64,000 nucleotides of DNA, taken from NCBI RefSeq assembly GCF_004138165.1, contig NZ_RYFF01000004.1:124001-188000 (forward strand), in the 5' to 3' direction. Below the pieces are notes generated by a model. It was given only the letters and a program-made list of their open reading frames with translations. It did no database searches and was not told the DNA's origin. This DNA is from Candidatus Chloroploca sp. Khr17 (GTDB lineage: Bacteria; Chloroflexota; Chloroflexia; Chloroflexales; Chloroflexaceae). A program made the translations under genes and the position numbers. This document shows, piece by piece, positions 1-64,000 of the stretch (its first letter is position 1; each line of letters opens with the position of its first letter).

Positions 1-1
1 C

Positions 2-451
2 CGCCTGGGGCTTATGACAACGCTGGTTAGCGTGGCTGAAGCACGTGCCGATGCGAGCAGCCTTGATGAGTTGGTGCGGCGAGCCTGTTTTGGCGGACGC
101 TCGCCGTACGAACTGCTCGCCGACGGGCGCAAGCTGGTCGGTTTTTCGCAGATCCGTCGACGCCCTGGGGCGCTGTTTCAGGTTGGCCTGTACCGCCATT
201 GGCCCGGAGCGGAACTGGTGCGGTTGCTCGGTCTTCCCACCGCGAGCCAGACGCACCTGGTTGACAGGCTGGCCGAGCGCGTTGTTGGCCTCGACGAACT
301 GCTCACACCAGTTCCAGACGAACGCACCGTCATGGATGCATTTGCGCACGCCCTGGCCGAGCGTTACGAGGTTCAGCTTGTGGCTGACACCTGGCGAAGT
401 GATGAACTCCAGGGAGCGGCGCAAGCGTCTGGACGCTATCTGCCCTTGTAG
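2..451 (+). CDS. lipoate-protein ligase A-like, 3' part (5' end outside window)
   Basis: The frame is open to the left edge, so the first ATG at 14 is probably internal and the gene begins upstream. The visible 149 residues contain a stretch (LLADGRKLVGFSQIRRR, about residues 38-54) that matches the lysine-containing core of the BPL/LplA/LipB fold, where the lysine contacts the adenylate. It is followed by a segment resembling the conserved FxHG-type strand (ALFQVGLYRHW). Enzymes of this family attach lipoate or octanoate to E2 and GcvH subunits in the cytoplasm. The stop is 3 bp from the end of the convergent murJ gene, with no room for a terminator between them. A biotin ligase-like or LipB-like relative cannot be excluded because the N-terminal half is missing. 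Confidence 0.6.
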   Translation, partial: RLGLMTTLVSVAEARADASSLDELVRRACFGGRSPYELLADGRKLVGFSQIRRRPGALFQVGLYRHWPGAELVRLLGLPTASQTHLVDRLAERVVGLDELLTPVPDERTVMDAFAHALAERYEVQLVADTWRSDELQGAAQASGRYLPL

Positions 452-454
452 GAT

Positions 455-1891
455 TCACGGCGTTCGCAACGGATCGCGCACTTTGTACCAGAGCACCACG
501 AGCAAGATGACCGTCTCGCCGAATGCACTCAACACATGGGCCATCGGCACAGCGGCCACCCCAAACCGTTCGAGCAAGAGCATTGCGAGCATGATGCGGA
601 TCACAAGCTGGAGCATATTGGCGAGCATCGCGGTCAGGGTGTCATAACGTGCGACAAGGGCGCGGGTCGCGACCTCAGTCGCAACATAACTGGGCAACCC
701 CAGGGCATAGATCACGAGCACCTGATACGTCAGCGCAACTGCCGCCGCATCAAAGGCCCCGCGTTGAAAAAGCAACATCAGCAAGGGGCGTCCGAGCGCG
801 ATCAAGAGCGCAGCAGCAAGCAACGCGAGAAGCGAAGCCGTGACGAGGGTGCGAAGGATGAGGCGACGAAAGCCAGCCAGATCGTTGCGAATACCGAGCA
901 AGGCGAGGTGAGGCAGCGCTGCCTGGCCGACGGCTACCCCGAGCAAGCGGGTGGGCAAACCAATCAAGAGCCATGCATTGAAAAGCGCCCCGATAGCTGC
1001 TGCAATGCCCGTGAGACTGGCAATGGCCGTATCAACAATATTGCCCGCATAATTCGAAACCGCGCCCAGCGCATTGGGCACCATCAAGCGTCCGACCGTA
1101 TGCACATCAATATTATTGGGTTCCCAGACAACCGCTGGGCGATACCCTCGCTGGCGGAGACCGGGCACCAGCAACCCAAGCTGGATCAGGGCATCAATAA
1201 GAGCGCCAATGGTCGGCCCATAGATGCCCACCTCGGGGATCAGAATAGCAAGCAGAACGCCCCCGATCAGCGTCACATTGCGGGCAGCAATAGCAAGAGC
1301 CGGAAGCAACACCTGATTGCGGCTAATCAAAATAGCAGCGAGGGCTGCCTCAGCCACAACAAGCAGCACCTCCATCAGCATCAGGCGCGAAAGGCTCACC
1401 GTAAGGGCCTGAGTTGGGGCATCAAAACCCGGGGCGAGCAGGGTGCGAACGAAAAGCGGGGCAACCAGGGCGGCCACGAGGGCAAGCGGCGCAATGAAGG
1501 CCAGCATCATTGTCAGCGTTGCATTGACGAGGCGCAGGGCTGACTGTTCGTTATCACGGTTTGCCACACGCAGCAAGACCGGAATCAACGCATTGGTCAG
1601 GGCACCGCCGGCGACCAGCATCGCCACCGTCTCGGGTAAACGAAACGCTGCATAATATGCGGCGGCTTCGGGACCGAGGCCAAAGCGGGCATTGAGCAGG
1701 ATCTGTCGGATCACACCGAGCGACGCCGAGATCAGAAACGTCACGACATAGAGTGCCGTGGCCTCACGCACCGCAAACTCAAGGGTAGGCCATGCGTGCA
1801 ACGGCGTACGGCGAAGGCGCTGGCCGAGACCAACGAATAACGCGAGGTAGCGTTGGATATACGAATAGATCAGCGTGCGTTGCTCAAACAC
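455..1891 (-). CDS. murJ: lipid II flippase MurJ/MviN-type
   Basis: This 478-residue polytopic membrane protein has the MurJ/MviN N-terminal signature: a first helix followed by SASLGVIRQILLNARFG, then FRLPETVAMLVAGG and ALIPVLLRV (residues about 55-110). About a dozen further hydrophobic segments follow. The family moves lipid II across the cytoplasmic membrane for peptidoglycan synthesis. Usual length is 500-530 residues, so this is slightly short, mainly at the C-terminus. The annotated start is a GTG without a convincing ribosome-binding site, so the true start is uncertain. A strong hairpin (1919-1954) separates it from the upstream SDR gene, which suggests separate transcription. A polysaccharide flippase of the wider MOP superfamily is the alternative, but the MurJ motifs favour MurJ. 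Confidence 0.85.
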   Translation of the reverse strand: MFEQRTLIYSYIQRYLALFVGLGQRLRRTPLHAWPTLEFAVREATALYVVTFLISASLGVIRQILLNARFGLGPEAAAYYAAFRLPETVAMLVAGGALTNALIPVLLRVANRDNEQSALRLVNATLTMMLAFIAPLALVAALVAPLFVRTLLAPGFDAPTQALTVSLSRLMLMEVLLVVAEAALAAILISRNQVLLPALAIAARNVTLIGGVLLAILIPEVGIYGPTIGALIDALIQLGLLVPGLRQRGYRPAVVWEPNNIDVHTVGRLMVPNALGAVSNYAGNIVDTAIASLTGIAAAIGALFNAWLLIGLPTRLLGVAVGQAALPHLALLGIRNDLAGFRRLILRTLVTASLLALLAAALLIALGRPLLMLLFQRGAFDAAAVALTYQVLVIYALGLPSYVATEVATRALVARYDTLTAMLANMLQLVIRIMLAMLLLERFGVAAVPMAHVLSAFGETVILLVVLWYKVRDPLRTP

Positions 1892-1918
1892 AAAGGAAGA
1901 AAGGTGATCAAGAGTAAA

Positions 1919-1954
1919 CAGGTGTCACACGGTCGCAAGACCGTGTGACACCTG
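1919..1954 (-). terminator. intrinsic terminator-like hairpin after the SDR/phaB gene
   Basis: A 16-bp perfect inverted repeat (1919-1934 and 1939-1954) encloses a 4-nt loop. Read on the minus strand it follows the stop of the SDR gene and is succeeded by a T-rich run (TTTACTCTT). The T run is interrupted, so efficiency is uncertain. Confidence 0.7.
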
Positions 1955-1983
1955 CTTGCGCAAAGCCATACGCACACAATGGA

Positions 1984-2724
1984 CTAGAAGAGCAACCCAC
2001 CGTCCACTGAAAGCGTAACACCGGTGATGAAGCTCGACTCATCCGACGCCAGGAAGAGATAAGCATTCGCAATATCCTCGGGGAGACCGAGGCGACGGAG
2101 GGGAGTACGCTCACGGACACTTTCGAGAACTTTTTCGGGCACCGTGGCAATCATCTCAGTAGACGTAAACCCTGGGGCAATGGTATTGACGCGAATCCCA
2201 TTGGGGCCAAGCTCACGGGCCCAAGTCTTGGTCATCCCGATGACACCGGCCTTCGCGGCGACATAGTTGGTCTGCCCAAAATTACCATAGAGACCGACGA
2301 CCGAAGCAGCATTAATAATCGAGCCACCGCCACGGCTAATCATGCTTGGCACAGCGGCTTTAGCGCAGAGCCAGACACCCTTCAGGTTGACCGCAATAAC
2401 CGAATCAAACTGAGCCTCGGTCATCTTCTGCATCCGCGAGTCGCGGGTAATCCCGGCATTATTGACCAGGATATCAACGCCACCGGCCCAATTCATCAAC
2501 GACTGAAACGCTGCTTCAACCGAGTCAGCCCGGCTCACATCGAGGAAAACAGCCTTGGCCTGACCATCGGCCTGCTCAATTTCTTCAGCTGCAGCCTGAG
2601 CGGCGCTCATATTAATATCAGCAACAACAACTTTGGCACCTTCGCGAGCGAACGTCATTGCGGTCAATTTACCAATACCCTGACCACCCCCTGTGACCAA
2701 GGCGACCTTGTCTTTGAGGCGCAT
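1984..2724 (-). CDS. phaB: SDR-family acetoacetyl-CoA / 3-oxoacyl-ACP reductase
   Basis: This is a classical short-chain dehydrogenase of 246 residues. The NADP-binding motif TGGGQGIG lies near residue 12, NNAG near residue 87, and the catalytic set appears as N, S (NAASVVG), Y and K (YVAAKAG). The start is placed at 2724 rather than the in-frame ATG at 2736, because GAGGAA lies 6 nt upstream of 2724. FabG (fatty acid synthesis) and PhaB (acetoacetyl-CoA to 3-hydroxybutyryl-CoA for PHA) cannot be told apart from motifs. The adjacent PHA synthase and its subunit argue for PhaB. It lies 187 bp downstream of phaC in the same direction with a hairpin between, so it may have its own promoter. Confidence 0.8.
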   Translation of the reverse strand: MRLKDKVALVTGGGQGIGKLTAMTFAREGAKVVVADINMSAAQAAAEEIEQADGQAKAVFLDVSRADSVEAAFQSLMNWAGGVDILVNNAGITRDSRMQKMTEAQFDSVIAVNLKGVWLCAKAAVPSMISRGGGSIINAASVVGLYGNFGQTNYVAAKAGVIGMTKTWARELGPNGIRVNTIAPGFTSTEMIATVPEKVLESVRERTPLRRLGLPEDIANAYLFLASDESSFITGVTLSVDGGLLF

Positions 2725-2857
2725 AGTGTTCCTCATGGCGAGGATACTGGATCGTCGACAGAGACACCGCTGGTGGGCATCGGTGGGCCGACCCTGTAAC
2801 CTGGCTTTAATAGTTGAATGCTACAAAAAACCGTGTTAGATATGACATAACCAGAAC

Positions 2858-2891
2858 GTAGGCCGCGCCATACATTGCTGATGCGGCCTAC
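2858..2891 (-). terminator. hairpin downstream of phaC
   Basis: A 9-bp perfect inverted repeat (2858-2866 and 2883-2891) with a 16-nt loop lies 20 bp after the phaC stop on the minus strand. There is no long T tract after it. It is a possible terminator or attenuating structure between phaC and phaB. Confidence 0.4.
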
Positions 2892-2911
2892 CAGCATCTA
2901 AAATCGAGCTC

Positions 2912-4018
2912 TTACGCACTACGCTTGGCAAGCCAGTTATCAATCTGAGGCCATGTACGCTTACTTGCGCCACTGCCCACCATCAGACCGATATGACCGC
3001 CCTTCATCTCGAGCAAGAGCTTATCTTGTGTACCGAACTTATCCATGGCTGCCGTCGACTGGCAATTGGGAACGATATGGTCTTTGTCGGCGATCACATT
3101 CAGCACACTGGCCTTGATATTCTGGAGTTCGACCGGACGGCCCTCCATGATCAACGTACCTTCCATCAAGCGGTTCTCACGGAAGAACTCCTTGACCCAC
3201 TGACGGAATGCAGCCCCAGGAAAATCGACATTATCGGTAACCCAGGTATTCATCGAGAGCCATGACTCGACGACATTAGGATTATCGAGATTATCCCAGA
3301 GCTTGAGATAGTTCATGACATAGTTTTCGACTGGCTTGAGCATTTTGCTCCCATAGTCGATCACTGCACCAGGAACATTGCCATATTGACGCACAAGTTC
3401 GTCAACATTGTAGAACTCGGTATTAAGCCATTTGTTGTAGGGGCCGGCTTCTTTGTTGGCAAAATCGAGTGGTGCGGTCAACAAGATCAAATTGCGTAGG
3501 CCATCATCGGGACGCATTGCCGCATAGAGTGCAGTAATCGTTGCCCCGATACACCAGCCACACAAACTGAACTCGTGCGAGCCTGAATGACGTTGCACTG
3601 CTCTGACAGCCCGGGGAAGAAACTTGAGCGAGAAGTCCTCGAAATCATAGTTTGCATCCTCGAGTCCAGGCCGTCCCCAATCAAGCAGATAGATGTCATA
3701 GCCCTGCCGCACCATATATTCAATGAAACTGTTGCCAGGCCGCAGATCATAAATATCAGGCCGGTTAATCAAAGCAAACACCAGCAGCAGCGGAGTGGCT
3801 TTACGCTGCTCGAGGGGGGTCTGCGGATAGAAGTGGTACAGCTTCATCTTGTTGAGTGTCCAGATTGTTTCACGGGGCGTTTGCCCGATCTGGACATTCA
3901 TACGACTGGCGGCAATCTTCGAGAAGGTGTCGCTGCTCTTGCCAAGCCGCTCCATCTCTTCATACAATTTCGCCGTCATCACCTCAACATCGAAGGTTGC
4001 GGTGCTCGGTGTAGTCAT
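2912..4018 (-). CDS. phaC: class III-type polyhydroxyalkanoate synthase catalytic subunit PhaC
   Basis: The 368-residue protein has the length of class III/IV PhaC, not the about 590 residues of class I/II. It has an alpha/beta-hydrolase fold with the lipase-like box GWCIG carrying the nucleophile Cys156, the DKDHIVP motif with catalytic Asp313, and GGHIGL with His342. Spacing agrees with the Allochromatium-type enzyme. It polymerises (R)-3-hydroxyacyl-CoA into PHA granules in the cytoplasm and needs a PhaE or PhaR partner, which is probably the gene immediately upstream. The start ATG at 4018 has AGGGAG about 6 nt ahead; a TTG two codons earlier is less likely. It is the middle member of the minus-strand phaE-phaC-phaB block. 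Confidence 0.9.
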   Translation of the reverse strand: MTTPSTATFDVEVMTAKLYEEMERLGKSSDTFSKIAASRMNVQIGQTPRETIWTLNKMKLYHFYPQTPLEQRKATPLLLVFALINRPDIYDLRPGNSFIEYMVRQGYDIYLLDWGRPGLEDANYDFEDFSLKFLPRAVRAVQRHSGSHEFSLCGWCIGATITALYAAMRPDDGLRNLILLTAPLDFANKEAGPYNKWLNTEFYNVDELVRQYGNVPGAVIDYGSKMLKPVENYVMNYLKLWDNLDNPNVVESWLSMNTWVTDNVDFPGAAFRQWVKEFFRENRLMEGTLIMEGRPVELQNIKASVLNVIADKDHIVPNCQSTAAMDKFGTQDKLLLEMKGGHIGLMVGSGASKRTWPQIDNWLAKRSA

Positions 4019-4112
4019 GGGCAACTCCCTAATATAGACGAAGAATGATCATGGCATGCAACAACATCATGCCGTGACAACAGCACCCACTTGCATGTCT
4101 GCGCGGCGCGGC

Positions 4113-4547
4113 CTAACTTTCAGTTGTTTGCTTCCGGCTACGACGGTTGGCAGGCTTGGCCTCTTCAGCGGATGGATCAACAGGCTGAGCAGCTTGTACC
4201 GAACCGAGTGCACGAATAGCAAACAGCACGTCGTCGAGTTGTGCCTGCATATCATCAAGACGAAGTTCAATGTTGGTCATACGGGCTGCAAGGCTGACAA
4301 CTTCAGCACGCGAAGGCATGTTGACCTGAGCAAGATAGGTTTCCATGTACTGTTGAACAGCCTTCTGTGCCGGAGCTGAAGCCGCGAGCAGCGTGTCGAG
4401 CTGCATGCCAATGGCTTTGGAAAAGACTTCCGTGTTGACCAGCGAAGTCATACCTTTCGCCCAGGCATCGAGGTTGGCGTCGCGAATGGTGCGCCAGGTG
4501 CCGAGCGGATCGTTAGGGTCAAACCCGCCGGTCGCGTTCTGGCTCAT
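4113..4547 (-). CDS. phaE: small PhaE/PhaR-like PHA synthase subunit (phasin-like)
   Basis: The protein has 144 residues from the ATG at 4547, which has AAGGAG 6 nt upstream. It is mostly helical, with a segment MPSRAEVVSLAARM (about residues 80-93) like the conserved C-terminal motif of PhaE/PhaR subunits (LNMP[ST]R.EV..L). A short coiled-coil (IELRLDDMQAQLDDV) and a basic tail (NRRSRKQ) follow. Class III PhaE is usually about 350 residues and class IV PhaR about 200, so this is an unusually small version. It precedes phaC by 94 bp in the same direction, consistent with a PhaEC complex. A plain phasin coating the granule is the main alternative. Confidence 0.65.
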   Translation of the reverse strand: MSQNATGGFDPNDPLGTWRTIRDANLDAWAKGMTSLVNTEVFSKAIGMQLDTLLAASAPAQKAVQQYMETYLAQVNMPSRAEVVSLAARMTNIELRLDDMQAQLDDVLFAIRALGSVQAAQPVDPSAEEAKPANRRSRKQTTES

Positions 4548-4623
4548 AAGAGTCTCCTTTGACAGTGCGCAATAAACACGCATTCCTTCTGTTTTAGTAT
4601 TACCCCAAGGGTACCGTAGATAG

Positions 4624-4651
4624 TTACGACAGGGTTACATTGCAGTATAAT
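4624..4651 (+). promoter_or_regulatory. candidate promoter of the pepF gene
   Basis: A perfect TATAAT (4646-4651) lies 41 bp before the start of the peptidase gene. A weak -35 (TTACGA, 4624-4629) is 16 bp upstream. The -10 is strong and the -35 poor. Confidence 0.4.
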
Positions 4652-4692
4652 TCATTCTAACGGAAGCGATAGAGAGAAAATGAGGTTATTCT

Positions 4693-6396
4693 ATGCAATT
4701 GTCACTACCCACATCAGCGCTCGAGACGCTTGAATGGGGCTGGCAGGCGTGGCGTCCGGGGTTTGCTCTGCTCCGTGAGGCGCCACTTGATGCAAGCACC
4801 GTTGCAACATGGCTGGCAACGTGGACAACCTTGAGCAATTTGATCAGTGAGACCTATGCGCGTCTTTCGGTGGCAACAACGTGTGATACAACCGACCCCG
4901 TTGCCGAGCAACGTTTTCATGCATTTTTGAACGATGTCTACCCACAAGCGATGGCGGCTGACCAGGTGTTGAAGCAACGTTTGTTGGCAAGTGGGCTTGA
5001 GCCAGAAGGGTTTACGGTGCCGTTGCGCCATTTGCGTGCTGAAGCAGCCTTGTTCCGCGAGGCGAATCTGCCGTTGCAAACCGAAGAACGACGCCTTGGC
5101 AATGAATATAATCGGGTGATCGGTGCCCAGACGGTGCATTGGGATGAACGTGAGTTGACAATTGCGCAGTTGGCACCCTATTTTGAAGATCCTGACCGCA
5201 GGGTGCGTGAACAGGTCTGGCAGTTGGCTTCCACCCGTCAACTGGCTGATCGTGAAGTCATCAACGATCTCTGGCGTCAACTGCTCGCCTTGCGTTTGCA
5301 ACTCGCGGCAAACGCCGATCTGCCTGATTACCGTACCTATGCGTGGCAGGCGCGGCAGCGCTTTGACTATACGCCTGACGATTGTCTGCGCTTCCACGAC
5401 GCGATTGAAGAAATAGCCGTGCCTGCTGCCGAGCGTGTCTATGCCCGCCGTGCGGCACGTCTGGGGCTTGACCGCCTGCGGCCCTGGGATATCATTGCCC
5501 GTGCCCCCGAGGATACCCCGTTACGCCCGTTTGCCAATGGCGAAGACCTGGCTGCCCGTGGCGAAGCCGTCTTGAGCCGGGTTGATCCGGTGCTCGGTAC
5601 GCATTTTGGGACGATGCGGCGTGAGCAGTTGCTTGATCTTGATAACCGTAAGGGCAAGGCTCCGGGTGGGTACTGCACGACCTTTGCGGCAGCCGGGCGT
5701 CCGTTTATTTTTATGAATGCCGTCGGGATGGCAACGGATGTCCGTACCCTGCTGCACGAGGCCGGGCATGCCTTCCATGTCTTTGCCACCGATGCATTGC
5801 CGTACCATCAGCAGCGCTCAGTGCCAATTGAGTTTGCCGAAGTTGCCTCGATGGCGATGGAGTTGCTGGCCGCACCATATTTGCGCCGTGGCGATGGTGG
5901 CTACTATGCCGATGAAGCGGCATATGCACGCGCACGGATCGAGCATCTTGAAGGTATTCTGCTCTTCTGGCCCTATATGGCTGTGGTTGATGCGTTTCAG
6001 CATTGGGCATACACCAATTCTGAAGCAGCCGATGATCCCTCGGCATGTGATGCCGCCTGGGATGGCCTCTGGTCGCGTTTCATGGGTGCCCTTGACTGGT
6101 CAGGCTTTGAAAGTGACCGGATGACTGGTTGGCATCGCAAGCAGCATATCTATCGTTACCCCTTTTATTATGTTGAGTATGGTATGGCGCAACTCGGTGC
6201 CGTGCAAGTCTGGTGCAATGCGTTGCACGATCAACCAACGGCCGTCAAGCGCTACCGTGAGGCGCTGGCGCTTGGCGGAACGGTCACTCTGCCTGAACTC
6301 TTTGCCGCTGCAGGGGCCCGTTTTGCCTTTGATCAGGGAACCCTGCAAGACGCAGTCACGCTGATTGAAGAGACGATTGACGAATTACAAGCGTGA
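4693..6396 (+). CDS. pepF: M3-family oligoendopeptidase (PepF-like)
   Basis: This 567-residue zinc metallopeptidase has the HEAGH motif at residues 355-359 and the third zinc ligand Glu383 in FAEVAS, 24 residues further on, as expected for family M3. The C-terminal half is the conserved M3 catalytic domain; YGMAQLGA near residue 497 is typical of the PepF branch. It degrades short peptides in the cytoplasm. The start has TGAGG 7 nt upstream. It is transcribed away from the PHA genes, and its stop is 36 bp from the convergent sensor kinase. No export signal is visible. Confidence 0.9.
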   Translation: MQLSLPTSALETLEWGWQAWRPGFALLREAPLDASTVATWLATWTTLSNLISETYARLSVATTCDTTDPVAEQRFHAFLNDVYPQAMAADQVLKQRLLASGLEPEGFTVPLRHLRAEAALFREANLPLQTEERRLGNEYNRVIGAQTVHWDERELTIAQLAPYFEDPDRRVREQVWQLASTRQLADREVINDLWRQLLALRLQLAANADLPDYRTYAWQARQRFDYTPDDCLRFHDAIEEIAVPAAERVYARRAARLGLDRLRPWDIIARAPEDTPLRPFANGEDLAARGEAVLSRVDPVLGTHFGTMRREQLLDLDNRKGKAPGGYCTTFAAAGRPFIFMNAVGMATDVRTLLHEAGHAFHVFATDALPYHQQRSVPIEFAEVASMAMELLAAPYLRRGDGGYYADEAAYARARIEHLEGILLFWPYMAVVDAFQHWAYTNSEAADDPSACDAAWDGLWSRFMGALDWSGFESDRMTGWHRKQHIYRYPFYYVEYGMAQLGAVQVWCNALHDQPTAVKRYREALALGGTVTLPELFAAAGARFAFDQGTLQDAVTLIEETIDELQA

Positions 6397-6432
6397 GAAG
6401 TCCACGCTCTGCGATGAGCGCATGTGCTCAGT

Positions 6433-7899
6433 TTAGACCTGAACAGTCTCGTCAACGGGGCGCGCTTCCACCAGATCAGGCTGCACCGCAAGGGGGAGCC
6501 AGATAGCAAAGGTGCTGCCACGTCCTGGCTGACTTGCCACCGTCGCATACCCTTGATGGGCTTCGGCGACACGCTTGACAATCGAGAGACCGAGCCCCGC
6601 ACCGCCACTATGCCGCGAGCGCGACTGGTCGGCGCGGTAGAAACGGGCAAAAACATGCGCGAGTTCGGTCTCTTCGATGCCAATGCCAGTATCAGCGACA
6701 CTCAGGCAAGCAAAGCCGTCCCGTTGTTCAAGACTCAACGTCACCGAGCCACCCTGCGGCGTATACTGCAACGCATTGACCCCCAGGTTGAGCAAGGCCT
6801 GTTTGAGGCGATCGCGGTCACCTTTGATGATAACCTGGTCTTCGTTCCCAATGCGGAGGTGGACACCCTGAGCAAGGGGACGCAACTCGCGGTAGACTTC
6901 GAGCACGAGAGTATCAAGTTCCACCAGTTCACAGCGTAGTTCCACGTGGGCATCACTCTGGGCCAGGAGCAACAGATCATTCACCATACGAATCAATCGT
7001 CCGGTCTCGCGGCGCATATCAACAACAGCCTCGGTCGCAAGCTCAGCATCACGCAAGCCTCCGCGGTCGAGCACCTCAAGATTGCCTTGCATCGCGGCGA
7101 GTGGGGTGCGCAGTTCATGGCTTACATCGGCAACAAAGCGTCGTTGGGTCGTAAAAAGATCTTCAAGGCGGGCAAGCAGATCGTTAATCGTGATGGTCAA
7201 ACGCTGGAACTCATCCTGATGAGGCGGCACTGGCACGCGCTGAGCAAGATCTTCGGCATTGACAATGCCCTGCGCCGTCCGTGTCAATTCATCAATGGGG
7301 CGCAAGACCCGCCCAGCAATCAGCGTCGCACCGAGACCGGTGAGTAACAGGGCAATAGCGCTGCCACTGATCAACATTGCCGTCAGAACCCCCAGAGTCA
7401 GATCGACATCACGGAGGGGACGCGAGATCTGAACGAGACCAACCACCTGGTCATTGCCCGATAAGACCAGTGGCGTCACAAGTGACGCGAGGCGGAGACC
7501 GCCCACCTCACGCACAACACTATAGCCGGTCCCAACATCTTCGGGGCCGAGCAATAATGCCGCGGGAGGAAGGGGAAGTTCACGATTGCCGAGATTAGGC
7601 GTACTATCGAGCAACTCGCCATCGGTACGAAAGATCTGCGCAACGAGATTAGGATTATTAAAAATTTGGATAAACTCAACCCGCAAAAAGAGGCGGAGTT
7701 CACCAGTAGGCGTACGAATCGGCTCGAGTCCACCGGCATTAAAAATGGCGCGCACCTGACTGGTGGCCGCCGAGAGTTCGCGCTGGACCCCGGCATAAAG
7801 CGCCTGGCGGACAGCAAAATAGGTACCGCATCCGAGCAGCAGCAGAGCGAGGGCAAAAAAGACGGTATAGATAAGCGTCAGGCGTGCACGAAATGACAT
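6433..7899 (-). CDS. membrane sensor histidine kinase (orphan)
   Basis: The 488-residue kinase has TM1 (about residues 12-32), an extracytoplasmic sensor loop of about 135 residues, and TM2 (about 168-195). A HAMP domain (about 196-250) follows, then HisKA with His261 in DVSHELRTPL, N-box Asn375, and G boxes DTGIGI (403-408) and GGAGLGLSI (432-440). It would autophosphorylate on His261 and pass the phosphate to a response regulator. No response regulator gene is adjacent or anywhere in the window. Its neighbours are meaB upstream (59 bp away, same strand) and a convergent peptidase, so the input signal cannot be inferred. Confidence 0.9.
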   Translation of the reverse strand: MSFRARLTLIYTVFFALALLLLGCGTYFAVRQALYAGVQRELSAATSQVRAIFNAGGLEPIRTPTGELRLFLRVEFIQIFNNPNLVAQIFRTDGELLDSTPNLGNRELPLPPAALLLGPEDVGTGYSVVREVGGLRLASLVTPLVLSGNDQVVGLVQISRPLRDVDLTLGVLTAMLISGSAIALLLTGLGATLIAGRVLRPIDELTRTAQGIVNAEDLAQRVPVPPHQDEFQRLTITINDLLARLEDLFTTQRRFVADVSHELRTPLAAMQGNLEVLDRGGLRDAELATEAVVDMRRETGRLIRMVNDLLLLAQSDAHVELRCELVELDTLVLEVYRELRPLAQGVHLRIGNEDQVIIKGDRDRLKQALLNLGVNALQYTPQGGSVTLSLEQRDGFACLSVADTGIGIEETELAHVFARFYRADQSRSRHSGGAGLGLSIVKRVAEAHQGYATVASQPGRGSTFAIWLPLAVQPDLVEARPVDETVQV

Positions 7900-7958
7900 A
7901 GCAACTCGATGAACCTTGCGCCTGCATCATTGGCAACGGCAAGGCCCGATGTACATAC

Positions 7959-8912
7959 TCATGATTGCAAGAGCAACTCAGCAGCCGTATAGGGATCGCG
8001 TTCGCGTGAAGCAATCATTGCCACAAGATCTTGCCAAGCAGTGCCACGTAACCGTTCAACGGCCAACTCCTGGACAGCAGCAATCAACTCACGCTCGGCA
8101 GCGTCAAGGGCACGTTGGGTTGTTGTCCCTGTTTCGCGAAGATACGCCAGATGCTGAGCAGCGGCATCGACAATTGCCTCACTGCCCTGGGCCTGAAGTG
8201 CGACCGCCTTGAGCACGGGTGGTTGCCAGGCATCAGGCTGATACGTGCCGAGATGGAGCATCGTCTTGAGGTGTTGAAGCACCCGGTCGGCCCCGTCATG
8301 ATCGGCCTTATTGACCACAAAGAGATCGGCAATTTCGAGCATGCCGGCCTTGATGCTCTGCACATCATCGCCCATCCCGGGCACCTCAACAACAATCGTC
8401 GTCTGGGCGGTACGGGCAATATCCACCTCGGACTGACCAGCCCCGACCGTTTCGATCAGAACCACATCAAAGCCTGCGGCATCAAGGAGCACCACTGCAT
8501 CGGCAGTGGCCCGTGCAAGCCCGCCAAGGCGACCGCGGCTCGCCATCGAACGGATGAAGACCCCGGGGTCACCACCCAGCACCTGCATCCGAATGCGATC
8601 ACCGAGCACGGCCCCACCACTAAAGGGAGAGCTGGGATCAACGGCAATAATGCCCACCGTCATACTACGGCGACGCCATACCTGGGCAAGTACCGTAACC
8701 AGGGTTGACTTGCCGGCCCCAGGTGCCCCGGTAAGCCCAACCACATGGGCATGGCCCGTATAGGGGTAGGCCTCGGCGAGCAGGGTACGCGCACGTGAAC
8801 CACCCTGCTCTACCAGTGAAATCGCTCGTGCCAGCGCCCGGCGATCCCCAGCGCGTAGGCGGGGGATCAAGTCGTCAGCACGCATCATGGAAGAAGGTTT
8901 GCTATTCGTCAC
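7959..8912 (-). CDS. meaB: MeaB-type G3E GTPase chaperone of methylmalonyl-CoA mutase
   Basis: The 317-residue protein has the Walker A motif GAPGAGKST (62-70), the MeaB/ArgK signature VDPSSPFSGGAVLGDR (about 91-106), ETVGAGQSEV and NKAD. MeaB proteins gate adenosylcobalamin loading and protect the mutase from inactivation using GTP hydrolysis. The GTG start lies one base after the TGA of the mutase B12-binding subunit gene, which implies translational coupling. The pair fits propionate or 3-hydroxypropionate carbon flow through methylmalonyl-CoA, as known for Chloroflexus relatives (inference). The large catalytic mutase subunit is not in the window. Confidence 0.92.
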   Translation of the reverse strand: MTNSKPSSMMRADDLIPRLRAGDRRALARAISLVEQGGSRARTLLAEAYPYTGHAHVVGLTGAPGAGKSTLVTVLAQVWRRRSMTVGIIAVDPSSPFSGGAVLGDRIRMQVLGGDPGVFIRSMASRGRLGGLARATADAVVLLDAAGFDVVLIETVGAGQSEVDIARTAQTTIVVEVPGMGDDVQSIKAGMLEIADLFVVNKADHDGADRVLQHLKTMLHLGTYQPDAWQPPVLKAVALQAQGSEAIVDAAAQHLAYLRETGTTTQRALDAAERELIAAVQELAVERLRGTAWQDLVAMIASRERDPYTAAELLLQS

Positions 8913-8913
8913 A

Positions 8914-9321
8914 TCAATCTCGGCTTGCTAGCGCATGAGCCTGTATAAACCTGACAATATCGTGGGTTGAAGCGCCAGGGCCAAAGATCTCGGCGATGCC
9001 ATGGTCGGCCTTGAGAACCGCTGCTTCGTTATCTGAGATAATGCCACCAGCCACAACCAGCACATCATCCATACCCTGTTCAGCCAGCAGACGCGTCACT
9101 TTGGGCAACAGGGTCATATGTGCGCCAGAGAGAATTGACAGACCGATGACATCAACATCTTCCTGGAGTGCAGCTTCGACAATCATCTGAGGGGTCTGTT
9201 GCAGACCCGTATAAATAACTTCCATGCCTGCATCGCGTAGTGAGCGGGCAATAACTTTGGCCCCACGATCGTGACCATCGAGACCTGGTTTCGCGACAAG
9301 CACACGGATCTTACGCTCCAT
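8914..9321 (-). CDS. B12-binding (C-terminal) subunit of methylmalonyl-CoA mutase
   Basis: This 135-residue stand-alone cobalamin-binding domain carries the base-off motif DGHDRG (Asp15-x-His17-x-x-Gly20), in which His17 is the lower axial cobalt ligand. The partner motifs LSILSGAH (about residues 58-65) and VVAGGIIS follow. It supplies the cofactor half of a split mutase that interconverts methylmalonyl-CoA and succinyl-CoA; the other half must be encoded elsewhere. The start at 9321 has a near-perfect AGGAGG 6 nt upstream, which makes it better than an in-frame start 57 bp earlier. It is coupled to meaB. A B12 domain of another acyl-CoA mutase such as ethylmalonyl-CoA mutase is possible. 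Confidence 0.88.
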
Positions 9322-9351
9322 GGTGAGCCTCCTGGGTTGGGTAGGGTGAAC

Positions 9352-9458
9352 ATCGTTCGGGAATTCCCGTATGGGCACTAAGACAGGGTTAAGGCTGAAA
9401 CCTTGTCGAACGATACAGCTTCATAATTACAGAGAAGTGCAAGACTGAGGAAATTATA
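9352..9458 (-). promoter_or_regulatory. structured leader and -10 element of the mutase/meaB operon
   Basis: On the minus strand a perfect TATAAT (9453-9458) lies 132 bp upstream of the mutase subunit start, but no good -35 is seen. Between them an 8-bp perfect inverted repeat (9352-9359 and 9407-9414) encloses a second imperfect stem and a 10-bp palindrome (9359-9368). The conserved sequences of a cobalamin riboswitch were not recognised. Function is unknown. Confidence 0.3.
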
Positions 9459-9493
9459 GCATGGCTCTGATGTTCATTGCGAATACCGGCTTT

Positions 9494-9608
9494 CGTAACG
9501 GTTCACACTTCTCCTGGGAGCGCGGGCGGCTCGCCCGCTCTGGTCTGGATGCGGGCGAGCCGCCCGCGCTTCCAGGGTGGTGCTTTACCCGAAGTGTGAA
9601 CCGTTACG
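9494..9608. repeat. 115-bp compound inverted repeat (MITE/REP-like)
   Basis: Outer arms of 17 bp (9494-9510 and 9592-9608) and inner arms of 20 bp (9519-9538 and 9551-9570) are both perfect, so the whole unit can fold into one long interrupted hairpin. The inner arms are extremely GC-rich, unlike the flanks. It lies between the mutase operon and the tRNA promoter and codes for nothing recognisable. It resembles dispersed palindromic elements of Chloroflexales genomes, but no second copy is in the window. Confidence 0.65.
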
Positions 9609-9621
9609 GGCTTTCTACGAT

Positions 9622-9650
9622 TTGCATCTTTGGGCAGGATATGATATACT
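9622..9650 (+). promoter_or_regulatory. promoter of the tRNA-Glu/tRNA-Asp operon
   Basis: TTGCAT (9622-9627), a 17-bp spacer and TATACT (9645-9650) lie 20 bp upstream of the first tRNA. This closely matches the sigma-70 consensus layout. Confidence 0.8.
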
Positions 9651-9670
9651 CCTCGCTGTGATGAGGTTGT

Positions 9671-9747
9671 GGCCCCATCGTCTAGCGGCCTAGGACGCCA
9701 CCCTCTCAAGGTGGAGATCGCGGGTTCGAATCCCGCTGGGGTCACCA
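9671..9747 (+). tRNA. tRNA-Glu (CTC), CCA encoded
   Basis: A complete cloverleaf is readable. The 7-bp acceptor (GGCCCCA with TGGGGTC) contains one G-T pair. The anticodon stem CCACC/GGTGG encloses the loop CTCTCAA with anticodon CTC, and the T arm contains GGTTCGAATCC. The 3' CCA is encoded. It shares a promoter with the downstream tRNA-Asp. Confidence 0.95.
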
Positions 9748-9760
9748 ACAAATAAATCCT

Positions 9761-9836
9761 GGACCCGTGGTGTAGCGGTTAACATGTGGCCCTGTCAAGG
9801 CCAAGAGCGCGGGTTCGAATCCCGTCGGGTCCGCCA
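9761..9836 (+). tRNA. tRNA-Asp (GTC), CCA encoded
   Basis: The acceptor GGACCCG/CGGGTCC is perfect. The anticodon loop CTGTCAA gives anticodon GTC, and the T arm GGTTCGAATCC and the CCA tail are encoded. It lies 13 bp after tRNA-Glu and is followed by a terminator. Confidence 0.95.
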
Positions 9837-9846
9837 ACCAGGTAGC

Positions 9847-9876
9847 AAAACGCTCAGAGTAAACTCTGAGCGTTTT
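9847..9876. terminator. terminator after tRNA-Asp (probably bidirectional)
   Basis: A 13-bp perfect inverted repeat (9847-9859 and 9864-9876) with a TAAA loop has A-rich and T-rich outer ends (AAAA...TTTT). It can therefore serve the tRNA operon on the plus strand and the type VII operon ending at 9880 on the minus strand. Confidence 0.85.
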
Positions 9877-9879
9877 GTG

Positions 9880-10554
9880 TTATGCCTCTTCCCCGCTTTC
9901 GACATGACCAGTGACCATCTGGATGCGCAAGGTCGGCCCGGCATCGCCAGGGATAATGCGATCACCGTCGCGAAGCGGCACCATCGTCGCTGGGGGCAAG
10001 CGTTCTTGGTTGAGAAAGGTGGCAAGATCGGTACGCCGGGTGGCGATTGACCATCCCCCATGGGCCTCAGGACCGATGTCACAGTGGGCTTCCCGTGACA
10101 CATAGGCATAGGCTGAGGTACGCTGGGCAAGACGTGCCAGTTCCGCCTGATATGATCCAGGGTTCAGAAGTGCCATCATATGGAAGCACCAGGCTCGGGT
10201 CAAGGCAAGACGATGCTGCGGCAGGGTAATGGTGCTTCCATCAGGCAAACTGAGCAGACAGGCGACCTGACGGGTCAGCGCTTGCTCGGTCAACCAGAGA
10301 TGGGTACCACTTCGTATGCCGTGAATGCTCAGAAGTGCCTTGCTCGGCAAGACTGGGCCATCAATGGCGCTGTTGCGGAGTTGGTACCGATGCATGTGAG
10401 CCGTACGATCATGGGTGGGAAGGCCACACCCGTGCGCCAAGAGAGGGATCAGTTGCACTGGGGGGCTGTCTTCACAGACAACAGTCGTTGTCTGCTCTTG
10501 CCCTTCAACGAGCCAGTGCAGCGTAACAGTAAGGCTTTCACGCCGTGCTTGCAT
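9880..10554 (-). CDS. YukD-like ubiquitin-fold plus FHA domain protein, type VII secretion
   Basis: This 224-residue protein has two parts. Residues about 5-88 resemble the YukD/EsaB ubiquitin-like fold of T7SS, with strand pattern LTVTLHWLVEG, YQLRNS and LSIHGIRSGTHLWL. Residues about 95-215 resemble an FHA phosphothreonine-binding domain, with the SR.H core (YVSREAH) and a terminal LRDGDRI strand. In Firmicutes the FHA modules sit at the N-terminus of EssC and YukD is separate. Here the FHA is fused to YukD instead and follows the motor gene by 15 bp. AAAGGAAG precedes the ATG at 10554. It is likely a cytoplasmic assembly or regulatory component. The family assignment is from motif pattern only. 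Confidence 0.6.
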   Translation of the reverse strand: MQARRESLTVTLHWLVEGQEQTTTVVCEDSPPVQLIPLLAHGCGLPTHDRTAHMHRYQLRNSAIDGPVLPSKALLSIHGIRSGTHLWLTEQALTRQVACLLSLPDGSTITLPQHRLALTRAWCFHMMALLNPGSYQAELARLAQRTSAYAYVSREAHCDIGPEAHGGWSIATRRTDLATFLNQERLPPATMVPLRDGDRIIPGDAGPTLRIQMVTGHVESGEEA

Positions 10555-10569
10555 CTCACTTCCTTTCGG

Positions 10570-13500
10570 TCAAACCCGGGCAAGCTGGAGAAGCTGATGC
10601 TCGTCTTCTCTGACCAGAAGGGCGCGTCCTGGAGGTTGCTCGGCGCTACGTTGATCGCTCAGGGGGAGGGCGACCCCCAGGAGGCGGGTGCCCGGATCAT
10701 ACCGGCCAGGCCAGAGAATAAGGCCGGAACGCCCCGCATCCAGCGCACGTAGAAGGTTATCATCAGCATAGGCCACACTGGCGGCGAGTAGCAGATGCTC
10801 ACCATAACGACCGCCAACCTGGATCATTTCGCCCAGCGTATCGAGCAGATTGGGGCTACCACCATAACTCTGCGCAAACTGGGTGCGCATACGCTCGCGG
10901 CAAAGGTTGTAGTCATCAATGAGGACAAGTCGTCGGGGCGGTGAAGCGGCCGTCCGTGCTGCGATGAGATCGATCCTCAGCGCACCCGCTCCAGGTTCAT
11001 CATCCGCATAGAAACGGGTATGGGCCAGTTCACGCAGCGCAGATAGGTTGCTCCGCGGGCCATCAAGGATGTACAGGCCCAGTTCAGCGGGATCGTGATG
11101 GGCAGTCAGTTGATGCACGATCAGGTGGAGCAGGCTCGTTTTACCACTACGCCGGGGACCAATAACAAGGGCATGAGGAGTTTCACTATCCAGCGCCAGC
11201 CACGCAGTATGAAGATTACGGCTTTCGCGACCAACAGGAAGCACCAGCTCACTGTGCGCATGTGCGGGTGGCATTGGCGTGGCAAGGGTAGCAACAGTGA
11301 TGCGCTCGGGGAGCAACTCAACACGCATTGGTTCGGGATCAGAGCTTCTTCTTGCGCCCCAGAACGTAGCCAGATACGTCACATAATCGCGCACCTCACT
11401 GGTGAGATCAGGCTCGAATGGACTTGCCTCGCGTTCGGCGACGCCGGTTGGGGCCAAAGCCATAGAAGGAAGGGCAACCTGGAGATCCAGCGCTCCATAG
11501 TCGGGATGCGCCACCAGAGCACGTCCAGGCTGACCAGGAGGTAGCGGCGTTGTCACCCGTGTGCCGAGCAATTCGCTATAGTCGTGAAGCTCGGGCTGAC
11601 GGAGCGTCAGGCGATGCTCAATCAAAGCTAACAAACGATAGCTCAGGTCAGCGGCACGATCGGCACTTATGACCAGATGCATACCACAGGATCGTCCGAG
11701 GCGCGCCAGGCGGATCAGGGTTGCCAACAGTTCATCGTCACCACCCTGTTCGCCAAATTCTTCACGGAGAACCGCGAGCTTATCAATGACAACCAGAAGT
11801 TCTGGGAGAACGATACCCGTCCGCAGCCGGTAGGCCGCGAGATCAGCCGCATCGGCAGCGCGCAAAAGCTCTTGTCGTTCACGAAGCGTCGTATCCAACA
11901 TGCGCAGGAGGCGACGCACCCGTTCAACTTCACGAGCTTGCAAATGGTCACCAACATGCGGGAGACCAATGAGAGAACCGAGACCCTGACCACCCGCATC
12001 AACCAGGTAACACCAGAGCGCCTGGGGCGCAAAGGTCTGGGCCAGACTCAGCACGAGCGTACGCAGCAGCGTTGTTTTACCACTGCCGGGAGCCCCTACC
12101 AGAGCCACATGTCCAGTCGCAAAGTCAAAGGCAAAAGGTTGGCGGCGACACTCCTGGGGCACATCAAGCAAGCCAACAGGTGCCGCCTGCCATTGCGCTT
12201 GCCCAGATGCTTCGCTTGATGCAAGAGACGTTGGCTCAGCAACCAGTGCTCTGAGGGTCAGACGGAGGGGGAGCGGCGGTTGCAAGATGGGTTGCGGTAG
12301 CCAGCCAGGGTAGGCGGGGTCCATTGTGCTGCTAGCCGTGCGGAGGGCACGAACGAGCAGATCGAGGTCTGTTTCGCGTTCGGTTAAAGGGCCGGGATGC
12401 CCTGGAGCAACCGGTTGTTCCTGGCCGTTGCGCAAGAAACTCACGCGGGGGCCGTGTATCCCAGGCTCAGTGGGCTGATAGACTCCGGTAACGACGGCGA
12501 CCTGGAGGGGCCGCACTTCGCCGCCTGAGCGCATATAGGCTCGTCCAGGCAAATCAGTGGTCAAGAAGGCCGCATCAGGCTTGAGCAACATCGTGCGACT
12601 ATCTTCCGCATTGCCCAAGCGCAGAGCGACAAAGAAACTCAATTGGCTCCGAATCTCATCAGTAACGGCACGCGAAGGTTGCTGTGTTGCGAGCAGCAGA
12701 TGCACACCGAGGCTGCGACCCTGTTTGACAACCCGAATTAACTCGGCCACAAAGTCTGGATAGGTGCGCGCTAATTCGTCAAACTCATCAACAACAATCA
12801 GCAGATTGGGCAAAGGTGGCAGACCCTGGCTCGCAGCGAGCACACGATAATCGCGGATATTTTCAACCTTGACCTCGTGGGTGGTAGCCATGGCTTTGAG
12901 CAAACTTTTGCGGCGTCGCAACTCACTTTTGATCGACGTCACGGCGCGTTCGGCCATACGGCCCTCGAGATCAGTGACGAGACCTGCGGTATGGGGAAGG
13001 GGTTCAAACATCATCAGAGCCGCCCCGCCCTTGAAATCAATCAAGAGCAACTGCAAGCGTTCGGGGCTATGGGTGGCACACAGCGCAGCAACGATTGTTT
13101 GCAGCAACACACTCTTGCCTGCACCGGTTGCCCCGGCGATAATACCGTGCGGCCCATGACGGCCTTCATTGAGATCGAGACAGACCGGCACGCCATCCGC
13201 GCCAGCACCGATTGGAACATCGGGATGCCACGCCAGAGGCAATGGTTTTGACCAAGCTGCGGGTGGCGTCAGACTCAGTTCATTGCGGATACCAAGCAAA
13301 TCAAAGAGTCTGACGCTACGCGGAAGATCCTGTGCGCCACCACGTTCGAGCAAACGAATGCCTGCGAGGCGGCGTGCGAGCTGATCACTTATGGCAAGTG
13401 CAACCTGATCGGGCGTAAAACGCCCACGGGGCCACTGTTCGCCACTGCGAACCCAACGACCACCGTAGGCATCCAGTTCCAGCATCGCGGCACAATCTTC

Positions 13501-14583
13501 GGGGATCTGATGCCACGCCGCGACCAGCAAAAGGCAGACCATACCGAGAGAGGCACCATGGCGAATAACCTCGGCCAGCGCAGGGTATGTCTGAGGCAAA
13601 TCGGCCCCATCGATCAACAAAAGGATCCGCGGTTCTTGTTGTGATAAGGGATTGGCCCCGGGACTCTGCTCACGGCGCCGACTGAGTTGATCAAGTAACT
13701 CACTTCCCAGGGCACCAATAGTTCCAGGTGAAGTGGCAAGCATGCGCTTGCCAGGGGCAGAATCATTGCCCAACGGAATCGTATGGGGAAGCCAGCGGAG
13801 CCATTCCCATTCATCGGCGGTCGCAGCCGGACAAAACAGAGCGACGCGGAGATCACCCGGAGCGTGCAACACCACTGCTTGCCAGAGCAGAGCACGTATG
13901 AGGGCACTGGCAGCAACACGAGAACCTGCCACGGCAAGCGAACCGAGCGTGCCAAGCGGCACCGTGATAGGCACCTGGCGCAGGGTTGCATATTCAGTGG
14001 CAATCCGGTAGAGACGCTGATCGACCATACCATCACGCGTGGGGGGAGGAACACAGGCCTGACTAGAGGCTGGTATGCTGCCAATCCCCACCCGCAGATC
14101 GAGAAAATCATCATCGCTGATACGACGCTCCCACAATCGTGGCTCAGGCCTCGCCTCACCGCTACCCGCAATGAGCAAGAGTTCGTTGGTCTCGGGATGA
14201 AGATAGCATCGCGCAGTGCGTTCCTGGTCATAGAGGCGACGCAGGCGTGTCCGCCCCGCTTCCAGCTGATCTTCAAAAAGATCAGTGCGGCTGCGATGAA
14301 CAGCAGCCGCATGACGAGCCTTAACGCGATGCTGATGCAAGCCCAGACCAAGACCGAGCAGGGCCATTGTTCCGGTTGGCAAAGCAACCAGCAACGGATT
14401 GCCACCGGCGAGGCTCGCGGTACCGGCAAAAACACCAGCCCCGGCAAGTGGCAACAGCATCGGCAACAGATCAGGCTGTCCGCTTTGCGGCGGATCAGGC
14501 GGCTCGGGCAAATCAACGGTTTCGCAGGGCCAGTGAGGGCGAATCCGGGGAGGACGATTAAAGATCTGGTAGGTCATGCGCAT
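10570..14583 (-). CDS. eccC: type VII secretion motor ATPase, EccC/EssC-like (FtsK/SpoIIIE family)
   Basis: The 1337-residue protein is the T7SS motor. After a short cytoplasmic start with the EccC-like IFNRPPRIRP, two TM helices lie around residues 45-90. Three tandem FtsK/SpoIIIE ATPase domains follow, with P-loops GATGAGKS (484-491, D1), GAPGSGKT (D2, Lys836) and GPRRSGKT (D3, Lys1148). D1 looks intact, with DFKGGAALMM and VVDEFDEL. The start at 14583 has CAGGAA just upstream; the open frame extends a further 234 bp but only over the upstream gene. EccC recognises C-terminal signals of WXG100 partners and powers export across the cytoplasmic membrane. It lacks the N-terminal FHA pair of Firmicutes EssC. 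It sits between two genes 10 and 15 bp away, so it is clearly part of an operon. Confidence 0.88.
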   Translation of the reverse strand: MRMTYQIFNRPPRIRPHWPCETVDLPEPPDPPQSGQPDLLPMLLPLAGAGVFAGTASLAGGNPLLVALPTGTMALLGLGLGLHQHRVKARHAAAVHRSRTDLFEDQLEAGRTRLRRLYDQERTARCYLHPETNELLLIAGSGEARPEPRLWERRISDDDFLDLRVGIGSIPASSQACVPPPTRDGMVDQRLYRIATEYATLRQVPITVPLGTLGSLAVAGSRVAASALIRALLWQAVVLHAPGDLRVALFCPAATADEWEWLRWLPHTIPLGNDSAPGKRMLATSPGTIGALGSELLDQLSRRREQSPGANPLSQQEPRILLLIDGADLPQTYPALAEVIRHGASLGMVCLLLVAAWHQIPEDCAAMLELDAYGGRWVRSGEQWPRGRFTPDQVALAISDQLARRLAGIRLLERGGAQDLPRSVRLFDLLGIRNELSLTPPAAWSKPLPLAWHPDVPIGAGADGVPVCLDLNEGRHGPHGIIAGATGAGKSVLLQTIVAALCATHSPERLQLLLIDFKGGAALMMFEPLPHTAGLVTDLEGRMAERAVTSIKSELRRRKSLLKAMATTHEVKVENIRDYRVLAASQGLPPLPNLLIVVDEFDELARTYPDFVAELIRVVKQGRSLGVHLLLATQQPSRAVTDEIRSQLSFFVALRLGNAEDSRTMLLKPDAAFLTTDLPGRAYMRSGGEVRPLQVAVVTGVYQPTEPGIHGPRVSFLRNGQEQPVAPGHPGPLTERETDLDLLVRALRTASSTMDPAYPGWLPQPILQPPLPLRLTLRALVAEPTSLASSEASGQAQWQAAPVGLLDVPQECRRQPFAFDFATGHVALVGAPGSGKTTLLRTLVLSLAQTFAPQALWCYLVDAGGQGLGSLIGLPHVGDHLQAREVERVRRLLRMLDTTLRERQELLRAADAADLAAYRLRTGIVLPELLVVIDKLAVLREEFGEQGGDDELLATLIRLARLGRSCGMHLVISADRAADLSYRLLALIEHRLTLRQPELHDYSELLGTRVTTPLPPGQPGRALVAHPDYGALDLQVALPSMALAPTGVAEREASPFEPDLTSEVRDYVTYLATFWGARRSSDPEPMRVELLPERITVATLATPMPPAHAHSELVLPVGRESRNLHTAWLALDSETPHALVIGPRRSGKTSLLHLIVHQLTAHHDPAELGLYILDGPRSNLSALRELAHTRFYADDEPGAGALRIDLIAARTAASPPRRLVLIDDYNLCRERMRTQFAQSYGGSPNLLDTLGEMIQVGGRYGEHLLLAASVAYADDNLLRALDAGRSGLILWPGRYDPGTRLLGVALPLSDQRSAEQPPGRALLVREDEHQLLQLARV

Positions 14584-14593
14584 AGGTTCCTGC

Positions 14594-14983
14594 TCAAGGT
14601 TTCTTTGCCAATTGGCGTTCACGCTCACGTTCGCGCTCACGCGCTTCTTCCTCTTCACGTTCACGTTCCTGGCGTTCCCACTCGGCGCGATCACGTACAC
14701 GGCGAACCTGTTCATCGTAAGCTTCGGCATCAGCGCGAGCCAGACAATTGGCCGCATCGCGGCAATCGCCTGCAAGCTGACCCGCATCGAGGTTCTGGGA
14801 ATGGCGTTGATGGTCAAAGAAGCTACGATGGCTTCCTAGCCAGACCTGGCAAGCATCGCTTCCCAGCCTTGTGCAATCACCAATAGTGCTTTCGATCGTG
14901 TCAGCAGCATAGCGCAGGGCAAAGATAGCGGCCCCGGCAGCGCCGTGATCCCAACGAACATCATCATAATTGGGTCGTTCCAT
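14594..14983 (-). CDS. WXG100-like protein with charged Arg/Glu-rich tail
   Basis: The 129-residue protein forms a predicted helical hairpin whose turn contains W48-L49-G50 (CQVWLGSHRSFF), the WXG position of ESAT-6-like proteins. After residue 95 comes a highly charged segment of R and E repeats, likely one long helix or coiled coil. WXG100 proteins are exported as dimers by T7SS and normally end near residue 100, so the tail is an extension. Four cysteines (37, 45 and two near residues 73 and 79) are unusual for the family. It lies 10 bp before the motor gene. A structural adaptor or a substrate are both possible. Confidence 0.55.
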   Translation of the reverse strand: MERPNYDDVRWDHGAAGAAIFALRYAADTIESTIGDCTRLGSDACQVWLGSHRSFFDHQRHSQNLDAGQLAGDCRDAANCLARADAEAYDEQVRRVRDRAEWERQEREREEEEARERERERERQLAKKP

Positions 14984-15138
14984 AGTTGTTTGCTCTCTAC
15001 GGCCAGCTAGGTTGGTTTTCGCGAGTCCAAGCGTGATGGCGGGATGCGTTGGGTCTCTATCGGCCTTCTTCGCTGGAACAAACCTGTGATGTGAGCTTGT
15101 TCCAGCGAAGGCAAGACTCCTTAACTTCCTGGTATTCT

Positions 15139-15203
15139 GGAGTGCCGGCTTCAGCCGGCTAAAGCCGGCACTCCCTTCGGCAGCAGAGCAGAAAACGTAC
15201 GTT
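15139..15203. repeat. dispersed palindromic repeat, copy 1
   Basis: A 12-bp perfect inverted repeat (15139-15150 and 15163-15174) is followed by a 23-nt tail (15181-15203). The same architecture and the same tail, with one base change, recur at 39603-39673. It lies in the 229-bp gap inside the T7SS operon, where it may act as a hairpin between the lipase and the second WXG gene. Confidence 0.7.
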
Positions 15204-15212
15204 ACTCACGAC

Positions 15213-17033
15213 TTACCTTGATGGGCCTAGTGAAGGCGGCGTTGGTGTTGGCACGGGCACGGGTGTTGGCACGGGCACGGGTGTTGGCACGGGCACAACA
15301 ACATTCCAGGCAAACGACTCCGGCGTTGGCATCAGGTTTTCGGAAGCTTCGAGGTTGAAGGGCACTGGCGTGGGCCTGGGGCCAGGGCCAGGCGGCGGTG
15401 GTGCGGGTGCAGGCAACGGGGCAAGTTCGAGCAGATCGCTATAGGCGCGATAACTGATGCTCGCAACCTCGTAAGGCGCGATCTGGAGTTCGTAAGGCAG
15501 ATCCTGATATTTGCTGACATCCCCATAGCTGGTATGGGCCTGGATGGGATCATCAATAGAGTAATTGTTGAGCATGATGATATTCTCGTATCCACTATGA
15601 CCAGCCCCGACACTCAGGGCCAGCGCATCGTCAGAGTCAACATAATGGCGTTCGATCGTGTGCGCAAACGGATCATCATCTTCGTCGGGTTGCTGATCAG
15701 CACCGGCGGGGCCATTCGGTCGTACCATGCCCAGGGTAATGAGCGAAGCACAGACAATGCCTGCTTCTTGCATCCGTTGGCGTACTTCGGGATCGTTGCG
15801 CAAGAGCATACACATGCCACCGCCCATGCTGTGGCCTTCGAGATGCAGCCTGCTCCCAGGTGGGATGCGTTCGAGGGCTGCAAGGAACCGTGCCTTAACC
15901 TGCAGATAGTAGGCGTTCGTTTCGGTCAGGTTCATAGAGGTCTGGATGACAGCAGTGAGATTATTGGCAGCACCGGGCTTGTGGGGATCAAGCCCAGCAA
16001 AACTGATCCGATAGTCACCCGTGGCGTCATTGAGCCGCTCAAGACGAACCTGCTCATACGGCCAGTAGCTGATGCCACAGTGATCGCCAAAACGAGCATC
16101 GGCGATCAGCGGGTGAAAGTGTGCTTCGGGAACACCACCGGCGCTGAGTTCGAAGGCCTGGGTCACACTGACATTGAGGACACCCTCTTCGGCATCAATC
16201 AGGTATTCAGCGGAGGTTTCGTCACGGGCCTCAATCGTCTTGCCCAGTTGCTGACTCAGATTCAGCGAAAGTTGATCAAGTTGGGTGGCGATCAAGAGAA
16301 AGAGTTGAGGATGCAGGTGGGCTTGACTCTCGTACCAGAAGCCCTGGTGCAACAGATCAAGCATATCCCCGGTCTCTTGCACATCTTCGTAGGCCCAGCG
16401 TGGGCCATTGCCAAAGGTCGTGAGGAAGATGGTCTCGAGGCCACAATGAACCAACCCCAAGGCCAGGAACTGGGTCAAGGCAGGTGTGAGCAAGGGAAAC
16501 GCAGGACCGACCCACTCCAGCGACAGATTGAGGCTTGTCACAAGCAGCAACAAGCGCAGGCCAATCCAGTTCCAATGCAACTCTTCGTAGGTGGCGACAA
16601 TCTCACCAAGGGTAAAATCCACCCCAAAAAAGACCGGTTGGTCGGCTCCCTGCTCCCAGAGGGTCTGGGCTATCAACATCAGGGCACCGTCAAAACCATG
16701 CTGATCGTAGTGATGACTGAGCACCCGCAGACCATTGTGCATCGTCTCGACAAGTGAGCGACCTCCGCCCAGGGCCGTATCGGCGATGGCAAAGCCATGG
16801 GCGATCTGTCCTGTCCACGACGCAAGTTCAGCTTCGCGGCGTGCGAGTTGTAAGAGGCGAGCCGGAAGATCGGGCATGCCACCAGGGGCAGGGAACTCGG
16901 TGCAGCGGGCCAGACATGGGCCAAGAGCTGCATCAAGCCGACGCGCCTCATCTTCGAGACGTGCAGCCGCATCATTGCCGCCACGAGCGTAGATGGTGAG
17001 CAACGGAGGACGAGCTGAGCTAGTCGTGAGCAT
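15213..17033 (-). CDS. probable type VII-secreted lipase: WXG-like N-terminus, class 3 lipase domain, Pro-rich tail
   Basis: The 606-residue protein has no Sec signal. Residues about 20-90 form a helical region with W73-T74-G75 followed by a GFAIAD segment, a layout seen in T7SS substrates. A middle hydrophobic region lies at about 155-215. The C-terminal half is an alpha/beta hydrolase with LEGHSMGGG (nucleophile Ser402), probable acid Asp468 or Asp469, and His500 in QAHTSYGD, as in class 3 lipases. The end (about 535-606) is rich in proline with repeats of VPVPTP. The gene follows the EspG-like gene by 12 bp and precedes the WXG-like and motor genes, so export by this system is a strong inference. 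Substrate is unknown. No obvious separate immunity gene is next to it. Confidence 0.7.
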   Translation of the reverse strand: MLTTSSARPPLLTIYARGGNDAAARLEDEARRLDAALGPCLARCTEFPAPGGMPDLPARLLQLARREAELASWTGQIAHGFAIADTALGGGRSLVETMHNGLRVLSHHYDQHGFDGALMLIAQTLWEQGADQPVFFGVDFTLGEIVATYEELHWNWIGLRLLLLVTSLNLSLEWVGPAFPLLTPALTQFLALGLVHCGLETIFLTTFGNGPRWAYEDVQETGDMLDLLHQGFWYESQAHLHPQLFLLIATQLDQLSLNLSQQLGKTIEARDETSAEYLIDAEEGVLNVSVTQAFELSAGGVPEAHFHPLIADARFGDHCGISYWPYEQVRLERLNDATGDYRISFAGLDPHKPGAANNLTAVIQTSMNLTETNAYYLQVKARFLAALERIPPGSRLHLEGHSMGGGMCMLLRNDPEVRQRMQEAGIVCASLITLGMVRPNGPAGADQQPDEDDDPFAHTIERHYVDSDDALALSVGAGHSGYENIIMLNNYSIDDPIQAHTSYGDVSKYQDLPYELQIAPYEVASISYRAYSDLLELAPLPAPAPPPPGPGPRPTPVPFNLEASENLMPTPESFAWNVVVPVPTPVPVPTPVPVPTPTPPSLGPSR

Positions 17034-17045
17034 CGAAGAATCTCC

Positions 17046-17846
17046 CTAAGCAACAGGTTGAAGCCATGCAGTCATAGTGGCAAGCTCACTGCGGAGCCTG
17101 GTGCCATCAATGGGATGCAAGGTCAGCGTCGTGGATGAGCCGTCTGATGGGCTCCACCAGGTACCAGATGTGCCAACAAGCGCAACGGCACCACAGACCT
17201 GCGGGGGGAGGCCAGTGGTCATACCGCGCATAGCCCCGAAGGCAAAACGGGCGGGTTGTGGTCCAACCGCGTACAAGAACTGGCTCGCCAGATCAGATTC
17301 AAGACCACTGGTCATCAGTGAGCGATGAGCGATCGCAACGTCACCCCGATCGATGGCATCAAGGGTGGTAGCGAGCACATCCACTGCGACCGTCACAACC
17401 GGCCTGGGCTGTTCAGGATGAGCATCAAGCGTCGCGACCAGCCAGGCTGTCGCCTCAGCATGGCTCCCCAGGAGCCTGAGGCGATGCGTACGGGGCAAGG
17501 GGCTGGTATGGAGGACAACAAGGCCTTCACACGACGTGAGATGTGCAACCTGTCGCTCGTTGGCGCGACGCTCTACCAGGACGAGGCAGCTATCAGCCAA
17601 GGCGACTGAGCGGGTAAGCTCGGCAAGCGCACGAACAGGCTCAGGAGGATAGAGGGCCTCGGTATCAAGTTGTACGAGTTCGCGTGCAAGGAGACTCCCG
17701 GTTGCTACGGCGAGCGCGATGCCCAGCCCGATCTGGTCGTACCCTTCGGTTGGACGAGGACCCAGGGCGAGCGGGGTAGGCAAACCCAGCAGACCGAGGA
17801 GGAGGAGCAGTTCCTCGTGACTAAGTTGGAACGAGTGGTCTTCCAT
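17046..17846 (-). CDS. EspG-like ESX secretion-associated protein (tentative)
   Basis: The 266-residue protein starts at 17846, where GAGGGAG precedes the ATG. The N-terminus (LSHEELLLLLGLLGLPTP) resembles the EspG chaperone start, where an LS-x-x-E-L helix is followed by a short LP.PL segment. The C-terminus (TLTLHPIDGTRL...MTAWL) resembles the terminal strand-helix of that fold. EspG proteins bind PE-PPE pairs in the cytoplasm and keep them soluble before export. Here the likely client would be the lipase, whose gene follows by 12 bp. The similarity is weak and based on pattern only, so an unrelated lipase chaperone or an immunity protein remains possible. Confidence 0.4.
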   Translation of the reverse strand: MEDHSFQLSHEELLLLLGLLGLPTPLALGPRPTEGYDQIGLGIALAVATGSLLARELVQLDTEALYPPEPVRALAELTRSVALADSCLVLVERRANERQVAHLTSCEGLVVLHTSPLPRTHRLRLLGSHAEATAWLVATLDAHPEQPRPVVTVAVDVLATTLDAIDRGDVAIAHRSLMTSGLESDLASQFLYAVGPQPARFAFGAMRGMTTGLPPQVCGAVALVGTSGTWWSPSDGSSTTLTLHPIDGTRLRSELATMTAWLQPVA

Positions 17847-17928
17847 TGGTCTCCCTCGATTTCGTAGCGTACCTGGCAAGGTATGCGTCGTTGGCTGAAC
17901 ACGCCTTGCCAGGGCACCAACTTCAGCC

Positions 17929-18210
17929 TCACATATTGCCGCCAGCCTGCATGATGTTCTGATTGATCTGATGGATCTGTAGGCGCAATTCTTCGAGCGC
18001 CTGCTGAATCACGATCAACTTCTGATGGGTATCACTCCAATGGGCACGAAATTCGGTGGCAAGCCGTCCATCCCAGTTGTCGGGCTGCGAGAGAAGCTGG
18101 CCTTTGCTGTTGAGTTGGTTAATCTGATCAAGCAGTGGGCCGTTGACGATCCCTTGAAAGGCAACGATAGCTTCACGAGCGGTAGCCGTCGAAAGAACAC
18201 GATCACTCAT
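17929..18210 (-). CDS. WXG100 family (ESAT-6-like) secreted protein
   Basis: The 93-residue protein has the classic two-helix form with W46-D47-G48 in the turn (DNWDGRLATEF) and the usual WXG100 length. The start at 18210 has AGGAGG 6 nt ahead; the open frame extends upstream without a better signal. Such proteins are exported as dimers through T7SS and are needed for the export of larger substrates. It is the first gene of the minus-strand T7SS block, 82 bp before the EspG-like gene. A C-terminal YxxxD/E signal is not obvious, so its dimer partner may carry the export signal. Confidence 0.88.
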   Translation of the reverse strand: MSDRVLSTATAREAIVAFQGIVNGPLLDQINQLNSKGQLLSQPDNWDGRLATEFRAHWSDTHQKLIVIQQALEELRLQIHQINQNIMQAGGNM

Positions 18211-18313
18211 AGAGAACCTCCTGTAGACAATGCGGTTATAATCGTCTCGCACGTTATACCGCCGGATAGTCCAAAAAGTTACGGTCGCTGATCAAACAAC
18301 CGAAGGATCTGCC

Positions 18314-18598
18314 ATGAATATTTCAGAGCATCGTCTCAAGCGCCGCAAGCGTTGGGCGCTGTGGGGTGCCTTGATTCTCGCTGCCCTGGCGATTGTGCTC
18401 GGGGGGCTCTTCAACGTCTTAATTGCGCTGACTGGACACAACGTTCCACCTGACACAGGGATAGGCTTCTGGGCCCTCTTGCTGTTGCGTTCATCGTTGG
18501 CCTGGGGTGGGGGTGCGCTCTTCTTTGGTGCCGTGCTAGGGGTCTTTGCCTCGATGATCTGGCGCGACGACGAAGAATTGCGACAGCACGAAAGCTAA
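18314..18598 (+). CDS. small two-TM membrane protein of unknown function
   Basis: The 94-residue protein has a basic N-terminus (KRRKRW) and two hydrophobic helices (about residues 16-38 and 50-80), ending in a charged tail (RDDEELRQHES). AAGGAT lies 6 nt upstream of the ATG. It is transcribed divergently from the T7SS operon across a 103-bp gap. No family was recognised. Its position next to the WXG100 gene makes a link with secretion conceivable, but nothing in the sequence shows it. Confidence 0.6.
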   Translation: MNISEHRLKRRKRWALWGALILAALAIVLGGLFNVLIALTGHNVPPDTGIGFWALLLLRSSLAWGGGALFFGAVLGVFASMIWRDDEELRQHES

Positions 18599-18615
18599 CG
18601 AGTATCAACGTACGC

Positions 18616-18809
18616 AGGGCAATTGCATCCTCCGTTGGTGCGTGCCGCCCTGCGCACGGATCGCCCCCATCAGCCCCCACCGTCGGCGTGAATACCTCGG
18701 CTACCGAAGGCGAAGTCGGCGAAGGCCGGCTCGCTCAGGCCACACAGGTGGCCTTTGCTCGCCAAAAGCCGAGGCGTTGACGGCGACGGCAAGAAGATGC
18801 AATCGCCCT
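18616..18809. repeat. 194-bp inverted-repeat element (MITE-like)
   Basis: Near-perfect terminal repeats (18616-18629 and 18796-18809, 13 of 14 bases) enclose further nested arms: about 22 bp imperfect at 18681-18702 with 18767-18788, and a perfect 6-bp stem at 18738-18753. The ends (AGGGCAATTGCATC) resemble those of the element at 27999-28360 (GGGCGATTGCAGC). It occupies much of the 448-bp gene-free stretch 18599-19046. Confidence 0.5.
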
Positions 18810-18829
18810 GAAGCAACCTACGCCCCTAC

Positions 18830-18858
18830 TTGCAGAAGCAGTAGGGGTATGTTATACT
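18830..18858 (+). promoter_or_regulatory. strong promoter motif with overlapping hairpin, no gene directly behind it
   Basis: TTGCAG (18830-18835), a 17-bp spacer and TATACT (18853-18858) form a good promoter. An 8-bp inverted repeat (18823-18830 and 18840-18847) overlaps the -35 and spacer. The next gene starts 189 bp later and has its own promoter, so this one could drive a small RNA or a long leader. Confidence 0.5.
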
Positions 18859-18987
18859 CAAATTGCATATAAACAAAAAATATGCTTTATGTGAATTGTC
18901 ATTTCATACTTAAATTACTCCTGCTGCCCTGAGAAAAAGTTGGCGCTCATTTCGGTTCTGTGTATGTGCAAAAGGATTGTTTAACGC

Positions 18988-19016
18988 TTGCATATGCTGT
19001 GCAAGTATGATACACT
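18988..19016 (+). promoter_or_regulatory. promoter of the 19047 membrane protein gene
   Basis: TTGCAT (18988-18993), a 17-bp spacer and TACACT (19011-19016) lie 30 bp before the GTG start. Confidence 0.6.
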
Positions 19017-19046
19017 CAGCCTGATACCATCACAGCGGAGTCACTC

Positions 19047-19736
19047 GTGAATGTACAATTAAACAAAAACTTCCCCAAGGCGGGTGAAGAACCAAGCAGT
19101 GTGACAGTACGCAATGCGGAACGGCTGATCTTGTTTTACTGGCTTATTTCCGGGGTGCTCGGGGTGATCTTTCTCTGGGACTGGCTGATGGCCTGGAATG
19201 TTCCGGTGACATTCAGCCATCCATGGTTCGTGCTCTACTTGATCTTCTCGTTTGGACTGACCCAGGTTCTCTATTTGCTGGTAGCGCGCCACGATGGGCG
19301 CCCATTGCACTGGGGGGCAACGGCGATCTTTGCCATCGGCAATGGGGTCGCCGAAACGCTCGCGTTTGCCTTGGTTTACCGGCTCGGCGAAGTGATCGGG
19401 ACATGGCTGATTGGGCTCGTTGCCCCATCCTTTGCCGCACTTGGTGGGTTGATGGTGGGCATTATTTTCTTTACCATTTATGGTGGCCTGATTCATGGCC
19501 TCTTCTGGATGCGCATTTTGCCCCCACACCTCGATGACTCACCCCGTTCGCAGGCGATTCGGAAGAATCGCCCCATCGCCGAGATTGTCCTGGTTCTCGG
19601 GTGGAGTCTCTGCTTGTGGTGGACCCGCGATATCTGGACAGTGATCTTCTTCCATGTTCTGGTAGATATTGGCCTGATGGTACTGGTTCGTCCTCCCATC
19701 TTTGGGGGACGCCCAAGCCCTGTGCCAGCCAGTTGA
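19047..19736 (+). CDS. polytopic membrane protein of unknown function
   Basis: The 229-residue protein has about seven hydrophobic segments after a 25-residue polar start. The last part (WTRDIWTVIFFHVLVDIG) looks like the C-terminal helix of CPBP-type membrane proteases, but the paired EExxxR motif is not present, so a protease function is not supported. The start is GTG with GCGGAG 6 nt upstream, preceded by a good promoter. A 26-bp palindrome follows the stop. It appears to be a single-gene unit. Confidence 0.65.
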   Translation: MNVQLNKNFPKAGEEPSSVTVRNAERLILFYWLISGVLGVIFLWDWLMAWNVPVTFSHPWFVLYLIFSFGLTQVLYLLVARHDGRPLHWGATAIFAIGNGVAETLAFALVYRLGEVIGTWLIGLVAPSFAALGGLMVGIIFFTIYGGLIHGLFWMRILPPHLDDSPRSQAIRKNRPIAEIVLVLGWSLCLWWTRDIWTVIFFHVLVDIGLMVLVRPPIFGGRPSPVPAS

Positions 19737-19744
19737 CCTTTGAT

Positions 19745-19797
19745 GATCGCGCAAACCGAAACCGCCAGCAATGCTGGCGGTTTCGGTTTGCGCGATC
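19745..19797. terminator. 26-bp perfect palindrome, terminator-like
   Basis: Arms 19745-19770 and 19772-19797 are perfect around a single central base, 8 bp after the stop of the upstream gene. There is no T tract. The perfect length is unusual even for a terminator and could produce a cruciform. Confidence 0.6.
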
Positions 19798-19891
19798 AAT
19801 GTGCGCTCGCTTTGAAAATCCCGTGCATAATTGCTCTCAGTTCATACATCCATCCTCTCAGCTCCTGCGTAATGGTATATGTAACAATGAC

Positions 19892-19924
19892 TGTGCATAT
19901 CCTATGCATAATGTTTGCATAGGG
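19892..19924 (+). promoter_or_regulatory. three 11-bp phased GCATA direct repeats upstream of the DUF4397 gene
   Basis: GCATA occurs at 19895, 19906 and 19917, exactly 11 bp apart, each preceded by T-x-T (TGT, TAT, TTT). The set ends 35 bp before the GTG start of the surface protein and overlaps a possible -10 (CATAAT). Helically phased copies suggest a protein-binding array. Confidence 0.35.
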
Positions 19925-19959
19925 GCTTAACGCAAAAAGCTGTTTTGAGGAGGAAGTCT

Positions 19960-20772
19960 GTGAAGTTGTCAAAGCTGTTCGTATTTGCTCTGGTTGCGGT
20001 GCTCGCCTCGCTTTCGTTTGTGCCTGCTACCTTCGCTCAGGAAGGCAATGCTCAGGTTCGGGTTATTCACGCGTCGCCTGATGCACCTGCTGTCGATGTT
20101 TTTGTTGACGGCGATCGCGTGCTGTCGAATGTCCCGTTCTTTACGGCGAGTGACTATCTTTCGCTGCCCGCAGGGACATATCGCATTCAGGTGAGCCCCA
20201 CCGGTCAGCCGGCAAGTGCTGCGGTGATTGATGCCAATGCGACGGTCAGCGCTGGTCAGGCGTATACGATTGCGGCCACCGGCCTGGTTGCTTCGATCCA
20301 GCCAACGATTATCGTTGACAACCTTGCTGCTCCGGCGAGCGGCAACGCCAAGGTGCGGGTCTACCACTTCTCGCCCGATGCGCCTGCGGTCGACATCAAG
20401 CTTGCCAGTGGCGATACCCTGGTTTCAGGTCTGGCTTTCCCCAATGCAACTGACTACCTTGAGGTTCCTGCCGGTACCTATGACCTTCAGGTGACGCCTG
20501 CCGGTGCTAGCGCAGTGGTCATTGACCTGCCTGGTACGACGCTTCAGGCTGGCCAGATCTACTCGGTCTTCGCCACCGATGTGGTTGCTTCGATTACTCC
20601 GCAGCTCGCTGTGACCCAGGGTCTTCAGGTCGCTGTTCCGCTGCCTGCTCCTGAGGCACCGACCACGCTGCCGACCACGAGTGGCTCGTCGGCTCCGCTT
20701 GCCCTGTTTGCCGCTGTCGCTCTGGCGATGGTTGCTGGTGCGCTGATGCTGCGCCGCCGCGCTTCGCTCTAA
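19960..20772 (+). CDS. secreted DUF4397 two-domain surface protein with LPTTS-type C-terminal anchor
   Basis: The 270-residue protein starts at the GTG at 19960, which has GAGGAGG about 6 nt upstream. It begins with a signal peptide (residues 1 to about 27, cleaved near TFA-QEG). Two DUF4397 beta-sandwich repeats follow, each opening with an R-V-x-H/Y-x-SPDAPAVD signature (about residues 30-128 and 130-220). The C-terminus has LPTTSG, a hydrophobic helix and RRRASL, which resembles a sortase or PGF-type sorting signal. Codon use is strongly biased, suggesting high expression. The function is unknown but extracytoplasmic. A good hairpin terminates the gene. Confidence 0.8.
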   Translation: MKLSKLFVFALVAVLASLSFVPATFAQEGNAQVRVIHASPDAPAVDVFVDGDRVLSNVPFFTASDYLSLPAGTYRIQVSPTGQPASAAVIDANATVSAGQAYTIAATGLVASIQPTIIVDNLAAPASGNAKVRVYHFSPDAPAVDIKLASGDTLVSGLAFPNATDYLEVPAGTYDLQVTPAGASAVVIDLPGTTLQAGQIYSVFATDVVASITPQLAVTQGLQVAVPLPAPEAPTTLPTTSGSSAPLALFAAVALAMVAGALMLRRRASL

Positions 20773-20789
20773 AGAAGCGTTTGAGTACT

Positions 20790-20828
20790 GCCGAAGGGCA
20801 GGTCAGCCTAGCTGACCTGCCCTTCGGC
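20790..20828. terminator. bidirectional terminator between DUF4397 gene and rsmG
   Basis: An 18-bp perfect inverted repeat (20790-20807 and 20811-20828) with a 3-nt loop lies between two convergent genes, 18 bp after one stop and 25 bp after the other. Confidence 0.8.
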
Positions 20829-20853
20829 GTTTCGCTGAACTGTATCGGGTTGT

Positions 20854-21579
20854 TTATCCGGTGAGCGGTTTACGGGTAGGGGTGCCAACTGGCCGTGGGT
20901 AGCGGCGATCGGTAGAGGCAATTTTCTCGATCAGAACGACGCTACGTGGTTCAAGCCCGGGAAGCAGCACTGGCTCGATGCTGTGCAAACGACCACCGAG
21001 CATCGCGAAGACCGGTAAAGCGGCCTCAACCTCGGCCCGAGGATCGGCCCCTTTCGGCGCGAGCAGCCGTCCACCGGGGGCCAGCAGAGGTAACGCATAT
21101 TCCGCAAGCACGCGTAAATCGGCGACAGCGCGTGCAGTCACAACAGGATAGCGTTCGCGCTCGTAGGGGATACGGGCAAAAGCCTCGACCCGTTCGGTGA
21201 CTATGCGCACCTGCTCAAGCCCAAGTTGCATGATCAGATGTTTCAAAAAGTTGGTCTTTTTGGCAACCGAGTCGATCAAGACAAGCTCAAGTTCAGGAAA
21301 CAGGATCTTGAGCGGCACACCTGGCAAGCCTGCCCCACTGCCAATATCGATCAGTGCCGCTGGTGACGTACCGCAGAAACGAGCAAGGGCCAGCGCGTCG
21401 AGAAAATGGCGCAGGTAGATCTGGTGGCGATCAGTGATCGCAGTCAGGTTGGTATGGGTATTCCACTGGGCCAGGGTCTCGGCATAGCGGCGAAAGAGCG
21501 CCAACTGCTTCAGATCAAGGCACAAGCCCCACGCATCCACCTGGGACACGAGCATCTTTTCCGCAACATCATCAGTCAT
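20854..21579 (-). CDS. rsmG: 16S rRNA (guanine-527-N7) methyltransferase RsmG/GidB
   Basis: The 241-residue Rossmann methyltransferase contains the RsmG signature: WNTHTNLTAI, RHFLDAL, IGSGAGLPGVPL (motif I) and KKTNFLKHL. It methylates G527 of 16S rRNA using SAM. The ATG at 21579 overlaps the nadD stop in ATGACTGA, so the two genes are translationally coupled. A longer frame starting at 21612 has no support. The C-terminal tail (RRYPRPVGTPTRKPLTG) is the usual basic ending. Confidence 0.93.
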   Translation of the reverse strand: MTDDVAEKMLVSQVDAWGLCLDLKQLALFRRYAETLAQWNTHTNLTAITDRHQIYLRHFLDALALARFCGTSPAALIDIGSGAGLPGVPLKILFPELELVLIDSVAKKTNFLKHLIMQLGLEQVRIVTERVEAFARIPYERERYPVVTARAVADLRVLAEYALPLLAPGGRLLAPKGADPRAEVEAALPVFAMLGGRLHSIEPVLLPGLEPRSVVLIEKIASTDRRYPRPVGTPTRKPLTG

Positions 21580-22216
21580 ATTCAGGCACACCTTTGGCTT
21601 GGCTTGCATCACGATAGAGTTGATGGGCCGCGATATAGTGACGCACAGGCTCTGGTACCTGATAGCGTACCGAACGTCCTATGCTGATACGTTGACGAAG
21701 ATCGCGGCTTGAAATGCTCAATTGAGGGCCCTCGATCAGACGTGCTGTTCTGATAACTTCGACTGGCAAGTGATGGGCAAGGAGTTGGGGCGTATGGGGG
21801 TAGCCAGGCCGCAGCATAAACGCAAAGCGCGTTAAGCGGGCAATCTCGGGAAAGCGATGCCAGCGTGGCAATTCCAGAGCCGCATCAACGCCGAGAATAA
21901 ACCAGAAGGTTGCCATTGCGCCATAGCGTTGAGCAAGAAATTCGAGGGTCGTGATCGTATACGAAGGAGGTGGCCGCTCGACCTCAAAGGGTTCAGGAAG
22001 AAAAGCCGGATGATCTTCACAGGCCAAGCGAACCATCGCGAGGCGATGGTGGGGTGTGGCAGCAACTTCATCTTTGAACGGCTGGCGGGCGGCAGGCACA
22101 AAGAGCACCTGATCGAGCCCGAGCACGTCGCGGGCTTCTTCAGCGATCACCAGATGGCCGAGATGAAGGGGATCGAAACTCCCCCCATACACCCCGATAC
22201 GCCTGAGGTGTGGCAC
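21572..22216 (-). CDS. nadD: nicotinate-nucleotide adenylyltransferase
   Basis: The 214-residue nucleotidyltransferase has the core GGSFDPLHLGHL (residues about 11-22) with the HxGH-type motif, and the C-terminal SISSRDLRQR (ISSTxxR-type) motif. It forms deamido-NAD from nicotinate mononucleotide and ATP. A GTG start at 22216 is chosen because GGAG, overlapping the TGA of the upstream gene, lies 9 nt ahead and the length fits the family. It forms the operon 23452-20854 with rsmG and two uncharacterised genes. Confidence 0.92.
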   Translation of the reverse strand: MPHLRRIGVYGGSFDPLHLGHLVIAEEARDVLGLDQVLFVPAARQPFKDEVAATPHHRLAMVRLACEDHPAFLPEPFEVERPPPSYTITTLEFLAQRYGAMATFWFILGVDAALELPRWHRFPEIARLTRFAFMLRPGYPHTPQLLAHHLPVEVIRTARLIEGPQLSISSRDLRQRISIGRSVRYQVPEPVRHYIAAHQLYRDASQAKGVPEYD

Positions 22217-22229
22217 TGGCAGATGCTCC

Positions 22230-22478
22230 TCAGGCTGCGGCAAGGTCAAATTCACGGGCAGACTGAAAGAGATGCCAGACCACCCACGAGAGTGCGTGCT
22301 GATCATCAGGCGACAGATCATCAACGTAAGGCGCAATCAACTCGAGCACATCACTACGGGGCAACAGATAGACCCGTGGCCCGAGCGACTCGTGGATCTG
22401 GAGAGCGAGGACATCAGCGAGATCGAGCATATCACGTTCGGGGAGATGCCGATCCGTGGAAAAACGATAGCCTTGCAT
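22230..22478 (-). CDS. conserved-looking 82-aa protein of unknown function in the nadD operon
   Basis: The 82-residue acidic soluble protein contains a helix-rich segment and tryptophan-containing SWVVWHLFQSAREFD near the end. AGGG precedes the ATG at 22478 by about 9 nt. The stop overlaps the ribosome-binding site of nadD, and it lies 17 bp after the upstream membrane protein gene, so it is very likely translated. No domain was recognised. Confidence 0.6.
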   Translation of the reverse strand: MQGYRFSTDRHLPERDMLDLADVLALQIHESLGPRVYLLPRSDVLELIAPYVDDLSPDDQHALSWVVWHLFQSAREFDLAAA

Positions 22479-22495
22479 AGGAACAGCCCTGTAGA

Positions 22496-23452
22496 CTAAT
22501 AACGACCCGTTGGCCGATGGCGCCCTTCAACATACCGACCAGCATCATCATAATAGGCTTCACCGTGGGCTTGGGTTTGTTGCGGTTGCACCGGGACAGG
22601 GACGCGTTCCTGGGTGCGGCTACGACCGGGGAGGAGCGCATTATCAGTCAGGCTCTCGTGAATATAATCGAGATAACTACGGATATCATCATTATCATCA
22701 AGACTGGAAAAAGGCACGGTTGCGCCACTCACTGTTTTGACACTTTCGCCGATATCACGCAGGGTATGATCAATGCCTTTGACCAGACCGCGCATCACAC
22801 CAGCCAGTTCTTCTTTTTCTTGAACCGTCAAATTCGCGAAACCGATCAAGGCTTTTTCCTGTGCTCGTAACAATGTCGCACGGAGAATCGCAATATCAGC
22901 CTGGGTTTGCAACTCATAGCGACGCACCAAATGCGCCTGGCGCACCTGTTCCACCAATTCTTCGCTGGTGACAGGGGTCCAGAGCAAAGCCGGAATAATA
23001 ATAAAGCCAATAATGCCAATAATGACCTGCTGGAGGATCAGGCCTGTCCCGGCAACTACTGGCTGAGACGCCCACCATGAATATTGGATTTCAAAAGAAT
23101 AATAAAGCAAATAGAGCGAAGCGCCGATAATGACCGCATAGCCCCACGTACGGGCATTGATCTTCTGGAGCAACATCCCGCCGGGAGACCAGGGAATCAA
23201 AAAAGAGGTCAGACTCGGCGGAGCCAGGACAAGAATAGCGGTAAACGCTGTTGCGACAACCCAGTTACTCGTCAGTTGACTCTGGACACCCCACCAGTAG
23301 ACGGCCGAACCAATCATCGCTACGACCGCCAGAAGCGCGAGGAGCGATTTCGCGGTAAACTGCCACCCTCCATTGCCACGCCGCCGCTGCCCTCGAACCA
23401 TGTCAAGATATCGGCTACTCACATCATCTCTCACTTCCAGGTTTACGCTCAC
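22496..23452 (-). CDS. membrane protein of unknown function, four TM segments
   Basis: The 318-residue protein has four hydrophobic segments (about residues 32-55, 62-85, 102-122 and 130-155). Then comes a cytoplasmic helical region (about 160-250) with LLRAQEKALIGFANLTVQEKEELAGVMRGL, and a polar, glutamine-rich tail. No family was recognised. The annotated GTG at 23452 coincides with the predicted transcription start, so translation is either leaderless or begins at the GTG at 23422 behind GAGAG. It heads the operon that contains nadD and rsmG. Confidence 0.65.
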   Translation of the reverse strand: MSVNLEVRDDVSSRYLDMVRGQRRRGNGGWQFTAKSLLALLAVVAMIGSAVYWWGVQSQLTSNWVVATAFTAILVLAPPSLTSFLIPWSPGGMLLQKINARTWGYAVIIGASLYLLYYSFEIQYSWWASQPVVAGTGLILQQVIIGIIGFIIIPALLWTPVTSEELVEQVRQAHLVRRYELQTQADIAILRATLLRAQEKALIGFANLTVQEKEELAGVMRGLVKGIDHTLRDIGESVKTVSGATVPFSSLDDNDDIRSYLDYIHESLTDNALLPGRSRTQERVPVPVQPQQTQAHGEAYYDDAGRYVEGRHRPTGRY

Positions 23453-23458
23453 CCTGCT

Positions 23459-23487
23459 ATTATAGCACTTGTGTTCTTATTAGGCAA
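23459..23487 (-). promoter_or_regulatory. promoter of the membrane protein-nadD-rsmG operon
   Basis: On the minus strand TTGCCT (23487-23482), a 17-bp spacer and TATAAT (23464-23459) are seen. The predicted start of transcription is at about 23452. Confidence 0.75.
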
Positions 23488-23499
23488 GGCGGTTTTTGC

Positions 23500-24198
23500 T
23501 TACAAAGGTGCAATGTTAGAACCGACAAAAACGTACGTTTCGATCCAATCTGAAAAGCCAGCCACCCGAATACGTTCGAGCAAGGCTGGCGAAAGGGCCG
23601 TCAAACCATAGCTTACATTGACTTGATACGGCACTTCAAGGGCCTCGACCCCCTGACCCCGCAAAATAAAGCGCGCCTGCGCAACAAATGGCCCATTTAT
23701 GCGTCCAAGGATGACTGATTGTTGTTGCACAGGATCGTACCACCAGAGCTCACTCCCCGTTGTCGTAAAGGCAAGGGGCGCAGCAAAGATTTGCCGATCA
23801 ATCTGTTGGACTCGCCAGCGCTCTTCGTACGTCAGTTGAGGGGGAGGAGGCACGGCGAGGGTTGGCAAGATTTCTGGAGCAGGTGGAGGGTCAAGCGAAG
23901 GAAGCGGGGTGAAGGTCGGATCGAGGGCAGGAGTCGCCTCTGGTGGGGGTACAGCGGTCGCCGGATCGGGGGCGAAACTGCCGACTGAGGTCGGATCTAT
24001 CGCTATCGTCACGGTCGGCCTGGGCAATGCCGAAGGACGTTCCACAGACGGCATCTGGCTTGTTTGCAACACAGTCATGCAACCCGACAGCAGAAAGATA
24101 CTGGAGGTTAAAAAAAATAAACGAAGCCAACATCGAAATGAAGATACTCCGCCTGATTGTGGACAGCTTGAGGTCACCTTAGGCTGGTGGCTCACCAC
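23500..24198 (-). CDS. lipoprotein with Pro-rich linker, unknown function
   Basis: The 232-residue protein has a basic start, a hydrophobic stretch and the lipobox LLSGC (Cys40 by this start), so it is likely anchored to the outer face of the membrane. A Pro/Ala/Thr-rich linker (about residues 50-120) precedes a small folded domain (about 121-232) rich in aromatic residues (LWWYDPVQ). The GTG start has no clear ribosome-binding site, and a later start closer to the signal peptide is possible. No family was recognised. It is separated from the operon below by 48 bp and a promoter. Confidence 0.6.
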   Translation of the reverse strand: MVSHQPKVTSSCPQSGGVSSFRCWLRLFFLTSSIFLLSGCMTVLQTSQMPSVERPSALPRPTVTIAIDPTSVGSFAPDPATAVPPPEATPALDPTFTPLPSLDPPPAPEILPTLAVPPPPQLTYEERWRVQQIDRQIFAAPLAFTTTGSELWWYDPVQQQSVILGRINGPFVAQARFILRGQGVEALEVPYQVNVSYGLTALSPALLERIRVAGFSDWIETYVFVGSNIAPL

Positions 24199-24491
24199 AG
24201 TCGTTCGCTTGCTACGGTAGAGCAGAACCGCTTGTCGGAAGGTTCTATACCGTCAACGTCAATGCTACACCCAGCCCATGATACCACAGTTGTTGATTCT
24301 CTTAAGACGACACGCCTGATCGCATGATGACAAGAAGAGGCATGGGGGCATAGAGGAAACACAGCTACGCTGTGTGGCAAGATCTGGGCAAACATCACGG
24401 CTGGCTCGTCTAGACTGAGCCCTGAGCGGGACAGGGCCCACCAAGGCCCGGGAATAGTTAGAGAAAGGTTAGCATATTCGTTATCTCATGT

Positions 24492-24539
24492 CAATAGGTT
24501 TTGTTCCTATTGGGCAAAACCTGACTGCCATGCTAGAAT
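24492..24539 (+). promoter_or_regulatory. candidate pspA promoter with overlapping palindrome
   Basis: TTGGGC (24510-24515), an 18-bp spacer and TAGAAT (24534-24539) form a moderate promoter 89 bp before pspA. A 7-bp inverted repeat (24492-24498 and 24506-24512) overlaps the -35 and could be an operator. The remainder of the gap 24199-24491 shows no feature beyond a small palindrome near 24359-24373. Confidence 0.35.
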
Positions 24540-24627
24540 GAGAGAGGAGAACAATCTGGTCGGAACAGGGGTTCCGTACAATGATGCCGGAGACCAAGCG
24601 TACCAGTTAAGGGAGGAAACTACGACC

Positions 24628-25287
24628 ATGTCAATTCTTACGCGTATCAAAGATCTGGTCAGTGCGAACGTCAACTCGATGCTTGATCGTGCTGAAGATC
24701 CCGAGAAGATGGCCAACGAGTATCTGCGCCAACTTACCAACGAGCTCTACGAGGTTCGTACGGGGGTGGCAACAGCGATGGCCGATGAAACCCGGCTTGA
24801 GCAGCGACGAATTTCGGCCTTTGCCGAAGCTGAGCAGTGGACAGCGCGGGCTGAAGCGGCGCTCCGTGCTGGTGATGAAGAACTGGCCCGTGCGGCTCTC
24901 TCACGCAAGGTACAGAGCCAGAAACTCGCCGAGCAGTTCCTGACCCAGGAGCAGGCCCAGGAAGAGCAGGTCAACGCGATGCAGGATGCCCTCGTGCAAC
25001 TCGAGACCCGCATTGCCGAGGTGAAGGCCAAGAAAGAACTGATCATTGCCAAGAAGAATCGGGCGCAAACGCAGGAAGCCCTGCAACGCACGGCACAGAG
25101 TATGAGCCAGATCGGGACGATGGATAAGCTGAGTCAGTTGGAAGAGCGGGTTGATGACCAGTTGGCAAAGGCTGACGCAATGGCAAAACTCGAGCAGGGT
25201 TCACTCGAGGCACGCTTCGAGGATCTCACGAAACGAACCGAAGTTGACTCAGAACTGGAAGAACTAAAGCGCAAACTTGGGATGTAA
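24628..25287 (+). CDS. pspA: PspA/IM30 (Vipp1-like) membrane stress protein
   Basis: The 219-residue protein begins SILTRIKDLVSANVNSML, the typical PspA/IM30 amphipathic helix followed by DRAEDPEKM. It is almost all coiled-coil after that, with the usual LEARFEDL ending. PspA proteins form ESCRT-III-like assemblies on the cytoplasmic face of the membrane and protect it under stress. GGGAGG lies about 12 nt ahead of the ATG. The gene is preceded by a promoter with a palindrome and followed by a clear terminator, so it is mostly monocistronic. No PspF/PspB/PspC partner is nearby. Confidence 0.93.
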   Translation: MSILTRIKDLVSANVNSMLDRAEDPEKMANEYLRQLTNELYEVRTGVATAMADETRLEQRRISAFAEAEQWTARAEAALRAGDEELARAALSRKVQSQKLAEQFLTQEQAQEEQVNAMQDALVQLETRIAEVKAKKELIIAKKNRAQTQEALQRTAQSMSQIGTMDKLSQLEERVDDQLAKADAMAKLEQGSLEARFEDLTKRTEVDSELEELKRKLGM

Positions 25288-25317
25288 GCGCCTGGTGGGA
25301 ACAATTGACGCCCCGTG

Positions 25318-25346
25318 CCGGGCAGGAAGGGCTGCCCGGTTTTTTG
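25318..25346 (+). terminator. intrinsic terminator after pspA
   Basis: A 7-bp GC-rich stem (25318-25324 and 25333-25339) with an 8-nt loop is followed by six T residues. Confidence 0.88.
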
Positions 25347-25370
25347 TGTCGGGCAGGATGTGTGGACATT

Positions 25371-25574
25371 ATGCCATTCTATAAAGATATGGAATTGATC
25401 TGTCGCAGCTGTGGCGAGTCGTTTATCTTCACTGCAGGCGAACAGGAATTTTATGCCGATAAGGGCTTTCTGCATGAGCCGACCCGCTGCCCGCGGTGCC
25501 GGTCGCGACGCGATGGGCCACCATCACGTCCGCGTGAGACTGAACCGCGGCAGGGTCGCCGGCCAAAGGATTAA
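25371..25574 (+). CDS. small zinc-ribbon protein
   Basis: The 67-residue protein has four cysteines as CxxC pairs (Cys11, Cys14, Cys40, Cys43) with CRSCGESFIFT between aromatic residues, the pattern of the 'probable zinc-binding' trcl-type ribbon. A basic, Arg/Pro-rich tail follows. The start at 25371 lies 25 bp after the pspA terminator, so it may rely on a promoter inside that region or read-through. Its stop lies 2 bp before the oxidoreductase start, so the two genes are coupled. The role is unknown. Confidence 0.7.
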   Translation: MPFYKDMELICRSCGESFIFTAGEQEFYADKGFLHEPTRCPRCRSRRDGPPSRPRETEPRQGRRPKD

Positions 25575-25576
25575 GT

Positions 25577-27112
25577 ATGCGTGACCGGAGTCCGCTGCGT
25601 GAGCGGTATGAAGTGGTCGTGATCGGGGCGGGTATTGGAGGGTTGACCGCAGGAGCGCTGCTTGCCGCACGGGGCAAAGATGTGCTCGTGCTCGAGCAAC
25701 ACTATCTGCCGGGCGGTTCAGCACAGACGTTTCCTAGTGGGCGTTATCGGTTTGATGTCGGCCCCAAGCTCTTTTTTGGGATGGATCAGGGTCGCGGCAA
25801 TATGCGCTATCATCAAGAGGTTTTTGCCGAGCTTGATGAGTGGCCTGAATTAAGCTCGTACGAGAGTTACTACACCTTTCGACACCCCCGAGGCACGTTG
25901 CGAATTGCCGGGTCAACAGAGGAGTATCTTCACGAGTTGATCACCTGTTTTCCTGAGGAAGCGGCAGGGATCCGTGCGTTTTATCGCCGCCTCGAGCAAC
26001 TGCACGAGCTGTTTGTGGCGATGCCGAACCTACCCCTCGATGATCCCTGGACCTATGCAACCCTGTTATGGCGTGTACCACTTGAGCGCCTGGTTGAACT
26101 CAACCACTGGAGTCAAGTGACGCTCGGGGAACTCTTTGACCGTTACATAGCTTCGCCCGAGGTACGCTCGATCATCAATGCCGAGATGATCGCTTTCTGT
26201 TACTCGGATCTTGATGAGACCCCGGCGGTACTGGGGGCCCTGGTCTTGATCGAACGGCATAAGGGAGGCGGCACATTTACCAAAGGTGGGAGTGGTGAAC
26301 TGGCGAAACTCTTGATTCGGGGGCTTGAAAAGCATAATGGACGGATCAGCTATCGTAGCCCTGTGGTACGGATCGGAGTCGAAGACGGACGCGCCCGTGG
26401 GGTCGTGCTTGGCGATGGATCCCGGATCAGAGCCGACTGGGTGATCAGCAATGCCGGAGTCGTCAATACGTTTGGACGTACCGGAACACCGGTTGAGCCC
26501 CTCGTCGATCGGCGCTGGGTGAAGCCAGCGACACGCACGCGGGTTGACCAGTTGAAAATCACCGATTCATTTATCACCCTCTTTGCAGGTGTTGATGCAA
26601 GCGTCTTTCCTGAGGGAACCGACCCGCACACCCTCTATATTGATCACTATGCGCAAACAGGCAATGATCTGCGCATGATCTGTTTCTGCAACTCGTCCTT
26701 CAAGGATCCGAGTCTGGCTCCACCGGGCAAACATGCCCTACAGATCGTCTATTTTGACCCTGACTATTGCCGATATGACGTATGGCAACGGAATGACGAC
26801 TATGCCGCACGCAAAGCCGAAGCGACCGAGCGTGCGCTGACGATGGCCGAGGAGGTTTTTCCCGGGATCAGAGCGGGCATTGAGCGGCTGGAAGTCGGGA
26901 CCCCGCTGACCTACGAAGACTACCTGGCAAAATGGGGTGGCGGCTGGGGAGCCCGCATGAGCGTTGATCAATTTGCCTTTCAGCGCTTCCAGCACAAAAC
27001 CGACATTGACCGTCTTTTGCTGGTAGGGGCCGACACGCACCCTGGTATCGGGGTCGTGAGTGTCACCATGAGCGGAATCAACTGCGCGAGCTTGATTGCA
27101 CGACCGCGCTAA
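25577..27112 (+). CDS. FAD-dependent carotenoid desaturase/isomerase-like oxidoreductase (CrtI/CrtISO family)
   Basis: The 511-residue protein has an N-terminal FAD-binding motif VVIGAGIGGLTAGALLA (about residues 13-29), then LEQHYLPGGSAQTF. The C-terminal VGADTHPGIGVVSVTMSG motif is typical of the CrtI/CrtO/CrtISO family. Members act on all-trans or cis carotenoids and retinoids. In Chloroflexales, carotenoid and bacteriochlorophyll pathways need several such enzymes, which fits, but the exact substrate cannot be read from sequence. AAAGGA precedes the ATG by 6 nt. It is in an apparent operon with the zinc-ribbon gene upstream and the DUF547 gene 16 bp downstream. No other carotenoid gene is nearby. 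Confidence 0.8.
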   Translation: MRDRSPLRERYEVVVIGAGIGGLTAGALLAARGKDVLVLEQHYLPGGSAQTFPSGRYRFDVGPKLFFGMDQGRGNMRYHQEVFAELDEWPELSSYESYYTFRHPRGTLRIAGSTEEYLHELITCFPEEAAGIRAFYRRLEQLHELFVAMPNLPLDDPWTYATLLWRVPLERLVELNHWSQVTLGELFDRYIASPEVRSIINAEMIAFCYSDLDETPAVLGALVLIERHKGGGTFTKGGSGELAKLLIRGLEKHNGRISYRSPVVRIGVEDGRARGVVLGDGSRIRADWVISNAGVVNTFGRTGTPVEPLVDRRWVKPATRTRVDQLKITDSFITLFAGVDASVFPEGTDPHTLYIDHYAQTGNDLRMICFCNSSFKDPSLAPPGKHALQIVYFDPDYCRYDVWQRNDDYAARKAEATERALTMAEEVFPGIRAGIERLEVGTPLTYEDYLAKWGGGWGARMSVDQFAFQRFQHKTDIDRLLLVGADTHPGIGVVSVTMSGINCASLIARPR

Positions 27113-27128
27113 CCAAAGGAGAGCGGTC

Positions 27129-27995
27129 ATGAACGAATTGATCCGGTTGCGCGAGGCGGCGCTCGGGCTCGTGAATATCGGGCGTGGGAAGGAGGTGTTG
27201 AATGAAGGAACCATTGATCCGGAAACCATCCCCATTCACGCCATCCCGGGGGCCATGGTGCGAGCTTTGCTTATGCTCAAAACAACTGCCATCAGTGATG
27301 AGGGAACAAAGGTTGCGTATGATGCGTTACGCGAGAGCGAGGCATACCGCGAATTACGCAACCTGACGCCACATCTGCGCCGACTCACCCCTGAAGATCT
27401 ACCAAGTCGAACCGAGCGGCTCGCTTTGTGGATCAACCTCTACAACACACTTGTGCTTGATGCCGTGATCAGCTATGACATTCAGCGCAGCGTGAGCGAG
27501 CGCCTGGGGGGGATCGGTTTCTTTCGGCGCGCAGCGTACAATGTGGGCGGCCTGCGCTTCAGTGCCGACGATATTGAACATGGCATCTTGCGTGCCAATG
27601 CCTCGCACCCCTTCTTGCCAGGACAACAGTTCGCCCAGGGCGATCCGCGGTTGGCTTGGAAGATGGAGAGCCGCGACTCACGGATCCATTTTGCGCTCAA
27701 CTGCGCGAGTCGCTCGTGCCCACCGATTGCCGCGTACCGCGCCGAGCAGATCGACGACCAACTGGAACTAGCCGTGCGCAACTTTGTTGACGCCGAGACC
27801 AGCGTCGATCCGGCGGAAGGAACCCTGCAGATTTCGAGCATCTTCAACTGGTTTCGGGACGATTTTGGCGGCCTGGACGGGGTCGTCGCCTTTGTACGGC
27901 GCTATCTCCCCAACGATGCGCGGCGGACATGGCTAGAGGCCAGGCACGAAATTGATCTGGTCTTTACCCCGTATGACTGGAGCTTGAATCGTTAA
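27129..27995 (+). CDS. DUF547 family protein
   Basis: The 288-residue protein contains the DUF547 hallmark segments NLYNTLVLDAVI (about residues 96-107) and RIHFALNCASRSCPPI (about 187-202), with the conserved paired cysteine region. No signal peptide or TM helix is seen, so it is cytoplasmic. AAAGGAG lies 8 nt before the chosen ATG at 27129. DUF547 proteins have no settled function. A thioredoxin-like or hydrolase role is not supported by anything visible. It is the last gene of the 25371-27995 operon. Confidence 0.8.
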   Translation: MNELIRLREAALGLVNIGRGKEVLNEGTIDPETIPIHAIPGAMVRALLMLKTTAISDEGTKVAYDALRESEAYRELRNLTPHLRRLTPEDLPSRTERLALWINLYNTLVLDAVISYDIQRSVSERLGGIGFFRRAAYNVGGLRFSADDIEHGILRANASHPFLPGQQFAQGDPRLAWKMESRDSRIHFALNCASRSCPPIAAYRAEQIDDQLELAVRNFVDAETSVDPAEGTLQISSIFNWFRDDFGGLDGVVAFVRRYLPNDARRTWLEARHEIDLVFTPYDWSLNR

Positions 27996-27998
27996 CTA

Positions 27999-28360
27999 GG
28001 GCGATTGCAGCTTAAAGTCCCAAAACCTAACTCAAGGTAGGAGTCCTTGAGTGCCACACGAAAACGCTTGGCCTTGATACGGCCTTTCCTTGGTTTCCGA
28101 CGCAAGAGGGGTGAGCTTAATCATGTCGAGCAGGTTGTGCGCCTTGGTGCGCTCAATCCGTGGATCTTCCACAGTCGCACAAAGAGGGCGCGAGGGTTCG
28201 TTCAGCATGCGACGACATCAGCTTGCTCCTCATACATGGTGGCCTACACGAATGATGCGCTTATGCCCCATGTTGCCCCACCGCGCAACGGGGGTGAAAC
28301 ACGGCGTTGGGCAAAACAGTATGGCACACTCCAGCGCAATCGATTAAGCTGCAATCGCCC
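27999..28360. mobile_element. 362-bp TA-flanked inverted-repeat element (MITE or IS remnant)
   Basis: Terminal inverted repeats of 17 bp (27999-28015 and 28344-28360) are perfect and each is flanked by TA, the target duplication typical of IS630/Tc1-mariner and related MITEs. The inside shows short frames (28047-28385 and others) without a recognisable transposase. It inserted between the DUF547 stop and the T-box promoter without disrupting either. Confidence 0.7.
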
Positions 28361-28381
28361 TAACCCGATGGCGTCCCCCAC

Positions 28382-28410
28382 TTGACGCTGTGCGACCCTG
28401 TTGTTATACT
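28382..28410 (+). promoter_or_regulatory. promoter of the T-box leader and ileS
   Basis: TTGACG (28382-28387), a 17-bp spacer and TATACT (28405-28410) are seen. The predicted start near 28417 is just upstream of the T-box stem I. Confidence 0.85.
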
Positions 28411-28424
28411 AAACGCAAATGGCT

Positions 28425-28756
28425 GTGACGGGGACGAGTAGGATGATCAATCTCGCCTTCAGCGAGCCCGGGTTGGTGTGAGCCGGGCGGTTGAGCATCA
28501 TCTGAAGATCACCCCTGAGCTGGCAGGTGAACCGTGGTGTCACATCGATGCCCCCAGTAGCCCCGCCCGACCTTGTCCCTCGTTAGCGGGACAGAGCGTT
28601 GTTGGACGCTCGCCGAGCGCAGAATGTGAAGGCGTCGGGATGGTGGGTGAGTGCTTTGCTCGCTGCTCCTCTCCGTTCCTTCAACCTTCTGAACCGGGGT
28701 GGTACCGCGGGGCTTTTTCGCCTCGTCCCCTTTCTTGATGGGGGCGGGGTTTTTTG
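28425..28756 (+). promoter_or_regulatory. T-box riboswitch, isoleucine specifier, ending in a terminator
   Basis: The leader of ileS contains the T-box sequence TGGTACCGCG (28700-28709). Its UGGU bulge would pair with the ACCA end of uncharged tRNA-Ile. In stem I the loop-E motif AGTA (28437-28440) lies opposite GAAG followed by ATC (28509-28511), an isoleucine codon followed by a purine. A 10-bp stem with two G-T pairs (28721-28730 and 28740-28749) plus a T run (to 28756) is the terminator, and the T-box region is the alternative antiterminator. Uncharged tRNA-Ile should switch ileS on by read-through. Confidence 0.9.
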
Positions 28757-28795
28757 TTGTCTCGCCGTTTGGCCAGGTACGTTTCTGGAGGATGC

Positions 28796-31700
28796 ATGTT
28801 TACACCAGTCACGACGAATGTCTCCTTCCCGCAACTCGAAGAAGAGGTGCTAGAGTGGTGGACTGAGCGACAGATTGTGGAACGCTCGCTTGCTTCGGGT
28901 GAAAAACCGTTTGTCTTTTATGAGGGGCCGCCGACGGCGAATGGTCGCCCCGGTCTCCACCATGTCATCAGCCGAACCTTTAAGGATATTATCCTGCGCT
29001 ATCGGGCGATGCAGGGCTATCAGATCATTGGCCGTCGTGAGGGCTGGGATACCCACGGGTTGCCGGTTGAAATCGAGGTTGAACGCAAACTTGGGTTTAC
29101 CGGCAAAGCTGATATCGAACGCTTTGGCATCGCAGAATTTAATAAGCTCTGCCGTGAGAGTGTTTGGGAGTATATCCAGGAGTGGAAGACCTTTACTCAG
29201 CGCATTGCCTACTGGGTTGATGAGGATGGCTACTACACCTACGATAACAAATATATCGAGTCGCTCTGGTGGATCTTGCGCCAGCTCTGGGAGCGTGGGT
29301 TGCTCTTCCGTGACTATAAGGTGACGATGCATTGCCCGCGCTGCGGGACGACGCTCAGTGATCACGAGGTGAGCCTCGGCTTTAAGGAGGACGTTGATGA
29401 TCCGAGTGTCTGGGTGAAGTTCCGCTTGACAGGCGCATCAGTCGAGGGCGCTCCCGCCGAGGCGCTGGCCTCAGGGTTGGAGGGGGCCTTTATGGTGGCG
29501 TGGACGACGACGCCCTGGACGTTGCCGGCCAATGCGGCACTGGCGGTCAATCCCGAGGCTATGTATGCACTGGCCGAGGTGGATGGACAGCAGTTGCTGG
29601 TCGCGGCAAGCCTGGTCGAGCGGGTGCTCGGCGAGGGTGTGCCGGTGCATCGCCAGCTCCAGGGCAGCGACCTGGTCGGCCTGCGTTACGAGCCACTCTT
29701 TCAGGGGGTGCCGGGCAAGGGCGATACGGTTGATTGGACGCAGGCGTATCGGGTAGTTGCCGATGAATTTGTGAGCCTTGATGATGGTACCGGGGTGGTG
29801 CATATCGCACCAGCCTATGGTGACCTGGAGATCGGGCGCAAGTATGGGTTGCCCACGCTCTTTTCGGTGGGACTCGATGGCAAGGTGCTGCCCGAATATG
29901 AGGAACTGGGTTTTGGTGGCAAGTTCTTCAAAACGGCTGACCCTGACATCACGCGCAATCTGAAACAGCGCGGGCTGATGTTCAAGAGTGGGCGCGTGCG
30001 TCACAGCTATCCTTTTTGCTGGCGCGACGATACGCCGTTGCTCTACTACGCCAAACCTTCGTGGTACATCCGCACAACGGCGTACAAGGATGATCTGGTT
30101 GACAATAATCAGCAGATCCACTGGGTGCCCGAGCACATCCGTGATGGGCGCTTTGGCAACTGGCTCGAAAATAATATTGACTGGGCGATCAGTCGCGAAC
30201 GCTATTGGGGAACCCCCTTGCCGATCTGGACCAACGCTGATGGCTCGCATATGGAGTGCATCGGCAGCCTGGAAGAGCTAGAGCAGAAGGTGGGACGCTC
30301 ACTGCGCGATCTTGATCTGCATCGGCCCTATGTTGACGAGGTGACCTGGCAAGATCCGCAACACGGCACGATGCGACGCATTGCTGATGTTGCCGACTGC
30401 TGGTTCGATAGCGGGGCCATGCCGGTGGCACAGTGGCACTATCCCTTTGAAAACCAGCAACTCTTTGAGAGCGCTCATCCAGCCGATTATATCTGTGAGG
30501 CGGTGGACCAGACACGCGGATGGTTCTATACGTTGCATGCCGAAAGCACGCTGCTCTTCAATCGTCCGGCCTTCCAGAATGTGATCTGCCTTGGTCATAT
30601 TCTCGACGAGCATGGCTTGAAGATGAGCAAGAGCAAGGGCAATATCATCAAGCCAGCGGAAGTGATCGAAGCGTATGGCGTTGACGCCTTGCGCTGGTAC
30701 CTCTTTGCCGCAGCGCCTCCAGGGAACCCGCGGCGCTTTAGCATGGGCCTGGTCAGCGAGAGCCTGCGCAAATTCTTGCTGACGCTCTGGAATACCTACA
30801 GCTTCTTTGTTACCTATGCGACCCTCGACCAGTGGCAGCCAGGCGAGGCGGTACCGAATGAGGCGTTGCAGCCGATTGACCGGTGGGCGCTGGCGGCGCT
30901 CAACGGGTTGGTACGTGATGTCACTGCTGACTTCGAGGACTACGAGGTCTACCCGGCGGCGCGGCGGATCGAGCGGTTCGTAGACGAGCTCTCGAACTGG
31001 TATGTGCGCCGCAATCGGCGGCGTTTCTGGAAGAGTGAAACCGATGCCGATAAGCAGGCAGCCTACCATACGCTCTATACGTGTCTGCTGACGTTGACCA
31101 AAGTAACGGCACCCTTTATCCCGTTTATCAGCGAGCAGATCTACCGCAATCTGACGGGCCAGGTGGCAGGGGGAGCGTCATCGGAGGGTCTTGCCGAGAG
31201 TGTCCACCTGGCGCGGTGGCCGACCTACGATCCGGCGCGCATTGACGAGACCCTCGTGGCCGATACGGAAGCGTTGCTCAACGCAGTCTCGCTGGGGCGT
31301 GCCGCCCGCAAGACGGCCAACCTGAAGGTGCGTCAGCCGCTGGCCGAGCTCTGGCTGCGTGCAGCAACCCCCGCCGAGACAGCAGGCGTACGCCGGTTTG
31401 AAGCGGATTTGCGCGACGAGTTGAATGTCAAGCAGGTGCGCTATCTTGAAGCTGCCTCGACGATTGTCGAGTATCGCTTCAAGCCCAACTTGCGGCTGGT
31501 CGGCAAAAAATATGGTAAGCTCGTGCCCGCCTTGACCGTTGCCCTCAAAGACCTGGCAGGCGACGCGGCACGCGCAGCGGCGCACGCATGTGAAGCTGGT
31601 GAACCGGTACGGCTGACGGTCAACGGACAAGCCCTCGAACTCCAGGCCGAGGAGATTCTGATCGAGAGCAGCGCCCCCGAGGGCTACGCTGTCGCCGAAA

Positions 31701-32017
31701 GCGACGGTATGCTCGTGGCGCTCAATACTACGGTCACACCCGAGTTGCGCCGGGAGGGGGCGGCACGGGATCTCGTGCGCAGCGTGCAGGATGCCCGCAA
31801 ACAGGCGGGCCTGGCGATCGCCGATCGCATTGCGCTCTATGTGACCAGTGCGAACGAAGGCGCACTGCTGCAGGAAACCCTGGCGCAGTGGGGCGACTAT
31901 GTACGCGGCGAAACCCTGGCAACGAATCTCACGGTGGGCGAGGCCCCCGAGGGTGCCCACACCGAACAGGCCGAATTTGGCGATGGCGACGCGACGCTGG
32001 GCATTGTAAAGGCGTAG
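28796..32017 (+). CDS. ileS: isoleucyl-tRNA synthetase, long (type 2) form
   Basis: The 1073-residue enzyme has the HIGH-equivalent motif GLHH (53-56), the editing-domain entry GWDTHGLP and KMSKS (Lys609-Ser613). The length and the eukaryote-like form match type 2 IleS, about 1050 residues, not the about 930-residue type 1 form, and no C-terminal CxxC zinc finger pair is seen. It charges tRNA-Ile in the cytoplasm. The start at 28796 has GGAGG 4-6 nt ahead, and the frame extension upstream lies inside the T-box terminator. Regulated by the T-box leader. The gene ends 14 bp before a strong 21-bp hairpin. Confidence 0.97.
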   Translation: MFTPVTTNVSFPQLEEEVLEWWTERQIVERSLASGEKPFVFYEGPPTANGRPGLHHVISRTFKDIILRYRAMQGYQIIGRREGWDTHGLPVEIEVERKLGFTGKADIERFGIAEFNKLCRESVWEYIQEWKTFTQRIAYWVDEDGYYTYDNKYIESLWWILRQLWERGLLFRDYKVTMHCPRCGTTLSDHEVSLGFKEDVDDPSVWVKFRLTGASVEGAPAEALASGLEGAFMVAWTTTPWTLPANAALAVNPEAMYALAEVDGQQLLVAASLVERVLGEGVPVHRQLQGSDLVGLRYEPLFQGVPGKGDTVDWTQAYRVVADEFVSLDDGTGVVHIAPAYGDLEIGRKYGLPTLFSVGLDGKVLPEYEELGFGGKFFKTADPDITRNLKQRGLMFKSGRVRHSYPFCWRDDTPLLYYAKPSWYIRTTAYKDDLVDNNQQIHWVPEHIRDGRFGNWLENNIDWAISRERYWGTPLPIWTNADGSHMECIGSLEELEQKVGRSLRDLDLHRPYVDEVTWQDPQHGTMRRIADVADCWFDSGAMPVAQWHYPFENQQLFESAHPADYICEAVDQTRGWFYTLHAESTLLFNRPAFQNVICLGHILDEHGLKMSKSKGNIIKPAEVIEAYGVDALRWYLFAAAPPGNPRRFSMGLVSESLRKFLLTLWNTYSFFVTYATLDQWQPGEAVPNEALQPIDRWALAALNGLVRDVTADFEDYEVYPAARRIERFVDELSNWYVRRNRRRFWKSETDADKQAAYHTLYTCLLTLTKVTAPFIPFISEQIYRNLTGQVAGGASSEGLAESVHLARWPTYDPARIDETLVADTEALLNAVSLGRAARKTANLKVRQPLAELWLRAATPAETAGVRRFEADLRDELNVKQVRYLEAASTIVEYRFKPNLRLVGKKYGKLVPALTVALKDLAGDAARAAAHACEAGEPVRLTVNGQALELQAEEILIESSAPEGYAVAESDGMLVALNTTVTPELRREGAARDLVRSVQDARKQAGLAIADRIALYVTSANEGALLQETLAQWGDYVRGETLATNLTVGEAPEGAHTEQAEFGDGDATLGIVKA

Positions 32018-32030
32018 ACCTTTTCGCTTT

Positions 32031-32075
32031 CCTGCGCAGAACGATGCCAGCAAAGCTGGCATCGTTCTGCGCAGG
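32031..32075 (+). terminator. 21-bp perfect hairpin after ileS
   Basis: Arms 32031-32051 and 32055-32075 are perfect with an AAA loop. No T run follows, so it may be a weak terminator or a stabilising structure. The next gene begins 15 bp later. Confidence 0.6.
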
Positions 32076-32089
32076 TACAGGAGTCATCC

Positions 32090-32836
32090 TTGAAACAAGA
32101 AGATCTCCCTCACTTGCGGCGTCATCTCGTTGGTACGGGGCGAGTTGAGGGTGCGCGACCGTTGCGGTTGGTGATTGAGGAGACAACAACGCAGGCGTAT
32201 AGCGATGCGCAGATCGACGATTATCAACGCGGTCAACGCGAGCCGTTGATCCGACGCCCGCCGCTGCGGCTGAGCGTGCGAGCACGTTTTTCGCACGAGG
32301 CGGGGGTGTTGCGCGGCACGGCTGGTTTTGGGTTCTGGAACTACTTCCTGGCGGGATGGCCGACGATGCCGCGGGCGCTCTGGTTTTTTTATGGCTCGCC
32401 ACCAAGCGACATTGCACTGGCCTCGGGCGTGCCGGGGCGCGGCTGGAAGGCGGCAGCCATTGATGCCGGTCGCCCACAGGGGCTGGCCCTCTTTCCGGTA
32501 GCCTTGCTCGCCGCACCACTGATGCGTTTCCCTATGCTCTATCGGGGATGGTGGCCACCCTTGCAGCGGGCGATCGGGGCGAGTGAGCGGCTCGTGGGGG
32601 TACCGATGACCGCCTGGCATACCTATGCCATCGAATGGGGCGAGCGCACGAGTCGTTTTCTCGTTGATGGGCGGGTCATCCTGGATGAGGTGCCGTCACC
32701 ACGCGGCCCGATGTGTTTTGTCGCCTGGGTTGATAATCAGTACTTGGTGGCAACACCGCAGGGGCGTTTGCGGTGGGGCTTGCTGGATGTGCCTGAGGCA
32801 CAATGGATCGAGATCGATGATGCCGTATATGGGTGA
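32090..32836 (+). CDS. concanavalin A-like/GH16-like fold protein, unknown function
   Basis: The 248-residue protein begins at a TTG codon preceded by CAGGAG at 6 nt. The segment WHTYAIEWGERTSRFLVDGRVI (about residues 181-202) is the strand-turn typical of laminarinase/ConA-like sandwiches, where a substrate is recognised. The acidic catalytic pair of GH16 is not obvious and no signal peptide is present, so it is probably cytoplasmic and non-catalytic. It is close behind ileS but separated by a hairpin, and it runs convergently into the HerA-like gene 9 bp away. Confidence 0.45.
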   Translation: MKQEDLPHLRRHLVGTGRVEGARPLRLVIEETTTQAYSDAQIDDYQRGQREPLIRRPPLRLSVRARFSHEAGVLRGTAGFGFWNYFLAGWPTMPRALWFFYGSPPSDIALASGVPGRGWKAAAIDAGRPQGLALFPVALLAAPLMRFPMLYRGWWPPLQRAIGASERLVGVPMTAWHTYAIEWGERTSRFLVDGRVILDEVPSPRGPMCFVAWVDNQYLVATPQGRLRWGLLDVPEAQWIEIDDAVYG

Positions 32837-32845
32837 CCTCTACCC

Positions 32846-34456
32846 TCAATCGGGAAAAAGCTCGTCAACCTCTTCCTGCGCCGTTGGCATCGCCTCAGTA
32901 CGTGCCATACCACGGCGTTGCACCGCTGCATACAAGGCCTCGTCATAGCCACGTGTCTTGACGACCACCGGCATAGGCACAGCATGGCCAAGCACGAGGG
33001 CCTGTTGCTTGCTATCAAGCGTCGCGAGCACCGCCTTGAGACCTGCGGCCCCGCTGACCCCGGTAAAGACCGCGTCAATATCGCGGTCATCGTTGAGCAG
33101 GGCCGTAATGCGTGTCCCAAGCTGACTCATCACTTCATTATCGATCGAGGATGGCCGCTGATCAACGACGAGCAGAGTGACGCTGTATTTGCGCAACTCG
33201 CGGGCAATCGTGCCAAAGATTGTCTGACGCGCTGTCTGAGGGTTCAAGAATTTGTGCGCCTCTTCGATGGTGATCATCAACGGGTGCGGACGATCGCGCT
33301 CATTTTTTGACTCGAGAAAGCGTGCAGTCTGCTGAGTCCAGTGGCGGTGAATACGCCGCGTAATCAGGTTCGCCACCAGCATATAGGCTAGGCTCCCCCC
33401 GTGCGGGCCAAATGAGAGCACAATACTGCGGCCCGCCGCAAGCTGTTCGATCATGCGATCAATCGAAGAAAAATCGGCCTTCTCTTCAACAAAACCAAGG
33501 CGAGGGATCTGGGCGAGTTTGCGTTTCAAGGCACTGATCGAACTCGGGTGTGCGCCACTCTGCTCGGCAAACTCGGTGATCGCGCCACTATCCATTTCGA
33601 GCAACGAACGCAACCAGTCTTGCTTGAAACGGTCATGGAGCAGGTAGGACGACTCGGTCGCAGTGCTGCTCAGGTTCAGTTCTTCGGTTAACAGGATCAC
33701 ATCTTCAATTTCGATCTGATTCAGCCCAATCACGACCTCGCCATCGATCTGATTGCGTTGACTCGCCCGCCGATCAAGCGTGTAGACCAGCACATCACTG
33801 CCAAAGAGTTGCTTCAAACCCTTAACAAACGTATTATTTTCAGCGCGTGTTTCCCAGCCGTACTCGTTGTGCATATCAAAAATCAAATTGCTGGCGATAT
33901 TCGCGTGGATCACCCCACACAACAAAAGCCGGGTCAAAAAACTTTTGCCGGTGCCACTCTTGCCAAAAATGCCATTCGAGCGCTCGACGAGGCGGTTGAG
34001 ATCGAGGCAGACCGGCACATTCATATCGAGCGGTCGCCCAATCTCAAAATGGCTCGCATCTTCTTGCCCAAAGACCCGCGTGAAATCGCCCTCCTGTGCC
34101 TCGAAGACCGGTGAAAAGTGACGCGGAACCGTTTTTACCGGCAGCAACTGTGCGCTCAGGTCATGCGGCAACATCAGACGCGGCATGAGATCAAGGGTTC
34201 CAAAGGTCGAAGTCCCCGCGAGTACCGCCTGCAGAAAGCTGTCACCATCGGGAGGATCGGTTAAAATCTTCTGACTGGTTGCTTCCAGCGTCACATCGGT
34301 GATCATCGAGAAGAATTCGTGTTTTTCACCCTGAACGACCACAAACTTGCCGACACGCATATCTTCAACACTCTCGCTCGCCTCGAGGCGGGCCGTCAGC
34401 CCTTCACTCAGCGAGCCACTGGTGATGACGCCAAGCCGATTGCGCTGCGATGCCAT
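32846..34456 (-). CDS. HerA-like bacterial ATPase (HAS-barrel plus FtsK/HerA motor)
   Basis: The 536-residue protein has an N-terminal beta-barrel (about residues 1-125) like the HAS domain. A P-loop GKSGTGKS (165-172) follows, then Walker B at LMITIEEAHKFL and the conserved VVDQRPSSID near the C-terminus with an arginine finger-like residue. HerA hexamers pump DNA or drive NurA-dependent end resection; no NurA nuclease is adjacent here. The start at 34456 has AAGGAG 6 nt ahead; a TTG one codon earlier is less likely. It is divergent from the HAD gene across a 32-bp gap. A role in a stand-alone phage-defence or repair system is possible but not shown. Confidence 0.8.
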   Translation of the reverse strand: MASQRNRLGVITSGSLSEGLTARLEASESVEDMRVGKFVVVQGEKHEFFSMITDVTLEATSQKILTDPPDGDSFLQAVLAGTSTFGTLDLMPRLMLPHDLSAQLLPVKTVPRHFSPVFEAQEGDFTRVFGQEDASHFEIGRPLDMNVPVCLDLNRLVERSNGIFGKSGTGKSFLTRLLLCGVIHANIASNLIFDMHNEYGWETRAENNTFVKGLKQLFGSDVLVYTLDRRASQRNQIDGEVVIGLNQIEIEDVILLTEELNLSSTATESSYLLHDRFKQDWLRSLLEMDSGAITEFAEQSGAHPSSISALKRKLAQIPRLGFVEEKADFSSIDRMIEQLAAGRSIVLSFGPHGGSLAYMLVANLITRRIHRHWTQQTARFLESKNERDRPHPLMITIEEAHKFLNPQTARQTIFGTIARELRKYSVTLLVVDQRPSSIDNEVMSQLGTRITALLNDDRDIDAVFTGVSGAAGLKAVLATLDSKQQALVLGHAVPMPVVVKTRGYDEALYAAVQRRGMARTEAMPTAQEEVDELFPD

Positions 34457-34488
34457 CAATGACTCCTTGCCAGGGTAGAAAGAAAGTT

Positions 34489-35265
34489 ATGTCTATTCCA
34501 CGCTTTGACGGGTACATTTTCGATCTTGACGGTACCATTTATCTCGGCGACCAGATCTTGCCGGGAGCCACCGAGTTATTGACGACGCTCCGCCATGAGG
34601 GGCGACGGATCGCCTTTCTCTCTAACAATCCAACGCGAACCCGTGAACAGTATAGCCTGAAATTACATCGTCTGGGGATCGAGGTCGCGCTCAATGAGGT
34701 TGTCAATTCGTCGTATGTGCTGGTTCAGTGGCTGCTTGCCAACGCGCCAGGGGCAACACTCTTTGTCTGTGGCGAGACACCGCTCATTGGTGAACTCGAA
34801 GCGGCGGGTTTCCGGCTCAGTGAAGAGGCCGGGTTGATTGACTTTGTCGTCGCCTCGTTTGATCGCACCTTCACCTACCACAAGCTCCAGGTTGCCTTTG
34901 ATGCGATCCGCGCCGGTGCCCGCCTGATTGCCACCAACCCCGACCGTTTTTGTCCTGTGCCTGGGGGAGGCGAGCCCGATGCCGCAGCAATCATTGCGGC
35001 GATTGAGGCATGCACCGCCACCCAATGCGAGCTCAATGTGGGCAAACCGTCACCAATTATGGCCCGAACGATCGGCGAACTGATCCAGGTGCCACCCGAG
35101 CGTTGCCTGATGGTTGGTGACCGCCTGATGACCGACATCGCGATGGGTGCCGCCGCCGGCATGGCAACCCTGCTTGTCCTGACAGGCGACAGTACACGAG
35201 CCGATCTTGCCACTGCTCCGGCCCAACCGACGTATATCGCTGAAAACCTACTTGAATTGATATAA
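34489..35265 (+). CDS. HAD-superfamily IIA phosphatase (NagD-like)
   Basis: The 258-residue protein has motif I FDLDGTIYLG with nucleophile Asp12 and Asp14, motif II SNN, VGKPSP with the conserved Lys, and motif IV GDRLMTDI. The IIA cap is inserted between motifs I and II. Such enzymes dephosphorylate sugars, nucleotides or 4-nitrophenyl phosphate in the cytoplasm; no substrate can be inferred. GAAAG precedes the ATG. It is divergent from herA. Confidence 0.85.
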   Translation: MSIPRFDGYIFDLDGTIYLGDQILPGATELLTTLRHEGRRIAFLSNNPTRTREQYSLKLHRLGIEVALNEVVNSSYVLVQWLLANAPGATLFVCGETPLIGELEAAGFRLSEEAGLIDFVVASFDRTFTYHKLQVAFDAIRAGARLIATNPDRFCPVPGGGEPDAAAIIAAIEACTATQCELNVGKPSPIMARTIGELIQVPPERCLMVGDRLMTDIAMGAAAGMATLLVLTGDSTRADLATAPAQPTYIAENLLELI

Positions 35266-35431
35266 AAAATCGTCTTTACTGATGAGTGTGTCAACAAAGT
35301 TTTCTGGCGTGCTCAGCCGTCCACGAATGGGGGCCACGAAGCAACGAATACGTGCGTCACACAGCCTGTTTTCGTGTATTCGTGAGGGTTCTTCGTGGTC
35401 GGCGGCGCGACCGGGAAACTTACGTTACAGG

Positions 35432-37345
35432 CTACTGAGGCTCGATCAGGCGCCGTGTCGCTTCGGCCAGCACCGTACCTGCGACGGCACCAATGATGAC
35501 ATCACCAGGGTAATGGACGCCCAGATAGACCCGCGAGAAACTGACCGTGGCGGCCAGCAGATACCACGCGGGACGCAGTTCAGGATAGTGGCGACTCATC
35601 AGCCAGGCGCCCGCAAAGGCGGCTGCCGAGTGACCCGAAGGGAATGAGTACGAGCCGGGCTTGCGCCCAATCACCACGGCCTGCACCACATCAAGAAAAG
35701 GGCGTTGGCGGCGAAAATAGCTCTTGACCGGATACTCAATCGTCATCGTGGATAACCACATCGGGGGGGCAACCTGGCGCAACGCATGAAGGCCTCGCTC
35801 ACGATCAATTGCCGTTGCGCCAAGCAGGATCAAAATCCAGCCCCACCCTCCATTCATCACCTGCGTCAACCCGTACATCAAGCGGTTGACCAGCGGCGGA
35901 TGCGGCATCCGGTTGACCATAAGAAAGAGTCGCCGATCAAGCGCTTGGTACGGCGCCATGCGTTCGAGCAACTCGGTGCGCAAGAGCGCCAAAGCCCCCG
36001 CGAGTCTGGGGTCTTGATCAGGTGCCTGGGGATTGGTTGCACGCCGCGCTGCCTGCTCGAGTGCCTCACGGGGCATCCCCTCGCGAGCCTCGATCTGCGC
36101 GGCCACGGCCAGCAGCGCGTCGGCGATGGCCTCGGTATCATGGCGTCCGGCGATCTGCACCGCAAGCTGCTGGGCCGCCACTGCATCCACCGTTTGTCCA
36201 ACTGAAGAGGCCGTCCGATCGGCGGCCAGACGGATCAACGCATCAACGACCTGACGGGCCTGTTCAGGACCAACGATCTGTCCGAGTTGCTCACGTAACG
36301 CATCGGTAAGCGGTGCCATCCGCGCAGCCACCTCCGGATCAACAGGTTCATCAAGCAAAGCGCCCTCAGGCGGCAGGGTCGTCGTGAACGTGGGCTGCGA
36401 TGCCGCGTCATGCGCAACAAAGCCAGATCCAACCACACAACGCACAGTGCGAGGCTCGACCGTGATCTGGATTGGCGTTGTGCCAACCAGATCACCATCG
36501 AGTTGCACCGGCATCCGGCTACGCTTCGACTTGATATTGATCGCGACACTCTGACGAGCCTTGAAATAGCGCATCTGCTGGCTCGCACGCTGCCTGCCTG
36601 TCATCGTTGCCCAGCCGACCTTCAGATAATCACGCAGTGTCCGGGCCGTGATAAGGCAGACATCAATGACGCCATCATCAGGCACAATGTCGGTACCCCA
36701 GCTAAAAGGCGCCTGACCCATCTCGCCACCATTCGCAACGAGCACCTGTGAGGCACTGACGCGATGACGCACCCCGTCAATAACCAGCACAAAGCGTTGT
36801 GGTTGCATGCCAAGAGCCCAGCGCGTCGCCACATAGAAATAGGCGAGACGGCCAAAACGACGTTTCGCCTTGCGGCTAGTATCCCGCTGCATCAACGATG
36901 TCAGCCCGACACTGATATGCAAGAGGCCCAGATGATCGCCGAGACGCATCCCATCGAGCGCTGCAATGCGCAGATCGGCGGCCAGCAGATCAAGCGCTGG
37001 CTCTAACTCCAACGGAAGCGCCAGCACATGCGCCAGTACATTTGCTGTCCCGATTGGCACAATGCCAAGTGGAACCTTGCTTCCAGCAAGAGCGCCCGCA
37101 ACCGTCGCAACGGTTCCATCACCGCCTGCGGCAACGACCAGATCGGTGCCACCTACCACCGCCTCGCGCACCCGCTCTGGAATATCCTCGCCATCGGCAC
37201 CTGTCGTCGTATAAATCTCGAGCTCGCGTTCAGGTCCCCCAAGGCGTTGTTCAAACGCCACGCGTACCATTTCGGGATCAGACGTACCGGCAACCGGGTT
37301 CAAAACGACAAAAATGTTGGTAGCACGCTGTTGCGTACTATGCAT
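35432..37345 (-). CDS. lipid kinase-PAP2 phosphatase fusion
   Basis: The 637-residue protein joins two normally separate enzymes. Residues about 8-310 are a DAGK/YegS-type lipid kinase with GGDGT (74-78) and GTANVLA. Residues about 460-637 are a membrane PAP2 phosphatase with K541-x6-RP, SFPSGHS (His572) and SRVYLGVHYPGD (His611). They are linked by a region of about 130 residues rich in Ala. One active site would make a phosphorylated lipid and the other would remove a phosphate, so it may act on lipid carriers or phosphatidic acid. The start has GAGGAG 6 nt upstream. It follows the glycerol kinase gene by 50 bp in the same direction, supporting a glycerolipid role. Confidence 0.85.
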   Translation of the reverse strand: MHSTQQRATNIFVVLNPVAGTSDPEMVRVAFEQRLGGPERELEIYTTTGADGEDIPERVREAVVGGTDLVVAAGGDGTVATVAGALAGSKVPLGIVPIGTANVLAHVLALPLELEPALDLLAADLRIAALDGMRLGDHLGLLHISVGLTSLMQRDTSRKAKRRFGRLAYFYVATRWALGMQPQRFVLVIDGVRHRVSASQVLVANGGEMGQAPFSWGTDIVPDDGVIDVCLITARTLRDYLKVGWATMTGRQRASQQMRYFKARQSVAINIKSKRSRMPVQLDGDLVGTTPIQITVEPRTVRCVVGSGFVAHDAASQPTFTTTLPPEGALLDEPVDPEVAARMAPLTDALREQLGQIVGPEQARQVVDALIRLAADRTASSVGQTVDAVAAQQLAVQIAGRHDTEAIADALLAVAAQIEAREGMPREALEQAARRATNPQAPDQDPRLAGALALLRTELLERMAPYQALDRRLFLMVNRMPHPPLVNRLMYGLTQVMNGGWGWILILLGATAIDRERGLHALRQVAPPMWLSTMTIEYPVKSYFRRQRPFLDVVQAVVIGRKPGSYSFPSGHSAAAFAGAWLMSRHYPELRPAWYLLAATVSFSRVYLGVHYPGDVIIGAVAGTVLAEATRRLIEPQ

Positions 37346-37395
37346 AAGCTTCTCCTCCTCACCCTCAGCGCCCCTGCGTTAACCCCCAACACGCA

Positions 37396-38874
37396 TTACC
37401 CCTCCCGCAAGCGTTGCACCGCCGCATACCAACGCTGCAGCAGATTCTCTCGCGCCGAAGCCGACATCGTTGGTTCAAAGACCTGCGCATCATCCAGAGG
37501 CAACGGCGGCAAAGCGTCGGGGGTGGCCCAGAAACCAGCACCAAGCCCACCAAGCAGCGCCGCAGCACGCACCCCCGTCTCGGTATTGCGCGCCCGCACA
37601 AGCTTGAGCCCGGCAAGATCCGCCTGGATCTGACAGGCACGATCACTATTCGCCAGCCCTCCCCCGACGCGTAGCACCTGAATCGTCAGCTTCGCTTCCT
37701 GTTCCATCGTCGCAATAATCGCGTGGAGTTGACACCCTATCGCTTCAAACAGGGCACGTGCTAGATGGCCTGGTGTTGTCCCCAACGTCATGCCCATCAA
37801 CGTACCACGCACCTGGCGATCCTCCCAGGGTACGCCAAGGCCAGTAAAGGCCGGAACGAAGACAACGCCATCACTATCAGCAACCGACCCGGCAAGCTGA
37901 TCGAGTTCGTGCGCATGGCGAATCAGGCGCATCTGGCTCAACCAGCGGATCGCCGCCCCGGTCACCGTCATATCTGCCTCAAGCGTGTAGGTCGGGATCG
38001 CATCGAGTTCCCAGGCGAGATAGGTTTTGCAGATCCCCTGGGGAGGCGCAAGCGCACCGGCAACAACATTGACAAACGAAGCGGTACCGTGGGTCACCAC
38101 AGCCTCGCCTGGTTGACGACAATCATAGCCAAACAGCCCGGCCTGCTGATCAGCCAACATCGCCGTCACAGGGATCGCGTGGCCTGCGATATGCAATTCA
38201 CCAAACGGATAGAGCGTTGGCCGTGCAACAGGAAGCGCCGCCCGCGGAAGGTCGAGATACGTGATCCACTCGTCCCACAATTGGCGACGCCGTGGATCAA
38301 AGACCGTCATCGCCTGTAGCAGCGAATAGTCGAGGGCATGCTCAAATGGCTGCCCAAGAGCCTGGATGAGCCAACCAGCGGCGAGCGAGACACGCAACCA
38401 TTGCCGCTCGGCAGCGCGACGAAAAGAAGGATCGTGACGCATGCGCCAGGCCATATGCATTGCTGCCGAATATGAACCGGGAAATTGCCCGAGACGTTGG
38501 CGACGTTCACTGGCATCTTGCCACTGATCAACCTCTTCGACCAGCGGCACCGTACGCAAATCTTGCCAGGTGATCGCATTGCCAAGCGGTCGTCCATTCC
38601 GGCGATCCCAGGCAAAAGTCGTATCACGCTGCGACGTCAAACCACAGGCAACCACATCGGCAGGCGAACAACGAGCACGGGCCAGCGCATCACCAATCGC
38701 TTCGGCAACACTCCGTGCCACCACCGCAGGACGCTGCTCAACCCAACTTGGTTGCGGATAGATACGGGCGACCGGGCGATAGCCATAGCCGCGCACAACC
38801 CCCTCGTGATCGAGCAGCACTGCACGACTCCCACTGCCCCCCTGGTCAATCCCCAGCACCATTGCCTCGCTCAC
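37396..38874 (-). CDS. glpK: glycerol kinase-like FGGY sugar kinase
   Basis: The 492-residue enzyme matches GlpK at GIDQGGSGSRAV, RIYPQPSWVEQ (the classic IYPQPGWVEHD region), SQRDTTFAWDRRNG and ITWQDLRT, and at VFVPAFTGLGVPW. It would phosphorylate glycerol to glycerol 3-phosphate in the cytoplasm. Some residues differ from the strict consensus, for example GGSGS in place of GTTSS, so a related polyol or sugar kinase is possible. The start is GTG at 38874 with AGGGGG upstream; an ATG four codons later is an alternative. It precedes the lipid kinase-PAP2 gene. Confidence 0.78.
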   Translation of the reverse strand: MSEAMVLGIDQGGSGSRAVLLDHEGVVRGYGYRPVARIYPQPSWVEQRPAVVARSVAEAIGDALARARCSPADVVACGLTSQRDTTFAWDRRNGRPLGNAITWQDLRTVPLVEEVDQWQDASERRQRLGQFPGSYSAAMHMAWRMRHDPSFRRAAERQWLRVSLAAGWLIQALGQPFEHALDYSLLQAMTVFDPRRRQLWDEWITYLDLPRAALPVARPTLYPFGELHIAGHAIPVTAMLADQQAGLFGYDCRQPGEAVVTHGTASFVNVVAGALAPPQGICKTYLAWELDAIPTYTLEADMTVTGAAIRWLSQMRLIRHAHELDQLAGSVADSDGVVFVPAFTGLGVPWEDRQVRGTLMGMTLGTTPGHLARALFEAIGCQLHAIIATMEQEAKLTIQVLRVGGGLANSDRACQIQADLAGLKLVRARNTETGVRAAALLGGLGAGFWATPDALPPLPLDDAQVFEPTMSASARENLLQRWYAAVQRLREG

Positions 38875-38919
38875 CCCTGCCCCCTCTGCATCTCTGCGCC
38901 TCTGCGTTAAAGTCTGGCC

Positions 38920-39540
38920 TTATTCGCGCACAAACTCCTTCTCAAGCACCGTCGCCAACGCCTGAGCGAGCTCAACCAGATCACCCGCATCAGCCGCAGT
39001 CTCAATCACCCAGACGTACTCACCAACCAACAGTTCAAGAGCCACAATCGGCTGAAGACGCCGAATGGGCCAACCAACGGCCAATGGGCGACGATTGAGG
39101 CGCAAGCTCGTAATCTGATGAAACCGAAGCAACTGCGTCCGTGCTGCCCCAACACGACTGGCCTGACGCAAGACCAGCGTTTGCGCCTCGGCGTCGGCTA
39201 CCAGCGTATTATACGTCGTCAAGATGGCATATCCGCCGAGCATCCGCTGAAACCCAAGGCCGCCAAGCAAACCTCCGATCACCGCAGCGAGCGCCGCAAC
39301 CGCAAACCCCGACCCCGCCCCGGCACTCCACAACCCGCTCAAAGCAATAATCAATGCTACCACAATCATCGCTGCGCCGCCGACCACCACGCGCATCCCA
39401 ACCGACCGATTCGCGTCCGAACGCGAGGCCAGTTCCAGCCGCGCAGGACTCCGCACGACGAACAGATAGTATGGCTCAACACTCAACCGTCGCCCGATCC
39501 GTTGCTGCAACCCCATCACGACTCGCTCTTCTGTTGACAT
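38920..39540 (-). CDS. membrane protein of unknown function, two central TM helices
   Basis: The 206-residue protein has two adjacent hydrophobic helices (about residues 48-70 and 75-105) between a short N-terminal and a larger C-terminal soluble part. The soluble parts look like a PH-like or YdbT-like bacterial domain, but the match is weak. It is the first gene of the minus-strand 39540-35432 group. No family recognised. Confidence 0.6.
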   Translation of the reverse strand: MSTEERVVMGLQQRIGRRLSVEPYYLFVVRSPARLELASRSDANRSVGMRVVVGGAAMIVVALIIALSGLWSAGAGSGFAVAALAAVIGGLLGGLGFQRMLGGYAILTTYNTLVADAEAQTLVLRQASRVGAARTQLLRFHQITSLRLNRRPLAVGWPIRRLQPIVALELLVGEYVWVIETAADAGDLVELAQALATVLEKEFVRE

Positions 39541-39602
39541 ACGCTACTCGTTTCATCTGATAGACTCGTGTCCACTTAGTGTTTTGTAACAAAAGCTTCC
39601 TG

Positions 39603-39673
39603 CCAAAGGGAGTGCCGGCGTTAGCCGGCTGAAGCCGACACTCCCTTTGGCAGCAGAGCAGAAAACTTACGTT
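39603..39673. repeat. dispersed palindromic repeat, copy 2
   Basis: Arms 39603-39619 and 39634-39650 (16 of 17) are followed by a 23-nt tail at 39651-39673 that equals the tail of the copy at 15181-15203 except for one base. A shorter remnant of the tail is seen at 35416-35426. Confidence 0.7.
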
Positions 39674-39715
39674 CCAGACTACTTAAATGTGAACTGCTTC
39701 CGATCATGATCGCAT

Positions 39716-39744
39716 TTGCAAAATCCTTCAAGCCATGCTATACT
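39716..39744 (+). promoter_or_regulatory. tRNA-Gly promoter
   Basis: TTGCAA (39716-39721), a 17-bp spacer and TATACT (39739-39744) lie 21 bp before the tRNA. Confidence 0.75.
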
Positions 39745-39765
39745 CTCGAAAGCAATGACGAGTGT

Positions 39766-39841
39766 GCGGGAGTGGCTCAGTTGGTAGAGCGACACCTTGC
39801 CAAGGTGTAGGTCGCGGGTTCGAATCCCGTCTCCCGCTCCA
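39766..39841 (+). tRNA. tRNA-Gly (GCC), CCA encoded
   Basis: The acceptor GCGGGAG/CTCCCGC is perfect. The anticodon stem ACACC/GGTGT has loop TTGCCAA with anticodon GCC. The T arm GGTTCGAATCC is canonical and the 3' CCA is encoded. Confidence 0.95.
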
Positions 39842-39846
39842 TTGCG

Positions 39847-39884
39847 AAAGGCCAGGTAGTGTAGAGCTACCTGGCCTTTTGTTT
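39847..39884 (+). terminator. intrinsic terminator after tRNA-Gly
   Basis: A 13-bp perfect stem (39847-39859 and 39867-39879) with a 7-nt loop continues into a T-rich run (TTTTGTTTT). Confidence 0.88.
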
Positions 39885-39897
39885 TGCCTGGTTGATG

Positions 39898-39903
39898 TAT
39901 AAT
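39898..39903 (+). promoter_or_regulatory. -10 element of serC
   Basis: A perfect TATAAT lies 34 bp upstream of serC. The -35 is poor and overlaps the tRNA terminator tail. Confidence 0.4.
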
Positions 39904-39937
39904 AGCCCTGCTGAAGCATTGTGTGAGGAGCCATCTT

Positions 39938-41020
39938 ATGCCTGTTTCTAATTTCAACGCTGGCCCTGCTGTCCTCCCCCGTGTGGTGCTCGAACGCGCC
40001 CAGAGTGAGTTGTTGGATTATCAGGGACGTGGTATGTCGATCCTTGAGATGAGCCATCGCTCCAAAGAGTACGAGGCGATCAACAAAAGTGCCGAAGCCC
40101 GCTTCAAAGCACTGCTAGGGCTTGGCGATGACTACCGTGTTCTCTTGATGCAAGGTGGGGCAAGTACCCAATTTGCGCTGCTGGCACTCAATTTTCTGCG
40201 GCCCGGTACCCTGGCTGATTATGCTATCACAGGCAGTTGGGGAGAGAAAGCCCTCGAAGAGGCCCGGCGCATCGGTGAAGTCCACGTCGCCGCAACCATG
40301 GCCGAGGGCGGCTATCGCACGGTTCCTTCGACGGCTGAACTGCACCTCAGTGAGCATCCCACCTACCTCCATCTTACCAGCAACGAGACCATCCAGGGTG
40401 TGCAGTGGGCGGCGTTTCCCGACACTGGTGAAATGCCCCTGGTCGCCGATATGAGTAGCGACATTCTGTCACGACCTTTCGATGCGACGAAGTTTAGCCT
40501 GATCTATGCCGGTGCCCAGAAGAATATCGGCCCTGCTGGCGTGACGGTGGTCTTGATCCAGCAGCATTTCCTCGATCAGGCCCGGGCTGACGTGCCGACG
40601 ATCTTGAGCTACAAAACCCACGCCAAGAATAATTCCCTCTATAATACACCGCCTGTCTTTGCCGTCTATATGCTCGACCTGGTGCTCGGCTGGATCGAGT
40701 CACTTGGTGGGCTCGCCGCGATCGCGGAACGCAATGCCGCCAAGGCGGGGCTGATCTATGCAGCCATTGATCAGAGCAATGGCTTCTATCAGGGCCACGC
40801 CGAGACCAGTGCGCGCTCGCAGATGAATGTCACCTTCCGCCTTGCTGATGAGGCGCTTGAAAAGACCTTCCTTGCCGAAGCTCAGGGTCAGGGCATGGTT
40901 GGGTTGGCCGGGCATCGTTCGGTTGGTGGTGTCCGTGCGTCGATCTATAACGCCCTCGAACACGAGGCATGCGCCGATCTGGCTCAGTTTATGGGCCTCT
41001 TTGCCCAGAAGCATGGCTAA
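39938..41020 (+). CDS. serC: phosphoserine aminotransferase
   Basis: The 360-residue PLP enzyme has the SerC start NFNAGPAVLPRVVL, the PLP lysine Lys195 in AGAQKNIGPAG and RSVGGVRASIYNA near the end. It converts 3-phosphohydroxypyruvate to phosphoserine in serine and vitamin B6 biosynthesis. GAGGAG lies 8 nt ahead of the ATG at 39938. It is followed by a glycosyltransferase gene 2 bp after its stop. Confidence 0.96.
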   Translation: MPVSNFNAGPAVLPRVVLERAQSELLDYQGRGMSILEMSHRSKEYEAINKSAEARFKALLGLGDDYRVLLMQGGASTQFALLALNFLRPGTLADYAITGSWGEKALEEARRIGEVHVAATMAEGGYRTVPSTAELHLSEHPTYLHLTSNETIQGVQWAAFPDTGEMPLVADMSSDILSRPFDATKFSLIYAGAQKNIGPAGVTVVLIQQHFLDQARADVPTILSYKTHAKNNSLYNTPPVFAVYMLDLVLGWIESLGGLAAIAERNAAKAGLIYAAIDQSNGFYQGHAETSARSQMNVTFRLADEALEKTFLAEAQGQGMVGLAGHRSVGGVRASIYNALEHEACADLAQFMGLFAQKHG

Positions 41021-41022
41021 CC

Positions 41023-42171
41023 ATGCGCGTTGTCATCCTCTCCAAAGCGCTTGTCGTTGGCGCTTATCAACGCAAGCTCGAGGAGCTTGCCCGCCTCGGG
41101 GTGACGCTGACTGCGCTGGTGCCGTGGAGTTGGCGGGAACCGCGGGTGGGAATGCAACGGCTCGAGCGCCGTTTTACCGAGGGGTATACGCTCACCGGCT
41201 TACCTCTGGCGCTCAATGGGCAGCATCATCTGCACTTCTACCCGACGCTTGCCCGCGCATTGCGCCGCCTTCGCCCCGAGGTGCTGCATATTGATGAAGA
41301 GTCGTTCAATCTGGCAACGTTTCAAGCTATGCGCCTCGGGGTTGCCCTTGGCGCACGCTGCTGTTTTTACAACTACGCCAATATTGACCGCTATTATCCC
41401 CCGCCTTTTAATCTCTTTGAACGCTACAATCTGCGCCACGCCAGCCACGCGCTCGCCTGCAATCAAGAGGCTGCTAGCATCATTCGGCGTCATGGCTACC
41501 GTGGCCCTCTGACAATTGTGCCCCAGTTTGGCGTTGATCCGGCCATCTTTGCCCCCCGTGATGAGGCGATGGCTGATGACAGCTCGCCGTTTCAACAGAG
41601 CGACCAGCGCCCACCCTTTGCCATTGGCTATCTCGGTCGCCTCGTACCCGAAAAGGGCATTCTCGATCTGGTCGAAGCCCTCGCCGGCTTGCCCCCCCAC
41701 GTCTGCTTGCACCTGATTGGCGATGGCAGCCAGCGCCCCGTGATCGAGCAACGCATTGCGCAACTCGGCCTCGGCAAACGCGTCGTGCTCAAACCAGCCA
41801 TCAGCAGCACCGATGTCCCCATAGCCCTCCAGAGCCTCGACACCCTCGTCCTACCTTCACACACGACTCCCTCGTGGAAAGAACAGTTTGGCCGTATTCT
41901 TATTGAGGCTATGAGTTGCGGCATTCCTGTGGTGGGATCAAGTTCAGGTGAAATACCGTACGTCATTGGTGACGCCGGGCTCATCTTCCCCGAAGGCGAG
42001 GTTCCGGCCCTACGTGCGATGCTCGCCCGGCTCGCCGCCAACCCGGCCCTCCGCACCCACTTCGCCGAACGCGGTCGTCAACGCGTCCTCGACCACTACA
42101 CCCAGGCCGCCATCGCCCAACGGCATGTTGACGTCTACCAAAGTATGCTGAACCATGGGCGCAGGGGGTAA
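41023..42171 (+). CDS. GT4 family glycosyltransferase
   Basis: The 382-residue protein has a GT-B fold with GYLGRLVPEKGILDLVEAL (about residues 206-224), the donor-binding motif EQFGRILIEAMSCGIPVVGSS (Glu-x7-Glu), and the usual C-terminal helix. It transfers a sugar from a nucleotide diphosphate donor; acceptor unknown. The ATG is 2 bp after the serC stop, so expression is coupled to serC. There is no link between the two reactions in known pathways. No signal peptide or TM helix is present. Confidence 0.85.
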   Translation: MRVVILSKALVVGAYQRKLEELARLGVTLTALVPWSWREPRVGMQRLERRFTEGYTLTGLPLALNGQHHLHFYPTLARALRRLRPEVLHIDEESFNLATFQAMRLGVALGARCCFYNYANIDRYYPPPFNLFERYNLRHASHALACNQEAASIIRRHGYRGPLTIVPQFGVDPAIFAPRDEAMADDSSPFQQSDQRPPFAIGYLGRLVPEKGILDLVEALAGLPPHVCLHLIGDGSQRPVIEQRIAQLGLGKRVVLKPAISSTDVPIALQSLDTLVLPSHTTPSWKEQFGRILIEAMSCGIPVVGSSSGEIPYVIGDAGLIFPEGEVPALRAMLARLAANPALRTHFAERGRQRVLDHYTQAAIAQRHVDVYQSMLNHGRRG

Positions 42172-42196
42172 GCGCAGCCCTACAACCCCATACCCA

Positions 42197-45100
42197 TTAA
42201 ACCCGATCACACTTCAACACCAGCAACGTAATATCATCATACGGTGGTTGCCCACGCCCATGCGCCGTCACAGCTTGCAGTATCGCCTCAACGAGTACCT
42301 CTGCATGTTCATGGTGATGTCGCCGGATCAGGTCACGTAATCGATCAGTGCCAAATTCGCTCTGTACTTCATCAATGGTTTCGGTTGCCCCATCCGTGTA
42401 ACAGAGCAAAATGTCGCCAGGTTCCAGACATATTTCGGCTTCGTTGAGTTGAATTTCTTCCAGAACACCCAACGCAATCCCCGGTGTCCGTAGTTCGGTA
42501 ATCGTGCCATCGTTGGCATGATAATGCAGTGGTGGATTGTGCCCGGCCACACTGTACCGCACATGGCCCGTGTCTGGCTGGAGAATACCATAAAAAAGCG
42601 TAACAAACATACCCGATTCCGAGTCTCGGTTGATCCATCTGTTCGCCCGTTCTAACGCCACTGATGGTGATGATCCATCGAGGGCCGCCGCACGAACCAG
42701 CGAACGCGAAAGGGCCATAAAGAGGGCGGCCGGGACCCCTTTGTCGCTTACATCAGCGATCACAAAACCGAGGGGCATCGCTCGTTCCTCGCCGTCATGC
42801 ACCTGGGTGCCTGCCGGTAGACGCCAGAAGTCAAAAAAATCCCCCCCAACCATCCGTGCCGAACGCCACGCCGAGGCGATCTGCCAACCCTCTAGGTGTG
42901 GGGATCGTGATGGCAACAGGGCCGTCTGCAATTCACGGGCCACCTTGATCTCTTGCTCAAGTCTCGTCGCCGCTTCCGCTTCCTGCGCGAGTTGCAGGCT
43001 CTCTAGGGCTGCCGCCACCTGACGTGCGGCACCAATGCAAAGGTTGATCTGCCGAGTGTCAAATTCCGCGATCACTTCATCAAAATCAAGCACCAGTGCG
43101 CCGAGATGCCCACTTCGCCCGGTCAAAGGAAGTGCAACGAGGCTTTGCCCTGCATTGATGCGCGCCAGGGCAGGCCAGGCACGCGTGCGCTCCTCGGCGC
43201 CGCTGATCCTGATCAATGGCATCGGTTGACTCGTCTGTAGGCTATAGACGCGAGCCAGCAGCGGAGCCTCGGTCAACGTGATCGGCACCCCGCTCAGCGC
43301 ATCGCGCAGCTTGCCGATCACCCCATAACTTGAGCGTACCACAAAAGCCTCTTGCTCCCAAAGCAAGAGATAACACCGTACCGCGCCGAGCAAGATCGGC
43401 GGCAGGCGTACCGCAGTCGCCAGCAGGTCTTCGACACAGTTGGCCCGGCCAATATTCTCGGCCACTTGCAGCAGTGCATTGAGCGTCCAGGCCTCTTCTT
43501 GTTGTGCCCGATAGATATTGGCACTGTCAATCGCAATTGCAATCTGATCGGCCAGGGTGCGCATCACAAAGAGATCGTCGGCATCAAAATCATTGACTTC
43601 GGCACTCTGCACATCAAGAATGCCAACCACCTCTGCGCCGATCCGTAGGGGCACTACCAGCTCAGAACGGGTACTACTATTGCCAGCAATATAGCGCGGA
43701 TCGCGCTGGACATCGCCAATCAAGATAACCTCTTTGCTGCGTGCAGTGGCCCCAATCAAGCCTTGCCCAATCATCAGTGACCGTGTACGCACCGCTTCGA
43801 GTTGTTCATCCGTCGCGGTCGAGGCGCGGAAGTAGATCCGTTCATCGCCTGGTTTCAGGGTAAAGATATGGACAGGATGGTACGCAAAATGTTCGCGGAT
43901 CAAGCGAACAATGGCCGGCAAGAGTTGCTCAAGATCAAGGATAGCCGTGATGCGTTCGCTGACCTGCTGAATTGCCTGGAGTTGCACTGCCCGACGGCGC
44001 GCCTCACTAAACGCACGCGCCCGGGTGATGGCAACCGCAGCCTGATCGGCAATCAACGAGAGCAGGCGCAGATCATTGGCCGCAAACGCCCCCGGCTGAT
44101 AACTCTGCACCGACAACGAGCCAATCACCTCTTCGCCGATGAGCAAGGGCACATAGATCCCCGAACGAGGCGGGCGTTCGCTCTGGTAGCGTGGACGGGC
44201 TGGCAGGTGCTTCATCTCCTCAAGAAAATCTTCGACCAGCAGCGCTTTGCCCGTCTGATGCATCCAGCCAATCAAGCCATCACCATCGGCAAGATCAACC
44301 GTGAGCCGGGGCAAGCGCACATTGTCCTGAACGCGCACCATTAATGTATACCGCGAACCCTCGAAGAGCCCGATATGAAACGATGAGGTATCCACAACTT
44401 TGCCAGCCTCGCGATACACGAGTTCGCAGAGCGTCGCCACGTCGAGTTCACTCCGGATGATGGCCCGACTCACCTCATTGAGCATCGCGAGTTCACGGAC
44501 TGAGCGGCGCTGGCTGGCAAGGTTCAGCGAAGCCCGGCGCACCGCTGCGGCAGCGGCAACCATCGCCAGGCCGGCCAGGAGAAAATAGGCCATCCCAAGC
44601 TCGCGATAGATCGCCGCCCCGAGCAACGCCAGCGGCAGGGGCAAAAGTTCGGCCCCCAGCGCAAGGTACCATGTGCGCTGCCACCATGCGAAGACAGCCG
44701 GCAGCCCCCCCTGAAGCCACTCACGTCCAACGCGGGTCAACTGGATGATCCCAAAGAGACTGAGCGTACTCCAGATCAAAAGCGCAACCGGATCAAGGGC
44801 AGCCGGATCATACTGTGAGCGTCCCGTCGCTGCGGTCGCAAGCATGGCCCCGAGCAGCACGCCAGCGGCCCGCATCCCGCCACGAAGGAAAGGGCGGGCA
44901 ACGAGATAATAGAGCGTACGTGGGCGATTATAAATCAGCGTCAACAACAACCCAGAGAGAGCGCCCTCAAGCGCGGCGATCAAGGCCGCCGCACTCGGGC
45001 CAAGGCTTAGCGCAGCGGTGAGCAAAACCACGCCCGCGAGACCATAGACCTCGGCGAACGACGTACGAAAACTGAGCGCATCAATCGCAAGGGCAAGGGC

Positions 45101-45220
45101 GGCAAAAAACAAGAGCGCCGGCAACGAAGGCACAAACCAGGGCGCAAAGAGTAGCCAGAGCCAGCCAGGGAGACCGACGAGCAATGCGTAGAGCATCAGT
45201 AGCCGTTCGTGTTTCACCAT
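42197..45220 (-). CDS. membrane GAF-domain SpoIIE-type PP2C phosphatase (RsbU-like)
   Basis: The 1007-residue protein has about eight N-terminal TM helices (residues about 5-240), then three GAF-type sensor domains (about 260-410, 420-580 and 590-740) and a C-terminal SpoIIE/PP2C phosphatase domain (about 770-1000). Motifs include GGDFFDFW, VIADVSDKGVPAALFM, FYGILQPDTGHVRYSVAGHNPP and LLCYTDGATE. Such phosphatases dephosphorylate STAS anti-anti-sigma factors and thereby free a sigma factor. It lies next to the RsbW-STAS and STAS genes, 95 bp after the fusion gene. The ATG at 45220 is preferred; a GTG at 45250 is an alternative. Confidence 0.9.
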   Translation of the reverse strand: MVKHERLLMLYALLVGLPGWLWLLFAPWFVPSLPALLFFAALALAIDALSFRTSFAEVYGLAGVVLLTAALSLGPSAAALIAALEGALSGLLLTLIYNRPRTLYYLVARPFLRGGMRAAGVLLGAMLATAATGRSQYDPAALDPVALLIWSTLSLFGIIQLTRVGREWLQGGLPAVFAWWQRTWYLALGAELLPLPLALLGAAIYRELGMAYFLLAGLAMVAAAAAVRRASLNLASQRRSVRELAMLNEVSRAIIRSELDVATLCELVYREAGKVVDTSSFHIGLFEGSRYTLMVRVQDNVRLPRLTVDLADGDGLIGWMHQTGKALLVEDFLEEMKHLPARPRYQSERPPRSGIYVPLLIGEEVIGSLSVQSYQPGAFAANDLRLLSLIADQAAVAITRARAFSEARRRAVQLQAIQQVSERITAILDLEQLLPAIVRLIREHFAYHPVHIFTLKPGDERIYFRASTATDEQLEAVRTRSLMIGQGLIGATARSKEVILIGDVQRDPRYIAGNSSTRSELVVPLRIGAEVVGILDVQSAEVNDFDADDLFVMRTLADQIAIAIDSANIYRAQQEEAWTLNALLQVAENIGRANCVEDLLATAVRLPPILLGAVRCYLLLWEQEAFVVRSSYGVIGKLRDALSGVPITLTEAPLLARVYSLQTSQPMPLIRISGAEERTRAWPALARINAGQSLVALPLTGRSGHLGALVLDFDEVIAEFDTRQINLCIGAARQVAAALESLQLAQEAEAATRLEQEIKVARELQTALLPSRSPHLEGWQIASAWRSARMVGGDFFDFWRLPAGTQVHDGEERAMPLGFVIADVSDKGVPAALFMALSRSLVRAAALDGSSPSVALERANRWINRDSESGMFVTLFYGILQPDTGHVRYSVAGHNPPLHYHANDGTITELRTPGIALGVLEEIQLNEAEICLEPGDILLCYTDGATETIDEVQSEFGTDRLRDLIRRHHHEHAEVLVEAILQAVTAHGRGQPPYDDITLLVLKCDRV

Positions 45221-45315
45221 GGCGCATAACAACAGGCATTCACAGCGCACCCGTGGCGGAGGTTCCGCAGGATCGAAGCCCCCTCACCACGGCAACAATC
45301 GTCGCACTGACGCGC

Positions 45316-46065
45316 CTACGAGTGCATACGTCCCTGCCCAAAAGCATGCTGTGCCTCTTCGAGGGTCGGATGGATCGAAAACACCTGGACAAAACCGGTG
45401 AGGGTAAAGACCTCAAACACCTGGGATTGCAACGAAGCGAGGCGCAACTCACCGCCGAGCGTCATCAACTCTTTGCGGATCAGCAGCAGGGCACGCAGGC
45501 CACTACTCGAAAGAAAATTGACCCCACCGAACTCAAGCAGGACAAAGCGTGCCCCCAGGGCAATGCGTTCGTGAACATCACGGGTCAGTTGCGGCGCAGT
45601 AACGGCATCAACGCGCCCCGTGACAGGAATCACGACCACATCATCGCGTGAGCCAGGCGTAATATATTTGATCATAGTCAACACATTGCCGCCCTGGGGA
45701 TTAAAATCGAAACGCACCTCGTCCATCAGGCGGGTGATCAAATAGAGCCCGAGCCCACCGACCTGGCGTTCCTCAAGGGGTGAAGAGATATCAGGGGGCG
45801 GCACGTTTTGCGGATCGAACTGGCGACCATAATCGCGTAACTCCAGCACAAACTGATTATGCTCGCACTGCCAGGTCAACGTCAGATCACCCGGCTCATC
45901 GCGATCATACGCGTGCTGGATCACATTGGTTGCTGCTTCATCAACCGCAAGTTGCACCTGCCAGGTCGCCCGCTCATCGAGGCCAGCGAGTTCAGCGGCC
46001 TCAGTCACAAACGCACTGATCCGGGCCAGGGCATCAAGATCGGCGGTAAGAGTAATGCTTTCCAT
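45316..46065 (-). CDS. RsbW-like anti-sigma kinase fused to a STAS antagonist domain
   Basis: The 249-residue protein has an HATPase_c_2 kinase domain (about residues 1-135, N-box DEAATNVIQHAY with Glu43 and Asn47, and GGLGLYLI). A complete STAS domain follows (about 143-249) with the SSSGLRALLL region (Ser186-Ser188). The two halves are normally mutual antagonists on separate chains: the kinase phosphorylates the STAS serine. The fusion could be self-regulated or scaffold a switch. It lies between the STAS-only and the phosphatase genes, 21 bp after the first. No sigma factor gene is adjacent. Confidence 0.9.
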   Translation of the reverse strand: MESITLTADLDALARISAFVTEAAELAGLDERATWQVQLAVDEAATNVIQHAYDRDEPGDLTLTWQCEHNQFVLELRDYGRQFDPQNVPPPDISSPLEERQVGGLGLYLITRLMDEVRFDFNPQGGNVLTMIKYITPGSRDDVVVIPVTGRVDAVTAPQLTRDVHERIALGARFVLLEFGGVNFLSSSGLRALLLIRKELMTLGGELRLASLQSQVFEVFTLTGFVQVFSIHPTLEEAQHAFGQGRMHS

Positions 46066-46086
46066 AGGCTGAAGGCGAATATCTGG

Positions 46087-46437
46087 CTAAAATGAGCCGA
46101 CCGCCTCAATCGTATCGTTGTAGAGTTCGAAGAGCGAGGTAAACCCGGTGAGATCAAACACTTCTTTGATGCGCGGAGGCAACCCAGCAATCCGAATATC
46201 GCCCCCCTCAAGATCAGTGATTTTCCATTCACGGGCACGTTTCCGTGCTTCAATCAAGACACGCAGGCCAGGGCTGCTAATATATTCTAATTTGGAACAG
46301 TCGAGCACAATCCGGTAACGACCCTCGTCAAAGAGGGCATCAATGCGCTGTTTCAACTGCACTGCCGTTGCCGCATCAACCCGACCAGCAATCTCAAGCA
46401 AATCAACCCGATTAAAGCGGCGGTGGTCAATATTCAT
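46087..46437 (-). CDS. stand-alone STAS anti-anti-sigma factor
   Basis: The 116-residue protein is one STAS domain with VLDCSKLEYISSPGLRVLIEA. The position just before the conserved Gly is Pro56 where many relatives have Ser or Ala; Ser54 and Ser55 remain and could be the phosphorylation site. The GTGAGG upstream region gives a plausible ribosome-binding site. It leads the fusion gene by 21 bp. A TATAAT at 46490-46495 lies about 50 bp before it. Confidence 0.9.
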   Translation of the reverse strand: MNIDHRRFNRVDLLEIAGRVDAATAVQLKQRIDALFDEGRYRIVLDCSKLEYISSPGLRVLIEARKRAREWKITDLEGGDIRIAGLPPRIKEVFDLTGFTSLFELYNDTIEAVGSF

Positions 46438-46489
46438 GCCTACACCTCACGACAACAGCCTCAACGACCTGTGTGCTACGCACAAAGAA

Positions 46490-46495
46490 ATTATA
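46490..46495 (-). promoter_or_regulatory. -10 element upstream of the STAS gene
   Basis: A perfect TATAAT on the minus strand lies 52 bp before the STAS start. The -35 (CCTGAA at 17 bp) is poor. Confidence 0.35.
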
Positions 46496-46640
46496 ACACA
46501 CTACGTCTCGTCTTCAGGTCTCCTGCCCTGGAGCCATCAGGAAGCATTGGGTGGCGCGAAAAAAGCCCGCGACGTGACATGTTGTACGCCAGACAACTCG
46601 GCAACAGCAGTGGAATTTGGAACCCCAGTCGTCATAAAGC

Positions 46641-47729
46641 TTACACCGGCATTGACTCATTTGCCCCCGACACCGTCAAAGGCAGCGTTGCCTTAACTTT
46701 GCGCAGGCGGGTCACAGCATCGATCGCTGCATCGTGTACATTGGCATCTTCGTCTTCCATGGCTCGCAGCAAGGCATTGATCACGGGGGTCGTCGCAGCG
46801 GCCACGCCAAGCCTCCCAATGGCCCGAGCCGCTGCTTCACGCGCATAAGGGTCGCGATCGCTGATCAAATCGGTGAGCTTTTCGACCATTTCACGCGTTC
46901 CCGCAAGCTCACCCAGTTGGCCCAGGGCCAGCGCTGCGGCTGAGCGCACAAAGGGATCGGTATCACTCAGGCAGAGACTGAGGTGATCGATCAGTTGGGG
47001 GGAAGCAATCCGTTCACCCAGCAAGCCCAGCGTGCGCGCTGCAGCGTAACGAGTTTCGAGATCGCAATCATAGAGCGCCACCCGCGTCAAGGCTTTGACC
47101 AGCAGCGCAGGCGGAGTGCCGGCAAACAACCCCAGCATCCGTGCCGAAGCAGCCCGCACATGCGCGGCACTGTCATTCAGGCCATCATGCAATAAAACAA
47201 GATCGGCAGCCGTATACATACCTTCGCGCTGTCGCAGGCTGCGAATCGTTTCATACCGTGATTGCCAACCTGGATCATGAAGGAGATGCCGTAACTGATC
47301 CAGTTCGGTCGGCGGATACCCATCCAGTTCGGTCAGCAAAGTCACACGCAACCATTCATCACGGCTGCTATTTAACCGTTGCCGCGCCAGATGGATCACA
47401 TTCAAACCAACAATCAGTTGCTCAACTGCTGAGCGTAACTCTGCCTGCGAACGCAGTTCCCGCTCGATCAGGGTAGATAGTTGAAAGCGAATACGCCCCG
47501 CGCGCCGTACAATGATATCGGCACCAGGCCCCTGCACCATCTCTGCCAGGGTGAGCACGGCAGCAACTGGCTCACGCTGAAAAGCTTGGAGGAATGGTTC
47601 GAGCGTTCTTACAGCAAGATAACCAAGGACTGAGCTTGTTCCGGAGATCTGAATTTCTTGTTGTGGGTTACGCGTAAAGCTATGCATCTGTTCAGCAATA
47701 CACGTTCGCCATAACTCCTGGTCAAACAT
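46641..47729 (-). CDS. HEAT-repeat protein
   Basis: The 362-residue protein has an N-terminal region of unknown type (about residues 1-150) followed by about five HEAT or PBS-lyase-like helix pairs, for example VRAASARMLGLFAG, TRYAAARTLGLLGE, VRSAAALALGQLGE and AREAAARAIGRLGV. It is likely a protein-protein interaction scaffold in the cytoplasm. It lies 203 bp upstream of the STAS gene on the same strand and may be the input adaptor of the partner-switching module. The start at 47729 lacks a clear ribosome-binding site. Confidence 0.75.
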   Translation of the reverse strand: MFDQELWRTCIAEQMHSFTRNPQQEIQISGTSSVLGYLAVRTLEPFLQAFQREPVAAVLTLAEMVQGPGADIIVRRAGRIRFQLSTLIERELRSQAELRSAVEQLIVGLNVIHLARQRLNSSRDEWLRVTLLTELDGYPPTELDQLRHLLHDPGWQSRYETIRSLRQREGMYTAADLVLLHDGLNDSAAHVRAASARMLGLFAGTPPALLVKALTRVALYDCDLETRYAAARTLGLLGERIASPQLIDHLSLCLSDTDPFVRSAAALALGQLGELAGTREMVEKLTDLISDRDPYAREAAARAIGRLGVAAATTPVINALLRAMEDEDANVHDAAIDAVTRLRKVKATLPLTVSGANESMPV

Positions 47730-47739
47730 AGCTATGTTT

Positions 47740-47784
47740 AACAGATAGCATTATAGTTTTTCATGTGGAGACACGCTATCTGTT
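47740..47784. promoter_or_regulatory. inverted repeat flanking the HEAT-gene -10 element
   Basis: Ten-bp arms (47740-47749 and 47775-47784) flank a perfect minus-strand TATAAT (47750-47755) just upstream of the HEAT gene. This layout is typical of a promoter with an operator. The regulator is unknown. Confidence 0.35.
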
Positions 47785-47895
47785 TTCTCCTGCCTTATCG
47801 GAATTATAGCACACCAGCCTACCGCAAAGAGGGCAAGGAAGCGTAGAAATTAAGTTTCTGCCAAACGACTTTACAGATACAGCAGTCCTGCTCGG

Positions 47896-48141
47896 GTTGT
47901 ATACAGGAGTGTCGGCTTGGGTTGTATACAGGAGTGCCGACTTATGGTCTTCCAGAAATGAATCCGATAGAGCCCACGAAGGTGGGCTTCGCTTCCCATA
48001 GCCGAGGGCTTATGGTCTTCCAGAAATGAATCCGGTCTAGCCCGCGCAGACGGGCTTCGCTTCCCATAGCCGAGGGCTTCAGCCCCACGGCATCGGGCGC
48101 ATACCGGATTATGTACTGGAACACCATTAGCCGGCACTCCT
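47896..48141. repeat. composite repeat with two 68-bp tandem units
   Basis: Two direct 68-bp copies (47942-48009 and 48010-48077) contain a hairpin each and differ mainly in the stem sequence. They are bracketed by a repeated motif GGGTTGTATACAGGAGTG and by GGAGTGCCGA/GCCGGCACTCC ends (47931-47940 and 48130-48139). The latter are the same ends as in the 15139 and 39603 repeats. The rest of 47730-48240 holds no gene beyond this and the operator. Confidence 0.75.
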
Positions 48142-48240
48142 ATAGGCACAAATCGTCTAGGATTGTTATACGTTAGGGTTGCGATAGAATGGTATGCTAA
48201 CAATCAGCATCTCGAGAAGTAGCAACATGCAAGGAACCTG

Positions 48241-49101
48241 ATGTCTAATCCATATCTACATCCCCAGCGCATTCGTGCCGCCCTACGCACCCTTGATCTC
48301 CGCCCCAGTCGTGGTATGGGCCAAAATTTTTTACTTGATGCCGACGCTCTGGCTACGATTGTCACGGCAGCCGAGTTGTCACCCACCGATCTTGTGGTCG
48401 AGGTTGGCCCTGGTCTGGGGGTGCTCACCTGGGAATTGACGCGACAGGCCGCCCATACCATCGCTATCGAACTCGACCGTCGCCTTGCGGCGCGGCTCAC
48501 CGAAGAGTTTGCCGGTCAACCGCTGACCATTGTGCAGGATGATGTGTTACGGGTTCGTCCAGGCGATCTATTGCCACCCAACACACACACGTCAGGCTAT
48601 AAACTGGTGGCGAATCTTCCCTATGCCATTACGTCAGCGGTGCTACGCCATTTTCTTGAAGCCGATCCTTGCCCAACGCTCTCGGTCGTCCTTGTTCAGT
48701 GGGAAGTGGCCCAACGCATTACCGCTGCCCCCGGTGATTTGAGCATCCTCGCACACTCGGTACAACTTTATGCCGAACCCACGATCGTCGCTCGCGTCCC
48801 TGCGAGCAGTTTTTTGCCAGCACCCGCCGTTGATTCCGCAGTGCTACGCCTGCGTCGTCGCCAGGAACTCGCCGTCACGGTTGCTGATGTGAACCGCCTC
48901 TTTCGGGTGATCAAGGCCGGTTTTCTGCACGGGCGTAAACAACTTGGCAATGCCCTGCCCGGCGGCCTCGCGGCAATGGGCTTCGATGTGCCCCGCGCGA
49001 CAGCGCTCGTCGCCCTCGCTGACGCTGGCATTGACCCCCAACGCCGCGCCGAAACCCTGACCCTCACTGAATGGGCCAGGCTTGATGCGCAGATCTGGTA
49101 A
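48241..49101 (+). CDS. rsmA: 16S rRNA dimethyladenosine transferase RsmA/KsgA
   Basis: The 286-residue enzyme has GQNFLLD (about residues 27-33), VVEVGPGLGVLT as SAM motif I, and NLPYAITSAVLRHF with the catalytic NLPY. It dimethylates two adjacent adenines near the 3' end of 16S rRNA during subunit assembly. AAGGAA lies 5 nt before the ATG. It is transcribed alone toward the PPOX-like gene 94 bp away. Confidence 0.95.
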   Translation: MSNPYLHPQRIRAALRTLDLRPSRGMGQNFLLDADALATIVTAAELSPTDLVVEVGPGLGVLTWELTRQAAHTIAIELDRRLAARLTEEFAGQPLTIVQDDVLRVRPGDLLPPNTHTSGYKLVANLPYAITSAVLRHFLEADPCPTLSVVLVQWEVAQRITAAPGDLSILAHSVQLYAEPTIVARVPASSFLPAPAVDSAVLRLRRRQELAVTVADVNRLFRVIKAGFLHGRKQLGNALPGGLAAMGFDVPRATALVALADAGIDPQRRAETLTLTEWARLDAQIW

Positions 49102-49125
49102 TCAGCTTTTGTCAATGTTTTGTCA

Positions 49126-49153
49126 TTGCTTTGCACAGAATATATGGTATAAT
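49126..49153 (+). promoter_or_regulatory. promoter of the PPOX-like gene
   Basis: TTGCTT (49126-49131), a 16-bp spacer and TATAAT (49148-49153) lie 43 bp before the start. Confidence 0.7.
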
Positions 49154-49195
49154 GTGGCTAGTGGGCACGAAAAATAAAGACAAATGAGGTGTGGT

Positions 49196-49597
49196 ATGGA
49201 ACAGACTATTCCGGGAAAACCCTTCAGCATTCTCTATAAGCAGCAGTACGCCAATCTCTTCACCTTTCGCAAGAATGGTGAGGCCATCAAAACGCCGATC
49301 TGGTTTGCCGAGCGTCAGGGCAAGATCTATGTGATGACCACCATGGATTCAGGCAAGGTCAAGCGCATTCGTAATAATGGCCGGGTTCAGATTGGCCCCT
49401 CAGATCGCGCTGGCAAGCCTCTTGGCCCTACCGTCGAGGCCCATGCCCGTATCCTCGAAGAACACGAGACTCAGGTAGCGAAAGATGCGCTCGACCGCAA
49501 GTATGGTCTGTTCAAGGCGATCTTCGATTTCTTCGGTACCCTCAGCGGGATGAACCGTGCCTGGATCGAGATTTCACCCGCGCCCGACGTACTTTAG
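49196..49597 (+). CDS. PPOX-class F420/FMN-dependent oxidoreductase-like protein
   Basis: The 133-residue split-barrel protein has the pattern of F420-dependent PPOX-class proteins: NLFTFRKNGEAIKTPIWFAE, IYVMTTMDSGKVKRIRNN and VQIGPSDRAG. This fold binds a flavin or deazaflavin at the dimer interface. GAGGTG lies 5 nt before the chosen ATG at 49196. Flavin-, F420- and heme-binding alternatives cannot be separated by sequence. A good promoter and terminator make it a single-gene unit. Confidence 0.8.
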   Translation: MEQTIPGKPFSILYKQQYANLFTFRKNGEAIKTPIWFAERQGKIYVMTTMDSGKVKRIRNNGRVQIGPSDRAGKPLGPTVEAHARILEEHETQVAKDALDRKYGLFKAIFDFFGTLSGMNRAWIEISPAPDVL

Positions 49598-49634
49598 GGC
49601 TGCTACCCTGACAATCAAGCATGCACGGAGGAAC

Positions 49635-49663
49635 AAAAACGACCAGCAAAGCTGGTCGTTTTT
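49635..49663 (+). terminator. intrinsic terminator after the PPOX-like gene
   Basis: A 13-bp stem (49635-49647 and 49651-49663) with an AAA loop is followed by T residues; its right arm also forms the flank of a mobile-like element. Confidence 0.75.
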
Positions 49664-49666
49664 GAT

Positions 49667-49815
49667 AGGGCTGTTGCAAAGTCTGCCTCCGGATGTGGGG
49701 TGTGAAGCGGCTTCGCCGCTCCACGAGATTGTTTGGTTCGTTTTGGCGGCTTCGCCGCCAAAACAAACCAAAAACTGGGGCTTGGGACGCAATCCCAACG
49801 GCGTTGCATTAGCCC
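49667..49815. mobile_element. 149-bp MITE-like element flanked by a 13-bp direct repeat
   Basis: The element starts AGGGCTGTTGCA and ends TGCATTAGCCC, imperfect terminal inverted repeats. It is flanked by identical 13-bp direct repeats (49654-49666 and 49816-49828). The inside holds a strong hairpin (49731-49773) with a second short palindrome at 49707-49719. It sits in the terminator tail of the PPOX-like gene and carries no gene. Confidence 0.6.
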
Positions 49816-49873
49816 GGTCGTTTTTGATGCCACACGCACGCTTCATGGAAGGCATGTGGTAGTATAAGCACCT

Positions 49874-51796
49874 ATGATGCAAACAGGCTGGCAACCTGGA
49901 CTCTGGTTTGTAGCACTTGTCGCACCCGTGCTGCTTTTTGTTATTCCCGGATGGGTGCTGCTCCGTTGCTGGGGTGAATCTGCCAGGCTTACGTGGCTCG
50001 AACAGGCTGCCCTGGCAAGCGGTATCGGGTTAGCTCTCTATCCCCTGCTCTTGCTCTGGACAAGCATCCTCGGTCTTTCAGCGGGGGCCTTCTATGCCTG
50101 GGGAACGGCAGGACTGGGCTTGATCGGGGTCGGTTGGCACTTGTTGCGTCGATCTGGCTCCTGGCGCTGGAAAGCGGGGAGAGAATGCGTACAGCATAGC
50201 CACCGCTGGTCGCTTGTCGCCCTCGCGGGTGTCGGCCTAACACTCTTTATTGTGCGCTTGCTCATCATTGCCGAGCTGCGCATCCCGCTCTGGGGCGATT
50301 CGGTGCATCATACGATGATTACCCAGTTGCTCGTGCAAAATAGGGGCCTCTTTGCTTCATGGCAACCCTATGCGGCGATGGAAACCTTTACCTACCATTT
50401 TGGGTTCCATAGTCAGGTCGCGGCCCTGATCTGGCTAACCGGGATGAGCACGCCCCAGGCCGTCCTCCTTGGTGGGCAACTTGCCAATGCAGCCGCTGTT
50501 TTGGCCCTCTATCCACTTGCGTTGCGCCTCGGGCACAACCGATGGGCGGGTGTGGCGGCCTGGCTGATCGCAGGGCTGCTTCTCTCTATGCCGATGTTCT
50601 ATGTCAACTGGGGCCGCTATCCTCAACTTGCTGGTCAGGCCATCCTGCCGGTGGCGATTGCTTTGCTCTGGTACTACCTCGCTGCGCCCCGGCCTGCACG
50701 GGCTTTGTTTGTGCTCACGGCCTGCATCATTGCCGGTCTCGTACTCACCCATTATCGGGTAGCGATCTTTGCGGCATGTTTTGTCCCTGCCTATCTCGTA
50801 GTCATGGGGGGGCAAGGTGCCTGGCGTGCGTTAATGACCAAACTTGCGGTGCTCGTTCTCGCCGTAGCACTGCTGATCCTGCCCTGGGCTCTGCGGGTCT
50901 TTGAGGGAGCCCTGGTTGCTTTGATGAGTGCCATTTTTGTTGCCTCAACGCCTGGGAGTGGCCTGGCAACTCAGGCCGAGGCGATCAATGCAATTGCTGA
51001 TCACCGCTTGTTTCTCCCTACGCTTGTCTGGTATGCAATGCTCGGAAGCCTTGTCTGGGCTATTTGGCGTCGCGAGCAAGGCTTGCTCGTCGTGGCCGTC
51101 TGGTGGCTCTGTGCGTTGCTGGTCGTCAACCCGCAACGCCTTGGCCTGCCAGGGGCCGGAACAATTACCAATTTTGCGCTCTTCATTGCCGCCTATATTC
51201 CTGCGACTCTTTTGCTTGCGGCCCCGGTAGGCTGGCTGCTGCACCGTCTCCGCGCCCCCGCAGCCCTGGCGGGAATAACGGTGGTGGCGCTTGCCCTCGG
51301 CCTCTGGGGTGGCACGATGCGGCTGCAAGATCTTGATGTCGCAACGCATGCCCTGGTACAACCCGAAGATCTCAGGGCGATGGCCTGGATTGAGTCGCAT
51401 ATCCCTGAAGACGCCCAATTTCTCGTCAATGGTTTTTTTTCTCATCCTGCCTCGGTAGTAGGAGGCGATGCAGGGTGGTGGTTGCCGTTGCTAGCCCAGC
51501 GTCCAACAACACTGCCACCAATCCTCTATATCACCGAGCAAGGGCCGCGTCCCGATTATGTCCCATGGATCAACGAACTCTATGCTACAATCGAGCACCT
51601 GGGTATCGAACATCCCACAACCCTCGCCATGCTCCGTGAACGTAAGATTGCCTACATCTATCTGGGGCAGCAGCAGGGAATGATTGGCAATCCTGATCCA
51701 ACGCAAGTGCTCGATCCTGCCGTCCTGCAGGCCAGTCCTCATTTCAAACTGCTCTACCAACAGGATCAGGTCTGGATCTTTACGCTGCAAACATGA
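49874..51796 (+). CDS. polytopic membrane protein (DUF6541-like), paralog 1
   Basis: The 640-residue protein has about twelve TM helices and a C-terminal extracytoplasmic part (about residues 490-640). A conserved loop WGDSVHHTMITQLL (about residues 139-152) and LPGAGTITNFALFIAAYIP are shared with the next gene. The topology resembles GT-C-type glycosyltransferases or DUF6541 proteins of archaea and Chloroflexi, which use a polyprenyl-linked sugar. No function is established. Its stop overlaps the start of paralog 2 in ATGA, so the two are coupled. Confidence 0.7.
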   Translation: MMQTGWQPGLWFVALVAPVLLFVIPGWVLLRCWGESARLTWLEQAALASGIGLALYPLLLLWTSILGLSAGAFYAWGTAGLGLIGVGWHLLRRSGSWRWKAGRECVQHSHRWSLVALAGVGLTLFIVRLLIIAELRIPLWGDSVHHTMITQLLVQNRGLFASWQPYAAMETFTYHFGFHSQVAALIWLTGMSTPQAVLLGGQLANAAAVLALYPLALRLGHNRWAGVAAWLIAGLLLSMPMFYVNWGRYPQLAGQAILPVAIALLWYYLAAPRPARALFVLTACIIAGLVLTHYRVAIFAACFVPAYLVVMGGQGAWRALMTKLAVLVLAVALLILPWALRVFEGALVALMSAIFVASTPGSGLATQAEAINAIADHRLFLPTLVWYAMLGSLVWAIWRREQGLLVVAVWWLCALLVVNPQRLGLPGAGTITNFALFIAAYIPATLLLAAPVGWLLHRLRAPAALAGITVVALALGLWGGTMRLQDLDVATHALVQPEDLRAMAWIESHIPEDAQFLVNGFFSHPASVVGGDAGWWLPLLAQRPTTLPPILYITEQGPRPDYVPWINELYATIEHLGIEHPTTLAMLRERKIAYIYLGQQQGMIGNPDPTQVLDPAVLQASPHFKLLYQQDQVWIFTLQT

Positions 51797-53775
51797 TAGA
51801 GCAAGCCAAGACGATTTGTGTCTCAGGAGTGGCAGCTAATGGTTTCATGGAACTGACCTCGCAAGCGTATAACTGGTTGCTCATGCTTGCCAGCGCGGCC
51901 CTGCTTTTTGTTATCCCGGGACTGGCGCTGCTGCGGCTGTGGCGTGGCGCTGCCGCACTAACCATCCTAGAGCAGGCAGCCCTTGGGCTCGGGATCGGTC
52001 TGTCTCTCTATCCGGTACTCTTGCTCTGGGGTGATCTGCTCGGCCTGAAACCCGGCCCCCTGCTGGCATGGAGCGTACCCCTCCTTAGTTTGCCCCTGTT
52101 AGGCTGGACGTTTGTGCACCGAAACCCACCGATCAAGCGTGAAGCATGGCGAATCCGCGAGCCAGGGGGCAATGTCTGGCCCTTGGGGATGGTGCTCTTT
52201 GTTGGTTTTGCCTTGCTAGGTGTGCGTTTATCTACGATTACCGATCTCAGCGTTCCTCTCTGGGGCGATTCACTCCACCACACGATGATCACCCAGGTGA
52301 TGGTCGAACAAGGGGGGCTTTTCAGTTCCTGGCAACCCTATGCCAACCTAGAGACAATGACCTATCACTTCGGCTTTCATAGTCAGATTGCGGCGATGAT
52401 CTGGCTAACGGGGCTGGAGGCGCCCGAGGCGGTGCTGATCGGTGGTCAACTCGCCAATGCTGCCACTGTTTTTGCCCTTTACCCACTGGCGCTCCACCTG
52501 GGACGAAGCCGGTGGGCGGGGGTGATGGCCCTGCTCGTGGCAGGGTTGCTCGCACCGATGCCAATGTTCTATATCAACTGGGGGCGCTATACCCAACTGG
52601 CAGGTCAGATCATCTTGCCGGTCACAATCACTTGCTTGTGGTGCTACCTTGCTTCGCGTGAGCATGCCAAGGCGCTGCTCGGCCTCACGGTCCTGACGAT
52701 GGGCGGGCTCTTCCTTACTCATTATCGCATCATCATTTTTGCCGTCTGTTTTATCCCGGCCTATCTGCTCGTCAGTGGCAGATGGTCTATGTGGCGCACC
52801 TTGGGCATCCGGTTGCTTCTGGTCGGAACAGGCGTTGGCGTGCTTGTGTCTCCCTGGCTCATGCGTATGCTCGAAAGCCTCTTATTTCCTCTGCTCTCGG
52901 CGATTGTCGCTGCCTCGGCTTCGGGTGGAACAAACGCGATCCGTGCCGAGACGATTAACAATGCGATCGGTCACCCCTTCAGCTATCTACCAGCGCTGAT
53001 CTGGTATGGCATGCTGATCGCACTCTTCTGGGCACTCTGGCGACGTGAACGTGCCGTTCTAATCATTGCCATTTGGTGGCTCTGTGCGTTGCTAGTCGTC
53101 AACCCGCAACGCCTTGGTCTGCCAGGGGCCGGGACGATTACCAATTTTGCGCTCTTTATTGCCGCCTATATCCCTGCGGCGTTGCTTCTCGGGGCTGCGG
53201 CAGGATGGTTATTACACCGCATTCGCGCGCCTGTCGTGCTGGCTGGGGTATCACTGATCCTAGGGGGCTTGAGTGTGTGGGGCGTAAACCTGCGCGCCCA
53301 CGATCTCGATACCGTCAATTTCGCCCTAGTCATGCCCGAAGATCTCGCAGCAACGGTCTGGATCGAAACACATACGCCCAAGGAGGCCCATTTTCTGGTC
53401 AATGGATATTTTCACAACGAGACAAGCCTGCTTGGTGGTGATGCCGGATGGTGGCTCCCCTTACTCGCTCACCGACAGACCACCCTCCCTCCGATGATCT
53501 ATGTAGCTGAACAGGGCCCACATCCAAATTATGTGCAGTGGGTCAACGAGTTGTATGCCACGATCTACCATCTGGGCCTTGATCACCCCGAAACGTTGAA
53601 GTTGCTGCGTGAACGCGAGATTTCGCACGTTTACATCGGGCAACGCCAAGGTCTGGTAGGCAATCCTGATCCAACCCAGGTGCTCGATCCTGAGGTACTG
53701 GGTGCCAGCCCGCATTTTACGCCGCTCTACCACGAGGATCAGGTCTGGATCTTTGCGGTGCAACCAGATGATTGA
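51793..53775 (+). CDS. polytopic membrane protein (DUF6541-like), paralog 2
   Basis: The 660-residue protein is homologous to the upstream gene over its full length, with the same WGDSLHHTMITQ loop and an identical LGLPGAGTITNFALFIAAY stretch. DNA over about 100 bp there is almost unchanged between the two (51114-51210 and 53083-53180), which suggests gene conversion. It begins about 20 residues earlier than paralog 1; an internal ATG at residue 19 is an alternative start. The tandem pair may make a heterodimer or have divided specificity. Confidence 0.7.
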   Translation: MIEQAKTICVSGVAANGFMELTSQAYNWLLMLASAALLFVIPGLALLRLWRGAAALTILEQAALGLGIGLSLYPVLLLWGDLLGLKPGPLLAWSVPLLSLPLLGWTFVHRNPPIKREAWRIREPGGNVWPLGMVLFVGFALLGVRLSTITDLSVPLWGDSLHHTMITQVMVEQGGLFSSWQPYANLETMTYHFGFHSQIAAMIWLTGLEAPEAVLIGGQLANAATVFALYPLALHLGRSRWAGVMALLVAGLLAPMPMFYINWGRYTQLAGQIILPVTITCLWCYLASREHAKALLGLTVLTMGGLFLTHYRIIIFAVCFIPAYLLVSGRWSMWRTLGIRLLLVGTGVGVLVSPWLMRMLESLLFPLLSAIVAASASGGTNAIRAETINNAIGHPFSYLPALIWYGMLIALFWALWRRERAVLIIAIWWLCALLVVNPQRLGLPGAGTITNFALFIAAYIPAALLLGAAAGWLLHRIRAPVVLAGVSLILGGLSVWGVNLRAHDLDTVNFALVMPEDLAATVWIETHTPKEAHFLVNGYFHNETSLLGGDAGWWLPLLAHRQTTLPPMIYVAEQGPHPNYVQWVNELYATIYHLGLDHPETLKLLREREISHVYIGQRQGLVGNPDPTQVLDPEVLGASPHFTPLYHEDQVWIFAVQPDD

Positions 53776-53782
53776 ACACGCT

Positions 53783-54343
53783 TCAGGGTGCTGGTGGTGA
53801 AAGCAAAAGGCTGCTGGCCCAGCCAACGGTTTCTACGGGGACACGCTCAGGGGCACAATCTGCTGCCGTGCTAAGTAGGCGGATCTGATACCAGCGCACG
53901 CCATCCGCGAGGTTCTGCTCTTGCAGAAAGAGGACTTCGTCACCAACACAGATCTGACCAAGCACCGTTTCAGGCACAACAAGCGGTTCCGAACGCAGAT
54001 TACCCCCAGCGATCACCGTACCACGACCCAGGCTGTCGGCGGGTGCGGGTGCTGGCGAAGGCATTGTCAAAGCTTCAACCGTCGCCGTCGCGTTACGGGC
54101 TTCCTGAGTTGACCTGAGCACAATGAGCACTTCATTGGTCGCCACTGCAGCAGTGACCGTGGCAATCCTGGCCTCGATCTGGGCATCACGGAGGCGCAAA
54201 CCCAGGAACGCACCGCCAAAAAGCAGGGCGATAACAACCCCGACCAGCAACAGGTTCGCCAGGGCACGCAGGATACCACCGCGCCGATGGACATGCGGGC
54301 TAAACAAGCGCTCCCAATCACGCGGATCTAATCGTGGTGGCAC
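53783..54343 (-). CDS. single-TM protein with C-terminal SH3-like domain
   Basis: The 186-residue protein has one TM helix (about residues 28-50), a low-complexity linker with Ala/Pro, and a C-terminal bacterial SH3-like domain (about 105-180) with VGDEVLF and WYQIRL..VGWASS. Such domains bind peptidoglycan or ligands outside the membrane. The GTG start has GGGGAAAG upstream. It is convergent to the paralog pair with 7 bp between stops. Confidence 0.65.
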   Translation of the reverse strand: MPPRLDPRDWERLFSPHVHRRGGILRALANLLLVGVVIALLFGGAFLGLRLRDAQIEARIATVTAAVATNEVLIVLRSTQEARNATATVEALTMPSPAPAPADSLGRGTVIAGGNLRSEPLVVPETVLGQICVGDEVLFLQEQNLADGVRWYQIRLLSTAADCAPERVPVETVGWASSLLLSPPAP

Positions 54344-54355
54344 ACTTTCCCCAGT

Positions 54356-55246
54356 TTAAGGATGTAGGTTTCGACGCAAGATCAACTGACGCTCACCAGT
54401 TGTGACAAAGCCAAACCACTGGTAGAGGCGCTGTGCTTGCATGTTATATGCCTGGGTGTTGAGTGTCAAGACATGTGCCCGTTGGGCGATAGTGAAGGCA
54501 ACAACATCGGCGAGCAAGCGAACACCAATCGCTTTGCCGCGCCACGCGGGGTCAACGGCAATACGCACGAGATGGACGAGGCGTCCGCCAAAATGGGTGG
54601 TTGCATACGCATAGCCCACAATTGTCTCTTCATGCTCAGCAACCACAACATAGGGGCCTTGCTCAAGGGCGGTGCGCATAATCGTGGCATCTTTTGTCCA
54701 CTGAGGTTCAAAACAGGCCCGATCAACCGTAAGCACCGCTGGCAGATCGAGAGGCAGGGCCGGGCGCAGCGTGATCGCAAGATTGCCCTGATCAGGAATT
54801 TGCAGTTGTCGTTTTTCATACACAACAACTTCAGTTTCTGGCTCAAACTGTTGTGCCTGCAACGCAGGCACCAGCCAGGCATCGGCCTGCTCATCACCGG
54901 CATAGAAGATCGTGTGCACACCCTGCCGACGGAGCGTCGCCTCAAACACTGGCAAGAGCGTAGCCAGCGCGAAGCGCACATCGAGGCCATCACCAAGGGC
55001 AACTGCATAAATCCAGCAGATGCCCTCGGCGGGCTGATTGGCCAGCGCGCTCGCAACGATCGTGGTGCCAACCTCAAGAACGGCACCCCATTGCTCGGCC
55101 GTCAAGTGCTCGAGGTCAGCACCAGTCATCGCGTAGTAGCGCCGCCCAGCCTCGCGCAACAGCCGCGTGACAGCAGTCAGATCGGTTGCCTGGACAGGGC
55201 GCGCCACCGCCTGATTCAAGTCGATACTTTTGCGAAATAGCCACAT
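54356..55246 (-). CDS. double GNAT acetyltransferase
   Basis: The 296-residue protein has two GNAT-like units. The C-terminal unit is well formed, with VRIAVDPAWRGKAIGVRLL (motif A, acetyl-CoA pyrophosphate loop RGKAIG) and YNMQAQRLYQWFGF at the end. The N-terminal half (about residues 15-145) is degenerate and may be a structural or inactive copy. Acetyl acceptor is unknown. It ends 12 bp before the SH3-like gene start. Confidence 0.75.
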   Translation of the reverse strand: MWLFRKSIDLNQAVARPVQATDLTAVTRLLREAGRRYYAMTGADLEHLTAEQWGAVLEVGTTIVASALANQPAEGICWIYAVALGDGLDVRFALATLLPVFEATLRRQGVHTIFYAGDEQADAWLVPALQAQQFEPETEVVVYEKRQLQIPDQGNLAITLRPALPLDLPAVLTVDRACFEPQWTKDATIMRTALEQGPYVVVAEHEETIVGYAYATTHFGGRLVHLVRIAVDPAWRGKAIGVRLLADVVAFTIAQRAHVLTLNTQAYNMQAQRLYQWFGFVTTGERQLILRRNLHP

Positions 55247-55274
55247 ACCCTTACTGGATCAACGCAACAATCGC

Positions 55275-55874
55275 TTAGGGATAACCAGTATATACCTTGC
55301 CCAGATCGAGAGTCTGTCCGGCTTCCACCTCAAAGATAAGATCCTTCGACCGATCGTCGCCCTGGCGAACAAGGTACTGATTCAACGGACCCTGCACAAC
55401 AATGGCATAGCGACCTGGGGGCACATCACCAAAGGCAAACCCACCCTCAACGTCCGGTGTAACCCAGGGGTCATTCTCGGGATCATGGCTAACTGCATCC
55501 ATCGTCGCCGCGTCAGTCGCTATCACCGGCGAAAGGTAGAGCACAATGGCATCATAGACGATTTCATCAGTCTGTAGATTATAGAGCACCCCGTGGACAA
55601 CGCCCGTCCCTTCTGATGGCACAGGAAGTGGTTCAGGCTGACGTCCTGGTGGGGGCGTATAGCCAGGGCCAGGATAAGCCGGATCGACCGTTGGCATAGG
55701 AGGCGCGATCGGGTAGGGGTATGGATAAGGATCCTCAGAAGGCTCAGGGGTAGCCACCTGAGTCGGTTCAGGGAGAGGAGTCTGGGTTTCGGTTGCCGGA
55801 CCGCCACAGCCTACGAGCATGGTCAACAAGACCAGCGCGAGCGCAAAGGGCAGCCAGAAAGACGTACGTTGCAT
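55275..55874 (-). CDS. lipoprotein with carboxypeptidase regulatory-like domain
   Basis: The 199-residue protein has a signal peptide with lipobox LVGC (Cys23) and a Pro/Tyr-rich linker (PYPYPYP, about residues 50-90). A C-terminal beta domain (about 95-190) has GGFAFGDVPPGRYAIVVQGP, the transthyretin/CarboxypepD_reg-like signature. It should be exposed outside the cytoplasmic membrane. No substrate is known. It is followed by the GNAT gene after 28 bp. Confidence 0.75.
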   Translation of the reverse strand: MQRTSFWLPFALALVLLTMLVGCGGPATETQTPLPEPTQVATPEPSEDPYPYPYPIAPPMPTVDPAYPGPGYTPPPGRQPEPLPVPSEGTGVVHGVLYNLQTDEIVYDAIVLYLSPVIATDAATMDAVSHDPENDPWVTPDVEGGFAFGDVPPGRYAIVVQGPLNQYLVRQGDDRSKDLIFEVEAGQTLDLGKVYTGYP

Positions 55875-55894
55875 AAATTGTATACCTCATGCAA

Positions 55895-55935
55895 AGGGGT
55901 GTGGAGAGGCCGCCTTGCGGTTTCTCCACACCCCT
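55895..55935 (-). terminator. terminator after the four-repeat surface protein gene
   Basis: Arms 55895-55907 and 55923-55935 form a 13-bp perfect stem containing an inner 4-bp stem, located 37 bp after the stop. No T run follows. Confidence 0.6.
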
Positions 55936-55972
55936 GATAGAGCTATCGACCGGATCGTGGACGTATCCCGTC

Positions 55973-57340
55973 TTAGAAGTTGATGCCGTTGTAGGTCAGG
56001 AAGGCATCACCGGAATTCGCAGGAGCAAGCTGGTTGACGATACAAACCACATTGCTCGCGGGGCTGGTCGTCACCGTCGCACCACCAACGTAGCGCTCGG
56101 TGGGGATCTTGGCGTTCTGGAACCAGGTGACCGACTCACCAGCAGCCAGCGTCGCAGTATCGGCCTCGGGGGTCAGCGTGCTACCAGCAACCGCATTGGG
56201 CGTGAAGGTCATGGTTGCCGTGGTGCTCGCAGTACCGGCATTGCGGCACTGCACAGCGGTGAAGAAGCCACCATTGTTTGCCATCAGCAGCGGCAAGCTC
56301 ACGCGGGTGGTCGCACCGGCTGCCGAAATACCCTCATAGGAGGTACCGAACTGGCTTGACAACTGGTTGAGGACGACCACAATGGGCTGGGCCGAGGTCA
56401 CAACTGCCGAACCAATGTAGCGGTCAGTGCCGTTGACGATGATCGCCCGGCTGGCACCTGCACCAAGATTGAAGGTCTCATTCGTCAGGCTCGCCCCACC
56501 AGCAACCGTGTTGGCCCCATAGGTAACCGTCACATCAGCCGCAGCGGAACCAATATTCTGGATCGCGATACCACTGAAGAAGGTAGCATTGGCCTGTTGA
56601 ACCAGGGGCAGCACAACCTCAGTCGAGCCTGCGGCGAAACCGCTGTAGGTCAACTGCGTACGGAAGCCACCCTTACCAACCTGGTTGACAACCACAGCGA
56701 CGGGCTGGGCACTGGTAATCTGGGCCGAACCCACAAAAGTATCCCCAAGATCGGCGAGCGTTGCCTGATCGAAGACCAGCGACGCGCCAGGGGCAATGTC
56801 GCCCGAGTTCACCGTATGGGCCGTACCGGAACTACCAGGCGTGAAGACGACCTGCACCGGAGCAGCTGCGGTACCCGCGTTCTGCACCGCAAACCAGGTA
56901 TCAAAGCCCGAGTTGCCACGCTGAATCAGCGGCAGGTTGACCGTGGTCGCGCCCTGAGTCAGGCCAGTTGCAGCCTCACTGTAGAACGGCTGACCAGCGA
57001 CGCCGTTGTTGCCCAGGATGTTCAGGATCGCCGCCACAGGCTGGTCAGCTTCGATAACGGCCGAGCCGCTGAAACCCGTCGAGACACTCGGGATTGGGAA
57101 ATAGGTCTTGCTCGCACCCGCCGCAATCGCCTCACCAAGAATGTTGGCAGCTGACGAGCCATCGGGGTTGATCAGGCGAATGTCAACCGTTGCCTGAGCG
57201 GTACCCAGGTTCTGCACCTGGAAACCAGTGCTCCAAGTAATGCCCTGCTGAGCACTTACCGACCGAACTGGTGCAAGCACCAGCGCCAGGGCCATTATCA
57301 GCCCGGTCACGAGAGCAATTGCTGTCACTTTGCGCAGCAT
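55973..57340 (-). CDS. secreted four-repeat beta-rich surface protein
   Basis: The 455-residue protein has a signal peptide (about 1-30, cleaved near SVSA-QQG) and four tandem repeats of about 100 residues. Each opens with a motif like TGFQVQNLG, TWFAVQNAG, SGIAIQNIG or TAVQCRNAG, and ends with an A-Q-P-V-A-V-V-x-N segment. It is rich in Ala, Thr and Val with no charged clusters and strongly biased codon use, so it is probably an abundant secreted or S-layer-like protein. Only the last repeat has a Cys pair. The start has AAAGGA about 11 nt ahead. Confidence 0.75.
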   Translation of the reverse strand: MLRKVTAIALVTGLIMALALVLAPVRSVSAQQGITWSTGFQVQNLGTAQATVDIRLINPDGSSAANILGEAIAAGASKTYFPIPSVSTGFSGSAVIEADQPVAAILNILGNNGVAGQPFYSEAATGLTQGATTVNLPLIQRGNSGFDTWFAVQNAGTAAAPVQVVFTPGSSGTAHTVNSGDIAPGASLVFDQATLADLGDTFVGSAQITSAQPVAVVVNQVGKGGFRTQLTYSGFAAGSTEVVLPLVQQANATFFSGIAIQNIGSAAADVTVTYGANTVAGGASLTNETFNLGAGASRAIIVNGTDRYIGSAVVTSAQPIVVVLNQLSSQFGTSYEGISAAGATTRVSLPLLMANNGGFFTAVQCRNAGTASTTATMTFTPNAVAGSTLTPEADTATLAAGESVTWFQNAKIPTERYVGGATVTTSPASNVVCIVNQLAPANSGDAFLTYNGINF

Positions 57341-57575
57341 ACCGTTACGTATCCTTTCGTTACCTACACATCATGAACCATGATGCGAAACCTTATGACG
57401 CTCACTGTAGCACAGGCACCAACCACCTGGCGATACCTCTTTAGAAGAGTCAACCCTAATCCATCTGGTTCCATCGTCGCAGATTCATCGCTAATACCCA
57501 ATAAAAAGAGGAGTAACCCGAAAGTATTAGTGGCTTTTAGCGCTTGCTAAAGCCATATTTTCGACCCCCGATCGA

Positions 57576-57612
57576 CCAGACCTCACCGGTCTGACAGACC
57601 TGTGAGGTCTGG
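57576..57612. repeat. nested 37-bp palindrome
   Basis: Outer arms (57576-57586 and 57602-57612) are perfect over 11 bp and enclose an inner 5-bp stem (57588-57592 and 57596-57600). This is a compact dispersed-repeat type unit in the 298-bp gap 57341-57638, which otherwise shows nothing. Confidence 0.55.
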
Positions 57613-57638
57613 TGTAACGGATTATTTCTGGCAAACCA

Positions 57639-58379
57639 TTATGCTGGTGTACAGACAAAGACCAGCAGATCGCCAAGATTGACTGGTACAATTGGCCCGA
57701 TGAGGCTACGCACAAAGGTGTGTGGTCGCCGCAGCATCCATTGCCAATCAGCCCTCGTTTGGGGCAACGGGCGTTCGAGGACCACAACTCGTTGCGTGCG
57801 CAAGCCATGATCGGCTAACAAGCGTTGCCACGACCCGCGTGAGGCATAGCGCTGCAATGGCTGCCCATCATCAAAGACCTCACCGTGCCGCAAGACATAC
57901 CAGATGTTGCCAAACAAGCCAAAGGCGTTGGGCAACAAAACCACGGCGGTGCCGCCGGGGCGCAGCACCCGCGCCATTTCACGCACACCCTCTTCGGGAG
58001 CAAAATAGTGCTCGAGGCTGCCAATGTTGGTGACCAGATCAAACGTATGATCGGCAAATGGAAGTTGCTGGGCATTCGACGCAGCCAGCGGGATCGTCGC
58101 CCCCCCGCGCTGGTCAAGCTGATGCAGGGCCGCCACGGAAAAGTCAACACCCATCCCCTGATAGCCCGCCCGCTGGGCAAAGCGCAGAAAATCGCCTGCC
58201 CCACACGACACATCGAGCAAACGTCCTGGCGGTGGCGACACTCGTCGCACCAGATCGAGAAACCAGAGATAGAGCGAGTCGCGTTGATGCAGGCCACCTT
58301 CACGATAGATCGTATCATACGCCGCTTGCTCGGCTACTTCCGTCGCCGTGTGACGAATTTCAATGGGATACCACGACAT
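57639..58379 (-). CDS. class I SAM-dependent methyltransferase
   Basis: The 246-residue protein has motif I LLDVSCGAGDFL, the acidic loop, and LVTNIGSLEHYFAPEEGVREMARVLRPGG, typical of methyltransferase type 11. Many such enzymes methylate sugars, lipids or small molecules. The ATG at 58379 has GAGGTG 3-8 nt ahead; a GTG two codons earlier is less likely. It lies in the glycan cluster, 20 bp after the flippase-like gene, so a glycolipid modification is plausible. Confidence 0.75.
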   Translation of the reverse strand: MSWYPIEIRHTATEVAEQAAYDTIYREGGLHQRDSLYLWFLDLVRRVSPPPGRLLDVSCGAGDFLRFAQRAGYQGMGVDFSVAALHQLDQRGGATIPLAASNAQQLPFADHTFDLVTNIGSLEHYFAPEEGVREMARVLRPGGTAVVLLPNAFGLFGNIWYVLRHGEVFDDGQPLQRYASRGSWQRLLADHGLRTQRVVVLERPLPQTRADWQWMLRRPHTFVRSLIGPIVPVNLGDLLVFVCTPA

Positions 58380-58399
58380 ACACACCTCAAACTCAGGCT

Positions 58400-59335
58400 C
58401 TACCAGCGCGAAAAAACCAGCGCCCAGAAGAGCTCATTCAGCGTAATCCATACGCGCATCAGCAAGGCGATGATCAAGGCAACAGAGAGCGGCACAATCA
58501 GGGTCAACAAGACGACCATGCTGAGATCACGAAAACTAAACCCGATCGGGAGGAGAAAAGAGAGCGCCCCAACCAACCCGCTGGCAACCCAAATCTGAAC
58601 CAGAACCGGCAACATTGACCACTCGATCAGATAGATCGAACGCACCAGGAAAAAGAGGATCAAGCCCCCGGTCAACCAGACAAGCATATGCAAACCCACG
58701 ACCAGCAGCGTGGCTGGTAAACCAAGCAACTGGGTCAGCGGTTCGCGCTTCCAGCGCTTGAGAATCAGGTTCAACAGACGCACCAGCAGCGCAGGACGCA
58801 CCGCCACCACAAGGCTGACCAGCGCCACCAGCGCCACCGGCAGCAAGGGGATGTTGCCATTTAGCAATGGCGTCAAGGGAAAGAGCATCACGACAAGCAG
58901 GCCACCCGAGGCGATCAAGAGAATCTGTTCCCAGAGCATCCCGAGCAGCGTCATCCGCCGCGCAACCCCAACCTGTTCGTAGAGCAGGACACGACTCGCG
59001 ACAAACGGGGCAGGCGTAGGTAAGCGGCGGGCCATCCACGAGTAGAGAAAAAAACGCCCATGGTGACGCCACCCGACGCGCACATTGAGCGCCGACATTA
59101 TAAAGCCCCAGGCAATGACCGCCACAGCCAACGAACCGGTGTAGGCCACACTGCTCAAAGCCAGATAGACCGCATCAAATTGCCAGTCATAGGTTACGAG
59201 GGAGCGCCAGTCACGCACAATCGTGATCAGGATGACTGCCAGAGCCGCGGCTAGCATCCCTCCTACGATGATTCGGCGTGACTGAGGCTTATCCCAGATG
59301 GTACGCCCACGTTGCCACAAGCTTGTTAGCATCAT
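58400..59335 (-). CDS. YbhN/LPG-synthase-TM (UPF0104)-like membrane protein
   Basis: The 311-residue protein has about eight TM helices and a conserved soluble-like loop RRLPTPAPFVASRVLLYEQVG (about residues 103-123) like the flippase/LPG-synthase TM region. These proteins flip or modify lipids in the membrane. Here it lies in the cell-surface glycan cluster, directly following a methyltransferase gene (no gap) and 20 bp before another, so lipid-linked sugar transport is a reasonable inference. Confidence 0.7.
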   Translation of the reverse strand: MMLTSLWQRGRTIWDKPQSRRIIVGGMLAAALAVILITIVRDWRSLVTYDWQFDAVYLALSSVAYTGSLAVAVIAWGFIMSALNVRVGWRHHGRFFLYSWMARRLPTPAPFVASRVLLYEQVGVARRMTLLGMLWEQILLIASGGLLVVMLFPLTPLLNGNIPLLPVALVALVSLVVAVRPALLVRLLNLILKRWKREPLTQLLGLPATLLVVGLHMLVWLTGGLILFFLVRSIYLIEWSMLPVLVQIWVASGLVGALSFLLPIGFSFRDLSMVVLLTLIVPLSVALIIALLMRVWITLNELFWALVFSRW

Positions 59336-60268
59336 TTATACCGGTTGGGCGACGACCGTGATCACCGCGCCTTTGTGGAGTTTACGGTCAATCACCCAGA
59401 GTGGGGGCAAAAGCGCCGTGCGCACAAGAAGATTTTCCAGGGCACGCTGGGCAAGTGGCTGCAGGATTTCGTTGCGTAGGTGTTGACGCAACCAGAAGCG
59501 CCAACTCAACATCATCACCTGGTAGGTACTTCCCAGACAGATCAACTCGCGCACCTGAAAGCCAGCCTGATTGAGCATCTGCGTCAGCGTGCGTTCATCA
59601 GGGATAAACATATGACGTGGCTGATCGAGCCCGGCCCAGTAGCGACCACACAGACGAGCATCCCAGGCCGAAAGGTTAGGCACGCGGGCCACAAAGATGC
59701 CATCAGGGGGCAGGAGTTCGCGCACCCGTTGCAAGCTTGCCTGCGGCTGATGCAGATGCTCGAGTACATCCCACATCGTAATCACATCAAAGGTCTGACC
59801 TTCCAGGGCGACCTCCTCGAGCGTGCCCTGATGCACCATAAGCCCAAAGAGCTCACGGGCCTGCCGCGCCGCGTCGACACTCAATTCAACCCCAACCGTC
59901 TGCCAGGCAGCGCTGCCCGCACCAAGAAAGACGCCGGTGGCACAACCAACATCGAGGAGCCTGCGTTTGCCAGGGCGCGATGGCGCGTGACGTTCGACCA
60001 GGCGCCACCGTTTTTTCAAGCCATAGAGGTGCAGCATACCTCGCAGCAGGCTGGGGTTAGCCCAGGGCGGTGGAACAAAAGGATCATAGTCGGGAGGGTA
60101 GTAGAAGCTAATCTCGTTGGGAGCGGGACGCGGATTTTGATAGAGCAGGCCACATACGACACATTCGACCAGGGTAAAGCTGCCAGGCAACCCCAGCAAC
60201 GCATCCGGCAAGGTATAGCGGTGACGAGCCTCAGTTGCACCACAGAGCAAGCATGCAGTCGTTTCCAT
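59336..60268 (-). CDS. zinc-ribbon-bearing SAM methyltransferase
   Basis: The 310-residue protein begins with a CxxC...CxxC-type ribbon (ACLLCGATEARH and CVVCGLLY), then a class I methyltransferase domain with RLLDVGCATGVFLGAG and VITMWDVLEHLHQPQ. The start at 60268 is supported by AGGAGA about 13 nt ahead, whereas the longer frame runs through a dispersed repeat and is not real. Such bipartite methyltransferases are common in sugar biosynthesis clusters (C-methyltransferase type). It is in operon with the membrane protein. Confidence 0.75.
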   Translation of the reverse strand: METTACLLCGATEARHRYTLPDALLGLPGSFTLVECVVCGLLYQNPRPAPNEISFYYPPDYDPFVPPPWANPSLLRGMLHLYGLKKRWRLVERHAPSRPGKRRLLDVGCATGVFLGAGSAAWQTVGVELSVDAARQARELFGLMVHQGTLEEVALEGQTFDVITMWDVLEHLHQPQASLQRVRELLPPDGIFVARVPNLSAWDARLCGRYWAGLDQPRHMFIPDERTLTQMLNQAGFQVRELICLGSTYQVMMLSWRFWLRQHLRNEILQPLAQRALENLLVRTALLPPLWVIDRKLHKGAVITVVAQPV

Positions 60269-60317
60269 CGTTGCCGGGTATCTCCTAATACCAATCGAAT
60301 CGCTTAAAGGTACCGCT

Positions 60318-60391
60318 TTGTCATGCTGAGCACAGCGAAGCATCTCTGCCGTCGAGAAGCCTGAGACCCTGAGCGAAGCGAAGGGTGACAA
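60318..60391. repeat. dispersed 'TGCTGAGC...GAGCGAAG' repeat-like sequence
   Basis: This unit contains GTCATGCTGAGC and GAGCGAAGCGAAGGGTGAC and matches a well-known kind of repeated intergenic segment found across many bacterial genomes. It lies before the 60268 methyltransferase start. The frame that runs through it should not be annotated. Confidence 0.45.
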
Positions 60392-60442
60392 TGCGGCCTA
60401 CTCAACGGTAAATGGTATAACGTGTTGAGCGGGGCGACCGGT

Positions 60443-61600
60443 TCATCCAACGCTTGCATTATACACGTTCATGATCGACTCATATGCGCGCTCGGCTGAA
60501 AAATGGCTGAGTGCGCGGGCACGAGCAGCCACAGACAGCGCGGCCCGTCTTGGCGGATCAGCCAGGAGGCTGCTGATGGCGTCGACGAGGGCAGGCGTAT
60601 CCCGCGGTGCCACCAACAGGCCACATGGGCCAATCACTTCGGGGAGCGAGCCGGCCCGCGTGGCAACAAGCGGCGTCCCACAGGCCAGCGCTTCGAGGGC
60701 AGGCAACCCGAAGCCTTCGAGCAGTGAAGGCAAGACAACCAGATCCGCCAGCGCGTAGTAGGCCGGCATCACGGCATCGGGTACACTGCCAACTTCAAGC
60801 ACCCGGTTCCAGGCTCCTCCAGCCGCCTCAATGACCTTCTGCCGATAGGCCGCGTCCCACTGACCAACAATGACGAGGCGCACATCATCGGCCAGGGCAT
60901 TCAGTCCGGCGACGAGATACTCTAGCCCTTTGCGCGGGTTGGAAAAGCCCACATAAAGCAAAACCCGATACCCTTGGAGCCCGAGTTGCTGACGCAACGG
61001 CGCAACACGGGCAACTGGCTGGGGAGCAAAATAGTCGGTATCAACACTCTCAGGGGTAAGCGCAATCGCCCGCTCGGCTAGGCCATAGTGGGTCACAAAT
61101 TCCTGCCGTGTCGCCTCGCTGAGTGAGACCAGCGCCTGGGCACGGTGAAGGGTTGGCCGTTCGAGCAGATGCATCGCCGTTGTATAGTACACCCGGCGAA
61201 ACGCCCGATTCGCCGCCGACGAAGCATAGGGTTGACCATTATCGGCGGTAAGACGCTGGTGAAACGATTGCAGCAGACTCGCCACAAAAGGCCCCCGGTA
61301 GGCCCAGGCAAAATGCACATCAAGAAAATGGACAAGATCAAAGGGATGCCGGGCGTGTTGCTGCGCGACATGCCGGGCCGCGTGCCACCCATAGCCAATC
61401 CAGTCTGATCGACCAATCGGAACCCGCTCGACCACCATGCCCGCCGTCACCGTCCGCGGCAGCGTCCCAGGACGCCGTGCGGCCACCATCGTCACCTCGT
61501 GCCCACCAGCAACCAGTCGTTCAGCCAGCCGTTCAGCATAAACAGCCAGGCCCGACGACCGTACTGGAGCAACATCGAGGCTAATCAGACAGAGGCGCAT
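60443..61600 (-). CDS. GT4 family glycosyltransferase
   Basis: The 385-residue protein has a GT-B fold with VLLYVGFSNPRKGLEYLV and EGFGLPALEALACGTPLVATR (the E-x7-E donor site). It transfers a sugar from an NDP donor. The start overlaps the end of the upstream glycosyltransferase gene by 20 bp, so the pair is coupled. No signal or TM helix. Substrate unknown. Confidence 0.88.
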   Translation of the reverse strand: MRLCLISLDVAPVRSSGLAVYAERLAERLVAGGHEVTMVAARRPGTLPRTVTAGMVVERVPIGRSDWIGYGWHAARHVAQQHARHPFDLVHFLDVHFAWAYRGPFVASLLQSFHQRLTADNGQPYASSAANRAFRRVYYTTAMHLLERPTLHRAQALVSLSEATRQEFVTHYGLAERAIALTPESVDTDYFAPQPVARVAPLRQQLGLQGYRVLLYVGFSNPRKGLEYLVAGLNALADDVRLVIVGQWDAAYRQKVIEAAGGAWNRVLEVGSVPDAVMPAYYALADLVVLPSLLEGFGLPALEALACGTPLVATRAGSLPEVIGPCGLLVAPRDTPALVDAISSLLADPPRRAALSVAARARALSHFSAERAYESIMNVYNASVG

Positions 61601-62648
61601 GGACTTCCATCAGAATATCATTGAGCACAGCGCCAATGCGGGCAATGCTATAGCGCTCGATCAGGTGGGAATAGCCACCCCAGGCAATCTTCTCGCGTAA
61701 CTCGCGATCATTGCGCAAGGTCAGAATCGCTTCAACCAGCGACTGCGGATTCGCAAGCTCACACATATAAACATGTTCGCCATGAACAAAGATCTCGGCA
61801 TTGGCCGCATTATTGCCAACAATCGTTGGCCGGGCCATCCCTAAAAACTGATAGGTCTTGGTCGCAATGACATTCTGGGCTTTGCTATTATCAGAAAAGT
61901 GCCCACCCAGGCAAACTGACGCCTCGGCGATAGCCTCGGGCAGTTTGTGGTAGGGAACCCAGCCCATAAAGCCGATATTGGTGCATCCAAGTGTCTCAGC
62001 CAGCGCACGGATCTCGCCAAAGCGAAGCCCTTCACCCGCGATTTGAAAGACAATATCACGCTCGTTTTCGAGTAATTTTGCGGCCTGAACAATATATTCA
62101 ATGCCCTGCAACGGCAGAAATGAGCCATAATAAAAGATCTTGAAAGGGTGCTCGGCTGGCGCAGGGCGGGGAAAGAAGATCTCTTCGTCATATCCAAGGT
62201 AGAGCACCCGGAATAATTCGGGGGGTAAATGGTACAACCGAGTAAAATAGGCACAGTGGGCCTGGGTATCGAGGACAACGACATCGGCCATGCGACAAAC
62301 CAGACGATCCATCAAAAAGATCATGCGTCCGGCTAATGAATCAGGCTTGATCACACGACGATCAAGGCAAAGCGTATTAAAAGTCGAGAGATATGCATCA
62401 AAAACAACGGGCTTATGCGTACATAAACGCATCAGAAGGACAAGAAGGTAACCATAAAACCCCACAAAAACAACGTCGTGAGGTTTACGCTGCATTAATA
62501 CCTTAAAAAAAAGACGCACGTGACGTATGATATAATTCTTGCCACTATCAGTAATTGCTATCACCTCAGCATGTTGCTGAAGTGCTTTCAAAATAATCTG
62601 ATTACGGACATATTCTGGCTCACGTCCACATACAAACAGTACTCGCAT
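61581..62648 (-). CDS. GT4-like glycosyltransferase
   Basis: The 355-residue protein has FKIFYYGSFLPLQGIEYIVQA (about residues 169-189) and KTYQFLGMARPTIVGNN in place of the usual E-x7-E, so the donor site is less typical than in its neighbour. A GT-B fold is likely. The start ATG at 62648 has AGGAGG 4-5 nt upstream. It is in operon with the next GT4 gene, under a promoter at 62668-62696. Confidence 0.78.
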   Translation of the reverse strand: MRVLFVCGREPEYVRNQIILKALQQHAEVIAITDSGKNYIIRHVRLFFKVLMQRKPHDVVFVGFYGYLLVLLMRLCTHKPVVFDAYLSTFNTLCLDRRVIKPDSLAGRMIFLMDRLVCRMADVVVLDTQAHCAYFTRLYHLPPELFRVLYLGYDEEIFFPRPAPAEHPFKIFYYGSFLPLQGIEYIVQAAKLLENERDIVFQIAGEGLRFGEIRALAETLGCTNIGFMGWVPYHKLPEAIAEASVCLGGHFSDNSKAQNVIATKTYQFLGMARPTIVGNNAANAEIFVHGEHVYMCELANPQSLVEAILTLRNDRELREKIAWGGYSHLIERYSIARIGAVLNDILMEVHAPLSD

Positions 62649-62667
62649 ACATCCTCCTGCGACGGCC

Positions 62668-62696
62668 ATTATAGCTCAGTTGCAGGGTAAAGGCAA
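62668..62696 (-). promoter_or_regulatory. promoter of the GT4 operon
   Basis: On the minus strand TTGCCT (62696-62691), 17 bp, and TATAAT (62673-62668). Identical to the consensus layout at 23487-23459. Confidence 0.7.
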
Positions 62697-62701
62697 CGCT
62701 C

Positions 62702-63643
62702 GTGGCCTCACCTGCCGCCCCTGGCCAACTTCTTCCGCTCTATGTGGTTGTACTCAACTGGAATTTACCTGCGGATACCATCGCTTGCCTACATTCACTC
62801 CAAGCTGCTGCGCTGCCCGAGGTACATCTTCTGGCGGTAGACAATGGCTCAACTGATGATTCCCTGCACCAGATCCGGCATCACTTTGCCGATCAGATCG
62901 AACTGGTGGCGTTGCCAGAAAACCGCGGGTTTGCCGGGGGGATGAATGCCGGCATTGAGGCGGCATTGCGAGCCGGGGCGGGTTCGATCCTATTGCTTAA
63001 TAATGATACGGTTGTTGAACCTACCATGCTCTCGACGCTACTTGGGGCAGCGCAACAACGGCCACAAGCAGGCATTCTTGGGCCTGCGATCTACTACTAT
63101 GATGCGCCCGAACGCCTCTGGCAGATCGGCGCACGCCAGCATCCCCACTTTCCCGTGCCCGTCAACCTGAACCTACGCACGATCCGTCGGACAGGAGAGC
63201 AACCCTTGTCTGCTGACTATGTGACCGGGTGCGCCATGCTTGTGCGTCGCGAGGTCTTTGAACAGGTGGGCTTGCTCGATCCTACCTATGTCATGTACTT
63301 CGAAGACGCCGATTTCTGTCAACGGGTGCGCAAGGCAGGCTATCAGATCTGGTGTGTTCCCGCTGCACGGATGTGGCATCGTGTCTCGCTCAGTGCCAAC
63401 AAAGTCAAACCGGCCAGTCGGTATGCCTTTGCCTGGGGACGTGGGCGCTTTTACCGTCACTATCCCCATGGGCGCTCACCGACGTTGACCTTGACCTATC
63501 TCTTGTTGAGCACCGCTATGAAAGCCGGGGGCGATCTGCTTCGTGGCGACTGGCAGCCGGCCCTCTGGCTGTGGCGAGGGACACTCGATGGCTATCGGCT
63601 ACGCCCATTGCGGGGGCCAGTGCTTGGGGCGACGCATGAGTAG
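62702..63643 (+). CDS. GT2 family glycosyltransferase
   Basis: The 313-residue protein has the GT-A motif LLAVDNGSTDDS (about residues 43-54), ILLLNNDTVV with the DxD-like site, then FEDADFCQRVRKAGY and a C-terminal hydrophobic segment. These rhamnosyl/galactofuranosyl-type transferases build surface polysaccharides. The start is GTG, divergent from the GT4 operon across 53 bp. It is close to the end of the glycan cluster. Confidence 0.88.
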   Translation: MASPAAPGQLLPLYVVVLNWNLPADTIACLHSLQAAALPEVHLLAVDNGSTDDSLHQIRHHFADQIELVALPENRGFAGGMNAGIEAALRAGAGSILLLNNDTVVEPTMLSTLLGAAQQRPQAGILGPAIYYYDAPERLWQIGARQHPHFPVPVNLNLRTIRRTGEQPLSADYVTGCAMLVRREVFEQVGLLDPTYVMYFEDADFCQRVRKAGYQIWCVPAARMWHRVSLSANKVKPASRYAFAWGRGRFYRHYPHGRSPTLTLTYLLLSTAMKAGGDLLRGDWQPALWLWRGTLDGYRLRPLRGPVLGATHE

Positions 63644-63784
63644 TCTGATGATTTGACGCAAAGGCGCAAAGGGTTTTGAGAACACATCTGGACGCCAAGC
63701 GTGCGACGGATAGCGGTACCAGAGGGATAGAAGAAAACGTCGTTGACAGCCTACGATACTTTTGGCACAGCCCAAGGCCTCTGC

Positions 63785-64000
63785 TCACGGCACAAGCGAC
63801 TCATTGGCGCGGCTCGGGACAAAGATCGTAAAGATGACCCGATATTCGCCGACAGCACCTGGGGGCGATGCATCGGCACCCGCGACAAAAAAGAGACTGG
63901 TATTGAAAAGCACCAGATCACTCGCCTGGAACGCAATCTCGGGCATCGTATAGGTCGACCAGGCATCTGCAACCGGATTATACTGCCAGGCGGCCTGGGC
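63785..64000 (-). CDS. Kelch-repeat protein, C-terminal part (5' end outside window)
   Basis: The minus-strand frame is open at the right edge and ends with TGA at 63785-63787. Its 71 residues read WQYNPVADAWSTYTMPEIAF, a typical Kelch blade, followed by a short beta-rich end and LVP. Kelch beta-propellers are usually extracytoplasmic binding or galactose-oxidase-like domains. The gene begins beyond position 64000, so neither length nor signal can be judged. The stretch 63644-63784 between it and the GT2 gene shows nothing else. Confidence 0.6.
   Translation of the reverse strand, partial: AQAAWQYNPVADAWSTYTMPEIAFQASDLVLFNTSLFFVAGADASPPGAVGEYRVIFTIFVPSRANESLVP

Follow-up and report, generated by a model that had tools for sequence, protein, structure and literature searches.

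Copies of a small palindromic repeat at the hairpin tips of other palindromes in a Candidatus Chloroploca genome

A nest of palindromes in an intergenic site

We analysed a stretch of 64,000 nucleotides from Candidatus Chloroploca sp. Khr17 (contig NZ_RYFF01000004.1, positions 124,001 to 188,000), and we refer to this whole stretch as the window. Within it, an intergenic site upstream of two divergent open reading frames (ORFs), which were named from reading their translations, holds one complete and one incomplete copy of a repeat that we call element A, together with palindromic sequence that surrounds them:

46641-47729, minus strand: HEAT-repeat-like ORF
47885-47930, no strand assigned: left part of the outermost palindromic layer; congener G001 lacks this sequence at the corresponding place
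47931-47943, plus strand: left arm of the REP-like palindrome that holds the nest, GGAGTGCCGACTT
47944-48011, plus strand: left 68 bp of the outer element A copy, which stops in the middle of a GGGCTT^CAGCCC hairpin and lacks the 48 bp that would follow on the right
47971-47988, plus strand: arm hairpin of unit 1, AGCCCACGAAGGTGGGCT, with 7/7 pairs
48012-48127, plus strand: complete 116-bp element A (ATGG...CCAT), at the hairpin tip of the outer copy
48039-48056, plus strand: arm hairpin of unit 2, AGCCCGCGCAGACGGGCT, with 6/7 pairs
48069-48091, plus strand: second arm of the complete element A, GCCGAGGGCTTCAGCCCCACGGC, with a CT-TC-AG tip of the kind that hosts other copies
48128-48140, plus strand: right arm of the REP-like palindrome, TAGCCGGCACTCC
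48141-48170, no strand assigned: right part of the outermost palindromic layer, which congener G001 lacks
48241-49101, plus strand: KsgA-like ORF

An earlier note on this DNA had described the site as two tandem units of 68 bp, and a repeat search of the window confirmed two 68-nt units with 90% identity, at 47941-48008 and 48009-48076. The boundary between these units is arbitrary, with CTT at both ends, and the boundaries given by element A are 47944-48011 and 48012-48079. Unit 2 is the first 68 nt of the complete element A that ends at 48127. The outer element A copy is interrupted in the middle of its GCCGAGGGCTT^CAGCCCCACGGC hairpin, and both copies sit in the tip of a third palindrome, a GGAGTGCC...GGCACTCC repeat. 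As the note had also proposed, the outer ends match repeats at approximately 15137-15175 and 39609-39645 of the window, where the GGAGTGCCGACTT/TAGCCGGCACTCC family stands empty; the family match holds, and the ends themselves (47931-47943 and 48128-48140) lie just outside the interval in which they had been placed. What appeared as a tandem of 68-bp units is thus three repeats nested one within another. A search of the genome with the 136 bp of both units, in which 40 of 123 candidates were scored, returned at least 41 matches, and a 17-nt seed had 80 genome matches at up to two mismatches against none for the reversed pattern, which indicates that the repetition of the unit is not due to chance.

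Element A is a dispersed 116-bp imperfect palindrome, with 41 full copies and 9 weaker ones in approximately 1.04 Mb of the window's genome; these stretches were picked around seed matches, and therefore are not a random sample of the genome. Using a profile made from full-length copies, we obtained 93 non-redundant matches, among which full copies are those of approximately 116 bp with more than 90 bits. The weaker copies, which also have both ends, comprise eight of 104 bp and one of 84 bp, and the 104-bp subfamily shares the ends of element A around an interior that is instead a AGACCTCACAGGTCT-type palindrome pair. The remaining profile matches are partial or distant. Above 50 bits there are 59 matches, 49 of which run end to end and 10 of which are partial, including five left halves in nested copies. 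Most full copies read ATGG...CCAT and a few have one base changed; these ends are common to the full copies, and the sequences outside them are variable. The terminal inverted repeats are ATGGTCTTCCAG and CTGNAANACCAT, with 89.6% of main-stem cells paired, and the 116-nt consensus folds into a stable, branched structure with a long main stem and two side hairpins. Less than half of the copy overlaps an ORF of at least 150 aa in 36 of the 41 full copies, compared with 343 of 2000 random windows. Element A is thus, by the seed matches and the ORF overlap, a high-copy, intergenic hairpin repeat. In the stretches examined, no gene was seen between its two ends, and no autonomous relative with element A ends was seen among the matches.

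A search with a 21-nt pattern gave seven stretches, three of which belong to Ca. Chloroploca asiatica. The other four, from Blastomonas, Sphingomonas, Winslowiella and a proteobacterial MAG, were set aside, for they match at most the first 44 of the 116 positions of element A, or none.

Other small repeats occur close to element A. At one locus (C96:66209-66448), a different palindromic insert, AATACTTTGCAAATAAG...CTTATTTGCAAAGTATT, splits an element A copy off-centre; it has a direct repeat of approximately 12 bp by eye and perhaps represents a second kind of small mobile repeat. A cloverleaf-like family with two hairpin arms, AACGGCTCGGCT...AGCCGAGCCGTT, was recognised by eye at L010, L016, L017 and other loci of the window's genome, often fused to element A or adjoining it.

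Dyad-centre junctions, empty sites and congener alleles

The two flanks of an element A copy tend to pair with each other. Pairing peaked only at offset 0, with 6.06 of 10 pairs, whereas the remaining offsets between -6 and +6 gave 2.04-2.98, and at least 6 of the first 8 flank positions paired in 26 of 50 copies, compared with 21 of 5000 random points. When right flanks were swapped between copies, the mean fell from 5.46 to 4.52 of 8 positions (1000 shuffles gave at most 4.98) and, over 12 positions, from 6.68 to 5.68 (shuffle maximum 6.52), which indicates that the near flanks of one copy match each other. Over 16 and 20 positions, the observed means of 7.64 and 8.80 lay below the shuffled maxima of 8.02 and 9.26. 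The joined 10+10-nt flanks exist elsewhere as empty palindromes for 30 of the 50 copies at up to two mismatches and for 15 exactly; in a control with 3 nt dropped per side, an empty counterpart was found for 1 of 50 and an exact one for none. Examples of restored sites are GCCGGCTT^TAGCCGGC, GCCGACTG^AAGTCGGC, GCCGGCTA^AAGCCGGC and GGGCTT^CAGCCC. No base is gained or lost in the restored empty sites, and target duplication was not seen in them or at locus L062 of G002. The insertion tip reads CTN^NAG in 34 of the 50 copies, and left and right junctions differ (CTT^TAG, CTG^AAG, CTA^AAG).

Empty and occupied forms of one palindrome could be compared within the genome through 26 arm pairs GTGCCGRCT...AGYCGGCAC within 600 nt, whose contents were judged by eye. 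In twelve pairs the arms are 2, 12, 22 or 28 nt apart and element A is absent; in 11 pairs they are 118-186 nt apart with element A between them, and three pairs enclose longer composites. Several unrelated palindromes are nested. The search of the 1.04 Mb left 20 of the 50 copies without an empty counterpart, and the flanks of some copies hardly pair (e.g., C87:30074 and C8:90587). Such copies may represent decayed sites, recombined sites or exceptions.

We also compared the alleles of two congeners. At the window locus, the outer palindrome is present in G002 with its 36-bp repeat empty (GGAGTGCCGGCTTTAGCCGGCTAAAGCCGGCACTCC), and neither layer is present in G001. The window's two arms are together 10 nt short of G002's 36-bp repeat, which suggests that the site before insertion was a shorter variant or that 10 nt were lost; a precise loss of element A in G002 is a possible alternative to an empty site. 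Among 16 further loci sought in the congeners, 8 were comparable (15 alleles, with only the G002 allele at C84:23851), 1 was rearranged and 7 lacked a flank. A profile search (E <= 1e-3) found element A in none of the 17 congener alleles at the 9 comparable loci, which makes the element a young or a mobile one in this lineage. As far as the partial alignments show, the congeners lack the outer palindrome too at 8 of these 9 loci, and with it the entire composite, so only one locus gives a direct view of stepwise growth.

Element A also has copies of itself as host. Six of the 41 full copies have another copy's left half as the sequence next to them on the left (C22, C23, C35, C84:1494, C136:9099 and C115, which is the window). 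A clean insertion would leave two left and two right halves. Two right halves are present in C84 and C136, one in C23, C35 and the window, and three in C22, and the counts that depart from two suggest that a half was lost or gained, probably through recombination between direct repeats. The same junction, GGGCTT^ATGG, was found in another family of the order (genomes G064 and G060), in 5 of 20 stretches taken around matches (L180, L182, L184, L190 and L191). One joint in L182 is short of a T, and L191 has four left halves in a row. The uneven counts of halves and the L191 array indicate that slippage or recombination acts on these arrays.

Stem variation, mechanism and rival explanations

The units differ in their arm hairpins as the earlier note had described, with one A-T pair of AGCCCACGAAGGTGGGCT replaced by G-C in AGCCCGCGCAGACGGGCT and one C-G pair replaced by a C/A mismatch. 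From this paired change the note had proposed that the structure matters, and had named covariation among copies as the check and many uncompensated stem changes as the result that would speak against it. We aligned 41 of the 50 both-ended copies, 40 of them distinct, leaving out the 9 weaker-scoring ones (eight of 104 bp and one of 84 bp). Over the distinct copies, the pair in question is G-C in 23, A-T in 16 and unpaired in 1, and the stem is thus kept through a paired change at this position. A two-sided change was found at 1 of 39 pairs, compared with an average of 2.6 such pairs in shuffles, and within the 21-pair main stem, pairs 6/113, 17/101 and 14/104 are unpaired in 26, 14 and 13 of the 40 copies. 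The fraction of cells paired was 91.7% against 91.2% in shuffles (reached by 5 of 500), cells with two-sided change numbered 16 against 8.3 (0 of 500) and all lie at one pair, and the covariation score was 0.045 against 0.035 (1 of 500).

That the hairpins act as a functional RNA with its structure under selection would fit the one arm pair in which both bases have changed with pairing intact (16 of 40 distinct copies), the two-sided cells and covariation score above nearly all shuffles, and the stable, branched fold of the consensus. The single two-sided pair among 39, which is below the shuffled mean, the several main-stem pairs that change without compensation, the absence of the whole locus from a congener and an Rfam scan of the site in which no family reached threshold argue against an RNA. 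The check thus largely returned the uncompensated changes that the note had set against its own proposal, and we consider a functional RNA very improbable; the RNA interpretation is not supported. Furthermore, both arm variants (CGCGCAGGCG and CACGAAGGTG) occur in hairpins outside element A matches above 50 bits, with 9 G-C, 13 A-T and 3 mismatched hairpins outside and 20, 15 and 1 inside, so the variants look like two alleles of a shared hairpin and not like stepwise compensation. If whole hairpins were exchanged, or imperfect palindromes were corrected as the DNA replicates, the kept pair would be explained without an RNA role, and the hairpin shape most likely matters as DNA, both as target and as product of transposition. 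The case is also a caution against assuming that RNA function must lie behind a compensated stem change in a repeat.

Two Rfam matches stand apart from this argument. The best sub-threshold match at the site is CRISPR-DR28 on the arm hairpins, with 34.9 bits (threshold 35) at 48038-48061 (-) and 26 bits at 47970-47993 (-). A CRISPR array was rejected, given that the match is the arm hairpin, that it has two copies only and that no array was seen; arm hairpins of this likeness could mislead CRISPR annotation. Elsewhere in the window, a T-box leader at 28416-28733 (+) scores 94.7 bits, with an Rfam gathering threshold of 93.

We consider it probable that element A is a non-autonomous mobile palindrome that inserts into hairpin tips, with an enzyme, perhaps IS200-like Y1, that acts in trans. 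This reading builds on what was directly observed: element A with its ends, junctions at dyad centres, empty sites in the same genome, and differences in presence between congeners. Element A, at 116 bp or as the 104-bp subfamily, would insert at the symmetry centre of other palindromes with no target bases duplicated, and its target would be a hairpin tip with mostly CT-NN-AG at the top, where the DNA is presumably single-stranded or extruded. Because element A carries a tip of this type itself, copies would insert into copies, which would give rise to the two 68-bp "tandem" units; at the window, one right half would since have been lost by recombination. Inserts would bring new tips, and palindromes could therefore grow recursively inside palindromes, copies within copies included. 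Recursive, tip-targeted insertion of a bacterial palindromic element is well supported as a real case, and element A may work like a REP or MITE that is moved in trans by a single-strand transposase.

Y1 HUH transposases of the IS200/TnpA-REP kind supply the best candidate for the enzyme, as a lead only. Three Y1_Tnp matches were found in the window's genome, by eye two IS200/IS605-like and one RAYT-like. The RAYT-like gene (stretch L090 of contig C70, positions 497-862 of the stretch, minus strand) is flanked by arrays of the AGACCTCACAGGTCT palindrome, and its protein scores 63.5 bits against the NCBIfam REP-associated transposase, below the cut-off of 80. This same palindrome is the interior of the 104-bp element A subfamily. 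In G002, a gene for a 144-aa Y1 protein (L062:9572-10006) lies approximately 295 bp from a full element A; the protein matches NCBIfam IS200/IS605 at 60.3 bits (cut-off 55) and PF01797, and has HVH and Y...Q motifs by eye. The host site of that element A copy, GCGCCTG^AAGGCGC, belongs to a 30-nt repeat of which two further copies, both empty, lie next to it. A search of 82 genomes from the order returned relatives of the G002 protein in 22 (E <= 1e-6). At the same cut-off, this subfamily has no match in G001 or in the window's genome, even though the latter carries many element A copies, and the candidate is therefore unproven.

We examined 44 of 115 Y1 matches, picked mostly from genomes with element A. 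The subfamily was first picked by eye and then confirmed by similarity, with 22 places at E below 1e-18, of which 17 were examined; one gene with an in-frame stop (L133) was missed in the first sorting, and the counts of 17 subfamily and 27 other loci come from a later one. Strict palindromes, with a stem of at least 7, a free central dinucleotide and a position no more than 260 nt from the Y1 locus, have a CT-NN-AG tip in 17 of 18 cases beside the subfamily (at 9 of 17 loci; 16 distinct, with differing stems), compared with 0 of 3 at the 27 other Y1 loci, 37 of 133 in the stretches of the window's genome and 6 of 81 in a first-order simulation. Looser hairpins, with a stem of at least 8 and a loop of 2-6, number 25 at 11 of 16 subfamily loci, or 3.2 per kb; among the other Y1 loci, a set of 25 has 10 such hairpins, at 5 loci, and a set of 3 has 1, and the background has 53 in 122,200 bases. 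By this definition, the tip is present in 17 of the 25 subfamily hairpins and absent in 8. The tip is kept while the stems differ, which suggests the hairpin tip as the feature that the subfamily may recognise. A broader claim, that a lineage of IS200-like Y1 transposases in this order recognises hairpins by the CT-NN-AG tip and not by a foot tetranucleotide and joins palindromic DNA into the tip centre, is conceivable and at present rather doubtful. Across the 82 genomes, among the matches listed, element A and the Y1 gene (E below 1e-18) occur together in 12, element A alone in 25, the gene alone in 7 and neither in 38, a weak association (Fisher p = 0.11) in which the 37 genomes counted as positive for element A are a generous count, since many were matched by the arm region only.

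Three other explanations of the nested structure were weighed against tip-targeted transposition. A plain tandem duplication, in which replication slipped between microhomologies (CTT or stem), would need no move of one element into another, and it could account for the nested copies with two left halves and one right (C35, C115 and C23, 3 of the 6) and for the four left halves of L191. It would not account for the common junction, in which the element's first base stands at the hairpin tip in all six cases and in the five stretches from other genomes, nor for the use of the same junction position by element A in unrelated palindromes, nor for the two left halves that accompany two right halves in C136 and C84 and three in C22; we regard it as unlikely. 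Capture of hairpin fragments by repair, after host nucleases cut the tips of extruded cruciforms, would dispense with a transposase altogether. It is consistent with insertion at tips without duplication and with the nesting of several unrelated palindromes. Random capture should leave ragged ends, and the 49 of 59 matches that are end to end, with half of the 10 partial ones being left halves in nested copies, therefore count against it, which makes it slightly less credible still than slippage.

An unrelated transposase that favours REPs, such as one of the IS110 kind known to enter REP palindromes, could also move element A. The IS110 mechanism leaves the same core dinucleotide at both junctions, and this disagrees with the differing left and right junctions of element A. 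IS110 matches were found in 34 of the 82 genomes. In favour of such an enzyme are the 2 IS110-type matches in the window's genome, one of them above cut-off, the 39 in G064, and the description, in the part of PMC1525189 consulted, of REPs as targets of IS elements from five families. On balance, we give this explanation about the same low standing as slippage, and tip-targeted transposition remains our preferred reading. The 39 IS110-family matches of G064, a single contig of 5,801,598 bases, have 332-aa frames, and this genome is also rich in element A.

Relation to known repeats and mobile elements

A search by titles and abstract openings found no description of element A, and the available part of the Chloroploca genome paper (PMC6180586) has no occurrence of "palindrom" or "transpos". 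Like the GTAG- and CGTC-tagged REPs treated in the part of PMC3733652 consulted, element A consists of dispersed hairpins, and some outer sites here begin with CCGTC. According to the same excerpt, palindromes of A. variabilis, H. neapolitanus and T. roseum can enclose REPs or REP dimers. Unlike GTAG REPs and REPINs, element A has a length of 116 bp and no GT[AG]G foot, with ATGG at the junction, and unlike a CGTC REP it has no CGTC tag at its own ends. The outer repeats begin mostly with GGAG or CCGTC; some of the outer palindromes carry the CGTC tag, and the second arm of element A contains CCGTC or CCGTG on its opposite strand. If a tip-recognising Y1 lineage does exist, CGTC-like REPs would gain the transposase that they reportedly lacked.

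The terminal inverted repeats of element A resemble those of a MITE derived from a DDE transposon, which differs in having a target-site duplication; none was seen in the joined flanks of 30 of 50 copies. Non-autonomous elements derived from IS200/IS605 are alike in leaving no target duplication. Without a GTAG or CGTC foot tag, and without the target duplication of a classical MITE, element A is filed as neither REP nor MITE. Very small mobile repeats of cyanobacteria have reportedly been described by Elhai and others. IS1397, IS621 and similar elements insert specifically within REP palindromes, according to the section of PMC1525189 consulted; they encode their own transposase, whereas element A is too short to do so and shows no target duplication. 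The nearest described enzymes may be the TnpA-Y1 class 3, or REPtrons, which the extract of PMC6006769 used here presents as IS200-like Y1 genes with flanking atypical hairpins, which have no GT[AG]G and recur across the genome. By that description the Y1 subfamily found here, with its IS200-like gene and atypical repeated hairpins, can be likened to class 3; the extract draws class 3 mainly from Planctomycetes, Acidobacteria and Proteobacteria and does not describe tip targeting.

The closest parallel in structure comes from Volvox, whose mitochondrial and plastid DNA contains short palindromic repeats with palindromes within palindromes (PMC2670323, as excerpted). The TTTA/TAAA loops there are like the CT-TT-AG and CT-AA-AG tips of element A sites. 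Volvox differs in that the repeats lie in organelle DNA, which is AT-rich in the mtDNA, and the excerpt gives no dyad-centre test, congener alleles or linked transposase. The mechanism of nested palindromes is left open in that excerpt. Element A provides a bacterial case, with empty sites and congener alleles, in which composite palindromes would arise via insertion at hairpin tips, and with it a concrete candidate enzyme and target that can now be tested.
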